From Flavobacterium cerinum (GTDB taxonomy: Bacteria; Bacteroidota; Bacteroidia; Flavobacteriales; Flavobacteriaceae): a DNA stretch of 64,000 bases. Within the stretch, counting starts at the first letter, position 1. Each line of letters starts with the position of its first letter. This document shows, piece by piece, positions 1 to 64,000 of the stretch. A program made the position numbers and the translations under genes. Below the pieces are notes generated by a model. It was given only the letters and a program-made list of their open reading frames with translations. It was not told the origin of the DNA and did not search any database. The DNA is taken from NCBI RefSeq assembly GCF_024496085.1, contig NZ_CP101751.1:1-64000 (forward strand), given 5' to 3'.

Positions 1-1428
1 ATGAATAAAACTGCGCAATCGGTATGGGATAACTGTCTATCGTTCATAAAAGACAATATTCAGGACCAAGCATATAAAACATGGTTTGAGCCAATCAAAG
101 CTGTTGAGCTTACTGATAACGCATTATATATTCAGGTACCTAGTAAATTTTTCTACGAATGGTTGGAGGAACATTATGTAAAGCTACTTAAAGTTGCCTT
201 GACTAAAGAACTTGGTGCAAGCGCAAAGTTACTTTATAAAATTAAAATGGAACACACTTATGGCAACAAACTACCGTTTACGGAACAATTGCCAAGTGTT
301 AGCCGTCCTCAGGTAAAACCACAGGAAGTTGACGTACCGATTCAGAATAAAAACCCGGAATTGAAAAACCCGTTTATTATTCCCGGAATCCGAAATGTAA
401 AAATTGAATCTCAGTTAAATTCCAACTATAGCTTTGATAATTTCCTGGAAGGGGAATCCAATCGTTTAGCGCGTTCTGCCGGTATGGCTGTTGCCAACAA
501 ACCGGGCGGAACCTCTTTTAACCCACTATTATTTTTTGGTGGCGTAGGATTAGGGAAAACGCACCTTGCACATGCTATCGGTGTGGAAATCAAAGAAAAA
601 CACCCGGAAAAAACCGTGTTATACATTTCTGCCGAAGTGTTTACACAACAATATATTGATTCGGTTAAAAAGAATACCCGAAACGACTTTATCCATTTTT
701 ACCAGTTAATTGACGTACTTATCATTGATGACGTACAGTTCTTATCCGGTAAAGCCGGTACACAGGATGTATTTTTCCACATTTTTAACTACCTGCACCA
801 AAACGGAAAACAGGTTATCCTTACTTCCGACAAAGCGCCTGTTGATATGCAGGACATTGAACAACGTTTACTTTCCCGTTTCAAATGGGGACTTTCGGCT
901 GAAATCCAACAACCGGATTACGATACCCGTATTGCTATCCTGAAAAACATTTTATACCGTGACGGTGTTGAAATGCCGGATGAAATCGTGGAGTATGTAG
1001 CCAAAAACATCAAAACCAACGTTAGAGAATTAGAAGGTGCTATCATTTCATTGATTGCACAGTCTTCATTTAACAAACGTGAAGTTACAACTGAATTAGC
1101 CAAACAGGTTGTTGAGAAATTCGTAAAGAATGTAAAACGCGAAGTTTCGATCGATTATATCCAAAAAGTAGTATCCGATTATTTTCAATTGGATATTGAA
1201 ACACTTCAGTCCAAAACCCGAAAGCGTGATGTGGTTCAGGCTCGTCAATTAGCTATGTTTTTTGCTAAAAAATTCACGAAAGCCTCCCTTGCCAATATCG
1301 GGTCGCAAATCGGAGACCGGGATCACGCTACCGTATTACACGCCTGTAAAACCGTTGACAACCTGGTTGCCACTGATAAGCAGTTTAAAAAATACGTAGA
1401 CGATATTCACAAGAAGTTATCCCTATAA
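1..1428 (+). CDS. dnaA: Chromosomal replication initiator protein DnaA
   Basis: This protein binds DnaA boxes at oriC, oligomerises with ATP and opens the duplex to start replication. The 475-residue product has the full four-part layout: an N-terminal helicase-loading domain (about 1-85), a variable linker (about 86-135), an AAA+ core and a C-terminal DNA-binding domain. Walker A (GGVGLGKTH) is at 180-188 and Walker B (LIIDDVQ) at 240-246. The DnaA signature (DHATVLHACKTVDNL) lies near residues 441-455. Length is normal for Bacteroidota. The ATG is the first base of the window, so its promoter and any upstream DnaA boxes cannot be seen. The phosphatase gene follows after 5 bases and may be cotranscribed. 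The call is essentially certain. Confidence 0.99.
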   Translation: MNKTAQSVWDNCLSFIKDNIQDQAYKTWFEPIKAVELTDNALYIQVPSKFFYEWLEEHYVKLLKVALTKELGASAKLLYKIKMEHTYGNKLPFTEQLPSVSRPQVKPQEVDVPIQNKNPELKNPFIIPGIRNVKIESQLNSNYSFDNFLEGESNRLARSAGMAVANKPGGTSFNPLLFFGGVGLGKTHLAHAIGVEIKEKHPEKTVLYISAEVFTQQYIDSVKKNTRNDFIHFYQLIDVLIIDDVQFLSGKAGTQDVFFHIFNYLHQNGKQVILTSDKAPVDMQDIEQRLLSRFKWGLSAEIQQPDYDTRIAILKNILYRDGVEMPDEIVEYVAKNIKTNVRELEGAIISLIAQSSFNKREVTTELAKQVVEKFVKNVKREVSIDYIQKVVSDYFQLDIETLQSKTRKRDVVQARQLAMFFAKKFTKASLANIGSQIGDRDHATVLHACKTVDNLVATDKQFKKYVDDIHKKLSL

Positions 1429-1433
1429 TATTC

Positions 1434-1901
1434 ATGCCTACGAAAATTCTGATGGTCTGTCTGGGGAACATTTGCCGATCCCCTTTAGCTGAGGGAATCT
1501 TACAAAGCAAACTCCCGGCAACCTCTTTTATTGTAGATTCAGCAGGAACGGGAGGTTGGCATGCCGGAGAACTACCGGACAAGCGTTCGATTCTTACCGC
1601 CAAAAACAAAGGTATCGACATTACCAATCAACGGGCCAGACAATTCAAACTCGCTGATTTTCAGAATTTCGATTATATCTTCGCCATGGATAATTCCAAC
1701 TACAAAGATATTATCCGCCTGGCGCCGGACGAAGCTTCCAAAAACAAAGTAAAGCTTATTTTAAACGAATTATACCCCGGTGAAAACATTCCGGTTCCCG
1801 ATCCTTATTACGGCGAACAAAACGGTTTTGAACAGGTTTACAATCTACTGGATGATGCCTGCACTATTATCGCCGACAAATTAAAAAAACAACATCTATG
1901 A
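1434..1901 (+). CDS. Low-molecular-weight protein-tyrosine phosphatase
   Basis: A cytoplasmic cysteine phosphatase of the LMW-PTP/arsenate-reductase-like fold that hydrolyses phosphotyrosine through a cysteinyl-phosphate intermediate. The P-loop CX5R signature is complete at the N-terminus (C9-LGNIC-R15, followed by S16). The general-acid Asp sits in a PDPYY motif near residue 123. At 155 residues it has the normal family length. It starts 5 bases after dnaA and its last codons overlap the ATG of the next gene by 4 bases, so the three genes probably form one transcript. Nothing in the sequence identifies the substrate. An arsenate-reductase role is less likely, because the PDPYY acid motif and adjoining context fit a phosphatase. 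Confidence 0.93.
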   Translation: MPTKILMVCLGNICRSPLAEGILQSKLPATSFIVDSAGTGGWHAGELPDKRSILTAKNKGIDITNQRARQFKLADFQNFDYIFAMDNSNYKDIIRLAPDEASKNKVKLILNELYPGENIPVPDPYYGEQNGFEQVYNLLDDACTIIADKLKKQHL

Positions 1902-2623
1902 AACCTTTAACTTTTTATGGCAAATTATATCTGATCCCTACAACTTTAGGCGAAATGAATCCTGAAGATGTATTACCTCAAACCATAAAAAGAAGTATTG
2001 ATTTCATTGATCACTACATTGTTGAAAACGAAAAGACAGCTCGTCGTTTTATAAAAAGTGTTCATCCCGAGAAAAAGCAACCGGAATTAAAAATTTCAGT
2101 ACTCAACAAGCACACTGAAACTTCTGAACATAACGTTTTTATTCAGCCGCTACTGGAAGGTCATAACATCGGCTTAATGAGTGAGGCCGGTTGTCCCGGA
2201 GTTGCCGATCCCGGCGCTGCTATTGTTAAAATCGCACATGAAAAAGGCATACAAGTAGTCCCGTTAGTAGGTCCGTCGTCCATTCTTCTTGCCATTATGG
2301 CTTCCGGAATGAACGGTCAGAGCTTTGCTTTTAACGGTTATCTTCCTATTGATAAATCGGAGAAAAAACAAGCACTTAAAAATTTTGAAAAGCTATCATT
2401 CGACAAAAATCAGTCACAGCTTTTTATAGAAACCCCTTACCGTAACAATAAGCTCATTGAAGATTTGTTACAGATTTTGCAACCTAGTACGCATTTATGT
2501 ATTGCTTGTGATATTACATTGCCAACCGAATTTATCAAAACCAAAACGGTTAACGAATGGAAAAAAAATAAGGTCGATTTACATAACCGACCTTGTATAT
2601 TCATTATTCATAAAATGAATTAA
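1898..2623 (+). CDS. SAM-dependent methyltransferase, RsmI/tetrapyrrole-methylase family
   Basis: A member of the tetrapyrrole-methylase-fold family that includes RsmI, which 2'-O-methylates C1402 of 16S rRNA. The 241-residue product starts with KLYLIPTTLGE, in place of the LYLVATPIGN start of classical RsmI. It keeps the Gly-rich segment GLMSEAGCPGVADPG (about 89-103) and the VVPLVGPSSILLAIMASG motif (about 115-132). The start differs enough from RsmI that I give no gene symbol; the actual methyl acceptor is an inference. The ATG overlaps the end of the phosphatase gene by 4 bases, which suggests translational coupling. The stop codon overlaps that of the convergent downstream gene. Confidence 0.85.
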   Translation: MKPLTFYGKLYLIPTTLGEMNPEDVLPQTIKRSIDFIDHYIVENEKTARRFIKSVHPEKKQPELKISVLNKHTETSEHNVFIQPLLEGHNIGLMSEAGCPGVADPGAAIVKIAHEKGIQVVPLVGPSSILLAIMASGMNGQSFAFNGYLPIDKSEKKQALKNFEKLSFDKNQSQLFIETPYRNNKLIEDLLQILQPSTHLCIACDITLPTEFIKTKTVNEWKKNKVDLHNRPCIFIIHKMN

Positions 2624-3261
2624 TTCATCTTTACCTTAGCATTGGGATTTGCCACAATGTTTGAGGTATCATAGCCTCCGAATTTTCTCAGGTAACTTTT
2701 TAAAGATGTCCCGAATCCATCGGTAAATCCGTTATTACCATTACTTTTAAGGAAACTTTTTACAGAACCCGCTCCACCTAAGTGCGCTGCGGCAAGAATG
2801 CCTGATTCCGTTATTTTCACTCCTTTAATGATCTTCCCTTCATAACGATCGATCTCTTTTCGGAGCTCCCATTTATTACGGGCTAAAAGTGCTTTAAATG
2901 CTTTTTCCTGCATTCTAGGGTTTTTCAAAAACTCAGCTACATCATAAATACCAACAGTTCGTAAAGTGCTTTTCCCGAACTGGTATTTCCCCATATATCC
3001 AAAAGGATTTACCAGATTATACAATCCCAGCGATTCTTTCATCGCGATGGCTTGTTTAAAGCCTACATAAGATTTACCGGTAAATGGGAAATTAAAAAAT
3101 ACTTTGCTGGTTTCTTCTTCAGTGGGAACTAAATACGTGATTACTTCATCATCCTCAACATGAAATCCTTCTAACTTCTCTACTTCAAAGACTTTAAATC
3201 CTGAACTGATTAAGGTGATTAGGAGAATCATTCCTAAAAAGTACGTCCATTTTTTTATCAT
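2620..3261 (-). CDS. Membrane-anchored or secreted lytic-transglycosylase-like protein
   Basis: A small exported protein. It starts with a hydrophobic signal or anchor segment (MIKKWTYFLGMILLITLISS) and an acidic stretch, then a compact domain of about 130 residues containing AIAMKESLGLYNLVNPFGYMGKYQFG. The E-S followed by a G-Y/F-MGKYQFG segment resembles the lysozyme-like fold of lytic transglycosylases, and similar flavobacterial proteins are often labelled peptidoglycan-binding. I infer a role in cell-wall turnover; no LysM repeat is visible. An in-frame ATG 30 bases upstream (3291) would add ten residues before the hydrophobic segment. I prefer 3261 because the signal then sits at the N-terminus and the upstream context is A-rich. 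It is convergent with the methyltransferase gene and shares stop-codon bases with it. Confidence 0.72.
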   Translation of the reverse strand: MIKKWTYFLGMILLITLISSGFKVFEVEKLEGFHVEDDEVITYLVPTEEETSKVFFNFPFTGKSYVGFKQAIAMKESLGLYNLVNPFGYMGKYQFGKSTLRTVGIYDVAEFLKNPRMQEKAFKALLARNKWELRKEIDRYEGKIIKGVKITESGILAAAHLGGAGSVKSFLKSNGNNGFTDGFGTSLKSYLRKFGGYDTSNIVANPNAKVKMN

Positions 3262-3308
3262 AAGTTTTGATTTCTCAAGCCCTGTCACCATCTTGAAATT
3301 TCTGTTTG

Positions 3309-3316
3309 CAAATATA
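3309..3316 (-). promoter_or_regulatory. Putative -7 promoter element (TATATTTG)
   Basis: On the minus strand this reads TATATTTG and matches the Bacteroidota TAnnTTTG -7 element. It lies about 50 bases upstream of the preferred start of the lytic-transglycosylase-like gene. I see no -33 TTG at the usual 17-20 base spacing, so the call is tentative. Confidence 0.45.
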
Positions 3317-3543
3317 GGACATTTTTTATAAACCTGAAAATCAAGCTGTTAAAGTTTTCTAAAAACAAACCTAACACTCTCTTAACTCCTGCTTAACGCC
3401 CTGAAACCGCTGACTCACAGCAAAAGACACTCAATTTCGGAGTCTTCCAAAAAAAGTAAAATAGCATCCAAAACCGGCCTATTTTACAAAACGCACCCCA
3501 ATATATAGATTAGGACTAAATAAAAACAAAAGGGTTAAAGCCC

Positions 3544-3586
3544 AAAAAACAAGGCCTTACGTGTAATTCGTAAGGCCTTGTTTTTT
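3544..3586 (-). terminator. Intrinsic terminator of the dapF-GNAT-mltG operon
   Basis: A perfect 18-base inverted repeat (core CAAGGCCTTACG) has a 7-base loop and is flanked by A and T runs, so it can work on either strand. It lies 28 bases past the mltG stop. No plus-strand gene ends nearby, so I assign it to the minus-strand operon. Confidence 0.88.
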
Positions 3587-3613
3587 TTCAGTCTTTGCAA
3601 TTCAGCAATTTTA

Positions 3614-4654
3614 TTATCGATTGATTCCCTGCTTCGCTAACCAATCTACATATTTCTTTTTATTAACACCATGTTGTGCTAAAGTAGCCGCAAATTCATG
3701 ATATCCGAATTTCTCTACACTAGCACAGAAATAAATATAATCGTGCTTCTCTGCGTTTAAAACCGCATCAATAGCATTAATATCCGGCATAGCAATCGGT
3801 CCCGGAGGCAATCCGGTATGGATATACGTATTATATGGTGACTTAATTTTCAAATCTTCATACAATACTCTTTTTATCACACGGTCAAAATCACCGGTTT
3901 CTCTTTTTACCGCATAAATTACAGTAGGATCCGCTTGTAACGGCATATCAACTTTTAAACGATTCAGGTACACTCCCGCCACTCTCGGTCTTTCATCAAC
4001 CTTAGCTGTCTCTTTATGTACAATAGCAGCCAAAGTTGAAACTTCAATTGGCGTTAAACCCAGAGCTTTAGCCTTTTGTACACGCTCGTCGTTCCAAAAC
4101 TTTCTATATTCTTTGATCATTTTATCTCGAACTTTTACTGCTGTAGTATTCCAGTAAAATTCATAAGTGTTCGGAATAAACATACTCAATATATTTTCTT
4201 TATTAAAGCCGTTTTCAGCCATAAAAGTAGAATCCGTAAACGTTTGTGTTAACGTAATACTATCCGGTTCAATCTGACTGGATAAACGTTGTACCAATTT
4301 TCCTAAAGACTCCTGATTATTGAAAGCCATTTTTACCGGAACGTTTTTACGCAAAGAACGTACAACATCAAAACTGCTCATTCCTTTTGTTAACAGGAAC
4401 TTTCCGGAAACCACATTTTGTTCGTAACCTCTTTTGGAAGCCACAAAATCGAAGTTTTCCATATTTTCAATATAAGGTTCCAGTATTTTTTGTACTTGCG
4501 GATAAGTAGCATCCGTCGGAACATAAACAAACAATTCGTTTTCCGAGAATTTTGTATTCGCCGAAAACACTTTATTATACAGTATATACCCGTAAATCAA
4601 AGCACCGAATAGCAATACTACCGAAAAAATGCTGATAATTTTCTTTACTTTCAA
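3614..4654 (-). CDS. mltG: Endolytic transglycosylase MltG (YceG family)
   Basis: An inner-membrane enzyme that cleaves nascent glycan strands and is thought to set their length. The 346-residue protein has one N-terminal membrane segment (about 5-25), a LysM-like middle part (about 40-110) and the YceG catalytic domain. The catalytic motif AAIVHKETAKVDERP puts the catalytic Glu at about residue 215, followed by the conserved VAGVYLNRL and LQADPTVIYA blocks. The typical PYNTYIHTGLPPGPI segment near residues 275-290 is also present. It begins 13 bases after a GNAT acetyltransferase gene, itself 9 bases after dapF, so the three form an operon with a cell-wall theme. A strong terminator follows. 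Confidence 0.96.
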   Translation of the reverse strand: MKVKKIISIFSVVLLFGALIYGYILYNKVFSANTKFSENELFVYVPTDATYPQVQKILEPYIENMENFDFVASKRGYEQNVVSGKFLLTKGMSSFDVVRSLRKNVPVKMAFNNQESLGKLVQRLSSQIEPDSITLTQTFTDSTFMAENGFNKENILSMFIPNTYEFYWNTTAVKVRDKMIKEYRKFWNDERVQKAKALGLTPIEVSTLAAIVHKETAKVDERPRVAGVYLNRLKVDMPLQADPTVIYAVKRETGDFDRVIKRVLYEDLKIKSPYNTYIHTGLPPGPIAMPDINAIDAVLNAEKHDYIYFCASVEKFGYHEFAATLAQHGVNKKKYVDWLAKQGINR

Positions 4655-4667
4655 AATAAGATACGAT

Positions 4668-5198
4668 TTAAGATTGATGAATTAACTGATACATCCCTTC
4701 ATCGGTAAACTGGTGCTGTGACCGCATCCAATCCTTTTTTACCCCGATGCATCGGAAGCCAAAAGTAGTAAAAAGCTTGATACTCGCTGCATTTTCCTGA
4801 CTAATATTTGCATACAGCTGATGTAATTGTAACTGTCTGAATGCGTAATCAATAAGCAATCCTAAAGCTTCTTTTCCCATCCCCTGATTCCTGTTTTCGT
4901 TATTTTTTATTACGATACCGATTCCGGCTCTTTGATTCCTGGGATCAAAATCAAAAAGATCGATTAGTCCGATTGCTTCAAAACTACCGCTACGACATAT
5001 TGCCAGGCGCAACTGTTTCGCCTCATAAATATCCTGTTGTGCATTTTCCAGATATTGCCGAATCAGAAAACGACTATAGGGTGTTTGCGTATTACTAACT
5101 TCCCAGATATTTTCATCGTTTTCAATTGCATATACAAATTCCAGATCTTCCGGTTCGAGTGCACGCAGGTATATGGTATCGCCTGTTAAGGTTATCAC
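4668..5198 (-). CDS. GNAT family N-acetyltransferase
   Basis: A 176-residue acetyl-CoA-dependent acetyltransferase of the RimJ/RimL-like GNAT branch. It starts with TGDTIYLRALEPEDLEFVY, and its acetyl-CoA pyrophosphate-binding loop reads RNQGMGKEAL (about 102-111). The C-terminal part carries the NISQENAASIKLFTTFGF motif (about 131-148) usual for this branch. The substrate cannot be told from sequence; ribosomal-protein, amino-acid or antibiotic acetylation are all possible for such proteins. It sits between dapF and mltG with gaps of 9 and 13 bases. That suggests shared transcription but does not by itself show a cell-wall role. Confidence 0.9.
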   Translation of the reverse strand: MITLTGDTIYLRALEPEDLEFVYAIENDENIWEVSNTQTPYSRFLIRQYLENAQQDIYEAKQLRLAICRSGSFEAIGLIDLFDFDPRNQRAGIGIVIKNNENRNQGMGKEALGLLIDYAFRQLQLHQLYANISQENAASIKLFTTFGFRCIGVKKDWMRSQHQFTDEGMYQLIHQS

Positions 5199-5207
5199 TT
5201 TTTACAA

Positions 5208-5990
5208 TTATGAGTTTATTTCTCCTTTAAAAACAAAAGTAGCCGGACCTTTTAGAAATACATCGGTATAAAAACCGTTTTTCTCCTGAAAACGCACTTC
5301 CAACTCTCCGCCTTCAACATCTAATGTAATTACTGAACTATCTGTTTTTCCGGTTGCTTTCATGGCTATTGCTACCGCAGTAACCCCGGTTCCACAAGAC
5401 AATGTTTCATCTTCAACTCCTCTTTCATAAGTTCTTACCGCAAAGCGATCACTTCCGGTCTGAGATACAAAATTCACATTACTTCCGGCCTGGCCGTACA
5501 ATTCACCGTAGCGAATACGAGCTCCTTCGTTTTTTACGTCAAATATCTTAAGATCCTCCACCAATTCAACATGATGCGGTGATCCGGTATTTAAAAACAC
5601 ATGATTCGAATGTCTTTCAACTGTATCCACGTCTTTCATTTGTAAGGACACAATGTTATTTTCATCTACAGTAGCATGATGCAATCCGTCAGTTGCAATA
5701 AATGTGGCTGTATCTTTTATAATTCCTAACTGTCGGGCAAAAGCCACAAGACAACGTCCTCCATTACCACACATTGAACTTTCATTACCGTCAGAATTAT
5801 AATAAACCATTCGAAAATCTGTCGATTCGTCATTTTCCAACAAGATCAGACCGTCGGCTCCAATGCCAAAACGTCTGTCGCACAAACTATTAACCAGATT
5901 GGTATTGTTTTTGGGGAAAGTTAATTGTCGGTTATCGATCATGACAAAGTCATTTCCGGTTCCCTGATATTTATAAAATTGTATTTTCAT
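5208..5990 (-). CDS. dapF: Diaminopimelate epimerase DapF
   Basis: Cytoplasmic enzyme that interconverts LL- and meso-diaminopimelate, supplying lysine synthesis and the peptidoglycan cross-link residue. The 260-residue protein starts FYKYQGTGNDFVMID. It has both catalytic cysteines in their signatures: C74 in SSMCGNGGRC and C199 in ETLSCGTGVTAVA. Length is normal or slightly short. It is the first gene of the dapF-GNAT-mltG operon. A TACTTTTG element lies about 90 bases upstream, and a 19-base dyad lies in the leader between them. The divergent gene is a DegP/DegQ-like protease. Confidence 0.97.
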   Translation of the reverse strand: MKIQFYKYQGTGNDFVMIDNRQLTFPKNNTNLVNSLCDRRFGIGADGLILLENDESTDFRMVYYNSDGNESSMCGNGGRCLVAFARQLGIIKDTATFIATDGLHHATVDENNIVSLQMKDVDTVERHSNHVFLNTGSPHHVELVEDLKIFDVKNEGARIRYGELYGQAGSNVNFVSQTGSDRFAVRTYERGVEDETLSCGTGVTAVAIAMKATGKTDSSVITLDVEGGELEVRFQEKNGFYTDVFLKGPATFVFKGEINS

Positions 5991-6046
5991 TTGTCCTGAT
6001 CAATAAGGCTTTTTTAAGACGGATTTATTCTGTTATAAATGTATGT

Positions 6047-6065
6047 TTCGTATTGTTAATACGAA
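6047..6065. repeat. Perfect dyad in the dapF leader
   Basis: Arms TTCGTATT and AATACGAA are separated by GTT, giving an 8-bp perfect dyad. It lies between the putative dapF -7 element (6078-6085) and the dapF start (5990), so it would be in the 5' leader. It could be an operator or an RNA hairpin; the sequence does not decide which. Confidence 0.55.
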
Positions 6066-6077
6066 GTTACGGATAAA

Positions 6078-6085
6078 CAAAAGTA
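6078..6085 (-). promoter_or_regulatory. Putative dapF promoter -7 element (TACTTTTG)
   Basis: The minus strand reads TACTTTTG, the same sequence as the elements before gapdh, prfC and rpsU in this window. There is no clear -33 TTG at normal spacing. The predicted leader is about 85 bases long. Confidence 0.55.
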
Positions 6086-6179
6086 CAAATATTAATGACA
6101 CGTTAAAGATTGTTAAACGGGAGTTAAACCCTTTTTTTGAATTATTGAAGTTTATAATTTTACTGTTAAATAATTAAAT

Positions 6180-7586
6180 ATGCCAGCGAATATGAAACGA
6201 TTATCAAGTTTATTCTTAGTATCCCTGTTAAGCGGGGCTACAACCTTAGGAGCTTACAAACTTTTATTTGACCGATCAGCTTCTTCCGATTCCTCACTTT
6301 CAGTCGCGCCCAACTATACCCGAAATGTAAGCCTTGGAGCTGCTGATAATTTAGATTTTACCGCTGCTGCCGAAAGTGCGGTTCATTCTGTAGTACACGT
6401 AAAAAATGTTTCGGTTTCCCGAATTCCAACCAATCCTTTAATGGAGTTTTTCTACGGTTACCGCGGTGACCAACAACAAACCCAGATTGGTACCGGTTCC
6501 GGTGTTATTATAACGGAAGACGGCTATATCGTAACGAACAACCACGTAATTCAGAATGCAACTGATCTGGAAGTTACTTTAAACAACAACAAAACGTACA
6601 AAGCCAAACTAGTCGGAACCGACAGTAAAATGGACATTGCTTTATTAAAAATCGATGCTGATGAAAAGCTACCGTATGCCACTTTCGGAAATTCCGACAA
6701 TATTAAAGTCGGCGAATGGGTCTTAGCCGTTGGTAATCCTTACAACCTTACTTCGACTGTAACTGCCGGTATTGTGTCGGCAAAAGCCCGTAATTTATCA
6801 AATAACGGCATCCAATCCTTTATTCAAACCGATGCTGCCGTAAATCCGGGGAACAGCGGTGGCGCATTAGTCAATACCCGCGGCGAACTAATCGGAATCA
6901 ACACCATGATTTCTTCCGTGACCGGTTCTTATGTAGGTTATTCCTTTGCCGTACCTTCCAACATTACGCGTAAAATCATTGAAGATCTAATGGAATACGG
7001 CAATGTACAACGTGGCGTATTAGGTGTTGAAGGAACCGATTTAAACAGTGCGGCTTCAAAAGAATTTGGCGTTAAGCTGACACAAGGTTTTTATGTTACC
7101 AATGTTTCCAAAAAATCAGGAGCTGAAAAATCCGGTTTAAGAAAAGGAGACATCATTGTAAAATTGGACAATCAAGCGATTAATTCCTATGCTGATCTTT
7201 CTTCTTATATTAATACAAAACGTCCGAATGATGTTGTTATCGCCGGAATTATTCGCGAAGGAAGTCGCAAAGACATTAAAATCGAATTAACCAAACGCGA
7301 ATTATTGAATTATGATTTTAACGGGCTAGAACTGGAAGATATCGGAGCACCCGAGAAGAAAATGTTTAACATTGATTATGGTGTCAAAATAAAAGATGTT
7401 ACCAGTGGTAATCTACTAAAATATGCGAATGATCTTAAAGGAAGCATCATTCTGAATGTTGACGGTGCGAAGGCAACCGACATCGAAACCGTATCAAGAG
7501 CTTTATCCCGAAAAGGGGAAGGACAATCGGTTCGATTAGAATTAATTACCCGAAAAGGAGCCTTAGTTCAGGTAATCACTCAATAA
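6180..7586 (+). CDS. Periplasmic trypsin-like serine protease, DegP/DegQ (HtrA) family with PDZ domains
   Basis: An envelope quality-control protease that degrades or refolds damaged exported proteins. The product (468 residues from 6180) has a signal or anchor segment (MKRLSSLFLVSLLSG). The trypsin-like domain has a complete triad: H122 in VTNNHVI, D152 in KMDIALLKI and S226 in NPGNSGGAL. A PDZ domain follows at about 270-375 (QRGVLGVEG, KSGLRKGDIIVKLD). A second, less typical PDZ-like region lies at about 385-468. An in-frame ATG at 6192 (MKRLSS) is an equally plausible start. It is transcribed alone, divergent from dapF, and followed by a terminator. Whether it is the DegP or the DegQ counterpart cannot be decided, so I give no symbol. 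Confidence 0.95.
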   Translation: MPANMKRLSSLFLVSLLSGATTLGAYKLLFDRSASSDSSLSVAPNYTRNVSLGAADNLDFTAAAESAVHSVVHVKNVSVSRIPTNPLMEFFYGYRGDQQQTQIGTGSGVIITEDGYIVTNNHVIQNATDLEVTLNNNKTYKAKLVGTDSKMDIALLKIDADEKLPYATFGNSDNIKVGEWVLAVGNPYNLTSTVTAGIVSAKARNLSNNGIQSFIQTDAAVNPGNSGGALVNTRGELIGINTMISSVTGSYVGYSFAVPSNITRKIIEDLMEYGNVQRGVLGVEGTDLNSAASKEFGVKLTQGFYVTNVSKKSGAEKSGLRKGDIIVKLDNQAINSYADLSSYINTKRPNDVVIAGIIREGSRKDIKIELTKRELLNYDFNGLELEDIGAPEKKMFNIDYGVKIKDVTSGNLLKYANDLKGSIILNVDGAKATDIETVSRALSRKGEGQSVRLELITRKGALVQVITQ

Positions 7587-7601
7587 AAATATCCTTAAAA
7601 C

Positions 7602-7627
7602 AAACCCTGCTTTCGAGCGGGGTTTTT
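7602..7627 (+). terminator. Terminator of the HtrA-type protease gene
   Basis: A 9-bp stem (AAACCCTGC / GCGGGGTTT, one T-G pair) has a 6-base loop and a short T run. It starts 15 bases after the stop codon. Confidence 0.8.
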
Positions 7628-7675
7628 AATTTTAAAAAAGTTCTTTTTTCTCAAAACAAATTCAGTAAAAATCAA

Positions 7676-7683
7676 TACTTTTG
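7676..7683 (+). promoter_or_regulatory. Putative gapdh promoter -7 element (TACTTTTG)
   Basis: TACTTTTG followed by CA lies 43 bases before the gapdh ATG and just after the protease terminator. It matches the Bacteroidota TAnnTTTG element. No good -33 TTG is visible. Confidence 0.6.
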
Positions 7684-7725
7684 CACCAATTTTATTAACA
7701 ACACAATCCTAACTTTTTTACTATA

Positions 7726-9177
7726 ATGAACAACAATAGTGCTGTTTACGAGAAAGAGTTGGCTTTTCAAGCAGACAGAAGAAGAGCCGGCGTTGAATTT
7801 ATCAAAATCATTAGCGACCTATGGTATGACAAGTCGATCGAATTGGTTCTTTTCAGAAATCAATTAATCGACCGAAATGTAAGCGACATCATCAACTTAC
7901 ATGAATATGCCGGAGAATTTGTTCAGAAACCAATCAACATTTTTGATTCTGTAGAAATTGCCAGAGCTATCGAAGCATTAGACCTTCCTCCTTCCCGTAT
8001 TGATATCGGAAAATTAACTTACGAATATCATTTGGAAGATGACAAATACAATGATGCTACCGCTTTCGTAGTAGACAAACTAAAAAATGCGAAAGAGACG
8101 AAAGACATCCAACCAAAAGACGTTGTTTTATATGGTTTCGGACGTATCGGCCGTTTATTAGCTCGTGAGTTAATGTCAAAAATCGGAAAGGGACAACAAC
8201 TTCGTTTAAGAGCTATTGTTACCCGTGATAAAAATGATGCAGTTCTTTTAGAAAAACGTGCTTCTTTATTACGTTATGATTCCGTTCACGGTGATTTCGA
8301 AGGTTCTGTTATTGCTGATCCTGAAAACAACGCATTGATCATTAACGGAACTACTGTTCATATCATTACTGCGAATTCTCCTGAAGAAATCGATTATACA
8401 AAATATGGTATCAACGATGCATTGATCATTGATAATACCGGTGCTTTCACAACAGAAGAAGCATTAAGCCGTCACCTAACTTCAAAAGGAGCTGACAAAG
8501 TATTATTAACAGCACCTGGTAAAGGCGTTCCGAATATTGTTTACGGTGTAAACCACGAAGATTACAACCCGGATGAAGTAAAAATCTACTCTGCTGCCTC
8601 TTGCACAACTAACGCGATCACTCCGATCTTAAAAGCGGTTGAAGACACTTTAGGTGTAGTTAAAGGACACTTAGAAACAATTCACGCTTATACAAACGAC
8701 CAGAATCTGGTTGATAACATGCACAAAAAATACCGTCGCGGTAGAGCTGCTGCCCTAAATATGGTTATTACCGAAACAGGAGCCGGAAGTGCGGTTGCCA
8801 AAGCATTACCTTCGTTAGCCGGAAAATTAACTTCAAATGCCATCCGTGTACCGGTTCCAAACGGGTCATTGGTTGTATTAAACCTTGAAGTTAACAACGC
8901 TACAACTAAAGAAGGAGTTAATGAAATCATGAAACAATATGCCTTAGAAGGTGAATTGGTAGAACAAATCAAATATTCATTAAACAACGAATTGGTATCT
9001 TCTGATATCGTTGGTACTTCAGCACCTTCTATCTTCGACAGTAATGCTACAATTGTATCTGCCGACGGTAAAAACGTTGTAATGTATGTATGGTATGACA
9101 ACGAATACGGATATAGCCATCAGGTAATCCGTTTAGCTAAATATATTGCAAAAGTAAGACGTTACATGTATTATTAA
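7726..9177 (+). CDS. Glyceraldehyde-3-phosphate dehydrogenase, long Bacteroidota form
   Basis: Oxidises glyceraldehyde 3-phosphate to 1,3-bisphosphoglycerate with NAD(P) in glycolysis. The protein has 483 residues, against about 335 for the canonical enzyme. An N-terminal extension of about 130 residues with no motif I can name comes before the Rossmann fold. The dinucleotide motif GFGRIGR is at 138-143 and the catalytic C293 sits in SAASCTTNAI. The C-terminal WYDNEYGYSHQ segment is intact. The long form is common in Bacteroidota. The gene has its own TACTTTTG promoter and a strong terminator, so it is monocistronic. NAD versus NADP preference cannot be read reliably here. Confidence 0.95.
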   Translation: MNNNSAVYEKELAFQADRRRAGVEFIKIISDLWYDKSIELVLFRNQLIDRNVSDIINLHEYAGEFVQKPINIFDSVEIARAIEALDLPPSRIDIGKLTYEYHLEDDKYNDATAFVVDKLKNAKETKDIQPKDVVLYGFGRIGRLLARELMSKIGKGQQLRLRAIVTRDKNDAVLLEKRASLLRYDSVHGDFEGSVIADPENNALIINGTTVHIITANSPEEIDYTKYGINDALIIDNTGAFTTEEALSRHLTSKGADKVLLTAPGKGVPNIVYGVNHEDYNPDEVKIYSAASCTTNAITPILKAVEDTLGVVKGHLETIHAYTNDQNLVDNMHKKYRRGRAAALNMVITETGAGSAVAKALPSLAGKLTSNAIRVPVPNGSLVVLNLEVNNATTKEGVNEIMKQYALEGELVEQIKYSLNNELVSSDIVGTSAPSIFDSNATIVSADGKNVVMYVWYDNEYGYSHQVIRLAKYIAKVRRYMYY

Positions 9178-9204
9178 TCGTTTTGCCTTACAAAGCCTTT
9201 AAAG

Positions 9205-9233
9205 ACCGCCTCAAATATTGAGGCGGTTTTTTT
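9205..9233 (+). terminator. Terminator of gapdh
   Basis: Perfect 10-bp stem (ACCGCCTCAA / TTGAGGCGGT) with a 3-base loop and a run of seven T. It begins 27 bases after the gapdh stop. Confidence 0.92.
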
Positions 9234-9261
9234 ATCTTTATATATCTCAATATTTACAATT

Positions 9262-10230
9262 ATGAAAATCATCATTCCGGACGATTATCAAAATACCGTT
9301 CGTCAGTTAAATTGTTTTAAACTAATAGCCGATCAAGATGTTACAATCTATAATGATACCGTAAAAGATATCGATGCTTTAGCAGAACGATTCGCTGACG
9401 CAGAAATTTTGATCTTAATACGGGAACGTACCGAAATAACCGAAGCTTTACTAAACCGGCTACCCAAATTAAAATTGATCAGTCAAACCGGCAAGATTTC
9501 CAATCATTTGGATCTTAACGCCTGTACCCGTCATAATGTCGCTGTAGCTGAAGGAATCGGTTCTCCAATTGCTCCGGCTGAACTTACCTGGACTTTAATC
9601 ATGAACGCGGTTCGCAAACTTCCGCAAGCTATTCAAGCGATGCAAAACGGACTATGGCAAACCAATATCGGATCTACTATTCACGGAAAAACGATCGGTA
9701 TTTGGGGCTATGGAAAAATCGGTCAAAAAATCGCTTTATACGCCAAAGCATTCGGAGCAAATGTACTGGTCTGGGGAAGTGAAAATTCCAGAAATCAAGC
9801 TTTAAAAGACGGTCATTCAGCCGCAGAAAGTAAATCTTTTTTCTTTCGCAATTCAGATATTGTAACGCTACATCTTCGTCTCAACGAAAGTACTCACGAA
9901 ATCGTAAAGGAAAGTGACTTGCTAATGATGAAGCCGAATGCCATTATTGTCAATACCAGCAGAGCAGAATTAATTCAGAAAAATGCTTTGATCAACTCTT
10001 TACAACAAGGTCGTCCGGGTTTTGCCGCTGTAGATGTATATGAATCAGAACCGATTACCGATATCCATTATCCATTATTACAAATGCCAAATGTGATCTG
10101 TACGCCTCATTTGGGCTATGTGGAGCAAAACAGTTATGAACTTTATTTCGAATATGCTTTTAAAAACATAATCGCCTTTATCAACCATAATCCTATCAAT
10201 ATTGCTAATCCGATAGTTCTAGGGATTTGA
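9262..10230 (+). CDS. D-isomer-specific 2-hydroxyacid dehydrogenase family protein
   Basis: A 322-residue NAD-dependent oxidoreductase of the family that includes D-3-phosphoglycerate and glyoxylate/hydroxypyruvate reductases. The nucleotide-binding motif GYGKIG is at 149-154 in the Rossmann domain. The substrate-binding Arg is in NTSRAEL, and the catalytic His is in the C-terminal CTPHLGYV motif. The family's conserved Glu is probably in DVYESEPI. There is no ACT regulatory domain, unlike many serine-pathway PGDHs, so the true substrate is open. It follows gapdh after a strong terminator, so it is probably transcribed separately, although I saw no clear promoter element. Confidence 0.88.
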   Translation: MKIIIPDDYQNTVRQLNCFKLIADQDVTIYNDTVKDIDALAERFADAEILILIRERTEITEALLNRLPKLKLISQTGKISNHLDLNACTRHNVAVAEGIGSPIAPAELTWTLIMNAVRKLPQAIQAMQNGLWQTNIGSTIHGKTIGIWGYGKIGQKIALYAKAFGANVLVWGSENSRNQALKDGHSAAESKSFFFRNSDIVTLHLRLNESTHEIVKESDLLMMKPNAIIVNTSRAELIQKNALINSLQQGRPGFAAVDVYESEPITDIHYPLLQMPNVICTPHLGYVEQNSYELYFEYAFKNIIAFINHNPINIANPIVLGI

Positions 10231-10243
10231 AATCTGACTGGTT

Positions 10244-10280
10244 TTATACCTGACAGGTTTTAAAAACCTGTCAGGTATAA
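10244..10280. repeat. Dispersed palindrome, copy 1 (ACCTGACAGGTTTT type)
   Basis: A perfect inverted repeat with 18-base arms around a single central A; the core is ACCTGACAGGTTTT and its complement. Related palindromes occur at 45197-45228 and 60388-60412. It lies between two convergent genes, next to the aconitase terminator. Confidence 0.85.
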
Positions 10281-10282
10281 AA

Positions 10283-10309
10283 AAAGGGTTGCCGAAAAGA
10301 CAACCCTTT
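10283..10309 (-). terminator. Terminator of the aconitase gene
   Basis: AAAGGGTTG and CAACCCTTT form a 9-bp stem. On the minus strand a T run follows. It begins 21 bases past the aconitase stop. Confidence 0.85.
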
Positions 10310-10330
10310 AATTTTATAATTAAAACTTGA

Positions 10331-12595
10331 TTATGCTTTACCGGCAGCAATCAGGTTTAAAGCAGAACCTGCTACGAACCAGCCAATCTGACCTTCGTTG
10401 TACGTATGGTTTGCCATGATGATATCTTTTGAACCGTCAGCGTGAACAAATTCTAAAGTCAATTGTTTTCCTGGTGCAAATTCTTTTAAGTCTAAGAAAT
10501 TGATTACATCATTCTCCTGGATTTTATCGTAATCTGCCTCGTTAGCAAACGTTAGGGCTAACATACCTTGTTTCTTAAGGTTTGTTTCGTGGATACGAGC
10601 AAAAGATTTTACCAATACCGCTTTTACCCCTAAGTGACGTGGCTCCATAGCAGCATGCTCACGAGAAGAACCTTCACCGTAGTTATGATCACCCACTACG
10701 ATTGACGGCACACCAGCTGCTTTATAAGCACGTTGTACTGCCGGCACTTCACCATATTCACCTGTCAACTGATTTTTCACGTTGTTCGTTTTTTGGTTGA
10801 ATGCATTTACTGCACCAATCAACATATTGTTTGAAATATTATCCAAGTGACCACGGAAACGTAACCAAGGACCTGCCATAGAAATGTGGTCAGTTGTACA
10901 TTTTCCGAAAGCTTTGATTAACAGTTTCGCTCCGGTAATATTTTCACCATCCCAAGGTTGGAAAGGAGCTAATAATTGCAGACGCTCTGACTCTGGAGAT
11001 ACTTCCACTTTAACACCAGAACCGTCTTCAGCCGGTGCCTGATATCCAGGATCTTCAGCATCAAATCCTTTTTTAGGTAATTCATCACCACTTGGTTCGT
11101 CTAACATTACTTCCTGACCTTCTTCATTGATCAATTTGTCAGTTAACGGATTGAATCCTAAGTCACCTGCAATTGCCAAAGCTGTAACTAATTCCGGAGA
11201 ACCTACGAATGCTAATGTATTCGGGTTACCGTCAGCACGTTTCGAGAAGTTACGGTTAAACGAGTGAACGATTGTATTTCTTTCTTCTTTTTCTGCACCT
11301 TCTCTATCCCACATACCGATACATGGTCCGCAAGCATTTGCGAATACCGTTGCTCCGATTTTATCGAATGTATCGATAAATCCGTCACGTTCGATTGTAT
11401 AACGAACCAACTCCGATCCCGGTGTGATTGTGAATTGTGCTTTTGTTTTTAATTTTTTATCCGCTACCTGTTTTGCTAAAGAAGCAGCACGGGCGATATC
11501 TTCATAAGAGGAGTTCGTACATGATCCGATCAAACCGATCTCTACTTTTAACGGCCAGTTGTTTTTCTCCGCTTCTTCTCTCATTTTAGAGATCGGCGTA
11601 GCCAAATCCGGAGTAAAAGGTCCGTTTAAGTGCGGCTCTAATTCAGAAAGGTTGATTTCAATTACCTGATCAAAATACTGTTCCGGGTTCGCATAAACCG
11701 CTTCATCAGCTGTTAAGTATTTTGCTACTTTGTTTGCCGCATCAGCAACATCTGCACGTCCGGTTGAACGTAAATAACGATCCATAGAATCATCATATCC
11801 GAAAGTTGAAGTCGTAGCACCGATTTCAGCTCCCATATTACAGATTGTTCCTTTTCCGGTACAAGACATTGAAGTTGCTCCTTCACCGAAATATTCAACG
11901 ATAGCTCCGGTTCCTCCTTTTACAGTAAGAATACCTGCTACTTTTAAGATTACGTCTTTTGGTGCTGTCCATCCTGACAATTTACCGGTTAATTTAACAC
12001 CGATTAATTTCGGGAATTTCAATTCCCAAGCCATTCCTGACATTACATCTACTGCATCAGCTCCACCAACTCCGATCGCTAACATTCCTAATCCACCGGC
12101 ATTTACCGTATGTGAATCCGTTCCGATCATCATTCCTCCTGGAAAAGCATAATTTTCTAATACTACCTGGTGAATAATTCCCGCTCCCGGTTTCCAGAAT
12201 CCGATTCCGTATTTATTAGAAACAGAAGACAAGAAATCAAATACTTCACTACTTTGTGATTTTGCTCTTGCCAAATCGGTTTTAGCATCCACTTTTGCCT
12301 GGATCAAGTGATCACAGTGTACTGTTGTCGGAACTGCTACTTTATTTTTTCCTGCGTGCATAAACTGTAACAATGCCATCTGTGCTGTTGCATCCTGACA
12401 CGCTACTCTATCCGGTGCGAAATCTACGTAATCTTTACCTCTTGTAAAAGCTTGTGACGGAGTTCCCTCCCACAAGTGTGAATATAAAATCTTTTCCGAT
12501 AATGTTAGCGGACGACCAACTAACTCACGTGCTTTATCTACACGTTCCGCCATGTTGTCGTACACTTTTTTAATCATTTCAATATCAAAAGCCAT
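10331..12595 (-). CDS. acn: Aconitate hydratase (mitochondrial-type aconitase)
   Basis: TCA-cycle [4Fe-4S] enzyme that isomerises citrate to isocitrate. The 754-residue protein shows the three cluster ligands at C359 ([10 protein letters not shown]), C422 and C425 ([10 protein letters not shown]), with spacing and near-identical numbering to mitochondrial aconitase. The [11 protein letters not shown] segment (about 160-170) and the C-terminal swivelling-domain motif [20 protein letters not shown] are intact. Length and motifs favour the mitochondrial-type aconitase clade over the longer AcnA or the AcnB type. It appears monocistronic, with a putative TAAATTTG element upstream and a terminator downstream. 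Confidence 0.97.
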
Positions 12596-12642
12596 ACTAT
12601 GAATGAGTTATGTTATTATTTGTTTGTTCTTCAAAAGTGGTA

Positions 12643-12650
12643 CAAATTTA
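12643..12650 (-). promoter_or_regulatory. Putative aconitase promoter -7 element (TAAATTTG)
   Basis: The minus strand reads TAAATTTG, 47 bases before the acn ATG, matching TAnnTTTG. No -33 TTG is seen at normal spacing. The rest of the 295-base spacer is AT-rich and apparently empty apart from the next gene's terminator. Confidence 0.5.
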
Positions 12651-12837
12651 AACAATCTTAATGAGATTTGAAACTTTTTAGTATTTCTTTAATTTCAAAG
12701 AATTATTATTTATAAACATTCTATTTTACTGATTTTTTTTCAACGATACTAGGTAAATCATTGATTTTATTAGAAATTCGTAAAATTTTAATTTTATATT
12801 GTCGATTTCTAAAAAAACATACCCATTTTATGCAAAA

Positions 12838-12867
12838 AAGCCATTCTCAATTCCTTGAAAACGGCTT
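12838..12867 (-). terminator. Terminator of the small membrane-protein gene
   Basis: A 13-bp stem with two mismatches (AAGCCATTCTCAA / TTGAAAACGGCTT) and a 4-base loop; on the minus strand a T6 run follows. It starts 23 bases past the stop of the upstream gene. Confidence 0.75.
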
Positions 12868-12890
12868 AAAAACGGTCTATATCCGTGTAA

Positions 12891-13259
12891 TTACGGTTCT
12901 ATTTTTACTGTTTCTTGCTGATTAAAATATTTATAAAGCAACATGGCCGACAAAACTGCTCCTATCAGACTAAACAGGCCACCTACAGACAATAATTGTA
13001 TTGCTTCGGAATTAACCGTCGGGAATTTTCGATAATCGGATATTACCGCCAGGAGCAACCCAAACGACACCAACCCGACTAACAGCCCCAGAAAAACACC
13101 AAAATAACGATTCTTAAAAACCAACTGTATAATCATGATCGCCATTACGATAATCATCAGGTAATTGATTTCCGACCGAACGATTAAAGTCTCCACAAAA
13201 CTGAAAACCGCCAGTCCGATCAGTACTATTTCCGGCACGTTTTTTATACTATTTTTCAT
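12891..13259 (-). CDS. Hypothetical four-helix membrane protein
   Basis: A 122-residue protein I do not recognise. Four hydrophobic segments are visible at about 8-24, 30-46, 52-72 and 88-108, joined by very short loops. The C-terminus is short and charged (KYFNQQETVKIEP). There is no signal peptide, catalytic motif or conserved cysteine pattern. It lies downstream of the MoxR ATPase gene on the same strand with a 51-base gap, so it may belong to that operon. A terminator follows. No function is assigned. Confidence 0.72.
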   Translation of the reverse strand: MKNSIKNVPEIVLIGLAVFSFVETLIVRSEINYLMIIVMAIMIIQLVFKNRYFGVFLGLLVGLVSFGLLLAVISDYRKFPTVNSEAIQLLSVGGLFSLIGAVLSAMLLYKYFNQQETVKIEP

Positions 13260-13310
13260 TTTATAAAGGTTTTGGTTAGTCTTATCAAAAACGAAAAAAA
13301 ACAGAAAAAA

Positions 13311-14264
13311 TTATAACAATTTCGCAATAATCATTTCTTCCGTTATCCCTTCAGCATCCGCTTTATAATTCTTAATAATTCTGTGGCGTAAAATCCCTGT
13401 AGCTACTGCTTTTACATCTTCAATATCCGGTGAGAACTTACCTTTTAAAGCGGCATTGGTTTTTGCTGCTAAAATCAGATTCTGAGAAGCACGAGGTCCC
13501 GCTCCCCAATCCAGATAATTCTTTACATAATCTGTTGCCAACGGATTATCCGGACGTGTTTTACTCACCAATGTCACCGCATATTCAATCACATTATCCG
13601 CTACCGGAATACGTCGGATTAAATACTGGAAATCAATAATCTCCTGAGCCGAGAACAATGGATTCACTTTTACATTATTATCCGATGTTGTACTTTTCAC
13701 CACTTGTACTTCCTCTTCGAAAGTCGGATAATTCAATTTAATTGCAAACATAAAACGATCCAGCTGCGCTTCCGGCAACGGATAGGTTCCTTCCTGTTCA
13801 ATCGGGTTTTGCGTTGCCAGTACGAAAAACGGCAAATCCAGTTTATAATGATGTCCGGCAATCGTTACCGACTTTTCTTGCATTGCTTCTAAAAGCGCCG
13901 CTTGTGTTTTCGGAGGCGTACGGTTAATCTCATCCGCCAGAATAATATTAGAAAAAACCGGTCCCTTGATAAATTTAAAGGTACGCGTCTCGTCCAGAAT
14001 TTCACTTCCCAAAATATCGGACGGCATCAAATCCGGCGTAAACTGAATTCGTTTAAAGTCCAGTCCCAACGCCTGAGAAATTGTATTTACCATTAAGGTT
14101 TTGGCTAATCCCGGAACTCCTACCAACAAGGCGTGACCTCCGGCAAAAATACTCAGTACAATCTGATTCACCACTTCATCCTGACCGACAATAATTTTAG
14201 CAATTTCTTCTTTCAGGGCTTTTTGTTTCTGAACCAGGTTCTGAATAGCTGCAACGTCTGACAT
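13311..14264 (-). CDS. MoxR-type AAA+ ATPase
   Basis: A 317-residue AAA+ ATPase of the MoxR family; members act as chaperones for protein or metal-centre assembly, often with von Willebrand A-domain partners. Walker A (GVPGLAKT) is at 49-56 and Walker B (ILADEINR) at about 108-115. The sensor region (FVLATQNPIEQEGTYPLPEAQLDRF) is strongly conserved. It lies after the periplasmic peptidyl-prolyl isomerase genes but is separated from them by a hairpin terminator. No vWA-domain partner is seen in the window; the following gene is a small membrane protein. The client proteins are unknown. Confidence 0.93.
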   Translation of the reverse strand: MSDVAAIQNLVQKQKALKEEIAKIIVGQDEVVNQIVLSIFAGGHALLVGVPGLAKTLMVNTISQALGLDFKRIQFTPDLMPSDILGSEILDETRTFKFIKGPVFSNIILADEINRTPPKTQAALLEAMQEKSVTIAGHHYKLDLPFFVLATQNPIEQEGTYPLPEAQLDRFMFAIKLNYPTFEEEVQVVKSTTSDNNVKVNPLFSAQEIIDFQYLIRRIPVADNVIEYAVTLVSKTRPDNPLATDYVKNYLDWGAGPRASQNLILAAKTNAALKGKFSPDIEDVKAVATGILRHRIIKNYKADAEGITEEMIIAKLL

Positions 14265-14293
14265 AATATTATATAGGTATCTGTTTAAATTAA

Positions 14294-14331
14294 AAAAGAG
14301 TTAGCTTTAAATTCATAAAACTAACTCTTTT
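14294..14331 (-). terminator. Terminator of the peptidyl-prolyl isomerase operon
   Basis: An 11-bp perfect stem (AAAAGAGTTAG / CTAACTCTTTT) with a 16-base loop, between the SurA-like gene and the MoxR gene. The T run is formed by the end of the stem, so efficiency is uncertain. Confidence 0.7.
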
Positions 14332-14347
14332 AATTATTTTTTAAAAA

Positions 14348-15715
14348 TTATTTTTTTAACCAGTTATTCGTGAATTTACAATCTCTGTATTCTCCGTTAA
14401 TCTTGATATAGGTTTCTTTAATTTTCTCTTCTGTCCATTTTGCAATCGCTTTAATTTGTTTTTCTTTTAAAGCTAATTCTTTAATTTTCAGATAATCTTT
14501 AGCATAGTCGGCAGTATGCTCATCATAACGATTGGTTACTGTCATGATTTTATAACATTTAACCCCTTTATCATCGCTATCTACAAACGGTAACGATACT
14601 GCGTTATCTTTTAAATCGGAAACCTGACTGTATAATCCCGGATCCATTTTAGTCAATTCAAAACGCGTCTCAAGAGTTCTCGGATTTACCAGAATACCAC
14701 CACTGTTACGGGTGTCTTTATCATCTGAGGTAGCACGTGCCGCATCTGCAAATTTGATTTCCCCGCTTACGATACGCTGACGGATTTTTTCAATTTTTTC
14801 TTTAGCTTCTTTCATTGCCTCATCCGATACTTTAGGAATGATCAATATGTGTCTTAAATCCAATTCCTGTCCGCGGATTTTTTCCAGATAGATGATATGA
14901 TAGCCGTAAGTTGTTTCAAACGGTTCTGAGATTTCACCTTCAGCTAAACTAAAAGCTACATCTTTAAATTCTTTTACGAAAGGCGTTTTACGGGTAATTT
15001 TATAAAATCCGCCGGTTGGTACCGAAGCTTTATCATCTGAAAACAATACCGCTTTACTATAAAAGCTGGCACCGTTGTCCGTAACATCTTTTTTAATTTC
15101 TTTTAACTGGTTGATTACTCTTTGTTTTTCCGCTTCAGAAATTTTAGGTTTGATCACAATTTGCGCTACTTCCATTTCTGCTCCGAAAACCGGTAATTCT
15201 TCTTTTGGAATACCTTTAAAGAACGTACGCACTTCTTCCGGTGTAATCTCAACTTCATCTACAACTTTACGTTGCATTTGCGACGTTAATTTATTCATCT
15301 TTACGATGTCGAAAAAGTACGTTTTAAACTCTTCTAAGTTTTTCTTATTATAGAATTTCACTACTTTTTCTACCGATCCTACTTGCTCTACCATTTGGTC
15401 TAATTGCGAGTTCATAAAATCATGTACTTCCTGATCGGTTACCACGATACTATCCTGAACGGCCTGATGCGCATATAGTTTATCTTCCAACAGTTTTCCG
15501 AACATTTCACATCGCGTAATATTTTTGATGTCGATCCCCTGTGCCTGTAACTCAACAAAAGTTTTATCGATATCCGAATCCAAAACTACATATTCTCCGA
15601 CTACGGCTACCACCCCATCAATCTTCTTTTTCGGAGTTTGTTGCGCCTGTGCTGTTCCGAAAAACGTCAGGGCCAATCCGAAAAGCAAAGCCGTCTTCTT
15701 ATTTATAAACTTCAT
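14348..15715 (-). CDS. SurA-like periplasmic peptidyl-prolyl cis-trans isomerase
   Basis: An exported chaperone/isomerase, probably helping outer-membrane proteins to fold. From the chosen ATG it has 455 residues, with signal peptide MKFINKKTALLFGLALTFFG followed by an AQA cleavage site. A SurA N-terminal-like helical region comes next. Two PpiC (parvulin) domains follow, beginning near AEMEVAQIVIKPKIS (about residue 182) and ELDLRHILIIPKVS (about residue 290). An upstream in-frame ATG at 15757 would add 14 residues before the signal peptide and overlap the upstream gene more deeply, so I prefer 15715. It overlaps the preceding lipoprotein gene by 17 bases, which suggests translational coupling. 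Confidence 0.92.
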   Translation of the reverse strand: MKFINKKTALLFGLALTFFGTAQAQQTPKKKIDGVVAVVGEYVVLDSDIDKTFVELQAQGIDIKNITRCEMFGKLLEDKLYAHQAVQDSIVVTDQEVHDFMNSQLDQMVEQVGSVEKVVKFYNKKNLEEFKTYFFDIVKMNKLTSQMQRKVVDEVEITPEEVRTFFKGIPKEELPVFGAEMEVAQIVIKPKISEAEKQRVINQLKEIKKDVTDNGASFYSKAVLFSDDKASVPTGGFYKITRKTPFVKEFKDVAFSLAEGEISEPFETTYGYHIIYLEKIRGQELDLRHILIIPKVSDEAMKEAKEKIEKIRQRIVSGEIKFADAARATSDDKDTRNSGGILVNPRTLETRFELTKMDPGLYSQVSDLKDNAVSLPFVDSDDKGVKCYKIMTVTNRYDEHTADYAKDYLKIKELALKEKQIKAIAKWTEEKIKETYIKINGEYRDCKFTNNWLKK

Positions 15716-16550
15716 ATTTCTTATTTTTAATGGCATCATTAGTGATCTCTTTTTCAAATTTCTTAATGTATTCTAATTTCCTGTTATTTAATATTATTTG
15801 TTTTATTGTAGGACTTATATATTCGAACGGCGCGATCTGATTCCGATCCAATACCTTGCCGACCTTTACCAGATAAGCCGAAAGACTGTCCTGATATTCA
15901 AAGGCAATTCCATCGGTAATGTAACGGTCCCGATTATCCGGATTTACAAACGGCAGATTTCGGTATACCTGATTCATATCTACCCAAACCGTATCGTTAA
16001 AAGCATAACTCTTAAACTGAATGGTCATTCCTTCCAGTGCTTTTCGATCTTCTTTACGCGATGAATTAAACCGGCTTCTTATGACTGCAAATTTAGGATT
16101 ATCTTTCGTCAGATTGATATATTTTAACCGAACTAATGTCCCTGTTGTTTTGAAATTTTCTTTGTTTGCCTGATAATAACGCAACAATTCGTCTTTTGTT
16201 ATCGTTGTATCGATCGCCTGCTTGACCACTTGCTCAATATAAGCTCCGGTATACAGATCGGTTGTGTATTGTTGTATCAGGGCATCGAAAGCGTTTTTTT
16301 CCTTATCACTAAGATTCACTTCCGCCGCATCCATTAATAATGTTTTTGTCGCCCATCTGTCGATATAATTTTTAACAATCATCAGACTATCCTCTTTGGA
16401 CGTTCCCGCAGGAACCAATCCTTTGATTTCGTCTGCATACAGATAGGAATCGTTAACCCTCGCTATTGCTTCGGGCTTTTGTTTCGGTCGTATATAATCA
16501 CAGGACAAAACCGAAAACATTACTAAAAACAGTACGGCGATTTTATTCAT
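15699..16550 (-). CDS. Lipoprotein, SurA/PpiC-related, without an obvious isomerase domain
   Basis: A 283-residue lipoprotein. The N-terminus MNKIAVLFLVMFSVLSC ends in a lipobox-like Cys (C17). The sequence that follows (AIARVNDSYLYADEIKGL) looks like the N-terminal chaperone segment of SurA/PpiC proteins, with helical regions to about residue 125. No clear parvulin signature follows, so I infer a chaperone role without isomerase activity. It lies between two PpiC-domain genes, starting 4 bases after the first and overlapping the second, and very likely works with them in outer-membrane protein biogenesis. Divergence from known isomerases keeps the functional call modest. Confidence 0.75.
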   Translation of the reverse strand: MNKIAVLFLVMFSVLSCDYIRPKQKPEAIARVNDSYLYADEIKGLVPAGTSKEDSLMIVKNYIDRWATKTLLMDAAEVNLSDKEKNAFDALIQQYTTDLYTGAYIEQVVKQAIDTTITKDELLRYYQANKENFKTTGTLVRLKYINLTKDNPKFAVIRSRFNSSRKEDRKALEGMTIQFKSYAFNDTVWVDMNQVYRNLPFVNPDNRDRYITDGIAFEYQDSLSAYLVKVGKVLDRNQIAPFEYISPTIKQIILNNRKLEYIKKFEKEITNDAIKNKKYEVYK

Positions 16551-16554
16551 TTAT

Positions 16555-18522
16555 TTATTGCTGCAATTCCTGTTTTACCTGGTTAAATGCATCTTTATCA
16601 ATACTGATTGTAAACTCTTTTTTCAATTCGTCTACCCATTTACTTTCAAGATACTGCTGGTAATCGTTAATCACTTTTCCTTTTGTCTCTTCAAATGTTT
16701 TTGGTCCTTTCGGCATTTTTTTATTCACCTGAATCACGAAATAGTAATTTCCGTCTTTGATAACATCCGAAATACCTACATCCAATTTAGAATGTTTCGG
16801 TAAAGCTTCGCTACCTTCTTCAAAAACACCTGTTTTTACAATAATCGAAACGTTATTATCTTTATTCAGTTGTTCTTTAATAAAATCAATGGATTTTTTC
16901 TTTTTCAGTAATTTCAACGTTTGTTGAATAGCATCCTGTTGTACCGATGAGAATACATTAGCCTCAACTCTAGGATTCCACTGGTATTGTGCGATATTTT
17001 TTTCGTAGAACGCTTTTAACCCTAACGTATCCGTTTTGGCTTTGTCCCATATTTCTTTTTCCATCAAATCAAACAACAACAATCCGTCGCGGTATTCGTC
17101 CATTACATTGGCAAATTCCTGATTTTCTTTTTCAAGATTATCGTTATAATATCCCATTAACTGGTTTTGAATGAATTTACCGTATAACTGATCAACAACT
17201 TTACCGATCGGTTTGATTCCCCATTTCGCTTTTTGCTGTGTATTTACATACTCTAAAAAGTCCATAGCAGAAACTTTACGATCTTTATTGATCACCAATA
17301 AACTTCCTTCTAATTCCGGTGTAGATGCAGGCAGATTCCATTCTTCATTATAGAATTTATCCGTTACCAGTTTAGCGGCTTTTGTATATAATTTGGCATT
17401 CTTTTCGATCGCGTATTTTTTAGTCAGCTTTTCATTTAAAGAAGCGTCAATCAGTTTTGAACGATCGTCTTTTCGAACTTTAGATTCCAGTTCCGACTGT
17501 ACATCAGCTAAACTACGCACCGGGAATTTTTCAATTAGCTTAACAATATGCCAACCGAACTGACTTTGGAAAGGTTCCGAAACATCACCCGGATTTTTTA
17601 ATGTAAAAGCAACATCTTCGAATTTTTCAGAGCTTAATTCTCCGGATCCGAAACGTTGTAAATGCCCTCCTTTTCCTGCAGATGAGCGGTCTTGTGAAAA
17701 TTGTTGCGCCAGGCTTTCAAAATTTTCACCCTGTTTGATTTTTTTGTAGATATCGTCGATATTGTTTTTAACCGATTCCCCTTCAACCGGGTTTTCAGCT
17801 TTCATCAGCATAATATGTGCTACTGTTACCTGTCCTCTGTTATCCCGAATATCATTTACTTTAATAAGGTGGTAACCGAAACGGGTACGAACCGGCATCG
17901 ACACCTCCCCTTTTTTGGTTTTGTAAGCTGCGGTTTCAAAAGGATATACCATTCGGAAAACGGAAAAATAACCTAAATCTCCTTTATTATCTTTAGCGGA
18001 AGGATCCTGAGAATAACGGGTCGCCAGATCTTCGAAATTTTCTCCGGCCATCGCTTTTTTACGGATGTCCATTGCCTGATGATAGGCTTTAAGTGTATCA
18101 GCCGGCGAAGCATTTTCGTCAACTGTAATCAATATATGAGCGGCTTTAATTTCTTTAAGAGAGCGTTGGTAGGCTTCATCCACCAATTCTTTCGTAACTT
18201 TCGTATCCGTCATATAATTACGTGATAATTGGCTACGATATGACCTTAATTCAGCTATATAATTAGGTCCTTTTTGCAATCCCAGTTTATTTGCTTTTTC
18301 AATTTTCAGCTTATATCCCAGAAAAAGATCCAGATACTGATTCAAATCTTTCTGTGATTCATCTTTTACCAGATCCAGGTTTTTCTTATAAACTCTACTG
18401 AATTCATCTGTGTAATAAGGGTGATTATCAATATTGAAAAGTACTTTTTTCGTTTTATCCTGTGCATACGACATCGCACTCGCTGCCACACAAAGACCTA
18501 ACAGAACATGTTTTAACCTCAT
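16555..18522 (-). CDS. Periplasmic peptidyl-prolyl isomerase with two PpiC domains
   Basis: An exported chaperone/isomerase of about 655 residues from the chosen start. The signal peptide is MRLKHVLLGLCVAASAMSYA, followed by a SurA-like N-terminal segment (NIDNHPYYTDEFSRVYKKNL). Two parvulin domains follow, beginning near KEIKAAHILITVDENASP (about residue 118) and GQVTVAHIMLMKAENP (about residue 225). A long C-terminal region of about 320 residues has no motif I can name. An in-frame ATG at 18588 would put 22 residues before the signal peptide, so I reject it. This is the first gene of the chaperone operon, with a well-formed promoter upstream. Confidence 0.92.
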   Translation of the reverse strand: MRLKHVLLGLCVAASAMSYAQDKTKKVLFNIDNHPYYTDEFSRVYKKNLDLVKDESQKDLNQYLDLFLGYKLKIEKANKLGLQKGPNYIAELRSYRSQLSRNYMTDTKVTKELVDEAYQRSLKEIKAAHILITVDENASPADTLKAYHQAMDIRKKAMAGENFEDLATRYSQDPSAKDNKGDLGYFSVFRMVYPFETAAYKTKKGEVSMPVRTRFGYHLIKVNDIRDNRGQVTVAHIMLMKAENPVEGESVKNNIDDIYKKIKQGENFESLAQQFSQDRSSAGKGGHLQRFGSGELSSEKFEDVAFTLKNPGDVSEPFQSQFGWHIVKLIEKFPVRSLADVQSELESKVRKDDRSKLIDASLNEKLTKKYAIEKNAKLYTKAAKLVTDKFYNEEWNLPASTPELEGSLLVINKDRKVSAMDFLEYVNTQQKAKWGIKPIGKVVDQLYGKFIQNQLMGYYNDNLEKENQEFANVMDEYRDGLLLFDLMEKEIWDKAKTDTLGLKAFYEKNIAQYQWNPRVEANVFSSVQQDAIQQTLKLLKKKKSIDFIKEQLNKDNNVSIIVKTGVFEEGSEALPKHSKLDVGISDVIKDGNYYFVIQVNKKMPKGPKTFEETKGKVINDYQQYLESKWVDELKKEFTISIDKDAFNQVKQELQQ

Positions 18523-18611
18523 TCTTTCAAAATATTTTAAATAATTTATAGTCTCCGAAAAAACCGCAATCCCATTAAGGACTGCCATTATAATAGTTGA
18601 TTAGCAATCAA

Positions 18612-18641
18612 CAAAAATAACAATTCAATTACATTATACAA
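18612..18641 (-). promoter_or_regulatory. Promoter of the peptidyl-prolyl isomerase operon
   Basis: On the minus strand, TTG at 18641-18639, 19 bases of spacer, then TATTTTTG at 18619-18612. This fits the Bacteroidota -33 TTG / -7 TAnnTTTG layout. The start codon at 18522 is about 85 bases downstream. Confidence 0.7.
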
Positions 18642-18736
18642 CTATGCCAATTACTATTAACAAAAAATTATCGTGTGAATACCTACTCTAATTATCTTAT
18701 TTTGAAACCGATTAAAAAGTTCTCGCAAATTATAGC

Positions 18737-18744
18737 TACTTTTG
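18737..18744 (+). promoter_or_regulatory. Putative prfC promoter -7 element (TACTTTTG)
   Basis: TACTTTTG followed by CA lies 22 bases before the prfC ATG, so the leader would be very short. No -33 TTG is seen at normal spacing. Confidence 0.55.
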
Positions 18745-18766
18745 CAGCCATTAATTTTTGTTAAAA

Positions 18767-20356
18767 ATGAGCTTTCAGAAAGAAATTCAACGCAGAAGAA
18801 CCTTTGGTATTATCTCCCACCCGGATGCCGGAAAAACCACATTAACAGAAAAGCTGTTATTATTTGGGGGAGCTATCCAGGAAGCAGGGGCTGTAAAAAG
18901 CAACAAAATCAAAAAAGGAGCCACTTCGGATTTTATGGAAATCGAGCGCCAGAGAGGGATCTCGGTTGCTACTTCCGTATTGGCTTTTAATTATAAAGAC
19001 AAAAAAATCAACATTCTGGATACGCCGGGTCACAAGGACTTTGCAGAAGATACCTTTCGAACACTTACAGCTGTTGATAGTGTAATTGTAGTCGTAGACG
19101 TAGCTAAAGGGGTTGAGGAACAAACGGAGAAACTGGTAGAAGTTTGCCGTATGCGTAATATCCCGATGATTGTTTTTATCAACAAATTAGATCGTGAAGG
19201 TAAAGACGCTTTTGATTTGATGGATGAAGTCGAGAAGAAACTGGGCTTAAAAGTTACGCCACTTAGTTTCCCTATCGGTATGGGATATGATTTCCAGGGA
19301 ATTTACAACATCTGGGAAAAGAACATCAATTTATTTGAGGGTGATAGCCGTAAAAATATTGAAGAAACCATTGCTTTTTCAGACATCAACAGTCCGGAGC
19401 TGGAACAAATAATCGGTGAAAAACCGGCCAAAAAATTACGGGACGAGCTGGAACTTATTGACGAAGTATATCCGCCATTTGACCGTGAGGCTTATCTGGA
19501 AGGTAATCTTCAGCCTGTATTTTTCGGTTCTGCTTTAAATAATTTCGGAGTTCGTGAATTACTGGATTGTTTTATCGAAATCGCACCGTCGCCAAGACCA
19601 AAAGATTCCGATAGCCGTACCGTACAACCGGACGAAAACAAATTTTCCGGTTTTGTATTTAAAATTCACGCCAATATGGATCCGAAACACCGCGATCGTC
19701 TGGCTTTTATCAAAATTGTATCCGGTATCTTCGAAAGAAACAAACCTTATTTACATGTTCGTTTAGGTAAAAATCTGAAATTCTCAAGTCCGAATGCCTT
19801 TTTTGCCGAAAAGAAAGAAATCGTAGACATCTCTTATCCGGGTGATATTGTAGGATTACACGACACCGGAAATTTTAAAATCGGTGATACACTAACTGAA
19901 GGCGAATTAATGAGCTTTAAAGGGATTCCGAGTTTCTCTCCTGAACATTTCCGTTACATTAACAATGCCGATCCGATGAAAGCCAAGCAGCTTGAAAAAG
20001 GAATTGATCAGTTAATGGATGAAGGAGTTGCGCAGCTGTTTACACTGGAGATGAACAATCGTAAAGTAATCGGAACTGTAGGAGCGCTTCAGTATGAGGT
20101 AATTCAATATCGATTGGAACACGAATACGGTGCAAAATGTTCGTATGAAAATTTCCCGGCTTTTAAAGCGTGTTGGGTACAACCGGAAGACCCTAAAAAT
20201 GATGAATTTGCAGAGTTTAAACGTATCAAACAAAAATTCCTAGCGAAAGACAAATACGGTCAGCTGGTATTCCTGGCGGATTCTGATTTTTCAATTCAGA
20301 TGACCCAAAGCAAATACCCGACAGTAAAACTTCTTTTCACTTCCGAATTGGATTAA
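18767..20356 (+). CDS. prfC: Peptide chain release factor 3
   Basis: A translational GTPase that recycles RF1/RF2 from the ribosome after termination. The protein (529 residues from ATG 18767) begins MSFQKEIQRRRTFGIISHPD. Its G1 motif (SHPDAGKT) is at 17-24. The other GTPase motifs follow: RQRGISV (switch I), DTPGHKDF (G3) and NKLDREGKD (G4). The RF3-specific C-terminal domains are complete, and length matches the family. A TTG nine bases upstream is in frame, but the ATG gives the conserved N-terminus. It has its own promoter element and terminator and is divergent from the chaperone operon. Confidence 0.97.
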   Translation: MSFQKEIQRRRTFGIISHPDAGKTTLTEKLLLFGGAIQEAGAVKSNKIKKGATSDFMEIERQRGISVATSVLAFNYKDKKINILDTPGHKDFAEDTFRTLTAVDSVIVVVDVAKGVEEQTEKLVEVCRMRNIPMIVFINKLDREGKDAFDLMDEVEKKLGLKVTPLSFPIGMGYDFQGIYNIWEKNINLFEGDSRKNIEETIAFSDINSPELEQIIGEKPAKKLRDELELIDEVYPPFDREAYLEGNLQPVFFGSALNNFGVRELLDCFIEIAPSPRPKDSDSRTVQPDENKFSGFVFKIHANMDPKHRDRLAFIKIVSGIFERNKPYLHVRLGKNLKFSSPNAFFAEKKEIVDISYPGDIVGLHDTGNFKIGDTLTEGELMSFKGIPSFSPEHFRYINNADPMKAKQLEKGIDQLMDEGVAQLFTLEMNNRKVIGTVGALQYEVIQYRLEHEYGAKCSYENFPAFKACWVQPEDPKNDEFAEFKRIKQKFLAKDKYGQLVFLADSDFSIQMTQSKYPTVKLLFTSELD

Positions 20357-20376
20357 AGCATCAAGAAACAATAAGG

Positions 20377-20406
20377 AAAAGCGTAGACTAAAAAGTTTAC
20401 GCTTTT
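20377..20406 (+). terminator. Terminator of prfC
   Basis: A 12-bp stem (core GCGTAGAC / GTTTACGC, one G-T pair) with a 6-base loop and a T7 run, 20 bases after the prfC stop. Confidence 0.85.
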
Positions 20407-20492
20407 TTTGTAATACCATAAGATTAATTTGACAATTGTTTTCACTTTTTTATCATAAATTTTTATATTTTTATACACCTTAACCAAAATTT

Positions 20493-20723
20493 ATGAGCTT
20501 ACTTCAAAAGAAAAAATGGTTTATTATCATTTTGCTATTTTCTTATGTTTCTTCATTTGCCGCTTTTATGGTTGACGAGACATCTCCGAATGACCCTCCC
20601 GGCGATAGTGATCCTGAACCTGTACCAATAGACAATCACACACTACTATTGGTTATAGCAGCCCTCTTTTTAGGCTACTTTCTGATTCGGAAATACTACT
20701 ATAGAAAAGCAAATAATGTATAA
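20493..20723 (+). CDS. Small exported protein with PID-type C-terminal membrane anchor
   Basis: A 76-residue protein. It has a signal peptide (about 8-26), an acidic, proline-rich linker (TSPNDPPGDSDPEPVPIDN) and a C-terminal membrane segment (about 49-66) followed by basic residues (RKYYYRK). The P-V-P-I-D stretch just before the final helix resembles the short 'PID-CTERM' protein-sorting tails described in Bacteroidota; I recognise the layout but did not search for it. The mature part is so short that it may be only a surface or membrane tag. It is convergent with a second gene of the same design across a shared terminator. Function unknown. Confidence 0.75.
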   Translation: MSLLQKKKWFIIILLFSYVSSFAAFMVDETSPNDPPGDSDPEPVPIDNHTLLLVIAALFLGYFLIRKYYYRKANNV

Positions 20724-20751
20724 AAAAAGACCCGCGATGCGGGTCTTTTTT
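20723..20751. terminator. Bidirectional terminator between the two small anchored-protein genes
   Basis: Perfect 13-bp stem (AAAAAAGACCCGC / GCGGGTCTTTTTT) with a 3-base loop. A and T runs on both sides let it serve both convergent genes. Confidence 0.92.
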
Positions 20752-20754
20752 ATG

Positions 20755-20979
20755 TTAGTTGCGAATTTCTTCTCTTCTTTTTTTAATCACAAACATTGCA
20801 AAAGCTATTGCGATCAATGCCATCCATAATAAATATCCGTTAATCGGCACCGGATCAACATCCAATGGATCCGTATCGCCCGGATCACCAAAATCTCCCG
20901 GTTCATCAGCAGCAAATGCCATAAAATTCGTAAATACTGTGAACAAGAATAAGAAGCCGTATGTTTTAATTTTTTCCAT
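20755..20979 (-). CDS. Small exported protein with PID-type C-terminal membrane anchor (second copy)
   Basis: A 74-residue protein with the same plan as its convergent neighbour. It has a signal peptide ending in AFAA (about 1-24) and an acidic linker with the repeated GDxGDPxD pattern ending in DPVPINGY. A C-terminal membrane segment (about 50-67) and the basic tail KKRREE follow. The reading frame continues to a TTG at 20994, but the ATG at 20979 gives a clean signal peptide. It starts 58 bases after the end of the T9SS gene at 21037 with no terminator between, so the two may be cotranscribed. Function unknown. Confidence 0.75.
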   Translation of the reverse strand: MEKIKTYGFLFLFTVFTNFMAFAADEPGDFGDPGDTDPLDVDPVPINGYLLWMALIAIAFAMFVIKKRREEIRN

Positions 20980-21036
20980 AATCAGTGGTTTCAAGATGAG
21001 GCAGAATAGCAGACTACCCTGCCCGATCTTTATTTT

Positions 21037-24000
21037 TTAATAAACTACTTTAACTGTTGTTGTTTTATTATTATCAGCTGTTACCTGAACCAATAATACT
21101 TGTTGTGCTACCAATAAATCTGAAATGATCAGTGTATTATTGTTAACCTTCCCTTTTTGGTATACCAAACGACCGTTGATATCATAAACTGCTACATCTT
21201 TAATCGTAGTATTTTTAGTTTCGATATGTAATCCCGCGTTCTGTTTGTACACGACCACTGCATTTGCATCCAATGTAGCATCAATAGTTCCTAATGTGTT
21301 TTTATACACCATTTCAAAACGGTTATCAAAAGTACCTTCTGCAGATGCAAAAGTATAAGCTCCCGTTCTTAGATTATGTAATGTTCCGTTGGATTTATCT
21401 TTTAGGTAAATTTCCTGGTTACCGGCGAATAATCCGTCAAATGAACCTAATGAAATTGTATAGCTTCCAGCTGTAGCTGCTTTAAATCCTAAAGTAACCA
21501 CATCACTATCATTAAACGGTAATGCACGTCCCTGAATTGTATAATCTGCTCCTGCAATTTTAGAAGACAAGCTGCTTCCTGTATTACCGAAAGCCAATCC
21601 GTCATATCCGCGGTCAACTCCTTCAGTTGCTCCTTCAGCATAAGCTACTAATATCTGATTAAATGCAGTTCCGGCATCGTTAGTCAGATTTAACCAGATA
21701 CGGTGTCTTTCAATTTCATTATCCGTAGGTGTAGCAGTATTAATAGTTGCCACTCCTCTAAAGAACTGATCCGCATTATTAGCTTCACGCATTGTATTTT
21801 CAAAATGAACGTTTCCTCCGGCCGGTAATGATTTCACTAAGAATCCCTGACCTACCTGAATTTTACCGTTAGGTACGTTTGCCGGTACTCCGGAAGTTCC
21901 TAAAGTAGCTGCAACTCCTCCAGATCCCGGTGTCCATGTCGCATAGTTAGTTCCCGCCGGGAATTGTCCCTGAGCGTTCATTGTTAGCGTATGTGCATAG
22001 AAATATAAAGTTCCGTCGATTGTAGGGTTATTATTTACAAAATTGGTTCCGTTTACTACAGACGGATATGGATTTCCTACCAAATTGTATCCTGTTCCTG
22101 TTGTTTCTAAAGCAAATGAGATGCTTCCGTTATTTGGTTTTCCAACAAAAATTCCTTCCCAAGCCGCAGCCGGTGATGCCTGATAGTTATTAGGCGCTCT
22201 TACCGCAAATCCTTTACCCGGTATAAATGTAGAGGTCGCAGATAATCCGGTATTCACGAAAGTATTTGTTGAAGTCTGATACGTATAAAAACGATTTGTT
22301 AATGTATTCGGAGAGAAACCGAAAAGATTTTGATCTTCTACCGGAGATGACCATAAAGTATGATCCAAACGCACGATAGGTGCTGAATTACGGTGTAAAG
22401 TTACTGCACCGGTATTTGCTACTGCATTTGTTTGAATAAGGTTTGCATTGTTCTCGATTACAAAATCAGCAGCAGTCATATTGTTTACAACATCATTCAC
22501 TACTGTAAGATTAGTTCCGGATACAATACGGAATGAACCGGAATTCAATGTTAATTTTTTAGCGGTAAAAACACCGTTTGTATTGGTATTATAAGCACCT
22601 GCAATGATTGCGTCTGTAGTTGCGTTCGGACCTGTCACATTTGACCAGGCCGTTCCGTTCCAGGTTACCTCAGTTACACCGGTTGTTACATCAATTACGT
22701 TAGAGTTAACAGAAGTACTCGCTGAATTTTCTGCTCTTACTCTGTAGTGATACGTTGTATTCGGGTTTAATCCGTTTACAACAAAAGAAGTAACATTTCC
22801 AACATTTCTGTTATTATATCCCGTTACAAATGACGGTACGGTATTCATATAATTAATGGTCAATTCATCCACATAAGCTACACCAGATCCGTTTTCAATC
22901 AGGATTTTTACATCATTTGATGTTTCATTAACCGGTATCGTATATTCTTCGAATGTATTTGTTAACGAAATAGATTGAAGTTGTGTTGTAACACCTCCAA
23001 CTATTTTACTTACCACCATTGTACTGGCACTTGATCCTCTTTTTGCAGAGAAAACAACTGAGCTTATTTTTGCAAAACTTGGCGTTGTCATTTCACCGTC
23101 ACCTGCTCTTAATTGCGCTCCGTATCCGGAAACAGTATTAGCTCCGCTTGCTCTTAAAACAGCCACTATCGGCCAACTTCCCGAAGACAAAGTTGCATTT
23201 CCTGAGACATAACCTGAAGTACTCAATCCGTTTTCAAATGATTCTAAAACACTAGCTGTACTAGAAACTCCGAAAGTAGCATATTCACTCACATCCAAAC
23301 GGTATGCCGTTGCCTGTGGTACTGCATTCCAATGTGCTGTAAAATCGTAGGCCTCAATTGCTGTAGCAGCTGTAGCTACCGGTGCCGGTAAAGCTGTAAT
23401 GTTTGCCGTTAAACCGGTTGGTTGAACTAAGTTGTAATTGACAGCAGCAGAACCTGACAAGGTATATCCTGTAACCGTTACTGCAATTCCGTTTCCTATA
23501 GCTGTTGAAGCAAAGGTCGCTACCGGTGTTCCTGATAACGTTACATTTCCGTTATCAGCAGCCATTACTCCCGATAAAACCGGTGTTCCTGACAATGTAG
23601 CAGCATTAGTTCCGTCTGCTACTTTATTATCTGCTGTTAATCCTGAAATAGTTACATTTTTTTTCGTTACCGTTAAAGTACGTACCACATCAGTTGCTGC
23701 ATTATAATTTACATCACCCGGTTGAGAAGCCGTAATGTTTGCCGTTCCCATACCCGTAATTGTTACTGTATTTCCTGAAATAGTTGCCACAGCAGTATTA
23801 CTACTGTTATACGAAACTGCTAATCCTGAACTTGAAGTTCCCGTTAAGGTAAAAGCAGCATCTCCGTATTGTTTATTGATATTCGCAAAAGTGATTGTTT
23901 GGTTTCCTTTTGCAATAGTGAAGTCGATCGCTGCCGGTGTACTATCTCCGGCACCATTTGTTCCCTTTACTGTTACAGTAGCAGTTCCTGCAGTTGTAGG

Positions 24001-24825
24001 CGTTCCTGTAATAGCTCCGGTTGTTGTATTAAGCGTCAATCCGGCCGGTAGTGTTCCGGTTACAATTGCATAGCTCGTTGGATTTCCCGTTGCTGAAATA
24101 TTCTGACTGAAAGCAGTTCCTACTGTACCGTTAAAAGAAGCAGGAGTTACAACCGGAACTACAACCGGATCACCAGTAGCCGTCATATGAAAATTATCAA
24201 TAGACACACCGTTATCAGTTCCTGTCAGGTTAGTTGTTGCCCATGTAATACCAAAAGCGGCTCCGTTAGCAATATTCAACCCTGTTAAGGTAAATTCCGG
24301 TACAGGTGTTACAGCAACTGTACCACTACTACCTGATGCCACTCCTGAAAAGTCTTTTCCGTTTAAAGTCGTATTCGTTGCTAAGGCTCCTGTTCCGGTA
24401 ACATCCCATCCGGATGTATTACTTCCACCGTATCGCCATTGTTCATAATCCCACGAAATTTTCAATGATGTAATGGGAGCACCTGTGTTATTTACAAAAC
24501 TTACGGTATAAGTATGTATATTACTTGATGACGGTAAAGCCCCTAAGCTAAAATCTGTTCCGGTTCCATAAGCATAAATACCTCCTGTAGCACCGGTTCC
24601 TGTAGTTCTGCCATTATATGTATTACCTGTAGTTGTCAATGTCCAACCTGTTGGCATTGTATTATTTGCAGTTGTTGAACTCGTCGGGTTGTATGCGTCA
24701 AAATTGTCTGACTTTGTGTAAGGTACAGCTGTAATACTTACCTGTCCCCAAGAGTTTAGTCCTAAAAAGCAAACCATAAGCATAATGGCATACCTCCATA
24801 AAGGGTAGTGTAGTTTTTGTTTCAT
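21037..24825 (-). CDS. Large secreted surface protein with Ig-like/MBG repeats and T9SS type A signal
   Basis: A 1262-residue secreted protein. The N-terminus (MKQKLHYPLWRYAIMLMVCF) is a signal peptide ending near residue 27. Residues about 30-222 form a beta-rich region of a type seen in flavobacterial surface proteins. A putative-Ig (He_PIG-like) module follows (about 226-305; TLPAGLTLNTTTGAITGTP), then MBG/YDG-like repeats (about 306-475; NKQYGDAAFTLTGTSSSGL). A fibronectin-III-like region lies around 480-715. The C-terminal part ends in a type A sorting domain (DVAVYDINGRLVYQKG, final KVVY), predicting export by the type IX system and surface anchoring. The ligand is unknown; adhesion is an inference. 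No terminator is seen after it. Confidence 0.9.
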   Translation of the reverse strand: MKQKLHYPLWRYAIMLMVCFLGLNSWGQVSITAVPYTKSDNFDAYNPTSSTTANNTMPTGWTLTTTGNTYNGRTTGTGATGGIYAYGTGTDFSLGALPSSSNIHTYTVSFVNNTGAPITSLKISWDYEQWRYGGSNTSGWDVTGTGALATNTTLNGKDFSGVASGSSGTVAVTPVPEFTLTGLNIANGAAFGITWATTNLTGTDNGVSIDNFHMTATGDPVVVPVVTPASFNGTVGTAFSQNISATGNPTSYAIVTGTLPAGLTLNTTTGAITGTPTTAGTATVTVKGTNGAGDSTPAAIDFTIAKGNQTITFANINKQYGDAAFTLTGTSSSGLAVSYNSSNTAVATISGNTVTITGMGTANITASQPGDVNYNAATDVVRTLTVTKKNVTISGLTADNKVADGTNAATLSGTPVLSGVMAADNGNVTLSGTPVATFASTAIGNGIAVTVTGYTLSGSAAVNYNLVQPTGLTANITALPAPVATAATAIEAYDFTAHWNAVPQATAYRLDVSEYATFGVSSTASVLESFENGLSTSGYVSGNATLSSGSWPIVAVLRASGANTVSGYGAQLRAGDGEMTTPSFAKISSVVFSAKRGSSASTMVVSKIVGGVTTQLQSISLTNTFEEYTIPVNETSNDVKILIENGSGVAYVDELTINYMNTVPSFVTGYNNRNVGNVTSFVVNGLNPNTTYHYRVRAENSASTSVNSNVIDVTTGVTEVTWNGTAWSNVTGPNATTDAIIAGAYNTNTNGVFTAKKLTLNSGSFRIVSGTNLTVVNDVVNNMTAADFVIENNANLIQTNAVANTGAVTLHRNSAPIVRLDHTLWSSPVEDQNLFGFSPNTLTNRFYTYQTSTNTFVNTGLSATSTFIPGKGFAVRAPNNYQASPAAAWEGIFVGKPNNGSISFALETTGTGYNLVGNPYPSVVNGTNFVNNNPTIDGTLYFYAHTLTMNAQGQFPAGTNYATWTPGSGGVAATLGTSGVPANVPNGKIQVGQGFLVKSLPAGGNVHFENTMREANNADQFFRGVATINTATPTDNEIERHRIWLNLTNDAGTAFNQILVAYAEGATEGVDRGYDGLAFGNTGSSLSSKIAGADYTIQGRALPFNDSDVVTLGFKAATAGSYTISLGSFDGLFAGNQEIYLKDKSNGTLHNLRTGAYTFASAEGTFDNRFEMVYKNTLGTIDATLDANAVVVYKQNAGLHIETKNTTIKDVAVYDINGRLVYQKGKVNNNTLIISDLLVAQQVLLVQVTADNNKTTTVKVVY

Positions 24826-24854
24826 ACTTGTTTATTTTGTTTTTTTTGAGTTCT

Positions 24855-24862
24855 CAAAGATA
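24855..24862 (-). promoter_or_regulatory. Putative promoter -7 element (TATCTTTG)
   Basis: The minus strand reads TATCTTTG, 30 bases before the ATG of the 1262-residue surface-protein gene. No -33 TTG is seen at normal spacing. Confidence 0.45.
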
Positions 24863-25001
24863 GGAAGTTGTTGCATATTTTGAAAATGAGTATGTTACCA
24901 ATTTATTAATTAACATTTAACATACTTTTTATCGTACTTTTCACACTTTTAAACGACAAAATCGGCTCTACTCTTTATATTATGCCTTATAAATAAAAAA
25001 A

Positions 25002-25036
25002 ATCCTGTCAGATTGGCCAAAACCAACTAACAGGAT
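25002..25036 (-). terminator. Terminator of the three-gene surface-protein operon
   Basis: A stem of about 14 bp with one bulge and one mismatch (ATCCTGTCAG... / ...TAACAGGAT), followed on the minus strand by a T run. It lies 24 bases past the stop of the type B gene. Its CCTGTCAG core resembles the dispersed palindromes of this window. Confidence 0.8.
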
Positions 25037-25060
25037 CCGAACTATTTTATCAAAAATAAA

Positions 25061-26176
25061 CTATCGTTTCATACTAAAATGTGCTTTGAATTCTTTTTGA
25101 ACCCCTTCATCATAATAATGCAATACAAACCAATAATCTGTTGACGGTAAAGGATATCCGTTATAAGTACCATCCCATCCTTTTTCTTTTGGAGAAATTT
25201 GTTTGATCAACTTTCCATAACGATCAAAAATGGTGATACTCGCTTTTTCGGGATTCGGCAGGTCTTTCATATTCCAGTAATCGTGATAGGAATCTCCGTT
25301 TGGTGTAAAATAGCGCGGATAATTCAATACCAGGACACGCAACGGACTATCGCCACATCCTTTTTTATCATGAACCCTTACGGTATAATAACCCGATTGG
25401 CTCACCTGAAATACCGGCTCATCCTGAAACGGCCCGTCATTTAACTGGTATTCATAATCACCGGATCCCTGAACTGAAACAACAATCACCTGATTCAAAT
25501 CAAAAGCTTCTTTTACGATAGCTTGTACCACAGCGGCTGATGAAACACTAATTGTTGCCATAGCCACTCCTTCACATCCGGTGGTAGTATCGGTTACCGT
25601 AACCTTATAATTCCCCGGTTGGCTTACAGAAATTATTGGTGTTATAGCGGATAACGGCTGATTGTTTAATGTCCAAACAAAGGTATGACCTGTTGCCGGA
25701 ATACCCGGATTTAACACTACCGGATTCACTAAAACTCCCGATATCGGGTTCACACAAGTTGATGTATTTTCCAAATGGGGTTGCGGCGCATTTTTCAATG
25801 TTACCGCAAGTTGTTGTAACGGACCTAAACATCCCGTTGCAGCATCTTTTTCCTGAACCTGTATCGTATAGGTTCCTGCCGGAGTGTTTCGCCAGTCCAC
25901 TTTAATTTCATTAGTACCCGGTGCATTTGAAAAGGTTATTATTCCGGAAAAATTCGGATTCGGAATTGTCCAGTTATAAACAGATCCTGATGTTCCCATT
26001 CCTCCGTTTTCAGTAGCATCGACCTTGTATACCGAGGAACTTGTTCCGTGACATATTATTTGCTGACTATATGCTGCAACACTCAACATACAAAAAACCA
26101 AACAACAGACTTTCGAAACAAGTTTCCTTATTTCCCGGTTATACGTGTGTACTAGTATATTTCTTTTTTTATTCAT
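25061..26176 (-). CDS. Secreted protein with T9SS type B (gliding-motility-associated) C-terminal domain
   Basis: About 371 residues from the ATG at 26176 (376 from an in-frame ATG at 26191). The signal peptide is long (hydrophobic VCCLVFCMLSVAAYSQ). A module follows that starts QIICHGTSSSVYKV and ends WRNTPAGTYTIQV; it is similar to the N-terminal module of the next gene upstream. Next come an Ig-like domain (about 125-215) and a SprB-like stretch (YEYQLNDGPFQDEPVFQVS). The C-terminus is a type B sorting domain: YFTPNGDSYHDYWN, ITIFDRYGKLI, GWDGTYNGYPLPSTDYWFVL. It is the last gene of a three-gene operon and the only member with a recognisable T9SS signal. Confidence 0.9.
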   Translation of the reverse strand: MNKKRNILVHTYNREIRKLVSKVCCLVFCMLSVAAYSQQIICHGTSSSVYKVDATENGGMGTSGSVYNWTIPNPNFSGIITFSNAPGTNEIKVDWRNTPAGTYTIQVQEKDAATGCLGPLQQLAVTLKNAPQPHLENTSTCVNPISGVLVNPVVLNPGIPATGHTFVWTLNNQPLSAITPIISVSQPGNYKVTVTDTTTGCEGVAMATISVSSAAVVQAIVKEAFDLNQVIVVSVQGSGDYEYQLNDGPFQDEPVFQVSQSGYYTVRVHDKKGCGDSPLRVLVLNYPRYFTPNGDSYHDYWNMKDLPNPEKASITIFDRYGKLIKQISPKEKGWDGTYNGYPLPSTDYWFVLHYYDEGVQKEFKAHFSMKR

Positions 26177-26217
26177 TATTCCGTATTTCATCCGTCAGTT
26201 GACTGACTGCTTTTCTA

Positions 26218-27291
26218 CTAATTGAAAATAATTGCCGAAGTTGTCGGTGCTGCCGGCTGCGGATTGATTGTTTCGTTTGTTATGGCTGAAGTACATCCTC
26301 CCGTAGCATTTTGAACGGTTACCGGATAACTTCCCTGTCCTACGTTATTAAAAATCGGACTCACCTGATAGTTCACCCCGTCAATACTGTAAACATACCC
26401 TGTTCCCAACGGTGCCGTCACCTCTATAGTAGCCATTGGTTGTGCACAAGTTGGCTGTGTTACTGTTACCGTTGGTGCCGCAGGAGCCGTAGGCTGTACA
26501 TCGATTGTTAATACGGTAGCAGTCGAAATACAACCTCCCGGCACTTTTACCGTAACATTATAAGTCGCTCCGGCTGTTAGTCCTGTAAATTGTAATCCGG
26601 TTTGGTAATTCGTTCCGTCCACACTATATTCATATCCTGTTCCTGTCGGTGCCGTTACCGTAATAGTTCCGGTAGCTAATGCACAGGTTGGTTGTTGTGT
26701 TACTGAGGCCGTCGGTGCCGATGGTGCTGCCGGTTGCGCATTAATTATTGCCGGTGTAATTCCCGATGTACAACCTGCTACACTTCTGATCGTTACATTA
26801 TATGTCCCTTGTGCAAGATTATTAAAGACATTCGATGACTGATAATTCGTTCCGTCAATACTATAGGTAAATCCGGTTCCTGTCGGTGGTGTCACCGTAA
26901 TCGTTCCCGTTGCCACAGTACATGTTGGTTGCACTAATGTCACTACCGGATTAGCCGGAATAGCTTCAATAGTCACCGTAAGATTCACCGGTGTTCCCGG
27001 ACATCCGGAAGCATTCGTTTCTGTAACCTGAAGATTATACACTCCAGCCGGAGTAGTTCCCCAATTGATTGTTATCGCATTTGCGTTTACGTTAGGTGTT
27101 CCGGTAATTGTTCCGGCAAATGTACCCGGTGTTACCACCCAACTATATGTTGAGCCAGCCGGTCCCGAACCCGGAGTATTGACGCTGTAATTTTTTACAG
27201 ATCCGGCACAAATTGTCTGTTGCGCATAAGTTCCTAAAGATGCCAACATTACAATTGTTAAAATCAAAATTCTTAAATAGTTTTTTTTCAT
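26218..27291 (-). CDS. Exported protein with three SprB-like repeats and no sorting domain
   Basis: A 357-residue protein with a clear signal peptide (MKKNYLRILILTIVMLASLG, cleavage after TYAQ). Residues 25-110 form a module shared with the downstream type B protein (ICAGSVKNYSV ... WGTTPAGVYNLQVTE). Three SprB-like repeats follow at about 121-192, 200-271 and 279-347, each with a PTC start, a YSIDGTNYQ-type centre and a GC near the end. The protein ends right after the third repeat (TSAIIFN) with no type A or type B signal. It might stay periplasmic, reach the surface by binding a partner, or use an unrecognised signal. Gaps to its neighbours are small (23 bases upstream). Confidence 0.82.
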   Translation of the reverse strand: MKKNYLRILILTIVMLASLGTYAQQTICAGSVKNYSVNTPGSGPAGSTYSWVVTPGTFAGTITGTPNVNANAITINWGTTPAGVYNLQVTETNASGCPGTPVNLTVTIEAIPANPVVTLVQPTCTVATGTITVTPPTGTGFTYSIDGTNYQSSNVFNNLAQGTYNVTIRSVAGCTSGITPAIINAQPAAPSAPTASVTQQPTCALATGTITVTAPTGTGYEYSVDGTNYQTGLQFTGLTAGATYNVTVKVPGGCISTATVLTIDVQPTAPAAPTVTVTQPTCAQPMATIEVTAPLGTGYVYSIDGVNYQVSPIFNNVGQGSYPVTVQNATGGCTSAITNETINPQPAAPTTSAIIFN

Positions 27292-27314
27292 TTTTCAGTA
27301 TTTGATGCGTTTTT

Positions 27315-28928
27315 CTAGTTATAGTATATCCCCATAGTTACCGGTTTATTGATCACTTTCAACATCGCCGCAAAGGAATGCTCCTGACAACTCGGCGTTG
27401 TTACAAAACAGTAATATTGGTTTCCGTTAAAACCGGCCGGTACATTCGTAACGGTCAACACCGGTGTTGTAGCTCCCGAATAAGTTGTTGAATTCGTTAC
27501 GTTAACCCAGTTCCCTGAACTGTTTAAAATTTTCCATTGATAAGTCACTCCGGTTGTATTACTCATCGCCACCGTAAACGTTGCATTCTGACTTTCGCAC
27601 ACCGTTACAGTTACCGGCTGCGTTGTTATTGAACTGGTATTTGAAACCGAATAATTATGAATTCCTATATCATCACAACTTTCCGTAGACGATATCATCC
27701 AATCACTACTTGCATATACACTTCTCGGAGCTGTCACGTCATTACGCCGAATCATTGTATAACCGGTATTATTCGGAGCATTTACGGCATCGATTACCGT
27801 TCCTCCTTTAACCAATTCAAAACCGTCATCGGCATTAAATCCGGTAGAATAACTCATATTCTGCGTAAAAGAACAATCCTGCGCATCATTTCCGATCCGA
27901 ATCAGATATAAATTTCCCGAGGGCAAACTTCCCGAAAGCGATATGGTATAAGAAGGTGTCGGATCTCCGGCCGTTCCGTATCTTAAAATAGAATACTGTG
28001 ATAAATTGATTGTCGATCCGGTACCGTTATACAATTCGATAATTCCGGCATCACCTCGTTCGGCATCGTATAATTCTGAAATAAACAAATCCGGATATAA
28101 AGAGGTACACGTTGCTTTTAGCACTGTAAATACCGGCGTTGAATTCCCTACACAACCATTCGTTGTGATGGTTACCGATCCGGTTGTTGCACCTACCGGA
28201 ACCACGGCTTCGATAAGCGTATTGGAAACAACAGTAAAAGAAGTTGCCTCCACTCCATTGAACTTAACAGATGAAGTCCCGGAACCGTTTGTAAAACCAT
28301 TACCATTAATTTTAACCAAAGTATTAACAGGTCCTGATGTTGGTAAAAAGCTAGTTACCGTTGCCGGCGTACAAGTTGTCACTATCGTTCCGTTAAATGC
28401 AAAATCGTTTATACTAAAAGTTCCGCCGGAAGCAGAAGCGCCCCATGCATAAATACGAAAAGTAATCGGTTGCGTTATATTTTGAAAAGCGGCTGCTGCC
28501 AAACTGATTGTCGTTCCGGTAGCCGTAGCGGTTCCGATATTGGCTCCGAAAGCATCCAGAGAAGAACGGAAAGCAAAAGCATTAGGTCCCGTTCCGGAAG
28601 CCTGTCCGGTATATTCAAAACTGGTAAATTTAATAGCATACCCGGCTGAAGGCGTTAACGTAAATTCAAAATAACGGGTATTAGATAACGCTCCGGCATT
28701 CCATCCGCTTGCATTATATCTGTTATTTGTATTACTCCCGGTTATTCCCGATCCGCGCCCGATACCGGAAACGGTTATATTCGGGCTTACGGTTTGTCCT
28801 GCGGTATATGGATTTGCAGTATTCGGATTCGTTCCTGTTATCGGGTTACTAAAGATTGCTTGTGCCTGAGTTGTATTAACGAAAAAAAGAATAAATAGCA
28901 TTATCGCTGATAAACTCAGTTTAGACAT
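27315..28928 (-). CDS. Exported lamin-tail/IPT-domain protein without a sorting domain
   Basis: About 537 residues from the ATG at 28928 (548 from an in-frame ATG at 28961). The signal peptide is MSKLSLSAIMLFILFFVNTT, ending near AQA. A beta-rich region of about 150 residues comes first. An IPT/TIG-like domain follows (VTSFLPTSGPVNTLVKINGN), then a lamin-tail-like domain (LFISELYDAERGDAGIIELYN). The last part is an Ig-like domain (QPVTVTVCESQNATFTVAM ... YYCFVTTPSC). The protein ends MLKVINKPVTMGIYYN with no T9SS signal that I recognise. It is the first gene of the operon with the SprB-repeat and type B genes. Function unknown. Confidence 0.8.
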   Translation of the reverse strand: MSKLSLSAIMLFILFFVNTTQAQAIFSNPITGTNPNTANPYTAGQTVSPNITVSGIGRGSGITGSNTNNRYNASGWNAGALSNTRYFEFTLTPSAGYAIKFTSFEYTGQASGTGPNAFAFRSSLDAFGANIGTATATGTTISLAAAAFQNITQPITFRIYAWGASASGGTFSINDFAFNGTIVTTCTPATVTSFLPTSGPVNTLVKINGNGFTNGSGTSSVKFNGVEATSFTVVSNTLIEAVVPVGATTGSVTITTNGCVGNSTPVFTVLKATCTSLYPDLFISELYDAERGDAGIIELYNGTGSTINLSQYSILRYGTAGDPTPSYTISLSGSLPSGNLYLIRIGNDAQDCSFTQNMSYSTGFNADDGFELVKGGTVIDAVNAPNNTGYTMIRRNDVTAPRSVYASSDWMISSTESCDDIGIHNYSVSNTSSITTQPVTVTVCESQNATFTVAMSNTTGVTYQWKILNSSGNWVNVTNSTTYSGATTPVLTVTNVPAGFNGNQYYCFVTTPSCQEHSFAAMLKVINKPVTMGIYYN

Positions 28929-29011
28929 TACGTTTGATATGTTGAATTGTATTAATTTCATTCAAATAATTTTCATTTTTTGCATTATAACTCGTTTGAT
29001 TTTGAGCCATA

Positions 29012-29019
29012 CAAAAATA
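29012..29019 (-). promoter_or_regulatory. Putative -7 element (TATTTTTG) of the three-gene surface operon
   Basis: The minus strand reads TATTTTTG, about 85 bases before the preferred start of the lamin-tail gene. No -33 TTG is visible. The IS end lies about 100 bases further upstream, so the native promoter appears to be preserved. Confidence 0.4.
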
Positions 29020-29109
29020 TATATCCCTAAAAACCAGACACTCATTACCACATTATCATTTACTATTCATAAGGTTATCATTCTGTTAACTCCTTCTTTT
29101 TTTTCCATA

Positions 29110-29146
29110 AAAAAAGGGGCTGTCTCAAAAGGACATCCCCTTTTTT
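29110..29146 (-). terminator. Terminator-like hairpin at the IS left end
   Basis: AAAAAAGGGG and CCCCTTTTTT form a 10-bp stem around a 17-base loop. The G and C parts belong to the IS, while part of the T run (as read on the minus strand) comes from the flank. It would end the transposase transcript. Confidence 0.75.
29116..29131 (+). repeat. Left terminal inverted repeat of the insertion sequence
   Basis: GGGGCTGTCTCAAAAG; a perfect 16-base match to the complement of the right end. Confidence 0.9.
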
Positions 29147-29249
29147 ATTGCCGACAATCTTCTGATTTATTTTTTCTGATTTAGCTATTTTGATGTCTCT
29201 TTTAGCCAGTAAAAGCATCTACTTTTCAAAAAAGAGAAAATTATCCCTT

Positions 29250-30605
29250 TTATGATGTCCTAACAGGGCATTTTTTGAGGTTATGAGCCATAGCAAGTAA
29301 TGCCGTTTCCACTTCGGCCTTGGCTTTGCTACGCAGATTATACCTGCGGAAGCCTTTGTTGTTTTTTATCTGGGCAAACACGGTTTCTACATCATGACAG
29401 CGTTGCTTTCTGAGTTCCTTTCCCCTGTCGGTTACGAGCAGGTTATAAGCTTTTGTTCTTAACTGGGCTACTTCGGGATTAGATAAAGAGATACTTGGTA
29501 TTCCTGTTCTGGTGTCTTTGTCAAAATGATTATATTTTACATATGCTTCAACACCTTCATTATCAAGTAATGTGTAGTTTTCCTGCGAACCATAACCTGC
29601 ATCAGCCACAAGTTCTTCAGGTAGTCTATTGTAGTGTTCTTTAAAAATTTTTATATGTTCGGGTAGCGTCCTTGTATCATTGGGATTAGGGTGTAAAGAG
29701 TAATTTACAATGAACTGGTTGTGTGTGCTTATCTGTAAGTTATATCCCGGTTTTAACTGTCCGTTCTTCATGTGGTCTTCTTTCATCCGCATAAAAGTAG
29801 CATCAGTATCGGTCTTACAAAAGCTGTTTCGCTTACCCATTATATCTTCTTGCTTAGCATACTTCTCAAGGTTTGCAGGCCAGTTCTTACGGGCATAGTT
29901 AAGCTTCTGCCGTACTTTAGGGCATATCTTTTTGCCTTTAAGGGCGGTGTCAATCTTCTTAATAGTCTTTTCAACAGCTTCCTTGTCAATAGCCTTAAAC
30001 TCAACTTCTGTCTTGTCTTTAGATTCAGTAGCGGCAACTTGCTGCGTATACTCCCATAAGTCCTGAAGCTGCTCTTCTATGCGCCTTTTATTCCTTTCGA
30101 TGGATCTGCCCCATACAAAAGTGTACCGGTTGGCATTGGCTTCTATTTTTGTACCATCGGTAAAAACAGTTTTAAGGCTCACATGTCCCTGGGATTCTAA
30201 AAGCAATACAACCTGGGTAAAGATGCTGCGTACCTCATCTTTAAGGCGTTCACTCCTAAAGCGGTTTATAGTATTATGGTCAGGACGGCTCATACCGCTT
30301 AACCACATAAAATGGATATTCTGCTTCAAGGCTTCCTCAAGCCTGCGGCTGGAAAAAATATTGCACAAATAACCATAAACCAACACTTTAAGAAGCATGC
30401 GGGGATGGTAACTGGAAGTGCCGCCTGGTTTGTAATTCTTAATAAGGCATTCCAAATCAAGACCGTCAATCACATCGGAAACGGTTCTTACTGGATGGTT
30501 GAGTTCTATCAGCTCCTCTAAACTCGGAGGAAGTAGAAAATTTTGCTTGGGATTGTAATCTTTAAAGACTACTTTTGATTTATTATACACACCGCAAGTT
30601 AACAA
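29250..30605 (-). CDS. IS1182 family transposase
   Basis: A 451-residue DDE transposase with intact reading frame. The N-terminal part carries the family's PPSLEELIELNHPVRTV motif and the GMSRPDHNTINRFRS helix-turn-helix-like segment. The catalytic core includes TVFTDGTKIEANANRYTF (first Asp), ELVADAGYGSQENY (second Asp) and a C-terminal CHDVETVFAQIKNNKGFRRY motif with the Glu. A basic, lysine-rich insertion lies at about 190-260. The start is uncertain: the frame opens at a TTG (30605), with a GTG at 30590 as an alternative. No frameshift or internal stop is seen, so it may be functional. Confidence 0.93.
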   Translation of the reverse strand: MLTCGVYNKSKVVFKDYNPKQNFLLPPSLEELIELNHPVRTVSDVIDGLDLECLIKNYKPGGTSSYHPRMLLKVLVYGYLCNIFSSRRLEEALKQNIHFMWLSGMSRPDHNTINRFRSERLKDEVRSIFTQVVLLLESQGHVSLKTVFTDGTKIEANANRYTFVWGRSIERNKRRIEEQLQDLWEYTQQVAATESKDKTEVEFKAIDKEAVEKTIKKIDTALKGKKICPKVRQKLNYARKNWPANLEKYAKQEDIMGKRNSFCKTDTDATFMRMKEDHMKNGQLKPGYNLQISTHNQFIVNYSLHPNPNDTRTLPEHIKIFKEHYNRLPEELVADAGYGSQENYTLLDNEGVEAYVKYNHFDKDTRTGIPSISLSNPEVAQLRTKAYNLLVTDRGKELRKQRCHDVETVFAQIKNNKGFRRYNLRSKAKAEVETALLAMAHNLKKCPVRTS

Positions 30606-30618
30606 ACTTGCAAAATAT

Positions 30619-30638
30619 AGGGAGCTCTCGGGCTCCCT
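30619..30638 (-). other. Hairpin upstream of the transposase start
   Basis: AGGGAGC and GCTCCCT form a 7-bp stem with a 6-base loop between the right IS end and the transposase start. No T run follows on the minus strand. It could limit transposase expression from outside transcripts, a known strategy in other IS elements; here that is an inference. Confidence 0.5.
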
Positions 30639-30668
30639 TATTTGTATAAAAAAATTGAGGCTGCCTCA

Positions 30669-30684
30669 CTTTTGAGACAGCCCC
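30669..30684 (-). repeat. Right terminal inverted repeat of the insertion sequence
   Basis: The complement reads GGGGCTGTCTCAAAAG, identical to the left end over 16 bases. Confidence 0.9.
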
Positions 30685-30708
30685 CTTCCTTTTATAATAA
30701 TAGTAAGA

Positions 30709-33700
30709 TTATTTTTTAATCACTTTAACAGACTGTGATTGTCCGTTTGCTTTCACCTGTAAGATATAAGCTCCGGTTGGTAACACACTCATATCTACTG
30801 AAACTGTTGTTGCATTTGGCTGAACAGCAATAACACGCTGTCCTACCAGATTAAATACCTCAACTGAAGTAATATCGTTAGTATATGTTACTGTAAACAC
30901 ATCGATTACCGGGTTCGGATAATATTTTAATCCCGGCATATTGAAAGAACCAGTTCCTAAAGTTACTGTTGCCGTTACCGCTAACGGTGCAATACTTCTA
31001 CAACCTCCTACCGTTTGCATTGCATAGTAAGTTGTTCCGCTTACTAACTGTGTAGTCGTTGCTAAAGCATTGGTATTAGCTAAAGCATCAGCTTCCGTCG
31101 GGTACCATACTACTGCTGTTCCCGTTGCTACAAGACTAGCAATTGTTGCTTCAGCCGGAGTGTTAACATTGATTACCTGCGTAGCATTTCCTGTTGGCGC
31201 AGCCGGTGCCGGAGTTACATTTACTGTTATTGTAGATTCTGTATAACATCCTGTTGTCGGATTTGTTCCTCTTACTGTATATGTAGTTGTTGTAGCCGGT
31301 GATACCGATACTGAATTTCCTGATAAGTTACCCGGCATCCAGTTCCACGTTAAATCGCCTGCTCCTGTAGAAGCTGTCTGACCACCAAATACTACATTTA
31401 ATCTGTTTTTAGATAAAGCCGGTGTCGGGTTTGTTGTTGCCAATACTGTTGTAGCTGACGGCGTACTTGTTGTAGCCGATGCTGTTGTATTATCAGCAGT
31501 TGCCGTATAATAAGTAATTGCATTATACGTTAAATCCGCTCCGTCTTGTCTGATATCTAAGATGATATTAGACACTCCGTCCCATACATATGGAGTTGTA
31601 AACGTAATTGTATTTAATCCTACTGCATGTGTATAAGTAGCCGGTCCGTATACCAGGTTTAATCCTGTTGTTGTAAATGCCGTCATTGTACTAGCAGTAG
31701 TCGTTCCGATACGTACTGTAAAGTTCGTTACATTCGTTCCGCTTCCTAAACTTGTAATTCGGTAAGCGATTGAGGTAATGTTACCCGGTTTTAATCCCGC
31801 TGCTGTTAATTCTGCCGCAGTAAATACCGTTTGATTCCAATATTGTGCCCAACGGTTACAGAATGCTGTAGGCTGTGTTGTATCTCCTGTTAGCGATGTA
31901 CCTGTTCCGATAGTAATCGTACCCGGTGCCACTGTTTGTGTAGTTGCTGCTATCGTTGATGACGTTCCCTGGCAAATTGTAGCCGGTGTAGCAGTAACAT
32001 TAACAACCGGATTCGGATTGATATTCACTACTACTGTTGCTGTTGTAGCACAACTTCCAGCCGATTGAGAAGCTGTTAAAGTATAAGTTGTTGTTGCTGT
32101 CGGATTAAAAGTCCATCCGTTAGTTGCATCTCCTGTTACTCCCGTTGCTGGAGACCAGGTATAGGTATCGTAGTTTAAACCTCCTGTTGCAAGTGTTATT
32201 GCGCTGCTGGTTTGTCCGCTACATACCGCTGTTGTACTGTTTGCACTTAGTGTTATAGCCGGTGCCGAAGTAACTGTAGCTACAACTTCTGTTCTTACTG
32301 AAGCACAAGCTAAATCAAATTTCCAGTTATAAAAGCCCATAAAATAAGTCGGATCATATCCGTTTCCGGTGATGTTTGCCGCTGCAGAAGTATACGGATA
32401 TACTGCTCCGGATACATTACGACTAACTCCTCCTGAAGGTAGTGTCGGATATAACTGATAGCTTCCCGGTGCCAATGTATGATTTAATGTAATTGTCTGT
32501 GCAGTCGCTCCTCCGCCTACGTTTGTTGTATACGGATAAGTTGCAATTACAGTTCCTGATGAATTTCGAACCGCAATAGATCCGGTTTGTCCGGTTGTTT
32601 GCGGGAAGATATCAATCGAAACTAATTTTGTATTTTGTAAAACCGTAAAGCTGACATCCCATTCAATTGTTTGTGTTCCAATAGTACCTCCTTGCGCAGT
32701 TGGCGAAATCGGTCCTACGTTGGTAGAACCCGGTACTGCTGTTTCCACCCAGTAGGATGTTGTCGCCGAAATTACCGGTGTTGTAAATGAAGGTCCCGTT
32801 CCCAAAGCCGTTCCTCCGGTTTGAGCCGCATACCATCCGATTACTCCACCTGCTGCCGTAGCACTAAGTGTTGCTGTTCCGGTACCACATACGGTTCCCG
32901 GTGTTGTTCCGGTGATATCAAAATAATCACACTTGGTTGTAAACGTTGCTGATGCAGCCCACGCACTAAAATCACTACCCCCACAACTTGAACGTACATA
33001 AACTGTATATGTAGTAGATGGTGCTAATCCGGTAGCATTTTGTGTCACTACACCTGCCGGGGATGTTCCTGAAGCTCCCAAACCGGTTGCTCCGCTTCCT
33101 GCGGCTCCGCTGCTTCTTACTTCATATTGGTATCCGTTTGCCGGAGCTGTCGCCGGAGCCGTCCATGAAAGTGTAGCACTGTTTTTAGTAACAGCACTTG
33201 TTGTAACTGCTGTTGGCGCAAAACAAGTCGGCACTGTTGATGTTAATGAAATATTATCTAATGAAGCCGGTGGGTTTTCTCCGTCAGAAGAATCATTTTT
33301 CCATACGAATAATAATCGTTTCGTTTTTCCGGAAACATAATTCATTTGTGCAGTAGTAAACGCATAGGTTACCGCTGTTGTTGTTGTTGGATTTACAGTT
33401 CCGGCACGTTGTAACAGATAATAACCTGTAGTTCCGTTTGTATATCCGGTCCATCCTGTAGTAGTTGTATTCGTACCGGTTGGTCCAACGTTAGACGGCG
33501 TGATGTTTGTATCTATAATATACACCATCAGGTTATCATAGTTCCCATCGTTTCCGTTTCCTCTCCAGTCAAAAGACAAGTTAACGGAAGTTGCTCCGAC
33601 AGGGAAAGCCACATCTCTATAGAAAAAAGATCTGCTGGTCGAAGTTGCATTATAATTCCATGTTGTTCCGCCGTCTGTAGAAATATAAGCACCTCTATTT

Positions 33701-33945
33701 CCGGTAAACCAACCCGGCGCAGTACCTAAACTCCATTTATTTGTCACATCGTCCAATGCAGTCCAGCCATTCGCAGCCAAAGTAGTTCCGTTTTCAAAAC
33801 CGCCTTCAGCAGCCGGATTGATCAAAACCGTCTGGGCATTTAACTGTCCCAAACAAAAGGTCAGCATAAACAAATAAAAGGCATTCCAACCCAGTGTCGG
33901 TTTTTTATGCCATTTCAATTTGCTTAATAAAGTAGTTTTTTTCAT
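30709..33945 (-). CDS. Large secreted surface protein, Fn3/Ig-like, with T9SS type A signal
   Basis: A 1078-residue secreted protein with a signal peptide ending near residue 38 (LGQLNAQ). The first module (about 39-235) is a beta-rich domain beginning VLINPAAEGGFENGTTLAAN. A fibronectin-III domain follows (about 240-335; APTAVTTSAVTKNSATLSW). Several Ig-like and beta modules come next, including two CSGQTSSA/CQGTSSTIA-type segments. The C-terminus has a type A sorting domain (LKYYPNPVIDVFTVTYTND ... TGAYILQVKANGQ, final KVIKK). It is a paralogue of the adjacent 1589-residue protein, near-identical over several hundred residues at the C-terminal end. The IS sits just past its stop, where its terminator would be expected. 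Ligand unknown. Confidence 0.9.
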   Translation of the reverse strand: MKKTTLLSKLKWHKKPTLGWNAFYLFMLTFCLGQLNAQTVLINPAAEGGFENGTTLAANGWTALDDVTNKWSLGTAPGWFTGNRGAYISTDGGTTWNYNATSTSRSFFYRDVAFPVGATSVNLSFDWRGNGNDGNYDNLMVYIIDTNITPSNVGPTGTNTTTTGWTGYTNGTTGYYLLQRAGTVNPTTTTAVTYAFTTAQMNYVSGKTKRLLFVWKNDSSDGENPPASLDNISLTSTVPTCFAPTAVTTSAVTKNSATLSWTAPATAPANGYQYEVRSSGAAGSGATGLGASGTSPAGVVTQNATGLAPSTTYTVYVRSSCGGSDFSAWAASATFTTKCDYFDITGTTPGTVCGTGTATLSATAAGGVIGWYAAQTGGTALGTGPSFTTPVISATTSYWVETAVPGSTNVGPISPTAQGGTIGTQTIEWDVSFTVLQNTKLVSIDIFPQTTGQTGSIAVRNSSGTVIATYPYTTNVGGGATAQTITLNHTLAPGSYQLYPTLPSGGVSRNVSGAVYPYTSAAANITGNGYDPTYFMGFYNWKFDLACASVRTEVVATVTSAPAITLSANSTTAVCSGQTSSAITLATGGLNYDTYTWSPATGVTGDATNGWTFNPTATTTYTLTASQSAGSCATTATVVVNINPNPVVNVTATPATICQGTSSTIAATTQTVAPGTITIGTGTSLTGDTTQPTAFCNRWAQYWNQTVFTAAELTAAGLKPGNITSIAYRITSLGSGTNVTNFTVRIGTTTASTMTAFTTTGLNLVYGPATYTHAVGLNTITFTTPYVWDGVSNIILDIRQDGADLTYNAITYYTATADNTTASATTSTPSATTVLATTNPTPALSKNRLNVVFGGQTASTGAGDLTWNWMPGNLSGNSVSVSPATTTTYTVRGTNPTTGCYTESTITVNVTPAPAAPTGNATQVINVNTPAEATIASLVATGTAVVWYPTEADALANTNALATTTQLVSGTTYYAMQTVGGCRSIAPLAVTATVTLGTGSFNMPGLKYYPNPVIDVFTVTYTNDITSVEVFNLVGQRVIAVQPNATTVSVDMSVLPTGAYILQVKANGQSQSVKVIKK

Positions 33946-34155
33946 AAATAATATATTAACAGTTTATTAGCACCAATGTAAGCAAATATTAATCATGTTA
34001 TATAAAATATTAATCTTTTAATAAACAAAAATCAACATTATAACAAATTAAAAACACTATATACACTAAATTAACTTATTGTTTGTTTATTTAATCAATT
34101 ATCAAAACCACGACTTTTAATCCTGCAATATTGCAACCCTGTTTTACTCCAATAA

Positions 34156-34183
34156 AAAAGGGCCATCCGAAGACAGCCCTTTT
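34156..34183 (-). terminator. Terminator with a TTCG loop after the 1589-residue protein gene
   Basis: On the minus strand, GGGCTGTC-TTCG-GATGGCCC forms an 8-bp stem, with two G-T pairs, closed by a UUCG tetraloop. It is flanked by A4 and T6 runs, 25 bases past the stop codon. Confidence 0.85.
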
Positions 34184-34207
34184 AAAATTTCCTAAATAGG
34201 ATTTGTA

Positions 34208-37200
34208 TTATTTTTTAATCACTTTAATTGATTGTGATTGTCCGTTTGCTTTTACTTGTAAAATATAAGCTCCTGTCGGTAATGCACTCATATCTACTGA
34301 AGCTGTTGTTGCATTCGGCTGAACAGCAATAACGCGTTGTCCTACTAAATTAAACACCTCAACTGAAGTAATATCGTTAGTATAAAGTACTGTAAATACG
34401 TCTACCACAGGGTTTGGATAGTATTTTAGTCCTAGCATATCAAAAGAACCGGCACTTAAAGTTAAGGTTACTGTTACTGCCAATGGCGTTACACTTCTAC
34501 AACCACCTACCGTTTGCATTGCATAGTACGTGTTTCCGTGCACTAATTGTGTTCCGGCTGCTAAAGCATTTGTATTCGCAATTGCATCCGCTTCTGTCGG
34601 ATACCATACTACCGCAGTTCCGGTTACTGTGATATCTTCGATCGTAGCATCTGCTGCTGTATTAGCATGGATAGCCTGAGTTGCACTTCCGGCCGGTGCA
34701 GCCGGTGCAGCTGTTACGTTTACTGTTACAGTAGATTCTGTATAACATCCGGTTGTAGGATTTGTTCCTCTTACTGTATACGTAGTCGTTGTAGCCGGTG
34801 ATACTGACACTGAGCTTCCGGTTAAGTTACCCGGCATCCAGTTCCAAGTTAAATCGCCCGCTCCTGTAGAAGCAACCTGTCCGCCAAACACGATATTCAA
34901 TCTGTTTTTAGATAAAGACGGTGTTGGATTTGAAGTTGCCAATACTGTTACTGAAGGCAACGTACTTGTTGTAGCCGATGCTGTTGTATTATCAGCTGTA
35001 GCTGTATAATAAGTAATTGCATTATAAGTTGAATCTGCTCCCTCTTGTCTGATATCTACAATGATGTTAGACACTCCGTCCCATACATACGGCGTTGCAA
35101 ATGTGATTGTGTTTAATCCGATTGCATGTGTATAAGTCGCCGGTCCGTAAACTAAGTTTAATCCGGTTGTTGTAAATGCCGTCATTGTACTAGCAGTAGT
35201 CGTTCCGATACGTACTGTAAAGTTCGTCACATTCGTTCCGCTTCCTAAACTTGTAATATTATAAGCAATTGATGTAATGTTACCTGGTTTTAATCCAGCT
35301 GCTGTTAATTCTGCCGCTGTAAATACCGTTTGATTCCAGTATTGTTTCCAACGGTTACAGAATGCTGTTGGCTGTGTAGTATCACCTGATAAAGTTGTAC
35401 CTGTTCCGATAGTAATTGTACCCGGCGCAAACACTGTAGTTGTTGCTGCCAATGTTGTTGAAGTACCTTCACAAATTGTTGCCGGTGTAGCCGTAGCATT
35501 CACAATCGGATTCGGGTTGATATTAACAACTACTGAAGCGTTAATATTACATCCGTTTGTCGAGTTTGACGCTGTTAAAGTATAGGTTGTTGTAGCTGAC
35601 GGATTAAATGTCCATCCGTTAGTCGCATCTCCTGTAACACCTGTTGCCGGAGCCCAAACATATGTATCGTAAGATGAAGCACCAGCTGTAACTGTTACCA
35701 CACTACTTGATTGTCCGCTACAAACTGCAGTTGTGCTGGCAGTACTTAATGTCAAGGCCGGAGGTGTTGTTACAGTTGCAACCACTTCTGTTCTTGCTGA
35801 TGTACAATATTCATCAAATTTCCAGTTGTAAATACCCATATAATATACAGGATCATATCCGTTACCGGTGATGTTCGCTACAGAAGATGTATACGGATAT
35901 ACCGCCCCTGTTGTGTTACGCATTAAACCGGCCGTTGGCAATGTTGGGTATAACTGATAGTTACCCGGTACCAATGTATGGTCAAGTGTAATTGTTTGTG
36001 CTGTTGCTCCTCCACTTACGTTTGTTGTAAACGGATAGGTAGCAATTACAGTTCCTGATGCATTTCTAACCGCGATAGCTCCGGTTTGTCCGGTTGTTTG
36101 CGGGAAGATATCGATCGAGATTAATTTTGTATTTTTTAAAACGGTAAAGTTTACTTCCCAAGCCGTAGTTTGTGTTCCTGTTGTTCCTCCCTGAGCGGTT
36201 GGTGAAACCGGACCTACAACTGACTGACCTAATAATACACTTGAATCAACCCAATATGATGTTGTAGCTGTGATTACCGGTGTTGTAAATGAAGCTCCTG
36301 ATCCTAAAGAAACTCCTCCTGTTTGAGCTGCATACCAGTTTACAGTTCCTGTACTTGCAGTTGCACCTAAAGTAGCCGTTCCTTGTCCGCAAATAGAGGC
36401 TGGAGTTGTAGCCGAAATAACCGGCGGATCACATGGTGTAGTAAATGTAACTGGTGTTAATGTCCATGCACTTACATTTCCTGTTCCACAATTAGAACGC
36501 ACCCATACATAATAAGTTGATGCAGGATTTAATCCTGTAAGCGGAGCCGTTACAGCACCTGCTGCTGCCGTTGCAGTTGGTGTAGCACTTACCGCCGGAG
36601 TCGTATTTGAAGTCGAATGATATAATTCATATCCGTTTGACGGAGTTGATACCGATACTGTCCAGTTTACTGTAGCCGTAAAAGCGGTATTAGCTGTAGC
36701 CGTAACTGCTGTTGGCGCTAAACATGAAGGTATTGCTACTACTGTTAATTTATAATCTTCTGCTTCTGTTCTTGTATTTGTACTAGCACATGCATCCGGT
36801 GAAGAGTTGTTATAATCAATTCGTACACGCATTCTGTAATCTCCAATAGCTGTTCCAGCCGGAATTACAAAACTTCCTGTTTGATTATTTCCATAAGCTG
36901 TAGTTACAAATACTCTTTCAGTAGTATTGTCAAATACTAAATCATTGTTCCAGTCAACCCAGATAGAAGTCCCTACAGTTCCTCCAACGATAGTCGTTGC
37001 GAAGTTCACAGTACCTGTTGGATATTGTGTTACCGCTCCCGTTGCATAGTTGTCCTGATATCCGTTTGTAGCATATCCTGAATTTGTATTCGAGATATTA
37101 GTCGATCCACCTGTAGTGGTAAAGCTATTGATATAAGTTGCAGATGAAGTCGATGATGGCACACAGTATCCTGTACGGAATGTACCTGCTGCTGTCCATG

Positions 37201-38977
37201 CACTGAAACTTCCTGATCCACAATTCGATCTCACATAAAAGAAATAATCTGTTGAAGGTGTTAAACTAGCAATATTAGCTGTTAACACTCCTGCTGCTGT
37301 CGATCCGCTTGTCGCTAATCCGGTCGCGCCACTTCCAGCTGCTCCAGTAGTTCTGATTTCATATTCATATCCTGCTGCCGGTGCAGTTGCAGGCGCAGTC
37401 CATCCGATTGTCGTAGAAACTGTTGTTGTACCTGTTGCAGTTAATGCAGTTGGCGCTAAACATGAAGGTGTTAATTCTACCGAAATTTCCCCTAAATACA
37501 AAGTACTCATATCGGCTGCAGAATAACACTGGAATCCGATATTATACACACCTGTAGTTGGTACAGTAAAATCAATTTCTTTTGTTACCACTGTAGTTCC
37601 TACTCCCGTCGTTACATCAAACAACGTTGTAGTCATTGCTGTATTAACAGCTGTGCTTCCGATACCTACTTTTAATTTTTCAGCATATCCGGAATCTTTA
37701 TATTTAAATTTTAAACGGTAGCTGGTTCCTTGTGTAAGACTTATTCCATTCGTAAAAAACCAATCATTTGCTGCATTTGAACCATGATACGGATATCCCA
37801 TTACTTTTCCGGTAATTCCGGTAACACTAGCATAACTCACCCATGTTCTCGTATCATTATTAACATTTTGTACCGTCGTACACGCTGGAATTGCCGGTAC
37901 AGTTACCGCATTAATCGGCACAACATAAGGAATTGTCGCTGTATCACATAACGTTGTAAAGGTATAAGCTGCAGTCCAGTCACTAAAATCACCAGATCCA
38001 CAATTTGCTCTTACATATACTGTATAAACAGTACTGTTAGTCAATCCGGATAATGGCGTTGTAGTAACTCCCGCTCCGGTTGTACCGCTTGTAAACAATC
38101 CTGTAGCACCGCTTCCTGCTGCACCACTGGTTCTTACTTCATATTCGTATCCGTTAGCCGGGTTCGATACAGAAGCAGTCCAAGAGATTGTTGCTGATGT
38201 TGTTGTAATCGCTGAAGCCACTACAGCAGATGCTTTTACACAAGTTACAGCCGTTGCAGTCAACGAAATATTATCAACGGACGCCGGTGGATTTGTCCCT
38301 CCGGATCCGTCGTTTTTCCATACAAAAACAAGACGTTTTGTCTTACCGTCTACATAAGTACGTTGTCCAGCTGTAAGATTATAAGTAATATTAGTTGTAG
38401 TTGTCGGAACTGCCGTACCATTTTGTCTTAACAAATAGTAACCTGTTGTTCCATCTACATACGTTGCCCAACCTGTAGTAGTAGTATCTGTACCTGTAGG
38501 CCCGGCTGTTGTAGGCGTAATGCTTGTATCTATAATATATACCTGCAAGTTATCCCAGTTACCGTCATTACCGTTACCTCTCCAGTCGAATTTCAGGTTT
38601 ACTGCGGTTACCCCGGCAGGAAACACTACATCACGATAGAAAATTGAACGGTTTGCAGTACTGTTTGTATAAGCCCATGTAGTTCCGGTGTCATTGGAGA
38701 TATACGCTCCTCCGGTTCCGGAAAACCATCCCGGAACGGTTCCTACATTCCAGGTATTTGCAGCTGCATTGACAGTTGTCCAGCCATTTGCTGCGAATGT
38801 GCTTCCATTTTCGAAGCCTCCTTCAGCAGTCGGATTAATTAAAACGGTTGTCTGTGTTCCCTGTGCATTACCCTGGTAGCCCATTAGCAATGCCATCCAC
38901 AACAAACAACTCAGCTTCAAGTGTAACTTCAAGGCATCACGCCACCGAAGTTTACTTAAAAAAGTAGTTTTTTTCAT
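34208..38977 (-). CDS. Very large secreted surface protein with Fn3 and GEVED domains and T9SS type A signal
   Basis: A 1589-residue secreted protein; the signal peptide ends near residue 39 (YQGNAQG). The first module (VLINPTAEGGFENGSTFAAN) matches the start of the neighbouring paralogue. Four fibronectin-III-like domains are recognisable by their repeated PATAPxxGYEYE/SxxxTISW and WTAxxxFTT segments. One is followed by a GEVED-type domain (about 600-750; WVDWNNDLVFDNT, DYRMRVRIDYN, EAEDYKLTVV). The C-terminal third is highly similar to the paralogue and ends in a type A sorting signal (LKYYPNPVVDVFTVLYTND ... KVIKK). Likely a cell-surface adhesin or glycan-binding protein, but this is inference. 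It has its own terminator. Confidence 0.9.
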   Translation of the reverse strand: MKKTTFLSKLRWRDALKLHLKLSCLLWMALLMGYQGNAQGTQTTVLINPTAEGGFENGSTFAANGWTTVNAAANTWNVGTVPGWFSGTGGAYISNDTGTTWAYTNSTANRSIFYRDVVFPAGVTAVNLKFDWRGNGNDGNWDNLQVYIIDTSITPTTAGPTGTDTTTTGWATYVDGTTGYYLLRQNGTAVPTTTTNITYNLTAGQRTYVDGKTKRLVFVWKNDGSGGTNPPASVDNISLTATAVTCVKASAVVASAITTTSATISWTASVSNPANGYEYEVRTSGAAGSGATGLFTSGTTGAGVTTTPLSGLTNSTVYTVYVRANCGSGDFSDWTAAYTFTTLCDTATIPYVVPINAVTVPAIPACTTVQNVNNDTRTWVSYASVTGITGKVMGYPYHGSNAANDWFFTNGISLTQGTSYRLKFKYKDSGYAEKLKVGIGSTAVNTAMTTTLFDVTTGVGTTVVTKEIDFTVPTTGVYNIGFQCYSAADMSTLYLGEISVELTPSCLAPTALTATGTTTVSTTIGWTAPATAPAAGYEYEIRTTGAAGSGATGLATSGSTAAGVLTANIASLTPSTDYFFYVRSNCGSGSFSAWTAAGTFRTGYCVPSSTSSATYINSFTTTGGSTNISNTNSGYATNGYQDNYATGAVTQYPTGTVNFATTIVGGTVGTSIWVDWNNDLVFDNTTERVFVTTAYGNNQTGSFVIPAGTAIGDYRMRVRIDYNNSSPDACASTNTRTEAEDYKLTVVAIPSCLAPTAVTATANTAFTATVNWTVSVSTPSNGYELYHSTSNTTPAVSATPTATAAAGAVTAPLTGLNPASTYYVWVRSNCGTGNVSAWTLTPVTFTTPCDPPVISATTPASICGQGTATLGATASTGTVNWYAAQTGGVSLGSGASFTTPVITATTSYWVDSSVLLGQSVVGPVSPTAQGGTTGTQTTAWEVNFTVLKNTKLISIDIFPQTTGQTGAIAVRNASGTVIATYPFTTNVSGGATAQTITLDHTLVPGNYQLYPTLPTAGLMRNTTGAVYPYTSSVANITGNGYDPVYYMGIYNWKFDEYCTSARTEVVATVTTPPALTLSTASTTAVCSGQSSSVVTVTAGASSYDTYVWAPATGVTGDATNGWTFNPSATTTYTLTASNSTNGCNINASVVVNINPNPIVNATATPATICEGTSTTLAATTTVFAPGTITIGTGTTLSGDTTQPTAFCNRWKQYWNQTVFTAAELTAAGLKPGNITSIAYNITSLGSGTNVTNFTVRIGTTTASTMTAFTTTGLNLVYGPATYTHAIGLNTITFATPYVWDGVSNIIVDIRQEGADSTYNAITYYTATADNTTASATTSTLPSVTVLATSNPTPSLSKNRLNIVFGGQVASTGAGDLTWNWMPGNLTGSSVSVSPATTTTYTVRGTNPTTGCYTESTVTVNVTAAPAAPAGSATQAIHANTAADATIEDITVTGTAVVWYPTEADAIANTNALAAGTQLVHGNTYYAMQTVGGCRSVTPLAVTVTLTLSAGSFDMLGLKYYPNPVVDVFTVLYTNDITSVEVFNLVGQRVIAVQPNATTASVDMSALPTGAYILQVKANGQSQSIKVIKK

Positions 38978-39177
38978 AATAGTGTCATTAGTTTTACAGG
39001 CAGCTAATTTAACAAAATAATAACACTGAAAAGGGTTGAAATGTTTTTTAACAATTTAAAATCGGAATTAAATAAAAACCCCCTATTTTCTTAACAGAAT
39101 TACTCACTAAAGTTAAAAACGAGATTTTAGAAGTAATAATTTCACACCATATTTTATAAATGTTTTCAAAAAAAATA

Positions 39178-39197
39178 CCCGAAGATTACTCTTCGGG
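39178..39197 (-). terminator. Terminator of the 1909-residue protein gene
   Basis: Perfect 8-bp stem (CCCGAAGA / TCTTCGGG) with a TTAC loop; a T-rich run follows on the minus strand. It lies 33 bases past the stop. Confidence 0.85.
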
Positions 39198-39229
39198 CAT
39201 TTTCCACATCTAATGCGTTAATTTATTTG

Positions 39230-42200
39230 CTATTTTTTAATAATACGAACCTCTTGTGTCACATTTCCGGATTTCACATGAGCAATATAAGCACCAGAAG
39301 CCAAATCACTCATATCAATTACAACATCTGTTGCCATACTATTTCTGGTGATGACTTTTTGTCCTAACATATTGTAAATCTCAATAGTACTAATCGGTTC
39401 CGAATAGCTAATTGTGATAACATCCGATACCGGGTTAGGATAATACTTAAATGCTGCTTTATCAAATGATGAAGTACCTAAAGTAACTGTTACCGTTACC
39501 GCCAATGGCGTATTACTTGTACATGTCCCAACGGTTTGCATCGCATAATATGTAGTTCCGCTTACCAATTGTGTCCCTGCTGCAATGGCATTCGTTCCGG
39601 CCATAGCATCCGCAGATGTAGGATACCAGATAACATTCGTTCCGGTTACCACGATATCTTCGATTGTTGCCTCAGCCGGTGTATTTACCGGAATAACTTG
39701 TGTTGCAGCACCTGTAGGTGCATTGACAACATTTACTGTAACTGCCACAAGTAATCTTGGACTTTCACATCCTGCAATCGTTTGCGTTACATAATAGTTA
39801 CCCGTAGCCAATGCAGCTGTTGAAGCTAAAGCGGTTCCTCCGGTTGGCACATCATACCATTGAATTCCTGTTCCAGTAGCAGTAAGATTTCCTACCGTTG
39901 CACTGTTACAGAATGATTGCGCTGTAGCCGTTGGCTGCGGCGTTACATTTACAACTACATCTACTTGTAGTCGCGTACTTTCACATCCCGCAATAGTTTG
40001 TGTTACAAAATAAGGTCCCGTTGCTAAAGCTGTTGTTGAAGCTAAAGCAGTTCCTCCGGTTGGCACATCATACCATTGAATTCCTGTTCCAGTAGCAGTA
40101 AGATTTCCTACCGTTGCACTGTTACAGAATGATTGCGCTGTAGCCGTTGGCTGCGGCGTTACATTTACAACTACATCTACTTGTAGTCGCGTACTTTCAC
40201 ATCCCGCAATAGTTTGTGTTACAAAATAAGGTCCCGTTGCTAAAGCTGTTGTTGAAGCTAAAGCAGCTCCTCCTGTCGGCACATCATACCATTGAATTCC
40301 AGTTCCTGTAGCAACAAGATTGGCAACCGTTGCACTGTTACAAAATGATTGCGCTGTAGCCGTTGGTTGCGGTGTTACATTTACTGTAACCGTTACAACA
40401 TTTGAGAAATTAGCCTGGCTAAGAGCCGCGCAAGTAACCACTAAACGATAATACGTTGTTTGTGTTATTGTTCCTGTTGTAAGATCTGCATATGTAGCTG
40501 AAGCTGTCCCTTCATTAACCGGCGCTGTAAACGCCAAATCACTGGATGACTGCCACTGATACATTGTAGTCTCTCCAGTGGAGTAACCTGTAGCCTGAAT
40601 TGTTGTTGTTCCTGAAGCACAAATTGTAGCTACCGTCGCTGTAGCCGTTCCGCCTACTGCCGATGTACAAACCGGAGAAGTAAACTCATCAGCTCCCATA
40701 TCCGGAGTTGTTACATTACGAGTATCACCATCAATATCGGTTGTAATTCCCGCAATTGGCGTACCTGTATTGTCTAAATAAATATTAGACGCCGGTACTA
40801 AATGTAAATCTGTTGTAGAAGTAAATACCGGTAAGATATTTTTCGAATTGACATTTCCGCCAAAACCGGTTTGAATTGCTGCTAAATTAGCACGATCCGA
40901 TCCGATATATCCTAAATTAGTACCTGTTGTATAGTAGTTGTTATAATCGATCGCTGTAAAAACAGTGTTCGGTGCTTCCGAATAAATCGCATAACGGGCG
41001 CCGGTTTGTGTTTGCTGATTAACCAAAATATTATTTCTTAGGTTAATTGCTCCCGTTGCCGTTACTGTTACCGTAACATTGATCGCTGCCGGTCGGCCGC
41101 TTACCGTTTGATTGGTATTCATCGCTACAGTATTGTGGTACACATTGTAACCCGCTCCCTGATTGATGATAATTCCATAACCGTTATCGGCTACTCCGCC
41201 TCCGGCTGAATATCCGTAGCTGGCTACATCGCTTACAAAGTTATTGTATACATTGATATTCGCTACAGCACTATTAGAGTTCAGAAAGATACCGTTACTT
41301 CCGTATCCTGTAGTATTGGTATTTTTAACATCGCTAATTCTATTGTTAAATACATTTCCGTTTATGGCAACACCACCAACTAAAATTCCGGATGATGTAC
41401 TGGTAGTCGCAGTTGTAACTCCCATAATCTGGTTACCGGAAATCACGAATCCTTGTGCATTTTGCAATGCAACACCTCTAAAGCCAAGTTTATCAGCAGT
41501 AGTTGTAGATCCGAATACGTTATCAGCAATTACAAATCCTTGATCCGGAGTTGTAGCATTACCAATTGCAAAGATTCCGTTTTGCATTTTGTTAAACGTA
41601 TTGTTAATTGATTTAAATCCTGTATTTGCTGCATCAGCAGCTGCACCCAGAGTAGCACCACTCACTACAATACCCGCTACTGTCGATGTTGAAGAATTTC
41701 CTATGATTTTCACATTTCGGAATACTGCATTTAAAGCACCGTTTGTAGCATCTACCGAAGCAACCCATACAACAACTCCTGCTGCATTTGTATTTGCAAT
41801 AGTTAAATCACGTGTTGTTGTTCCGTTATTACTTCCTTCGAAAGTCACATAATCAGCTCCTGAAATTTTGAAAATTGTTGTAGCATTCGATCCTGTGATT
41901 GTTGTTGTAACTCCTGTTGCCGGCGCAATAGTCAATGTATTGGTTGCATTGGCATCCGGATTTGTATTGATTGTTATCGGGAATGTTTCCGTCGGATAAG
42001 TTGCATCCAATAAAGAGAACGTTACCGGTCCTGATAAACATCTTGAATTATAATCGGCAACTGCAGCTGTGATCGTTGTATACGTTCCTGCTGTTCCAAC
42101 TGTATACACTCCGTTTAACGGTGCTAATAAACTGTAAGAGAACGGAGTTGCAGGTGGTGTTGCCGCTGCCGGTGGATTGGCTGTATATCCTGAAGCACCT

Positions 42201-44959
42201 GCTGCCGGTAATGCCGTTATATTTGGTGTTCCTGCATTATCCTGTGCTACAAAATAATAGCTCACAGTATCTCCTAACGCTGCTCCTGCACCAATTGTGA
42301 ACTGATATTGCCCTGAACCCATACTGGTTGCTGTAGCAGCCGTGTAAGTTCCTGTATTAATTCTCCAGTACGCTACCGGCATACCGGCTCCTGAAGTTGG
42401 TACGCCACTTGCATCAGTAACCGTAACCGTAACCGTACGACTTCCTACCGAGCAAGTATTTGCTAACACAGTATGTGCAATCAAAGGAGCTGTAATATCA
42501 CTTGGTACTCCTGTAAATTCATCCGCTCCGATATCAGGAGTTGTCGCATTACGTACATCTCCGTCAAAATCGTCAGTGATTGTTGCAATTGGCGCTCCGC
42601 CACTTTCGATTTGAGTTGCAATCGTAGTATCGATATGTAAGAAATTGGCATTTGCTCCTGTTGTTGAGACCCAATTCGGATTTTCCGATACGGAAGCACT
42701 ATCTCTGGTACCCATTCTTGTTTTTAAGGTTGCCAATGTTGTATCAGTATTGGTTCCATCAGCAAACAATGTTGGTCCAAAGAATAAGTTGTTATTTGAT
42801 GCCGCATCATATGTTGTTAATGAAGTACCTGATCTTCTATAAGCTACTGCTAATCCGGTTCCGTTTGGTGTCGACTGGTTAGCAAAGATATTGTTACGCA
42901 ATGCTACCGTTGGCGTTGTAGACACCGAAATAGCACTTGATCCGAAGTTGGTTCCCGTACTGGTTGCATTTAATCGCACTGTATTATAGAATGCGTTTAC
43001 AGCTGTAGCACCGGTAATATTAATCCCTACTATCGGATTGGCCGCATTAGCAATCGGTGTTCTTAAGTCACCTATTATATTGTTATACAAATTAACAGTA
43101 GTACTTCCGCTTACCAAAATTCCGTTTACAGTTCCGGAAGCATTATTTGCCTCGATGTTGTAAATTTTATTTTTATATACGTTTTGTAATGTTCCTCCCG
43201 TAATAGAGATAGCACTTACTGTATTACCTCCGGTAGTTGTTAATCCGCTAATTGTATTATTGTAGAAATTCTGATCTCCGGCAGCCGAAGTAATTCCGAT
43301 TATACTATTAGCTCCCGTAATATTACTAATTACGTTACCGGAAACATTATTCGCCCCACCTATTAAACTGTATCCTACATTCAGAATAGTCATCGATCCG
43401 TTACCGTTCGTAATATTATTAAATGTATTATTCATTACAATTTTAGCCGGATATCCTGATGTTCCTCCGTCAGCAGTACGGAAACCGTTTAAAGTAGTCG
43501 CTCCGGTTAACGTCACATTCGAAAAGTCATTTAGGGAGTTTACTTCCGTTCCGCTTACAGTACTTCCGAATGAATCATAAAAATACACCGTACCTCCGGC
43601 TCCGGTTTTACTAAATGCTGTTACGATAGCATTAGAACTTACATTCGTTACCGAGTTATTCGGGTGTGTCACACTATTAGTGATAAATGTGAAATTCCCG
43701 GTTGTATTTACACTAAGGTTTGTAAACTTATTAGAACCGATAAGTGTGTTGAGTGTTGCAGCCACATTACTAATTAACGTAATGGCACCTGTTCCGGAAA
43801 CTGTATGCCCGAAATTCGTAAAGTCGTTAGACGTAATGTTCAACGTAGAAGTTGCACTTACAGTACTTCCTTCGTTCAAAATACCAAATATCGCTCCACT
43901 GGCAACACCACTTCTAAGTGAAATGGTATTGGCATGGATATCGTTAGTAATAGTTCCGGTTGGCACATTAGTAAATGCCGTTACAAAAATACCGCGTAGC
44001 GTTCCTGCTATAACTCCTCCGTTTGAACTGGTAATCGTATTGTTGCCAATGTAAAAGTTTTTCACATTTCGCACTAAGATTCCGTTTACCGAACCGGAAA
44101 CGTTAGCATAACCTGAAAAAGTTCCGGTTGAACCGAAATTCGTAATGCTATTTCCCAATGAAGCAACTGCGCCTCCGATTTCCAATCCGTTATGATGATC
44201 AGCAGCGCCGGTTGGACCTATTACCAGAATTCCGATATTAACATCTGTAATAGTATTGCTTTGTATCTTCAGATTATGGAATCCTCCGTTTGCTCCTGTA
44301 GCAGTAGCGGAAGTAGTCACAGCGGTAGCAGAGTGTGTTGCATTACAATAGATCCCGAACGTATTTTGATAGCTACGGTTTAAATCGATCGTATTATTGA
44401 CAATCGTATTGTTTTGTGCTCCGTTTGTCAGAGAGGCATAAAGCAATGCTACTCCCCATTCCGTCATGGTATTTGTACCGGCAGCTGTAATTGTGTTAGC
44501 TGCATTTTCAAGCATGGTAAAACCTTGAATTGTTACATAATCGGCTCCTACCAGTTTAAATATAGCATCGTTTAAAGCTCCCGCTGTTTGTGGAGTCGGT
44601 GCTGTAATTGTACTTGAACTTCCTGCAATTACAATTGTATTGGCAGCTGTTCCTTCGGCGGTAATCACATACCCTCCGGCCGGAGCCGTTTCGTTCCCTG
44701 TTAAAGTAATCACGATGGGGCTTGTGATAGTTGCACCGTTTAATGCGGTTATAGCCGACGCTAATGTCGGATACGTGGCATTAAGTCCTGATCCTCCATT
44801 TGTAGCGACCTGTGCCTGACCTACAAATACAGATAAAAACAAAAAGAACATTAAACAGACCTGCTGTCGAATGTTCTTAAGCCGCGAATCCTCACGGTCT
44901 CTTTTTTGGTTAAGCAATGAAGCAAATCGGTTGCTTAATGAATAGTATTTTTTATTCAT
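39230..44959 (-). CDS. Giant secreted beta-helix surface protein with tandem repeats and T9SS type A signal
   Basis: A 1909-residue secreted protein, the largest gene here. The N-terminus is unusually long and charged (about 30 residues) before the hydrophobic signal core (CLMFFLFLSVFVGQAQ). Two regions (about 50-790 and 955-1460) look like right-handed parallel beta-helices: many short NNTI/NNIF/GNxI turns with T/V/I ladders. Each ends with a DIDGDTRN/DFDGDVRN-type segment followed by PDIGADEF or PDMGADEF. Ig-like modules come next, then three near-identical 72-residue repeats (SFCNSATV...WYDVPTGG...TQTIAGCES). The C-terminus is a type A signal (FKYYPNPVSDVITISYSEP, final RIIKK). Polysaccharide binding or adhesion is plausible but unproven. 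Confidence 0.9.
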   Translation of the reverse strand: MNKKYYSLSNRFASLLNQKRDREDSRLKNIRQQVCLMFFLFLSVFVGQAQVATNGGSGLNATYPTLASAITALNGATITSPIVITLTGNETAPAGGYVITAEGTAANTIVIAGSSSTITAPTPQTAGALNDAIFKLVGADYVTIQGFTMLENAANTITAAGTNTMTEWGVALLYASLTNGAQNNTIVNNTIDLNRSYQNTFGIYCNATHSATAVTTSATATGANGGFHNLKIQSNTITDVNIGILVIGPTGAADHHNGLEIGGAVASLGNSITNFGSTGTFSGYANVSGSVNGILVRNVKNFYIGNNTITSSNGGVIAGTLRGIFVTAFTNVPTGTITNDIHANTISLRSGVASGAIFGILNEGSTVSATSTLNITSNDFTNFGHTVSGTGAITLISNVAATLNTLIGSNKFTNLSVNTTGNFTFITNSVTHPNNSVTNVSSNAIVTAFSKTGAGGTVYFYDSFGSTVSGTEVNSLNDFSNVTLTGATTLNGFRTADGGTSGYPAKIVMNNTFNNITNGNGSMTILNVGYSLIGGANNVSGNVISNITGANSIIGITSAAGDQNFYNNTISGLTTTGGNTVSAISITGGTLQNVYKNKIYNIEANNASGTVNGILVSGSTTVNLYNNIIGDLRTPIANAANPIVGINITGATAVNAFYNTVRLNATSTGTNFGSSAISVSTTPTVALRNNIFANQSTPNGTGLAVAYRRSGTSLTTYDAASNNNLFFGPTLFADGTNTDTTLATLKTRMGTRDSASVSENPNWVSTTGANANFLHIDTTIATQIESGGAPIATITDDFDGDVRNATTPDIGADEFTGVPSDITAPLIAHTVLANTCSVGSRTVTVTVTDASGVPTSGAGMPVAYWRINTGTYTAATATSMGSGQYQFTIGAGAALGDTVSYYFVAQDNAGTPNITALPAAGASGYTANPPAAATPPATPFSYSLLAPLNGVYTVGTAGTYTTITAAVADYNSRCLSGPVTFSLLDATYPTETFPITINTNPDANATNTLTIAPATGVTTTITGSNATTIFKISGADYVTFEGSNNGTTTRDLTIANTNAAGVVVWVASVDATNGALNAVFRNVKIIGNSSTSTVAGIVVSGATLGAAADAANTGFKSINNTFNKMQNGIFAIGNATTPDQGFVIADNVFGSTTTADKLGFRGVALQNAQGFVISGNQIMGVTTATTSTSSGILVGGVAINGNVFNNRISDVKNTNTTGYGSNGIFLNSNSAVANINVYNNFVSDVASYGYSAGGGVADNGYGIIINQGAGYNVYHNTVAMNTNQTVSGRPAAINVTVTVTATGAINLRNNILVNQQTQTGARYAIYSEAPNTVFTAIDYNNYYTTGTNLGYIGSDRANLAAIQTGFGGNVNSKNILPVFTSTTDLHLVPASNIYLDNTGTPIAGITTDIDGDTRNVTTPDMGADEFTSPVCTSAVGGTATATVATICASGTTTIQATGYSTGETTMYQWQSSSDLAFTAPVNEGTASATYADLTTGTITQTTYYRLVVTCAALSQANFSNVVTVTVNVTPQPTATAQSFCNSATVANLVATGTGIQWYDVPTGGAALASTTALATGPYFVTQTIAGCESTRLQVDVVVNVTPQPTATAQSFCNSATVGNLTATGTGIQWYDVPTGGTALASTTALATGPYFVTQTIAGCESTRLQVDVVVNVTPQPTATAQSFCNSATVGNLTATGTGIQWYDVPTGGTALASTAALATGNYYVTQTIAGCESPRLLVAVTVNVVNAPTGAATQVIPVNTPAEATIEDIVVTGTNVIWYPTSADAMAGTNAIAAGTQLVSGTTYYAMQTVGTCTSNTPLAVTVTVTLGTSSFDKAAFKYYPNPVSDVITISYSEPISTIEIYNMLGQKVITRNSMATDVVIDMSDLASGAYIAHVKSGNVTQEVRIIKK
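39735..40385 (-). repeat. Three tandem 216-base repeats within the beta-helix gene
   Basis: The string GCTGTAGCCGTTGG recurs at 39921, 40137 and 40353, exactly 216 bases apart. Each unit encodes 72 residues. Two units are almost identical at the DNA level and the third has scattered silent and replacement changes. Confidence 0.92.
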
Positions 44960-45196
44960 ACAAAATGATTTAGTTAGTGAAATTACTAAATTTTTAAATA
45001 TTTTTTAACACTATTAACATATAACAAAGTATATCACAAATAATATTTAATATTTTTATTTTTTCACAAATAGTTTATAAAAATTAAGACCTGTTGAAAA
45101 AAGACACTCTTTTTGTGAATACATTCTGATAAAACAGTAATAATGCCTGATATTTTAAAAGAATTACAAACAAACAATAATACATTTTGCAATAAA

Positions 45197-45228
45197 AAAC
45201 CTGTCATATTTTAAAACATGACAGGTTT
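45197..45228. repeat. Dispersed palindrome, copy 2 (CCTGTCAT type)
   Basis: Arms AAACCTGTCAT and ATGACAGGTTT flank a T/A-rich centre that also pairs in part. It is related to the palindromes at 10244 and 60388 but has diverged in the arms. It lies next to a terminator. Confidence 0.75.
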
Positions 45229-45235
45229 AACAAAA

Positions 45236-45260
45236 AAAAGCCTCTCAAATGAGAGGCTTT
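45236..45260 (-). terminator. Terminator of the rpoB-rpoC-DUF3467 operon
   Basis: An 11-bp stem (AAAAGCCTCTC / GAGAGGCTTTT) with a 4-base loop and a T run on the minus strand, 4 bases past the DUF3467 stop. Confidence 0.9.
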
Positions 45261-45263
45261 TTA

Positions 45264-45572
45264 TTAAGCTTGACCGGTTGGTCCGAAATTTAATGGAATC
45301 GGTGGCAATTCAGCCTCCTTTATTTCACCGTGAGCGGCTTCAAATCTGTTGATATTTTCAGTTAAAGCACCCAATAAACGTTTGGCATGTTGCGGCGTTA
45401 GTATAATTCTTGATTTTACTTTAGCTTTAGGCATACCCGGCATGATATTGATATAATCAATTACAAATTCTGTATTGGAGTGATTAATGATCGCCAGATT
45501 GGAATAAATTCCTTCTGCCGTTTGCTCATCCAATTCAATATTAATCTGCCCTTGTTGCTTATTCTCACTCAT
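45264..45572 (-). CDS. DUF3467 domain-containing protein
   Basis: A 102-residue cytoplasmic protein matching the small DUF3467 family often found near rpoC in Bacteroidota. The N-terminus INIELDEQTAEGIYSNLAII and the middle SNTEFVIDYINIMPGMPKAKVKSRIILTP are typical; the C-terminal tail is proline-rich (LPPIPLNFGP). It has no signal peptide or catalytic motif. It starts 5 bases after the rpoC stop, so it is cotranscribed with RNA polymerase genes and precedes the operon terminator. A role linked to transcription is inferred only from position. Confidence 0.88.
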   Translation of the reverse strand: MSENKQQGQINIELDEQTAEGIYSNLAIINHSNTEFVIDYINIMPGMPKAKVKSRIILTPQHAKRLLGALTENINRFEAAHGEIKEAELPPIPLNFGPTGQA

Positions 45573-45577
45573 GATTC

Positions 45578-48500
45578 TTAGTAATTAAATTCTTCTTTTG
45601 CAGCCATTAATTCGTTGAATTCTTCTTTAGAACCTACGATGATGTTGTCGTAATCTCTCATACCGGTTCCGGCAGGGATTCTGTGTCCTACGATAACATT
45701 TTCTTTCAATCCTTCTAATCCGTCAACTTTTCCTGCTACTGCAGCTTCGTTTAATACTTTTGTTGTTTCCTGGAACGATGCAGCCGAGATAAACGATTTC
45801 GTTTGTAATGACGCTCTTGTAATACCTTGAAGTATCGGAGTTGCCGTTGCCGGAACTACGTCTCTTGCTATAACCAAGTTTCTGTCATTACGTTTCAAGA
45901 TCGAGTTTTCATCTCTTAATTCTCTAGGCGAAATGATTTGTCCCGCTTTAAGATTATCTGAATCACCTGCATCTTCAACCACTTTCATTCCGTATAACTT
46001 ATCATTTTCTACGATAAAGTCGCTGGTGTGAGCCAATTGATCTTCCAGGAATAAGGTATCTCCCGGATCCTGGATCTGAACTTTACGCATCATCTGACGA
46101 ATTACAACTTCAAAGTGCTTGTCATTAATTTTTACCCCTTGTAAACGGTATACTTCCTGAATCTCATTTACTAAATACTGTTGTACAGCAGATGGTCCCT
46201 GGATTCTTAAAATATCATCCGGAGTAATTGCTCCGTCTGATAATGGCATACCAGCTCTTACGTAATCGTTTTCTTGTACCAGAATCTGATTAGAAAGTTT
46301 TACAAGGTATTTTTTAAGTTCTCCGAATTTCGATTCTACTACAATCTCACGGTTACCTCTTTTGATTTTTCCAAAAGATACTACACCGTCGATTTCAGAA
46401 ACTACAGCCGGATTCGATGGGTTACGAGCTTCTAATAACTCGGTAATTCTCGGTAAACCTCCGGTAATATCACCCGCTTTAGACGAACGACGTGGAATTT
46501 TTACTAAAATCTTACCTGCTTTAATTTTCTCTCCGTCATCTACCATAAGGTGGGCACCCACCGGTAAGTTGTAAGAACGGATCAATTCTCCGTCTTTTCC
46601 GTAGATTAATAAAGTAGGGATTAATTTTTTATTTCTTCCTTCAGAGATTACTTTTTCCTGGAATCCGGTTTGCTCATCGATTTCAACCATGAACGTTTGT
46701 CCTTGCTCGATATCTTCGTAAGCTACTTTACCGGTAAACTCAGAAATAATTACCCCGTTATACGGATCCCATTTACAGATTGTTGTTCCTTTTTCTACAA
46801 TATCACCATCTTTTACAAAAATGCTTGATCCATAAGGGATATTGTGTGTATTCAATACGATTCCGGTTGTTTCGTCGATCAATTTCAATTCTGTTGAACG
46901 TGAGATTACGATATCAGTAGTATTACCTTCGTTATCTTCACCTTTAACTGTTTTTAAATCTTCGATCTCTAATCTTCCGCGGAATTTCGTGATAATGCTT
47001 GATTCTTCAGAGATGTTACCTGCGGTACCTCCCACGTGGAATGTACGTAGTGTTAACTGTGTACCCGGCTCACCAATTGATTGTGCAGCGATTACTCCGA
47101 CTGCTTCACCTTTTTGGGTCATTTTTCCGGTTGCCAGGTTTCTTCCGTAACATTTCGCACAGATTCCTTTTCCTGCCTCACAAGTTAACGGCGAACGAAC
47201 ATCTACTTTTTCAATTGGAGAAGCATCGATTGCTTTAACAATAGCTTCTGTAATTTCTTCTCCGGCTGCAACCAATACTTCGCTTGTTAGCGGGTTGATT
47301 ACATCCTGTAGTGCCACACGACCTAAGATTCTTTCTCCTAATGATTCTACAACCTCTTCGTTTTTCTTTAAAGCAGTAACCTCTACACCTCTTAATGTAC
47401 CACAATCCACCGAGTTCACAATTACATCCTGAGATACATCGTGTAACCTTCTGGTTAAGTACCCGGCATCCGCCGTTTTAAGAGCCGTATCCGCAAGACC
47501 TTTACGGGCACCGTGCGTCGAGATAAAGTACTCTAAGATCGAAAGACCTTCTTTAAAGTTCGATAAGATCGGGTTTTCAATAATTTCACCACCACCGGCA
47601 GTTGATTTTTTAGGCTTCGCCATCAATCCACGCATACCGGTTAACTGACGGATCTGCTCTTTCGATCCCCTCGCTCCAGAGTCAAGCATCATATACACAG
47701 AGTTGAAACCTTGCTGGTCTTCTCTAATGTTTTTCATTGCTAACTCTGTCAATAATGCATTTGTTGAAGTCCACACGTCAATTACCTGATTGTAACGTTC
47801 GTTGTTTGTGATAAGACCCATGTTATAGTTCATGGAAATTGCTTCAACCTGATTGTTTGCATCAGCGATCAGATCTTGTTTTTGATCCGGGATTTTGATA
47901 TCACCCAAAGAGAACGATAATCCTCCTTTGAAAGCGAATCGGTATCCCATATCTTTCATATTATCCAAGAAGGCAGCTGTTGTAGGTACATCAGTAACAC
48001 TTAAAATCTTACCGATAATATCTCTTAAACTTTTCTTAGTTAATACTTCATTGATATATCCAGCTGCTTCCGGTACTACTTCGTTAAATAATACTCTACC
48101 GGCAGTTGTCTGGATGATTTTATATACTAACTCTCCGTTTTCATTAAAATCTTTTGCACGGATTTTCACACGAGCATTTAATTCTAATTTTCCTTCATTC
48201 AAAGCAATATTTACTTCTTCAGCAGAATAGAAAGTTAATCCTTCACCTAAAATTTTATGTGTTTCGGTTGACAAACGTTCTTTGGTCATATAATAAAGAC
48301 CCAAAACCATGTCCTGAGAAGGTACCGTAATCGGTGCTCCGTTCGCAGGGTTAAGGATATTGTGAGAAGCCAACATTAACAATTGTGCTTCTAAAATAGC
48401 CTCCGGTCCTAACGGTAAGTGAACCGCCATCTGGTCACCATCGAAATCGGCATTAAACGCCGTACACACTAACGGGTGTAACTGGATCGCTTTACCTTCA

Positions 48501-49876
48501 ATCAATTTCGGCTGGAAAGCCTGGATACCCAAACGGTGCAAAGTAGGAGCACGGTTTAGTAATACCGGGTGTCCTTTAATTACGTTTTCAAGGATATCCC
48601 ATACTACCGGCTCTTTTTTGTCGATAATTTTCTTAGCCGACTTCACTGTTTTAACGATTCCTCTTTCGATTAACTTACGAATAACGAATGGTTTGTACAG
48701 TTCAGCAGCCATATCTTTCGGAAGACCACATTCGAACAATTTCATTTCCGGTCCAACGACAATTACGGAACGCGCTGAATAATCCACACGTTTACCTAAT
48801 AAGTTCTGACGGAAACGACCTTGTTTACCTTTTAAGGAATCCGAAAGTGATTTCAACGGTCTGTTTGATTCTGTCTTAACAGCAGATGCTTTTCTTGTGT
48901 TATCGAATAACGAGTCAACAGATTCCTGTAACATACGTTTTTCATTTCTCAAGATTACTTCCGGTGCTTTAATCTCCATTAATCGTTTTAAACGGTTGTT
49001 ACGGATGATTACACGTCTGTAAAGGTCATTCAAATCGGAAGTTGCAAAACGTCCACCATCAAGCGGCACTAACGGACGTAATTCCGGCGGGATAACCGGG
49101 ATTACTTTTAAGATCATCCATTCCGGACGATTCTCACGGTTATTGTTTGCTTCACGGAATGATTCTACAACCTGTAATCTTTTTAAAGCTTCTGTTTTAC
49201 GTTGTTTAGACGTTTCATTATTTGCTGCGTGACGCAATTGGTATGACAAAGCATCCAAATCGATACGGGCTAATAAATCCATGATACATTCCGCACCCAT
49301 CTTAGCGATGAATTTGTTCGGATCGGTATCGTCTAAATATTGGTTCTCCATCGGAAGGCTGTCCTGAATATTCAGGTACTCTTCTTCAGTTAAGAAATCC
49401 AAAGTATTTAATGTGTCTCCGTCCGGTCCTTTTGCAATACCCGGCTGAATTACTACGTATCTTTCGTAGTAAATAATCATATCCAGCTTTTTAGAAGGTA
49501 ATCCTAAGATATATCCGATTTTATTCGGAAGGGAACGGAAATACCAGATGTGTGCAATTGGCACAACAAGGTTAATATGACCTACTCTGTCTCTACGTAC
49601 TTTTTTCTCAGTTACTTCAACTCCACAACGGTCACAAACGATTCCTTTATAACGGATTCTTTTGTATTTTCCACAAGCACATTCAAAATCTTTTACTGGA
49701 CCGAAAATTCGCTCACAGAAAAGACCGTCACGCTCTGGTTTATGGGTACGATAGTTGATGGTTTCCGGTTTTAAAACCTCACCTCTTGATTCAGCCAGAA
49801 TAGATTCCGGAGAAGCAAGACCTATCGAAATTTTGTTAAATCTTTTAACGGTATTTTTATCTTTTAATCTCGTCAT
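45578..49876 (-). CDS. rpoC: DNA-directed RNA polymerase subunit beta'
   Basis: The 1432-residue catalytic subunit of RNA polymerase. The N-terminal zinc ribbon has its four cysteines (CACGK...CDRCG) near residues 66-86. The catalytic Mg-binding motif NADFDGD is near residue 475. The second zinc site (CGTLRG...[13 protein letters not shown]) and the trigger-loop region with [16 protein letters not shown] are intact. Length and architecture match Bacteroidota RpoC. It follows rpoB after a 69-base spacer that contains a UUCG-capped hairpin, and a DUF3467 gene follows after 5 bases. Confidence 0.99.
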
Positions 49877-49913
49877 GATATAATACTATCGATTTATTAA
49901 AAACGCTATAAGA

Positions 49914-49937
49914 GGGAGCAATCCGAAGATTACTCCC
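49914..49937 (-). other. UUCG-capped hairpin in the rpoB-rpoC spacer
   Basis: On the minus strand, GGGAGTAATC-TTCG-GATTGCTCCC forms a 10-bp stem with one T-G pair and a C(UUCG)G tetraloop. No T run follows, so it is not a typical terminator; it is more likely a processing or stability element. Confidence 0.75.
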
Positions 49938-49945
49938 GTGTGAAT

Positions 49946-52900
49946 TTATTCTTCTAATCTGATGTCTAATCCAAGACCTTTCAATTCATGCATCAATACA
50001 TTGAATGATTCCGGTAATCCTGGTTCCGGCATAGTTTCACCCTTAACGATAGCTTCGTAAGTTTTTGCTCTACCAATAACGTCATCCGATTTAACAGTCA
50101 AGATCTCTCTTAATGTGCTGGAAGCACCATAAGCTTCTAGTGCCCAAACCTCCATCTCTCCGAAACGCTGACCTCCGAATTGTGCTTTACCTCCAAGAGG
50201 CTGCTGCGTGATCAACGAGTACGGACCGATAGAACGTGCGTGCATCTTATCATCAACCATGTGTCCTAATTTCAACATATAGATAATACCTACAGTTGCC
50301 GGTTGGTGGAAACGTTCTCCGGTTCCTCCGTCATACAGGTAAGTATGACCGAATCTTGGAATTCCGGCTTCGTCTGTTAATGCATTGATTTGCTCTAGTG
50401 AAGCTCCGTCAAAAATAGGCGTTGCGAATTTTTTACCTAGCTTCTGACCTGCCCATCCTAATACGGTCTCATAAATCTGACCGATGTTCATACGGGAAGG
50501 TACCCCTAGCGGGTTCAATACAATATCCACCGGTGTTCCGTCTTCTAAGAACGGCATGTCTTCCTGACGAACAATTTTCGCTACGATACCTTTGTTACCG
50601 TGACGACCCGCCATTTTATCCCCTACTTTCAATTTACGTTTCTTAGCAATGTAAACTTTAGCCAGTTTTAAAATTCCGGATGGTAATTCGTCTCCCACCG
50701 TGATTGTGAATTTCTCTCTTCTCAATGCTCCCTGAAGGTCGTTCAGCTTAATTTTATAGTTGTGGATCAAATCATTAACCATAGCGTTGGTTTCATCATC
50801 TGTAGTCCACTGTCCTTTTGTTAAGTGAGCGAAATCTTCAACAGCATATAACATTTTTTGAGAGAATTTCTTACCTTTTGGCAATACTTCTTCTCCTAAA
50901 TCGTTCATTACGCCCTGAGAGGTTTTTCCATTAACGATGTCGAACAATTTTTCAACCAGTCTGTCTTTCAATTCGATGAATTTCACTTCAAACTGTGTTT
51001 CCAACAGTGCTAAATCGTCTTTATCTTTAGAACGTTTACGTTTATCTTTAACCGCTCTTGCGAATAATTTTTTGTCTAATACCACACCGTGTAATGATGG
51101 AGATGCTTTTAAAGACGCATCTTTTACATCACCTGCTTTATCTCCGAAGATGGCACGTAAAAGTTTCTCTTCCGGAGTTGGATCAGATTCTCCTTTTGGA
51201 GTGATTTTTCCGATTAGAATGTCACCAGGTTTAACCTCGGCTCCGATTCTGATCATTCCGTTTTCATCTAAATCTTTAGTTGCTTCTTCACTTACGTTCG
51301 GGATATCGTTAGTTAACTCTTCGTTACCTAATTTAGTATCTCTCACTTCCAATGAATAGTCATCTACGTGGATTGACGTAAAGATGTCATCGCGAACTAC
51401 TTTTTCAGAAATTACAATCGCATCCTCGAAGTTATACCCTTTCCAAGGCATGAACGCTACTTGTAGGTTACGACCTAAAGCAAGTTCTCCGTTTTGCGTT
51501 GCATATCCTTCACAAAGTACTTGTCCTTTAGCCACTCTGTCACCTTTTCTTACGATTGGTTTCAGGTTGATGGAAGTACTCTGGTTGGTTTTTCTAAATT
51601 TAATTAATTGGTACGTTTTCTCGTCCGGATCGAAGCTAACTGCTCTTTCCGCATCGGTTCTGTCGTATTTGATTGTAATTTCATTCGCATCAACGTATTC
51701 AACCGTTCCGCTTCCTTCTGCATTAATCAATACTCTTGAATCTGACGCTACCTGACGCTCTAAACCTGTACCTACGATTGGTGCTTCCGGTCTTAATAAC
51801 GGAACAGCCTGACGCATCATGTTTGATCCCATCAAAGCACGGTTCGCATCATCATGCTCCAAGAACGGAATCAATGATGCTGAAATCGATGCAATCTGGT
51901 TTGGCGCAACGTCTGTATAATGTACCACATTCGGTTCAACAACCGGGAAGTCACCTTCCTCACGAGCAATAACTCTATCAGCTGTGATCGTACCGTTGTC
52001 GTTCATGTCGATATTGGCCTGTGCGATCAGTTTTCCTTCTTCTTCTTCAGCACTTAAGTAAACCGGTTCTTCTTCAAGGTTCACTTTACCGTTTTCAACT
52101 TTACGGTAAGGTGTTTCAATGAATCCCATTCCATTTACTTTCGCATAAACTCCAAGAGATGAAATCAAACCAATGTTTGGTCCCTCCGGTGTTTCAATCG
52201 GACATAAACGTCCGTAGTGTGTATAGTGAACGTCACGCACCTCGAAACCGGCTCTCTCTCTCGAAAGACCTCCTGGTCCTAATGCTGACAATCTTCTTTT
52301 GTGTGTGATCTCCGCTAATGGATTCGTTTGATCCATGAACTGAGATAACTGGTTGGTACCGAAGAAAGAGTTGATTACCGATGATAATGTTTTAGCATTA
52401 ATCAAATCGATTGGTGTAAACACCTCGTTATCTCTAACGTTCATTCTTTCACGGATGGTTCTGGCCATACGCGCTAAACCTACACCAAACTGTGCTGACA
52501 ATTGTTCACCAACTGTACGTACACGACGGTTTGATAAGTGGTCGATATCATCAATCTCCGCTTTAGAGTTGATTAATTCGATCAAATATTTTACGATAGT
52601 AATAATATCCTCTTTGGTCAACACTTGTTTTTCCATTGGGATATCCAAACCTAATTTTTTATTCATTCTGTAACGACCAACTTCACCTAAGTTATAACGT
52701 TGATCCGAGAAGAATAATTTATCGATGATACCACGAGCTGTTTCTTCATCAGGCGGTTCTGCATTACGCAACTGACGGTAAATATGCTCTACGGCTTCTT
52801 TTTCTGAGTTTGTAGGGTCTTTTTGTAACGTATTGTGGATAATAGCGTAATCAGCCTGATTGTTATCTTCTTTGTGTAACAAGATCGCTTTTACGTTAGC

Positions 52901-53758
52901 ATCGATGATTTCCTCTACATTGTCTTTATCTAAGATCGTATCACGATCTAAGATAATTTCGTTACGTTCGATCGATACTACCTCACCTGTATCCTCATCT
53001 ACGAAATCTTCATGCCATGTATTCAACACACGGGCAGCAAGACGACGTCCGATATATTTTTTAAGACCTGTTTTAGAAACTTTAATTTCTTCAGCAAGAT
53101 CAAAAATTTCCAAGATATCTTTATCTCTTTCAAATCCGATTGCACGGAAAAGAGTTGTTACCGGTAATTTTTTCTTTCTATCGATATACGCGTACATAAC
53201 GCTGTTGATATCGGTAGCAAATTCAATCCAAGATCCTTTAAAAGGAATTACTCTGGCAGAGTATAATTTTGTTCCATTTGCATGGAAAGATTGTCCGAAG
53301 AACACACCAGGTGAACGGTGTAACTGAGAAACTACAACACGTTCGGCTCCGTTGATTACGAATGTACCGCTTGGTGTCATGTAAGGGATTGTACCTAAAT
53401 ATACATCCTGAACTATAGTTTCGAAGTCTTCGTGTTCCGGATCTGTACAGTATAATTTTAAACGTGCTTTTAACGGCACACTATACGTTAATCCTCTATC
53501 GATACACTCTTCAATTGTATAACGTGGCGGATCCACAAAGTAATCAAGGAATTCCAATACAAATTGATTTCTTGTATCTGTAATTGGGAAGTTCTCCATG
53601 AAGGTATTATAAAGACCTTCGTTACCTCTTTCGTCAGATTTGGTTTCCAATTGGAAGAAATCCTTAAAAGATTTTACCTGAATGTCAAGAAAATCCGGGT
53701 AATCAGGGATGTTTTTCGTCGAGGCGAAATTTAATCTTTCAGTCTGATTTGTTAACAT
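49946..53758 (-). CDS. rpoB: DNA-directed RNA polymerase subunit beta
   Basis: The beta subunit of RNA polymerase, 1270 residues from the ATG at 53758. A TTG one codon upstream is in frame but an unlikely start. The rifampicin pocket reads [20 protein letters not shown] followed by [12 protein letters not shown], near residues 465-500. The Asp, His and Ser residues usually changed in resistant strains are all wild type, so sensitivity is predicted. The [14 protein letters not shown] and [13 protein letters not shown] motifs and the C-terminal clamp region ([18 protein letters not shown]) are present. It is separated from rplL by 260 bases holding a strong hairpin. Confidence 0.99.
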
Positions 53759-53956
53759 CAATGGACAAAATTTTGATTAAAAAAAAGTAATTTTGTGTAA
53801 ATACACAGTCGAATTGTACTTTCTTTTTATAAGCGATACATCTCTGAAAATGAACAGAAAGTTATATTTCATTTTCTTTCTTCGTACCGAATAAAATATG
53901 GGTTGTATTTTAAATTATTGTCGGTTCAAGAACAATAAATTCATTATACGCAAAAT

Positions 53957-53994
53957 GGTTTAGGCCTTTGAGAGTTCTTCTCAAGGCCTAAACC
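53957..53994 (-). other. Attenuator-like hairpin in the rplL-rpoB spacer
   Basis: A 16-bp stem with one bulged base (GGTTTAGGCCTT-TGAGA / TCTCAAGGCCTAAACC) around a 5-base loop. The run after it is only TTTT on the minus strand, so it would be at most a partial terminator. An attenuator or RNase site occurs at the same place in other bacteria. Confidence 0.75.
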
Positions 53995-54018
53995 TAGCTT
54001 TTTATACTAAAGCTTAGC

Positions 54019-54387
54019 TTATTTAAGCTCAACTACAGCTCCAGCTTCTTCTAAAGATTTTTTAAGACCTTCAGCCTCATCTTTAGAAACACCTTCTTTA
54101 ACATTTGAAGGAGCACCGTCTACTAAGTCTTTAGCTTCTTTAAGACCTAAACCAGTTAATTCTTTAACAGCTTTAACTACAGCTAATTTAGAAGCACCAG
54201 CATCTTTCAATACTACTGTAAATTCAGTTTGCTCTTCAACAGCAGCAGCTTCACCACCACCTGATACTACTACAGCAGCTGCAGCAGGCTCAATTCCATA
54301 CTCGTCTTTTAATATAGTTGCTAATTCGTTAACTTCTTTAACTGTTAAGTTAACCAATTGTTCTGCGAATTGTTTCAAATCTGCCAT
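54019..54387 (-). CDS. rplL: 50S ribosomal protein L7/L12
   Basis: The multicopy stalk protein of the large subunit, which recruits translational GTPases. The 122-residue protein shows the three parts: an N-terminal dimerisation helix pair (about 1-33), a flexible Ala/Gly/Glu hinge (about 34-54) and the C-terminal factor-binding domain ([34 protein letters not shown]). Length is normal. It follows rplJ after 61 bases and precedes rpoB, the universal order. Confidence 0.99.
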
Positions 54388-54448
54388 TTTTTCTATCTTT
54401 TAAAATGATTTGTAATTATAATTTATTATGCGCGTTCGTTGTGGAAAA

Positions 54449-54949
54449 TTACTCCGCAGCTCCCTCTTCGTCTTTGAATTGGTTTTTAAGAGCTGAAATA
54501 ACTCTCTGAGCCGGAGATTGAAGTAATCCGATGATTTCTCCGATAACTTCTTCTTTCGATTTAAGAGATGCTAATGAATCAAGTAAGTTATCTCCGATGT
54601 AGATTTCTTCATTGATATAAGCTCCTTTTAAAATCGGTTTATCAGATTTTTTACGGAATTCTTTGATAATTTTTGCAGGTGCATTTGCGATGTCTGCAAT
54701 TAATATAGAAGTGTTTCCTTTTAAAACAGTTGGTAATTCACCAAAGTTGCTCTCTGAAGCTTCCATTGCTTTTTCTAACAATGTATTCTTCACAACTTCT
54801 AATTTAATACCTGCTTTAAAACAAGCTCTTCTTAAGTTTGAAGTAGTGTCTGCATTTAAACCCGAAATATCGGCCAAATAAACAATATTAGCACCAGCTA
54901 ACTGTGCAGTTAAATCTTCAATCGCGATTGATTTTTCTTCTCTAGTCAT
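54449..54949 (-). CDS. rplJ: 50S ribosomal protein L10
   Basis: The base of the L7/L12 stalk, 166 residues. The N-terminal RNA-binding domain starts MTREEKSIAIEDLTAQLA and includes LRRACFKAGIKLEVVKNTLL. The C-terminal helix that binds L7/L12 dimers is present (SPAQRVISALKNQF). It lies between rplA and rplL. In many bacteria the L10-L12 complex represses its own mRNA leader; with only 22 bases between rplA and rplJ, no such leader can be identified here. Confidence 0.98.
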   Translation of the reverse strand: MTREEKSIAIEDLTAQLAGANIVYLADISGLNADTTSNLRRACFKAGIKLEVVKNTLLEKAMEASESNFGELPTVLKGNTSILIADIANAPAKIIKEFRKKSDKPILKGAYINEEIYIGDNLLDSLASLKSKEEVIGEIIGLLQSPAQRVISALKNQFKDEEGAAE

Positions 54950-54971
54950 ACTAAAAATTTTTAACTACCAA

Positions 54972-55661
54972 TTATACAGCTTTAGGATCTAAAGCGATAG
55001 CAGGACTCATTGTTGATGAGATGTGGATACTCTTAATATAAGTACCTTTCGCTGCTGTTGGTTTTAATTTGATTAACGTTTGAATGATTTCGTGAGCGTT
55101 CTCAGAAATTTTATCAGCCTCAAAAGAAACTTTCCCGATTCCAGCGTGAACGATACCAGTTTTATCAACTTTGAAGTCAATTTTACCAGCTTTCACTTCC
55201 TGAACTGCTTTCGCAACGTCCATAGTAACCGTTCCGGTTTTTGGGTTTGGCATTAAACCTCTTGGACCTAAAATACGTCCTAATGGTCCTAATTTACCCA
55301 TTACAGCTGGCATAGTGATGATTACATCAACATCCGTCCAACCGTCTTTTATCTTTTGTAAATAATCGTCTAATCCTACGTGATCAGCACCAGCAGCTTT
55401 CGCTTCTGCCTCCTTATCCGGAGTAACTAATGCTAAAACGCGTACGTCTTTACCTGTACCGTGTGGCAATGTAACCACACCTCTAACCATTTGATTCGCT
55501 TTTCTTGGATCTACTCCCAAACGAACTGCGATATCAACAGACTCATCAAATTTTGCAGAAGCAACAGTTTTGATTAATGCAGAAGCATCTTTCAAGCTGT
55601 ATAATTTATTCTTCTCAATTTTTGAAGCAGCCTCTTTTTGCTTTTTTGTCAATTTTGCCAT
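54972..55661 (-). CDS. rplA: 50S ribosomal protein L1
   Basis: A 229-residue protein of the L1 stalk that contacts E-site tRNA. The N-terminus is lysine-rich ([19 protein letters not shown]). The conserved L1 motifs are visible: [20 protein letters not shown], and [20 protein letters not shown] near residues 124-143. It follows rplK after 19 bases. L1 acts as an autorepressor of the L11 operon in other bacteria; its site cannot be assigned here. Confidence 0.99.
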
Positions 55662-55680
55662 GTCTTTTTCTTTTTACGAA

Positions 55681-56118
55681 TTAAAAAGGAGCGTTTCCTG
55701 ATACAGTTATACCCATAGATCTAGCTGTTCCAGCTATCATACTCATTGCTTTTTCAATTTCGAAAGCATTAAGATCCTGCATTTTGTCTTCAGCGATAGC
55801 TTTAATTTGATCCCAAGTAACGCTAGCTACTTTCTTACGATTCGGCTCTCCAGAACCAGACTTTAATTTTGCAGCATCCAATAATTGAATTGCAGCAGGT
55901 GGCGTTTTAACAACAAAGTCAAAAGACTTGTCTTTATACACAGTAATTTGTACTGGTAATACTTTGCCAGGTTTATCTTGTGTTCTAGCATTGAACTGCT
56001 TACAGAACTCCATGATGTTAACCCCAGCAGCCCCCAAAGCAGGTCCAACCGGTGGCGACGGATTCGCAGCACCTCCCTTAACTTGTAGTTTAACTACTTT
56101 ACTAATTTCTTTTGCCAT
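55681..56118 (-). CDS. rplK: 50S ribosomal protein L11
   Basis: A 145-residue protein at the GTPase-associated centre. The N-terminal domain contains the proline-rich [20 protein letters not shown] segment. The C-terminal rRNA-binding domain ends in the conserved [16 protein letters not shown] motif. It lies 64 bases after nusG and starts the ribosomal-protein part of the supercluster. Confidence 0.99.
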
Positions 56119-56182
56119 TTTTAAAAAAATTTAGCACATCTTCATTGGAAGCGAATGATGTGGTTTATGTATGTAACAAAAA

Positions 56183-56734
56183 TTATACTTTTTCTACTTG
56201 CATAAAACTTAATTCCAATGGTGTTTTTCTTCCGAAAATTTTAACCATTACCTCAAGTTTACGCTTCTCTTCGTTAACCTTTTCAACTGTTCCATTGAAA
56301 CCATTGAAAGGACCATCGATTACTTTTACTGTTTCTCCAACAGCGTAAGGTATTGCAGCCGTATCGGTTTTAACTGAAAGCTCATCTACTTTACCTAACA
56401 TACGGTTAACTTCCGATTGTCTTAACGGTACAGCATCTCCGCCTTTAGTTTCCCCTAAAAACCCGATAACACCGGTTATCGACTTTATTATATGAGGAAT
56501 CTCTCCCGTAAGATTTGCTTCTATCATCACATATCCCGGGAAATAAACACGATCTTTGCTTATTTTTTTACCATCACGTACCTGAACCACTTTTTCAGTC
56601 GGAACAAGTACCTGAGAAATATAATCAGCCATACCCAAACGGTTAATTTCCGTCTCGATATAGTTTTTTACTTTATTCTCCTGACCGCTAACCGCTCTAA
56701 CTACATACCACTTTTTGACATTATTATCAGTCAT
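56183..56734 (-). CDS. nusG: Transcription elongation/termination factor NusG
   Basis: A 183-residue factor that binds RNA polymerase and links it to the ribosome or Rho. The N-terminal NGN domain starts KKWYVVRAVSGQENKVKNYI and includes FPGYVMIEANL. The C-terminal KOW domain (GETVKVIDGPFNGFNGTVEK, about 130-150) is complete. It follows secE after about 10 bases, the conserved secE-nusG pair. Confidence 0.98.
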   Translation of the reverse strand: MTDNNVKKWYVVRAVSGQENKVKNYIETEINRLGMADYISQVLVPTEKVVQVRDGKKISKDRVYFPGYVMIEANLTGEIPHIIKSITGVIGFLGETKGGDAVPLRQSEVNRMLGKVDELSVKTDTAAIPYAVGETVKVIDGPFNGFNGTVEKVNEEKRKLEVMVKIFGRKTPLELSFMQVEKV

Positions 56735-56744
56735 ATCAAAAAAA

Positions 56745-56948
56745 TTAAGCCTTTTTTAATAAATTAAAGAATCCTCCCAGCACTTTAGCGAACACAACAT
56801 CTACTCCCCATGTTGCTAACGCGAATAAGATCGAGAAAATCGCAACAATGATTGTTAAACGTTGTACTTCAGACCATTGCGGCCAGGTTACATTTGATTT
56901 CAATTCCTCAAATGCTTCCGATATGTAATTAACAACTTTTGCCATCAT
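56745..56948 (-). CDS. secE: Preprotein translocase subunit SecE
   Basis: The small essential membrane subunit of the SecYEG channel, about 66-67 residues. It has an amphipathic segment (YISEAFEELKSNVTWPQWSE) followed by one membrane helix (about 28-50). The reading frame extends upstream through tRNA-Trp, but those codons are spurious. Two adjacent ATGs (56948 and 56945) are possible starts, and the second (MAKVVNY) gives the classic N-terminus. tRNA-Trp lies 12 bases upstream, as in many bacterial genomes. Confidence 0.95.
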   Translation of the reverse strand: MMAKVVNYISEAFEELKSNVTWPQWSEVQRLTIIVAIFSILFALATWGVDVVFAKVLGGFFNLLKKA

Positions 56949-56960
56949 ATTCTGTTTTTG

Positions 56961-57031
56961 CACGGGTGGAGGGATTCGAACCCCCATCAACGGTTTTGGA
57001 GACCGCTATTCTACCCTTGAACTACACCCGT
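56961..57031 (-). tRNA. tRNA-Trp (anticodon CCA)
   Basis: A 71-nt cloverleaf: the acceptor ACGGGTG pairs with CACCCGT and the T arm has GTTCGAATC. Anticodon CCA is at 56997-56999 (complement). The 3' CCA is not encoded. It sits between tuf and secE. Confidence 0.97.
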
Positions 57032-57036
57032 TTGTT

Positions 57037-57068
57037 AAACCAGTGTCGTCGTTTAACGACACTGGTTT
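57037..57068 (-). other. Perfect hairpin between tuf and tRNA-Trp
   Basis: A 13-bp perfect stem (AAACCAGTGTCGT / ACGACACTGGTTT) with a 6-base loop. On the minus strand only a weak TTTAA follows, so it may terminate tuf partly or mark an RNA-processing site before tRNA-Trp. Confidence 0.75.
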
Positions 57069-57083
57069 TTATTTAAAATGAAA

Positions 57084-58271
57084 TTAGTCTAAAATTTCAG
57101 TTACCTGACCAGCACCTACTGTTCTACCACCTTCACGGATAGCGAAACGTAAACCTACGCTTAATGCGATTGGGCTTAATAATTGTACTTCAATAGTCAA
57201 GTTATCCCCAGGCATAACCATTTCTACACCAGCTGGTAAAGAGATAGTACCTGTTACGTCAGTTGTACGTACGTAGAACTGTGGACGGTAGTTATTGTGG
57301 AATGGAGTGTGACGTCCACCTTCTTCTTTTTTCAAGATATAAACCTCTGCTTTGAATTTAGCGTGTGGCTTAACAGATCCTGGCTTAACGATAACCATAC
57401 CACGACGGATATCAGCTTTGTCAATACCTCTTAATAATAAACCTACGTTATCTCCAGCTTCACCTCTATCAAGGATTTTACGGAACATCTCAACTCCTGT
57501 AATAGTAGAAGTTAATTTGTCAGCTCCCATACCAATGATTTCAACAGCATCACCTGTATTAGCAACTCCAGTTTCGATACGACCTGTAGCAACAGTTCCA
57601 CGACCTGTAATTGTAAATACGTCCTCTACCGGCATCAAGAATGGCTTATCAACATCACGTTGTGGTAATTCAATCCAGTTATCAACTGCTTCCATTAATT
57701 CCATTACAGTAGCAACCCATTTCGGCTCACCATTTAATGCACCAAGAGCAGATCCTTTAACTACAGGACCATTATCACCATCATACTGATAGAAAGATAA
57801 TAAATCTCTGATTTCCATTTCAACAAGCTCTAACAACTCAGCATCGTCAACCATGTCTACTTTGTTCATGAAAACAACCATTCTAGGTACACCTACCTGA
57901 CGTCCTAAAAGGATGTGCTCACGAGTTTGTGGCATTGGACCATCTGTAGCAGCAACTACCAAGATAGCACCATCCATCTGAGCAGCACCAGTAACCATGT
58001 TTTTCACGTAATCCGCGTGACCTGGACAGTCAACGTGTGCATAGTGACGGTTAGCAGTAGCATATTCTACGTGAGATGTATTAATAGTAATACCTCTTTC
58101 TTTCTCTTCAGGAGCGTTGTCAATCTGATCGAAGCTTCTTGCCTCAGACAAACCTGCATCAGCTAATACTTTAGTAATAGCAGCAGTCAAAGTTGTTTTT
58201 CCGTGATCTACGTGTCCAATAGTACCAATATTCAAGTGGGGTTTGGAACGATCAAAAGTTTCCTTTGCCAT
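57084..58271 (-). CDS. tuf: Elongation factor Tu
   Basis: The 395-residue GTPase that delivers aminoacyl-tRNA to the ribosome. The G1 motif GHVDHGKT is at 19-26, followed by the RGITI effector region, DCPGHADY (G3) and NKVD (G4). Domains 2 and 3 are complete, ending [11 protein letters not shown]. It follows three tRNA genes and precedes tRNA-Trp and secE, the classic tufB-type location. No second tuf gene is visible in the window. Confidence 0.99.
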
Positions 58272-58327
58272 GATTTAATAATTTAATCTTAGTTATATAA
58301 TTAGTGTTCAAATTCTTCTAAACCTTG

Positions 58328-58399
58328 AGCCAATGACGGGATTTGAACCCGTGACCTCTTCCTTACCAAGGAAGCACTCTACCCCTGAGCTACACCGGC
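58328..58399 (-). tRNA. tRNA-Thr (anticodon GGT)
   Basis: A 72-nt cloverleaf: acceptor GCCGGTG pairs with CATTGGC and the T arm has GTTCAAATC. Anticodon GGT is at 58365-58367 (complement). CCA is not encoded. It is the third tRNA of the cluster, 56 bases before tuf. Confidence 0.97.
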
Positions 58400-58430
58400 A
58401 GGATTATTCCGAAATCCGGAACTTTTTTTG

Positions 58431-58512
<82 letters not shown>

Positions 58513-58545
58513 TACATTTTTATTATCAGTTACTTATAAACTTAG

Positions 58546-58619
58546 AGCCGATGGAGGGACTCGAACCCACGACCTGCTGATTACAAATCAGCTGCTCTAG
58601 CCAGCTGAGCTACACCGGC
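58546..58619 (-). tRNA. tRNA-Thr (anticodon TGT)
   Basis: A 74-nt cloverleaf: acceptor GCCGGTG pairs with CATCGGC (one G-T pair) and the T arm has GTTCGAGTC. Anticodon TGT is at 58583-58585 (complement). CCA is not encoded. It is the first gene after the tRNA-tuf promoter. Confidence 0.97.
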
Positions 58620-58633
58620 AACTTCAATAAAAA

Positions 58634-58655
58634 AGTCCGCTATTTCTAACGGACT
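58634..58655 (-). terminator. Terminator of hpf, overlapping the start of the tRNA-tuf transcript
   Basis: AGTCCG and CGGACT form a 6-bp stem with a 10-base loop; on the minus strand a T6 run follows. It lies about 117 bases past the hpf stop but directly after the tRNA-tuf -7 element. Confidence 0.7.
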
Positions 58656-58656
58656 G

Positions 58657-58685
58657 CAAATGTATAGAATTTATTTTTTAATCAA
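58657..58685 (-). promoter_or_regulatory. Promoter of the tRNA-tuf operon
   Basis: On the minus strand, TTG at 58685-58683, 18 bases of spacer, then TACATTTG at 58664-58657. It fits the Bacteroidota promoter layout. The first tRNA begins about 38 bases further on. Confidence 0.75.
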
Positions 58686-58771
58686 AACATTTTTCATTTT
58701 TTTTTTAATCTTCCTTAAATTTATTTCAAAAACAAACTCAGAAAGCTATCCAAAAAAAAGAATCCATCTAC

Positions 58772-59074
58772 TTAAATATGAGCTCTTACCCTGTCTTTTC
58801 TCTTCAATAATAAACGCTCTAAAGAATCAGCAGATAAATCAACCGCTTCTTCAAAAGTTTTGCTTTGTTTTTTCACAATGAACTCATCTCCGGGAACACT
58901 GATCCTCACCTCTACTATTTTATTTTCTTTATCACTTGTATTTTCAACTTTCAAAAACACATCAGAAGAAACAACTCTGTCGTAATACTTTTCTAATTTC
59001 CCTAATCTGTCATGAACAAAAACAATTAGCTTTTTATCAACATTAAAATTGACAGCCTGAACATTTACTTTCAT
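58772..59074 (-). CDS. hpf: Ribosome hibernation-promoting factor (short HPF/RaiA type)
   Basis: A 100-residue protein of the HPF/RaiA family that binds the decoding centre of idle ribosomes. It begins MKVNVQAVNFNVDKKLIVFV. It has the family's alternating strand/helix pattern and a basic C-terminal helix (SADSLERLLLKRKDRVRAH). It lacks the C-terminal domain of long HPF, so it is the short form. It begins 19 bases after xerC and is the last gene of the rpsU-xerC-hpf group. Both rpsU and hpf concern ribosome function. Confidence 0.93.
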   Translation of the reverse strand: MKVNVQAVNFNVDKKLIVFVHDRLGKLEKYYDRVVSSDVFLKVENTSDKENKIVEVRISVPGDEFIVKKQSKTFEEAVDLSADSLERLLLKRKDRVRAHI

Positions 59075-59093
59075 AATAAAAACTTTTAATGGG

Positions 59094-60002
59094 TTAATTT
59101 TCGAAATTGTTCCGGTTACGAGGATGCGCCTCCTGATAGATTTTTTTTAACTCAGCGAGACTGCTGTGCGTATAAATCTGCGTAGATGACAAACTAGCGT
59201 GACCTAACAATTCCTTAACTGAATTTATATCGGCACCATTGTTCAACAAATGTGTTGCAAAGGTATGCCTAAGAACGTGAGGACTCTTTTTTACCTTCTC
59301 AGAGACACTACTAAAGTAATCATTTATTAATCGATAAACAAACGATTCACTCACTTTATACCCTTTTTGGCTCAATATTAACAAATCATTATCTGCAATT
59401 GAAATTAACTTTTCTCTTTCTTTAAGATAACGATTTATTAATCGATCCGTACACTCCAAAACCGGCAACAAACGCTCTTTATTCCGTTTCCCTAACACCT
59501 TTAACGTTTTCGAATACGTATTATAATCCACCCATTTCAACCCTATTAATTCCGAACGCCTTAATCCCAGCGCATAAAAAAGCTCCACAATCAAACGATC
59601 CCGAATCGCTTCAAAACCATCATCCTCTCCTATTTCTTCAAAAACCAGATTCAGCTCTTTTTCTGAAAACGGAATCTGCACTTTCCGCGCCACCTTCAAC
59701 GCTTTATGCTTTTGAAGCGGATTCACATCAATTTGCCTTGTTTTCAACAAAAAACGATAAAATGATTTTAAGGAAGATATTTTACGATTGACCGACAGCG
59801 TCGAAAGTCCCGACTCAACCAACTCTACAATCCAGGATCGGACATGGCTATAATTGACTTTTTCCAGCTCAACATCAAAACGTTGCGCCTGCAAAAAAGC
59901 CTCAAAAAACCGCACATCATTCACATAAGCCGTGAGCGTATGCACAGAAAACTTCTTTTCTTTCTGCAAATATTCCTGATATGCTTCTAATAATGTATGC
60001 AT
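59094..60002 (-). CDS. xerC: Tyrosine recombinase XerC
   Basis: A 302-residue site-specific recombinase, probably one of the pair that resolves chromosome dimers at dif. The N-terminal SAM-like core-binding domain spans about 1-90. The catalytic residues are all present: R148 (GLRRSEL), K172 (GKRNKER), H242 and R245 ([13 protein letters not shown]), H268 (LGHASLS) and Y277 (TQIYTHSS). The ATG follows immediately after the U-tract of the rpsU terminator, so expression depends on read-through or an unseen promoter. No integrated element or attachment site is seen nearby, which supports a housekeeping role over a phage integrase. Confidence 0.93.
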
Positions 60003-60009
60003 AAAAAAA

Positions 60010-60046
60010 CCGTTAGCAGCAAAGTTAAAAACTTTACCGCTAACGG
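60010..60046 (-). terminator. Terminator of rpsU, abutting the xerC start codon
   Basis: An outer stem CCGTTAGC / GCTAACGG and an inner stem AAAGTT / AACTTT form a compact hairpin. On the minus strand seven T follow (60009-60003), and the xerC ATG starts at the very next base. Confidence 0.88.
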
Positions 60047-60069
60047 CTATAATAAAATCCTAATAACTA

Positions 60070-60264
60070 CTAATTCTCTAAAGAATCTCTTAGTGTCTGG
60101 ATATAAGCTGCCTTTTGGATTTGCGCTCTTCTTGTTACTGACGGTTTCGTGAATGCCTGACGACTTCTTAATTGTCTAACAACTCCCGTTTTGTCGAATT
60201 TTCTTTTGTAACGTTTTAACGCTCTATCAATATTCTCTCCGTCTTTAATTGGTATAATCAACAT
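60070..60264 (-). CDS. rpsU: 30S ribosomal protein S21
   Basis: A 64-residue basic small-subunit protein that begins MLIIPIKDGENIDRALKRYK and continues with the typical RKFDKTGVVRQLRSRQAF block. In Flavobacterium johnsoniae, bS21 helps to hide the anti-Shine-Dalgarno end of 16S rRNA, and its mRNA is under autogenous control; those are literature facts, not seen here. Here rpsU has a consensus Shine-Dalgarno sequence 7 bases before the ATG, a complete promoter with a short leader, and a strong terminator before xerC. These fit a self-regulated single-gene transcript with some read-through. Confidence 0.97.
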   Translation of the reverse strand: MLIIPIKDGENIDRALKRYKRKFDKTGVVRQLRSRQAFTKPSVTRRAQIQKAAYIQTLRDSLEN

Positions 60265-60271
60265 AATATAA

Positions 60272-60279
60272 CACCTCCT
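60272..60279 (-). promoter_or_regulatory. Consensus Shine-Dalgarno sequence of rpsU
   Basis: The minus strand reads AGGAGGTG, an 8-base match to the anti-Shine-Dalgarno end of bacterial 16S rRNA, with 7 bases (TTATATT) before the ATG. I saw no comparably strong one in front of the other genes whose starts I inspected. Confidence 0.9.
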
Positions 60280-60293
60280 CTCGTTAATGGGTG

Positions 60294-60322
60294 CAAAAGT
60301 ATAACTTTATTTTGATTTCCAA
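60294..60322 (-). promoter_or_regulatory. Promoter of rpsU
   Basis: On the minus strand, TTG at 60322-60320, 18 bases of spacer, then TACTTTTG at 60301-60294. The leader would be about 25 bases and holds the Shine-Dalgarno sequence. Confidence 0.8.
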
Positions 60323-60387
60323 AACAGAAAACAACATTTATTAAACTTCCTTAGTCAAAAATACTCCTACAAGCCTTATTAAAACAC

Positions 60388-60412
60388 CTGACAGGTTTTA
60401 AAAACCTGTCAG
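60388..60412. repeat. Dispersed palindrome, copy 3 (CTGACAGGTTTT type)
   Basis: Perfect 12-base arms (CTGACAGGTTTT / AAAACCTGTCAG) around a single A. The core is identical to the copy at 10244-10280. It lies between the rpsU promoter and the acyl-CoA dehydrogenase terminator. Confidence 0.85.
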
Positions 60413-60431
60413 ATGAAAATCAGGTGTAATA

Positions 60432-60458
60432 AAAAACCCGGTTGCAGACCGGGTTTTT
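60432..60458 (-). terminator. Terminator of the acyl-CoA dehydrogenase gene
   Basis: Perfect 11-bp stem (AAAAACCCGGT / ACCGGGTTTTT) with a 5-base loop, 19 bases past the stop; the T run on the minus strand is complete. Confidence 0.92.
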
Positions 60459-60477
60459 ATGTAATATGATCAATTCA

Positions 60478-61620
60478 TTATCCTTTTAGGATGTTTCTTG
60501 AAATTACCAGTTTCTGGATTTCAGTTGTTCCTTCTCCGATCGTACATAGTTTCGAGTCTCTGTAGAATTTCTCAACCGGGAAATCTTTCGTATAACCGTA
60601 ACCACCGTGAATCTGAATAGCTTCATTAGCTACTTTTACACAAACTTCAGAAGAGTACATTTTTGCCATCGCTCCTAAAGTTGTAACCGGTTTATGGTTA
60701 TTCTTAAGGAAAGCTGCTTTGTGTAATAATAATTCTGACGCTTCGATTTCAGTTGCCATATCAGCTAATTTAAACGAAATCCCCTGGAATTCGCTAATTG
60801 CTTTTCCAAACTGATGTCTCTCTTTTGAGTATTTTAATGCTGCTTCGTAAGCACCTTTAGCAATACCTAACGATAAAGCTCCGATAGAAATACGTCCTCC
60901 GTCTAAAATTTTCATAGCCTGGATAAATCCTTCCCCTACTTCTCCTAAACGATTTGCATCCGGAATACGACAGTTATCGAAAATCAATTCTGCTGTTTCA
61001 CTGGCACGCATTCCCAGTTTATTTTCTTTTTTACCGCTTGTAAAGCCCGGTGTTCCGTGTTCTACAACAAAAGCGGTCATTCCTCTGGAATCTCCTTTCT
61101 CTCCGGTACGCACAATTACTACGGCAACATTACCTGATTTAGCGTGTGTGATAAAGTTTTTAGCACCGTTAATCACCCAATCATCTCCATCTTTAACAGC
61201 TGTAGTGTTCATTCCACCTGCATCTGATCCTGTATTGTGTTCTGTTAATCCCCAAGCTCCGATCCATTCGGCTGTAGCCAATTTAGGAATCCATCTCTTT
61301 TTCTGCTCTTCATTACCAAAAGTCAGGATATGATTCGTACAAAGCGAGTTATGCGCTGCAACTGACAAACCTATAGAAGGATCTACTTTTGATATTTCTT
61401 CTACAATAGTGATATACTCATGGTACCCTAAACCGGAACCTCCCAGTTCTTCAGGTACTAAAACCCCCATGAATCCCATCTCACCTAATTTCTTGAATAA
61501 ATCTACAGGAAAAGTCTGTGCTTCGTCCCATTCCATAATATTAGGACGAATGTGTTGTTCAGCAAAATCTCTGATCGATTGTGCGATCATTGCTTGCGTT
61601 TCATTGTATTCAAAATTCAT
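60478..61620 (-). CDS. Acyl-CoA dehydrogenase
   Basis: A 380-residue FAD enzyme of beta-oxidation or branched-chain amino-acid breakdown. The start MNFEYNETQAMIAQSIRDFA is chosen because the in-frame ATG at 61659 would overlap the upstream gene. Conserved family segments are present: AWGLTEHNTGSDAGGM (substrate/FAD region), QFGKAISEFQGISFKLADMA, and the C-terminal QIHGGYGYTKDFPVEKFYRD block followed by IGEGTTEIQ, which holds the catalytic Glu region. The chain-length preference is not readable. It follows the helix-hairpin-helix gene after 16 bases and may end that operon. Confidence 0.95.
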   Translation of the reverse strand: MNFEYNETQAMIAQSIRDFAEQHIRPNIMEWDEAQTFPVDLFKKLGEMGFMGVLVPEELGGSGLGYHEYITIVEEISKVDPSIGLSVAAHNSLCTNHILTFGNEEQKKRWIPKLATAEWIGAWGLTEHNTGSDAGGMNTTAVKDGDDWVINGAKNFITHAKSGNVAVVIVRTGEKGDSRGMTAFVVEHGTPGFTSGKKENKLGMRASETAELIFDNCRIPDANRLGEVGEGFIQAMKILDGGRISIGALSLGIAKGAYEAALKYSKERHQFGKAISEFQGISFKLADMATEIEASELLLHKAAFLKNNHKPVTTLGAMAKMYSSEVCVKVANEAIQIHGGYGYTKDFPVEKFYRDSKLCTIGEGTTEIQKLVISRNILKG

Positions 61621-61636
61621 TTTGTTGTTTGTTTGT

Positions 61637-62515
61637 TTAAAAATCCAAATATAAGGCAATTATATCAACTTTTTCAACTGGGAATTCTTTAATTTTTGTT
61701 AAGTCTTCTTTGGATTTAATCGTACCAATCATACTTCTATAGGTAATAATCTCTTTTGCCAGTGCATATCGAAAATAGGGAAACCGGGTCAATTCTTTTA
61801 AAGAAGCGTTATTGATATCGATTTTTGAAATAACCGGCGGATGAATTACCGGAAAATATTCTATCAGTTTTTCTACCACTTCATCAGAAAGTCCCCAGAT
61901 ATAACGAAATTGTTCCGTACTTACAAAAGCGCCGAATTTCTCTTTCTCTTTTAAAATCCGCTCCGACAAGGTTTCTCCAATTCCATACACTGTCATTAAT
62001 TCTTCTTTTGTAGCACTATTGATGTCAACTTTAAAAAGTTTTTTTTCCTTTTTTTCAAATTGCTCTTTTGTCTGTTTCCCCTTAGCTTCTTTTCGGGTTA
62101 CCCATTCCGGAAATTTAAAAAAAGGAGCAATTTCAGCCAATCGCTCTTCTTCCATTCCGGTAACTTTTTGAAAATCCGACACCGAATTAACATAATTACC
62201 CTGAGTCCGGAATGCATGCAACCGGTCGATTTCGGCAACGGTCATTCCCAAAATATGTCCTTTATAATCCGAAATAAAATTCGGGTTAAACGGTAGCCAC
62301 TTTTTTTTGCCCGACTGTTTTAGTTCTTTCAGACTATCGATTGTTATTTGTTGTGTCAGCCATTTTTCAGCTTCGGGATCGGAAGTAACCGGTAAAGAAA
62401 TGCGTCCTGTGAAGTAAATCAGAAACTGCATTAACAAGATTAGCAACAATAATACAAAAATTCCGTTTCGCTGTGTTCGCGTAAACTGTAGTCCGTATTT
62501 ATTGTGCTTTATCAT
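61637..62515 (-). CDS. Membrane-anchored helix-hairpin-helix protein (ComEA-like)
   Basis: A 292-residue protein with a short cytoplasmic start, one membrane segment (about 17-36) and an exported helix-hairpin-helix region. HhH motifs are visible at DINSATKEELMTVYGIGETLSERIL (about 163-187), DEVVEKLIEYFPV and DINNASLKELTRFPYFRYAL (about 230-250). An earlier MTVAEIDRLHAFR segment (about residue 90) is a further repeat. Such domains bind DNA non-specifically; ComEA-type proteins take part in DNA uptake, but competence is only an inference here. It follows the PspC-like gene after 6 bases. Confidence 0.85.
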   Translation of the reverse strand: MIKHNKYGLQFTRTQRNGIFVLLLLILLMQFLIYFTGRISLPVTSDPEAEKWLTQQITIDSLKELKQSGKKKWLPFNPNFISDYKGHILGMTVAEIDRLHAFRTQGNYVNSVSDFQKVTGMEEERLAEIAPFFKFPEWVTRKEAKGKQTKEQFEKKEKKLFKVDINSATKEELMTVYGIGETLSERILKEKEKFGAFVSTEQFRYIWGLSDEVVEKLIEYFPVIHPPVISKIDINNASLKELTRFPYFRYALAKEIITYRSMIGTIKSKEDLTKIKEFPVEKVDIIALYLDF

Positions 62516-62521
62516 ATTTTA

Positions 62522-62749
62522 TCAGAGATCAAAAACGGAACTCCGTTTTGTATAAATCTTATCTTTTAATTTTAGCCAGAAAGCCAGTGTAAGATATACT
62601 CCGAACCATAGTCCTACAGTAAAAAAAGACAGATAGATAAAGAACAAACGCACACTGGTAGCGCGCATTCCAAGCCTGTCAGCCAGTCGCGACGACACTT
62701 CAAATCCATGCTTCTCAAAAAAATGACGTATGTTGGTTATCAGTTTCAT
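62522..62749 (-). CDS. PspC-like small membrane protein
   Basis: A 75-residue protein with the PspC-domain pattern. A basic N-terminus (FFEKHGFEVSSRLADRLGMR) is followed by a hydrophobic segment of about 30 residues (LFFIYLSFFTVGLWFGVYLTL) and a basic tail. PspC proteins sense or respond to membrane stress in other bacteria. No other phage-shock gene is visible. It lies 40 bases after the DUF2851 gene and 6 bases before the HhH gene, so it is probably cotranscribed with both. Confidence 0.82.
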   Translation of the reverse strand: MKLITNIRHFFEKHGFEVSSRLADRLGMRATSVRLFFIYLSFFTVGLWFGVYLTLAFWLKLKDKIYTKRSSVFDL

Positions 62750-62789
62750 GGTGTCTTTATTTTCTTCAAAAATACTGTTTTCCGGCCGA

Positions 62790-64000
62790 TTATCCCAATA
62801 GCTTCAATCCGATATCACAATGCAAACATTTTTTAGAATCACAGTACTCTTTTTTCAGTTGTAATAATGCCTGGCTATCAAAAGCATTTTCAACCGTCAC
62901 TCCCAGTTTTTTAAAACAATCGGTTATACTATTTTTTTCCGATACAATTTCTTTTACCATATCAGATAACTCTTCCACAACATCATTTCCGAAATAGCGG
63001 GCATATAAAAACCGTAACGGCAAAATAACATTAACAAATAACAATCCTTTAAAAGAAGCACTCATCTTTTTAACTCGCTTTGTTTTCACACTGACTTTAT
63101 CAAATAAGTAATGCGTTTGCCAATATTCGGGCATTTCAACATCAAAGACTTCATATAAAGAAGGAAGTGTATTCCGTTTCATAACAAGATCAAACAAATC
63201 AGCTCGTTTATGATACAGTTGTGCCAATTGCGCCAATCGGATTGTAGGAAAATTATCCGGTCTTAGTTTATAAAACTGCAACGGAATTCCAATTACTGGT
63301 GTCAGGCTGTATTTTTCTTTTAAATCGAACCATTTCTTTTTAAGATTTCGAAAATAGCGATCCTGTTTATGCTCTTCCAGCAAACCTCCCATACCAAAAA
63401 ACAGTGCTACGAGGTTACCTTCTTCAAAGCGTTCTTTTCTAACGGCATTAAACGGGATATTACGGGCGATCTGATAAAAGGCTTCTCCATTTGTATTCAA
63501 CCCAAATCCTTTAGCCAGACAACAGAATAATGTAGCTTCCCAATCGTTTTTATTTTCTTTCAGAAGGTTCTGAATGGGTTTTACTTTTCGTTCGAGACGT
63601 TCAAAAAAGAGGCGTTCTTTCCATTTGATCCAAAAAACCGGGTCAACGCTCAGGAGTTGTTTTTCACAAGGTATCCAGTTTTTTTCTGCTATCAGTTGCT
63701 GATAGCCCAGTACAATAGATTCCGGGACATATTCTTTTAATACCAATACGGGTATTTTTGAATTATCCGGACGGAATACAGCGATATCGTGTTCCCAAAC
63801 CACATGCAGAATAACATTGTCGTATTTTTTATTGATTTCGTGTCGGTGATGGTACCAATCCGATGATTTCAGATGAATTTCCACATTTCCGGCCCATTTC
63901 TGATTTCCGATAATTAACCGGGCATTAAAGAAATCCGGTCCGTCTTCTTTGTGATAATATCCGGGATTAAGAACCTGTAGTGATTCTCCCTGAACCGTTT
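62790..64000 (-). CDS. DUF2851 family protein, 5' end beyond the window
   Basis: The frame stays open to the window edge, so the gene starts beyond 64000; the first ATG/GTG inside the window (GTG at 63884) is an internal codon. The visible N-terminal residues include NPGYYHKEDGPDFFNARLI and GNVEIHLKSSDWYHHRH, typical of DUF2851 proteins. The GPDF and VEIH spacing is reminiscent of a PD-(D/E)XK nuclease core; that is inference. The C-terminus has a cysteine cluster (CDSKKCLHC) that could bind metal. About 403 codons are visible, and family members are only slightly longer. The PspC-like gene follows after 40 bases. Confidence 0.88.
   Translation of the reverse strand, partial: TVQGESLQVLNPGYYHKEDGPDFFNARLIIGNQKWAGNVEIHLKSSDWYHHRHEINKKYDNVILHVVWEHDIAVFRPDNSKIPVLVLKEYVPESIVLGYQQLIAEKNWIPCEKQLLSVDPVFWIKWKERLFFERLERKVKPIQNLLKENKNDWEATLFCCLAKGFGLNTNGEAFYQIARNIPFNAVRKERFEEGNLVALFFGMGGLLEEHKQDRYFRNLKKKWFDLKEKYSLTPVIGIPLQFYKLRPDNFPTIRLAQLAQLYHKRADLFDLVMKRNTLPSLYEVFDVEMPEYWQTHYLFDKVSVKTKRVKKMSASFKGLLFVNVILPLRFLYARYFGNDVVEELSDMVKEIVSEKNSITDCFKKLGVTVENAFDSQALLQLKKEYCDSKKCLHCDIGLKLLG

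Follow-up and report, generated by a model that had tools for sequence, protein, structure and literature searches.

The gene for ribosomal protein bS21 (rpsU) of Flavobacterium cerinum carries a complete Shine-Dalgarno (SD) sequence in a genome that seems not to use such signals, which raises the question of what the sequence does there, how exceptional it is and how far it extends among related bacteria and their viruses. The genome consists of one contig of 4,077,824 bp (4.08 Mb) with five 16S genes, and the window analysed here is its first 64 kb.

The rpsU start signal in F. cerinum

A preliminary description of this locus had reported a classic SD sequence seven bases before the rpsU start codon. 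The sequence, AGGAGGTG, was indeed found on the minus strand, with seven bases (TTATATT) separating it from the ATG at 60264. The observation is confirmed and had been understated, since the signal stood whereas its extent of 8 nt did not. The 3′ ends of all five 16S genes read ...GGAACACCTCCTTTCT (in other extent, GGCTGGAACACCTCCTTTCT), with the anti-SD intact, and the complementarity at rpsU therefore covers 13 nt with one G·U pair, compared with 12 nt in most of the Flavobacterium leaders examined alongside it. The extended element, GAGAGGAGGTGTT at 60282-60270, stops 5 nt short of the ATG. Its pairing energy, calculated with a different program from that of PMC9976891, lies well below the -13 kcal/mol taken as a mark of bS21 autoregulation.

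Table 1. Features of the rpsU region, with positions in the window.
Feature	Position	Strand	Basis
rpsU, ribosomal protein bS21, 64 aa, with Tyr54	60070..60264	-	ORF; Pfam Ribosomal_S21, E 1.4e-18
Extended Shine-Dalgarno sequence GAGAGGAGGTGTT	60270..60282	-	13 nt complementary (one G·U) to 16S tail AACACCUCCUUUC; -21.3 kcal/mol
Predicted leader, 25 nt	60265..60289	-	distance from promoter-like element
-7-like promoter element TACTTTTG (TAnnTTTG)	60294..60301	-	sequence; ends 29 nt before ATG
-33-like promoter element TTTG	60320..60323	-	sequence; 18 nt before -7 element
Terminator-like hairpin with T run, after rpsU	60008..60048	-	19 pairs, 7 G-C
XerC-like tyrosine recombinase	59094..60002	-	Pfam Phage_integrase; adjoins rpsU in 6/6 standard loci fetched
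hpf/raiA-like ribosome hibernation factor	58772..59074	-	Pfam Ribosomal_S30AE; near rpsU in 6/6 standard loci fetched

Two sequences upstream of rpsU, TTTG and TAnnTTTG, match what we take to be the -33 and -7 elements of the Bacteroidota-type promoter consensus. TTTG-N18-TACTTTTG stops 29 nt short of the ATG, which predicts a leader of about 25 nt. In all 81 leaders compared (the window and 80 relatives) TAnnTTTG ends 27-32 nt before the ATG, the distance being 29 nt in 54 of them. Together with the terminator-like hairpin after the gene, the promoter-like element would fit an rpsU that is transcribed alone with this short leader, as far as sequence can tell; the F. johnsoniae rpsU leader is likewise about 25 nt long (PMC9976891). 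A structured leader was considered and rejected, the fold being in no way unusual (z 0.01). The order rpsU-xerC-hpf was kept in six of six standard loci from other genomes, and tuf was present in five of the six stretches. Upstream of the rpsU promoter, at 60385-60415, there is another terminator-like hairpin on the minus strand, of 14 pairs.

How exceptional the signal is was judged over the whole genome and in a sample of gene starts. The pattern GRRRGGRGGTGTT, which admits standard and G·U pairs with the 16S tail, was matched on both strands (about 8 million positions) and gave six exact matches in the 4,077,824 bp, one of them at rpsU and the other five antisense to the 16S tails. Allowing one mismatch added 20 sites, compared with 14 in all for a reversed-pattern control, and individual inspection of the 20 revealed no likely ATG gene start at SD spacing. 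The shorter motif, searched as AGGAGGTG-N1-9-ATG, matched eight times with rpsU included; of the other seven matches, two run antisense to long ORFs and five fall within longer ORFs of the sense strand. L012, the match that comes closest to being doubtful, lies in frame within a 117-aa ORF. The sample comprised 363 ORFs of at least 100 aa and covered 464 kb, or 11% of the genome: the window itself and 20 stretches of 20 kb placed at even intervals. With starts picked mechanically, and with a mock window 40 nt further up that often falls in coding sequence, the mean SD energy was -1.25 kcal/mol versus -2.59 in the mock window; 5 ORFs versus 16 mock windows reached -7 kcal/mol or below, and none versus 2 reached -11. 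SD-like sequences are thus rarer before starts than further upstream, a depletion also published for F. johnsoniae (PMC9976891). The best sampled ORF reached -10.9 kcal/mol, compared with -21.3 for rpsU. Further strong-SD genes were sought in this genome and rejected on the genome-wide matches to the 13-mer and to AGGAGGTG and on the 363-ORF sample. The earlier statement that no comparably strong sequence precedes other genes, made from the starts then inspected, therefore held, as the 13-mer is unique outside the 16S genes and none of the 363 sampled ORFs lies at or below -11. The scan of gene starts for anti-SD complementarity that had been proposed with it, carried out on these 363 ORFs (11% of the genome), left rpsU alone in strength.

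The published circuit, its conservation and alternative explanations

In F. johnsoniae, loss of bS21 frees the anti-SD of the ribosomes and leads to faster initiation on rpsU (McNutt et al. 2023, PMC9976891, where related work by Jha et al. 2021 is cited). In vivo, expression of an rpsU'-gfp fusion goes up by a factor of about 3 to more than 4 when bS21 is mutated or depleted. Ribosomes largely without bS21 gain about 10 fold in initiation rate on rpsU at 20 °C, and on SD-less mRNAs they do worse (PMC9976891). In the same paper one exceptional SD gene per genome is the typical case among 200 Flavobacteriales, and a signal like the one in the window is thus not peculiar to it. In the F. johnsoniae ribosome structure, 7jil, Tyr54 of bS21 redirects the 16S tail, and chains z, w and k of this structure are the best solved-structure matches of bS21, bS18 and bS6 of F. 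cerinum. All three proteins are of the Bacteroidia type, with Tyr54, the contact residue compared, present in bS21.

The components of the loop (an intact anti-SD, an extended SD, Tyr54 and closely matching bS18 and bS6) are therefore all present here, and the rpsU signal is very probably the autoregulatory translation signal of bS21 known from Flavobacteriales. The 3′ end of 16S rRNA would normally be hidden in a pocket of bS21, bS18 and bS6, so that genes in this genome would hardly use SD sequences. A 30S subunit without bS21 would free the anti-SD and initiate faster at rpsU, whose short leader it would pair with over 13 nt; newly made bS21 would fill the site and damp its own synthesis. 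Sequestration of the tail and the response of rpsU to bS21 loss would be expected in F. cerinum by analogy with the published experiments. The mechanism itself is already published, for the same genus; the F. cerinum locus resembles that of F. johnsoniae in the extended SD, the leader of about 25 nt, the intact anti-SD, Tyr54, the close pocket proteins and the SD-poor genome, and differs in being known here from its sequence, whereas the F. johnsoniae locus is known from experiment. The involvement of bS21 and the autogenous control of rpsU in F. johnsoniae, which the preliminary description had put down as known, are thus in print with genetics and biochemistry (PMC9976891). The feedback loop that it drew from them stands in substance, with the mechanism published and the needed parts present; its wording that only ribosomes lacking bS21 translate this mRNA well was too strong, since bS21-replete ribosomes still translate rpsU at a reduced rate and the initiation advantage of bS21-poor ribosomes is gone at 37 °C in a dipeptide assay (PMC9976891). 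Few specialised-ribosome circuits have been proven in bacteria, and the locus may be regarded as a clean example of one of them.

Conservation was followed in the best 80 of 554 named-genome matches, mostly from Flavobacterium, with pairing runs scored against the 16-nt F. cerinum 16S tail; of the whole-genome loci among L148-L177, those on the minus strand are left out of the counts from the leader read. All 80 loci have Tyr54 and an 11-13-pair run. Sixty further genomes of the order were chosen from the listed matches to cover families and genera outside Flavobacterium, and 30 of them carried a strong matching SD at rpsU: nine of nine in f1 (the family of F. cerinum), 13 of 14 in f5 and 8 of 19 in f7. 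It was absent from the other 11 genomes of f7, from G168 of f5, where a partial GAGATGT remains, and from all 18 rpsU genes read in f2, f6 and f9-f15, the strongest of which reached -9.9 (G010). With half of the genomes read outside the genus lacking a strong SD, presence of the signal is patchy across the order. Four of the f7 genomes without it (G033, G090, G116, G218) keep the canonical core of the 16S tail. Of the 14 f5 genomes, 12 have a 16S tail reading AACATCTCATTTTA, two gave no 16S match, and 13 have the rpsU leader ATGAGATGT; as judged from these sequences, the changes in tail and leader are a compensatory covariation that repeats a published result. A 16S match was missing from 56 of 72 genomes in one survey and from 22 of 42 in another.

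Two other explanations were weighed against this evidence. If the rpsU match were a chance occurrence or a functionless relic, it might be expected to come and go as it does outside the genus; yet outside the 16S genes it occurs a single time in 8 million positions, exactly at rpsU, it is kept in all 80 near relatives (the best 80 of 554), and the SD covaries with a changed anti-SD. The covariation already makes this explanation unlikely, and with the other observations it is barely credible. A strong SD might instead simply boost a highly expressed ribosomal gene with no feedback at all, and in SD-using organisms it would suffice for that purpose. The 363 genes sampled here avoid SDs, however, and in F. 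johnsoniae a strong SD placed in a tuf reporter gave somewhat lower expression in the wild type, while the same reporter rose when bS21 was mutated or depleted (PMC9976891). A boost without feedback is accordingly improbable.

A few deviating sequences were noted along the way. In G012 (family f12; C1:1794790-1794815) the 16S tail reads AACACCTCATTTATA, with a changed anti-SD core, and rpsU of this genome lacks an SD. One of the six 16S copies of G257 (C1:3961459-3961483) reads GGATCATCTCATTTTA and the other five GGAACATCTCATTTTA. Metagenome bins titled Limnohabitans, Lentimicrobium and Chryseobacterium gleum (L073, L113, L145) contain Flavobacterium-type rpsU leaders and were probably binned wrongly.

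A second bS21 type in Flavobacteriaceae

At least one bS21 was found in 269 of 296 genomes of the order surveyed, some of which have two or three bS21 genes; F. cerinum itself has one bS21 and one RpoD-like gene. A second bS21 type was recognised by score in 107 of 397 sampled genomes of the family (hand count; query of the second type, E of 2.8e-23 or less), and about 50 of the 107 were read. Since SD energies were calculated with a 16-nt tail for the 80 relatives and for a first set of nine two-type f1 genomes, and with a 13-nt tail for the 363 ORFs, the viral genes, a 30-genome set and the genomes with type 2 only, values differ slightly between sets. In the nine-genome set all nine standard copies have an 11-12-pair run (-17.6 to -20.7), and none of the ten further copies has anything stronger than -9.8 (G095); the 16S tail is identical to that of F. 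cerinum in seven of the nine, which are all that gave a 16S match. In the best 30 of the 107 genomes, a 10-pair run is present at all 30 standard copies (-15.7 to -15.9, 13-nt tail) and an SD at none of the 30 second copies (the gene of L371 being counted as L441). Combined, with G276 in both sets, the 38 two-type genomes have a strong SD at 38 of 38 standard rpsU genes, each with a run of at least 10 pairs, and none at 38 of 39 further copies, the exception being the weak one of G095 (-9.8). Four genomes of other families with two bS21 matches (G093, G122, G179, G259) showed no strong SD at the copies read; one copy of G259 has no start.

Many type-2 genes lie next to a sigma factor gene. In six of ten neighbourhoods (L285, L286, L291-L294) type 2 starts 28-32 nt after an RpoD-like gene of 287 aa with Pfam sigma-70 regions 1.2, 2, 3 and 4. 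Among 29 located copies (L370-L399), a simple search by motif placed 12 at 28-37 nt behind such a gene and showed no such neighbour for the remaining 17. A second RpoD-like gene was found in seven of the nine two-type genomes and in five of 11 single-type genomes as well, and is thus not specific to the former. The sequence TTTAGGATAA, seen before several second-type genes, was considered as an operator and rejected, as it is the end of the sigma coding frame. In G095 a third bS21 copy (L287) is found two genes ahead of an RpoD-like gene that is more distant (57% identity).

Genomes of other phyla can also have more than one bS21 gene on the chromosome; the discussion of PMC9976891 lists such cases, of which the Francisella paralogs are an example (PMC9578407). 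That list names no Bacteroidota, and the Flavobacteriaceae second type differs by its missing SD. A search of the literature on Flavobacteriaceae bS21 paralogs, on rpsU with rpoD and on phage bS21 with SD sequences, supplements aside, did not find an SD-less second type.

Viral bS21, a possible off-switch and genomes with type 2 alone

Phages are known to encode bS21 (Chen et al. 2022, PMC9723584), and Bacteroidota-type bS21 was likewise found in viruses here; the passages of that paper considered here contain no SD analysis of the phage gene. The viral sample comprised 21 loci and the best 80 of 312 from a wider search, partly on the same contigs, and the latter 80 collapse to 38 distinct leader-plus-protein sets. 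In 37 of the 38 nothing stronger than -8.5 was found against either tail, so that these distinct copies have no strong SD. The exception, L295, combines an f5-type leader (-14.4) with a near-standard bS21. In a separate listing, of which 7 of 16 phage records were read, the huge phage L061, one of five Bacteroidota-type huge or fecal records (L061-L065), has AAAGGAGG at its bS21 (-12.1). Two fecal records, L066 and L067, have purine-rich leaders (-16) and a bS21 of another type without Tyr54, and were left out of the Bacteroidota-type counts. The 237 genes around viral bS21 have a mean SD energy of -0.91 versus -2.22 in the mock window, two of them reaching -12.2 and -13.6; the genes of these viral neighbourhoods are thus, on average, without an SD too, and viral bS21 may simply share a general habit. 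The contig of L295 (IMGVR_UViG_3300002520_000085) carries a Chryseobacterium-like rpsU with the matching altered SD and is likely to be host DNA or a prophage flank.

A bS21 tree of 134 rows was built on 64 columns; 71 of its 131 inner branches are open and several branches are long. One of its groups, with an SH-aLRT of just 91, unites 20 of the 31 phage rows, 16 of the 18 second copies and all ten rows from genomes with type 2 only; the remaining 11 phage rows fell outside, as did the second copies L198 and L201. The tree thus places most type-2 copies beside the phage group with weak support. Taken together, an SD at the standard copies and none at the second-type and most viral copies suggests a signal that belongs to one bS21 lineage, not to bS21 as such, and that can be bypassed; this pattern was not found in the literature searched.

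Such a pattern allows an addition to the autoregulatory loop that does not compete with it. If the loop reads total bS21 occupancy, a second-type or phage bS21 that enters the ribosome and carries no SD of its own would switch the host rpsU off. Besides the distribution of the SD over standard, further and viral copies, the invariance of Tyr54 in an alignment of 20 standard, second-type and phage bS21 sequences speaks for this. Against it, the missing SDs may reflect only the general habit of viral genes described above, L061 does have a classic SD, and five of 38 viral proteins (L295, L312, L313, L355, L361) lack the tyrosine, as judged by eye. An off-switch of this kind is possible, if somewhat doubtful, and the comparison makes it testable.

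A fuller scenario, which is rather unlikely as a whole, would give each of two bS21 lineages its own role. At the rpsU-xerC-hpf-tuf locus, type 1 would carry the extended SD and so report bS21-free ribosomes. Type 2, which has Tyr54 and in many cases directly follows an extra RpoD-like sigma gene, would lack the SD and escape the loop. Type 2 filling the ribosomes would close the anti-SD and shut off type 1, amounting to a switch of ribosome type tied to an alternative sigma factor; phage bS21 without a strong SD, partly next to type 2 in the weak tree, would silence the host gene likewise. In some lineages type 2 would have replaced type 1, and the loop would be gone.

Genomes whose single detected bS21 is type 2 bear on this last step. 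Twelve were found in the family, ten of them at least 92% complete (G163, G381, G569, G571, G634, G472, G423, G599, G470 and G633; L429-L438), with a cut-off of E 0.001, which may have let a further, very divergent bS21 escape. A strong SD is missing from this gene in all 12 (13-nt tail): the ten reach -2.0 at most, G357 -4.0 and G316 -6.8. In a neighbour comparison from which a dehydrogenase query was left out, xerC, hpf and tuf were absent within about 2.5 kb of the gene in eight of eight loci fetched. The loop thus seems to have been lost by gene replacement, and, as ten near-complete genomes appear to have the SD-less type only, would be dispensable in evolution. These genomes offer natural loss experiments, and those with both types an internal control, with and without the signal. 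Of the ten near-complete genomes, nine, including the one-contig G163, gave no 16S match; the tenth, G569, a complete genome with type 2 only, keeps the canonical anti-SD.
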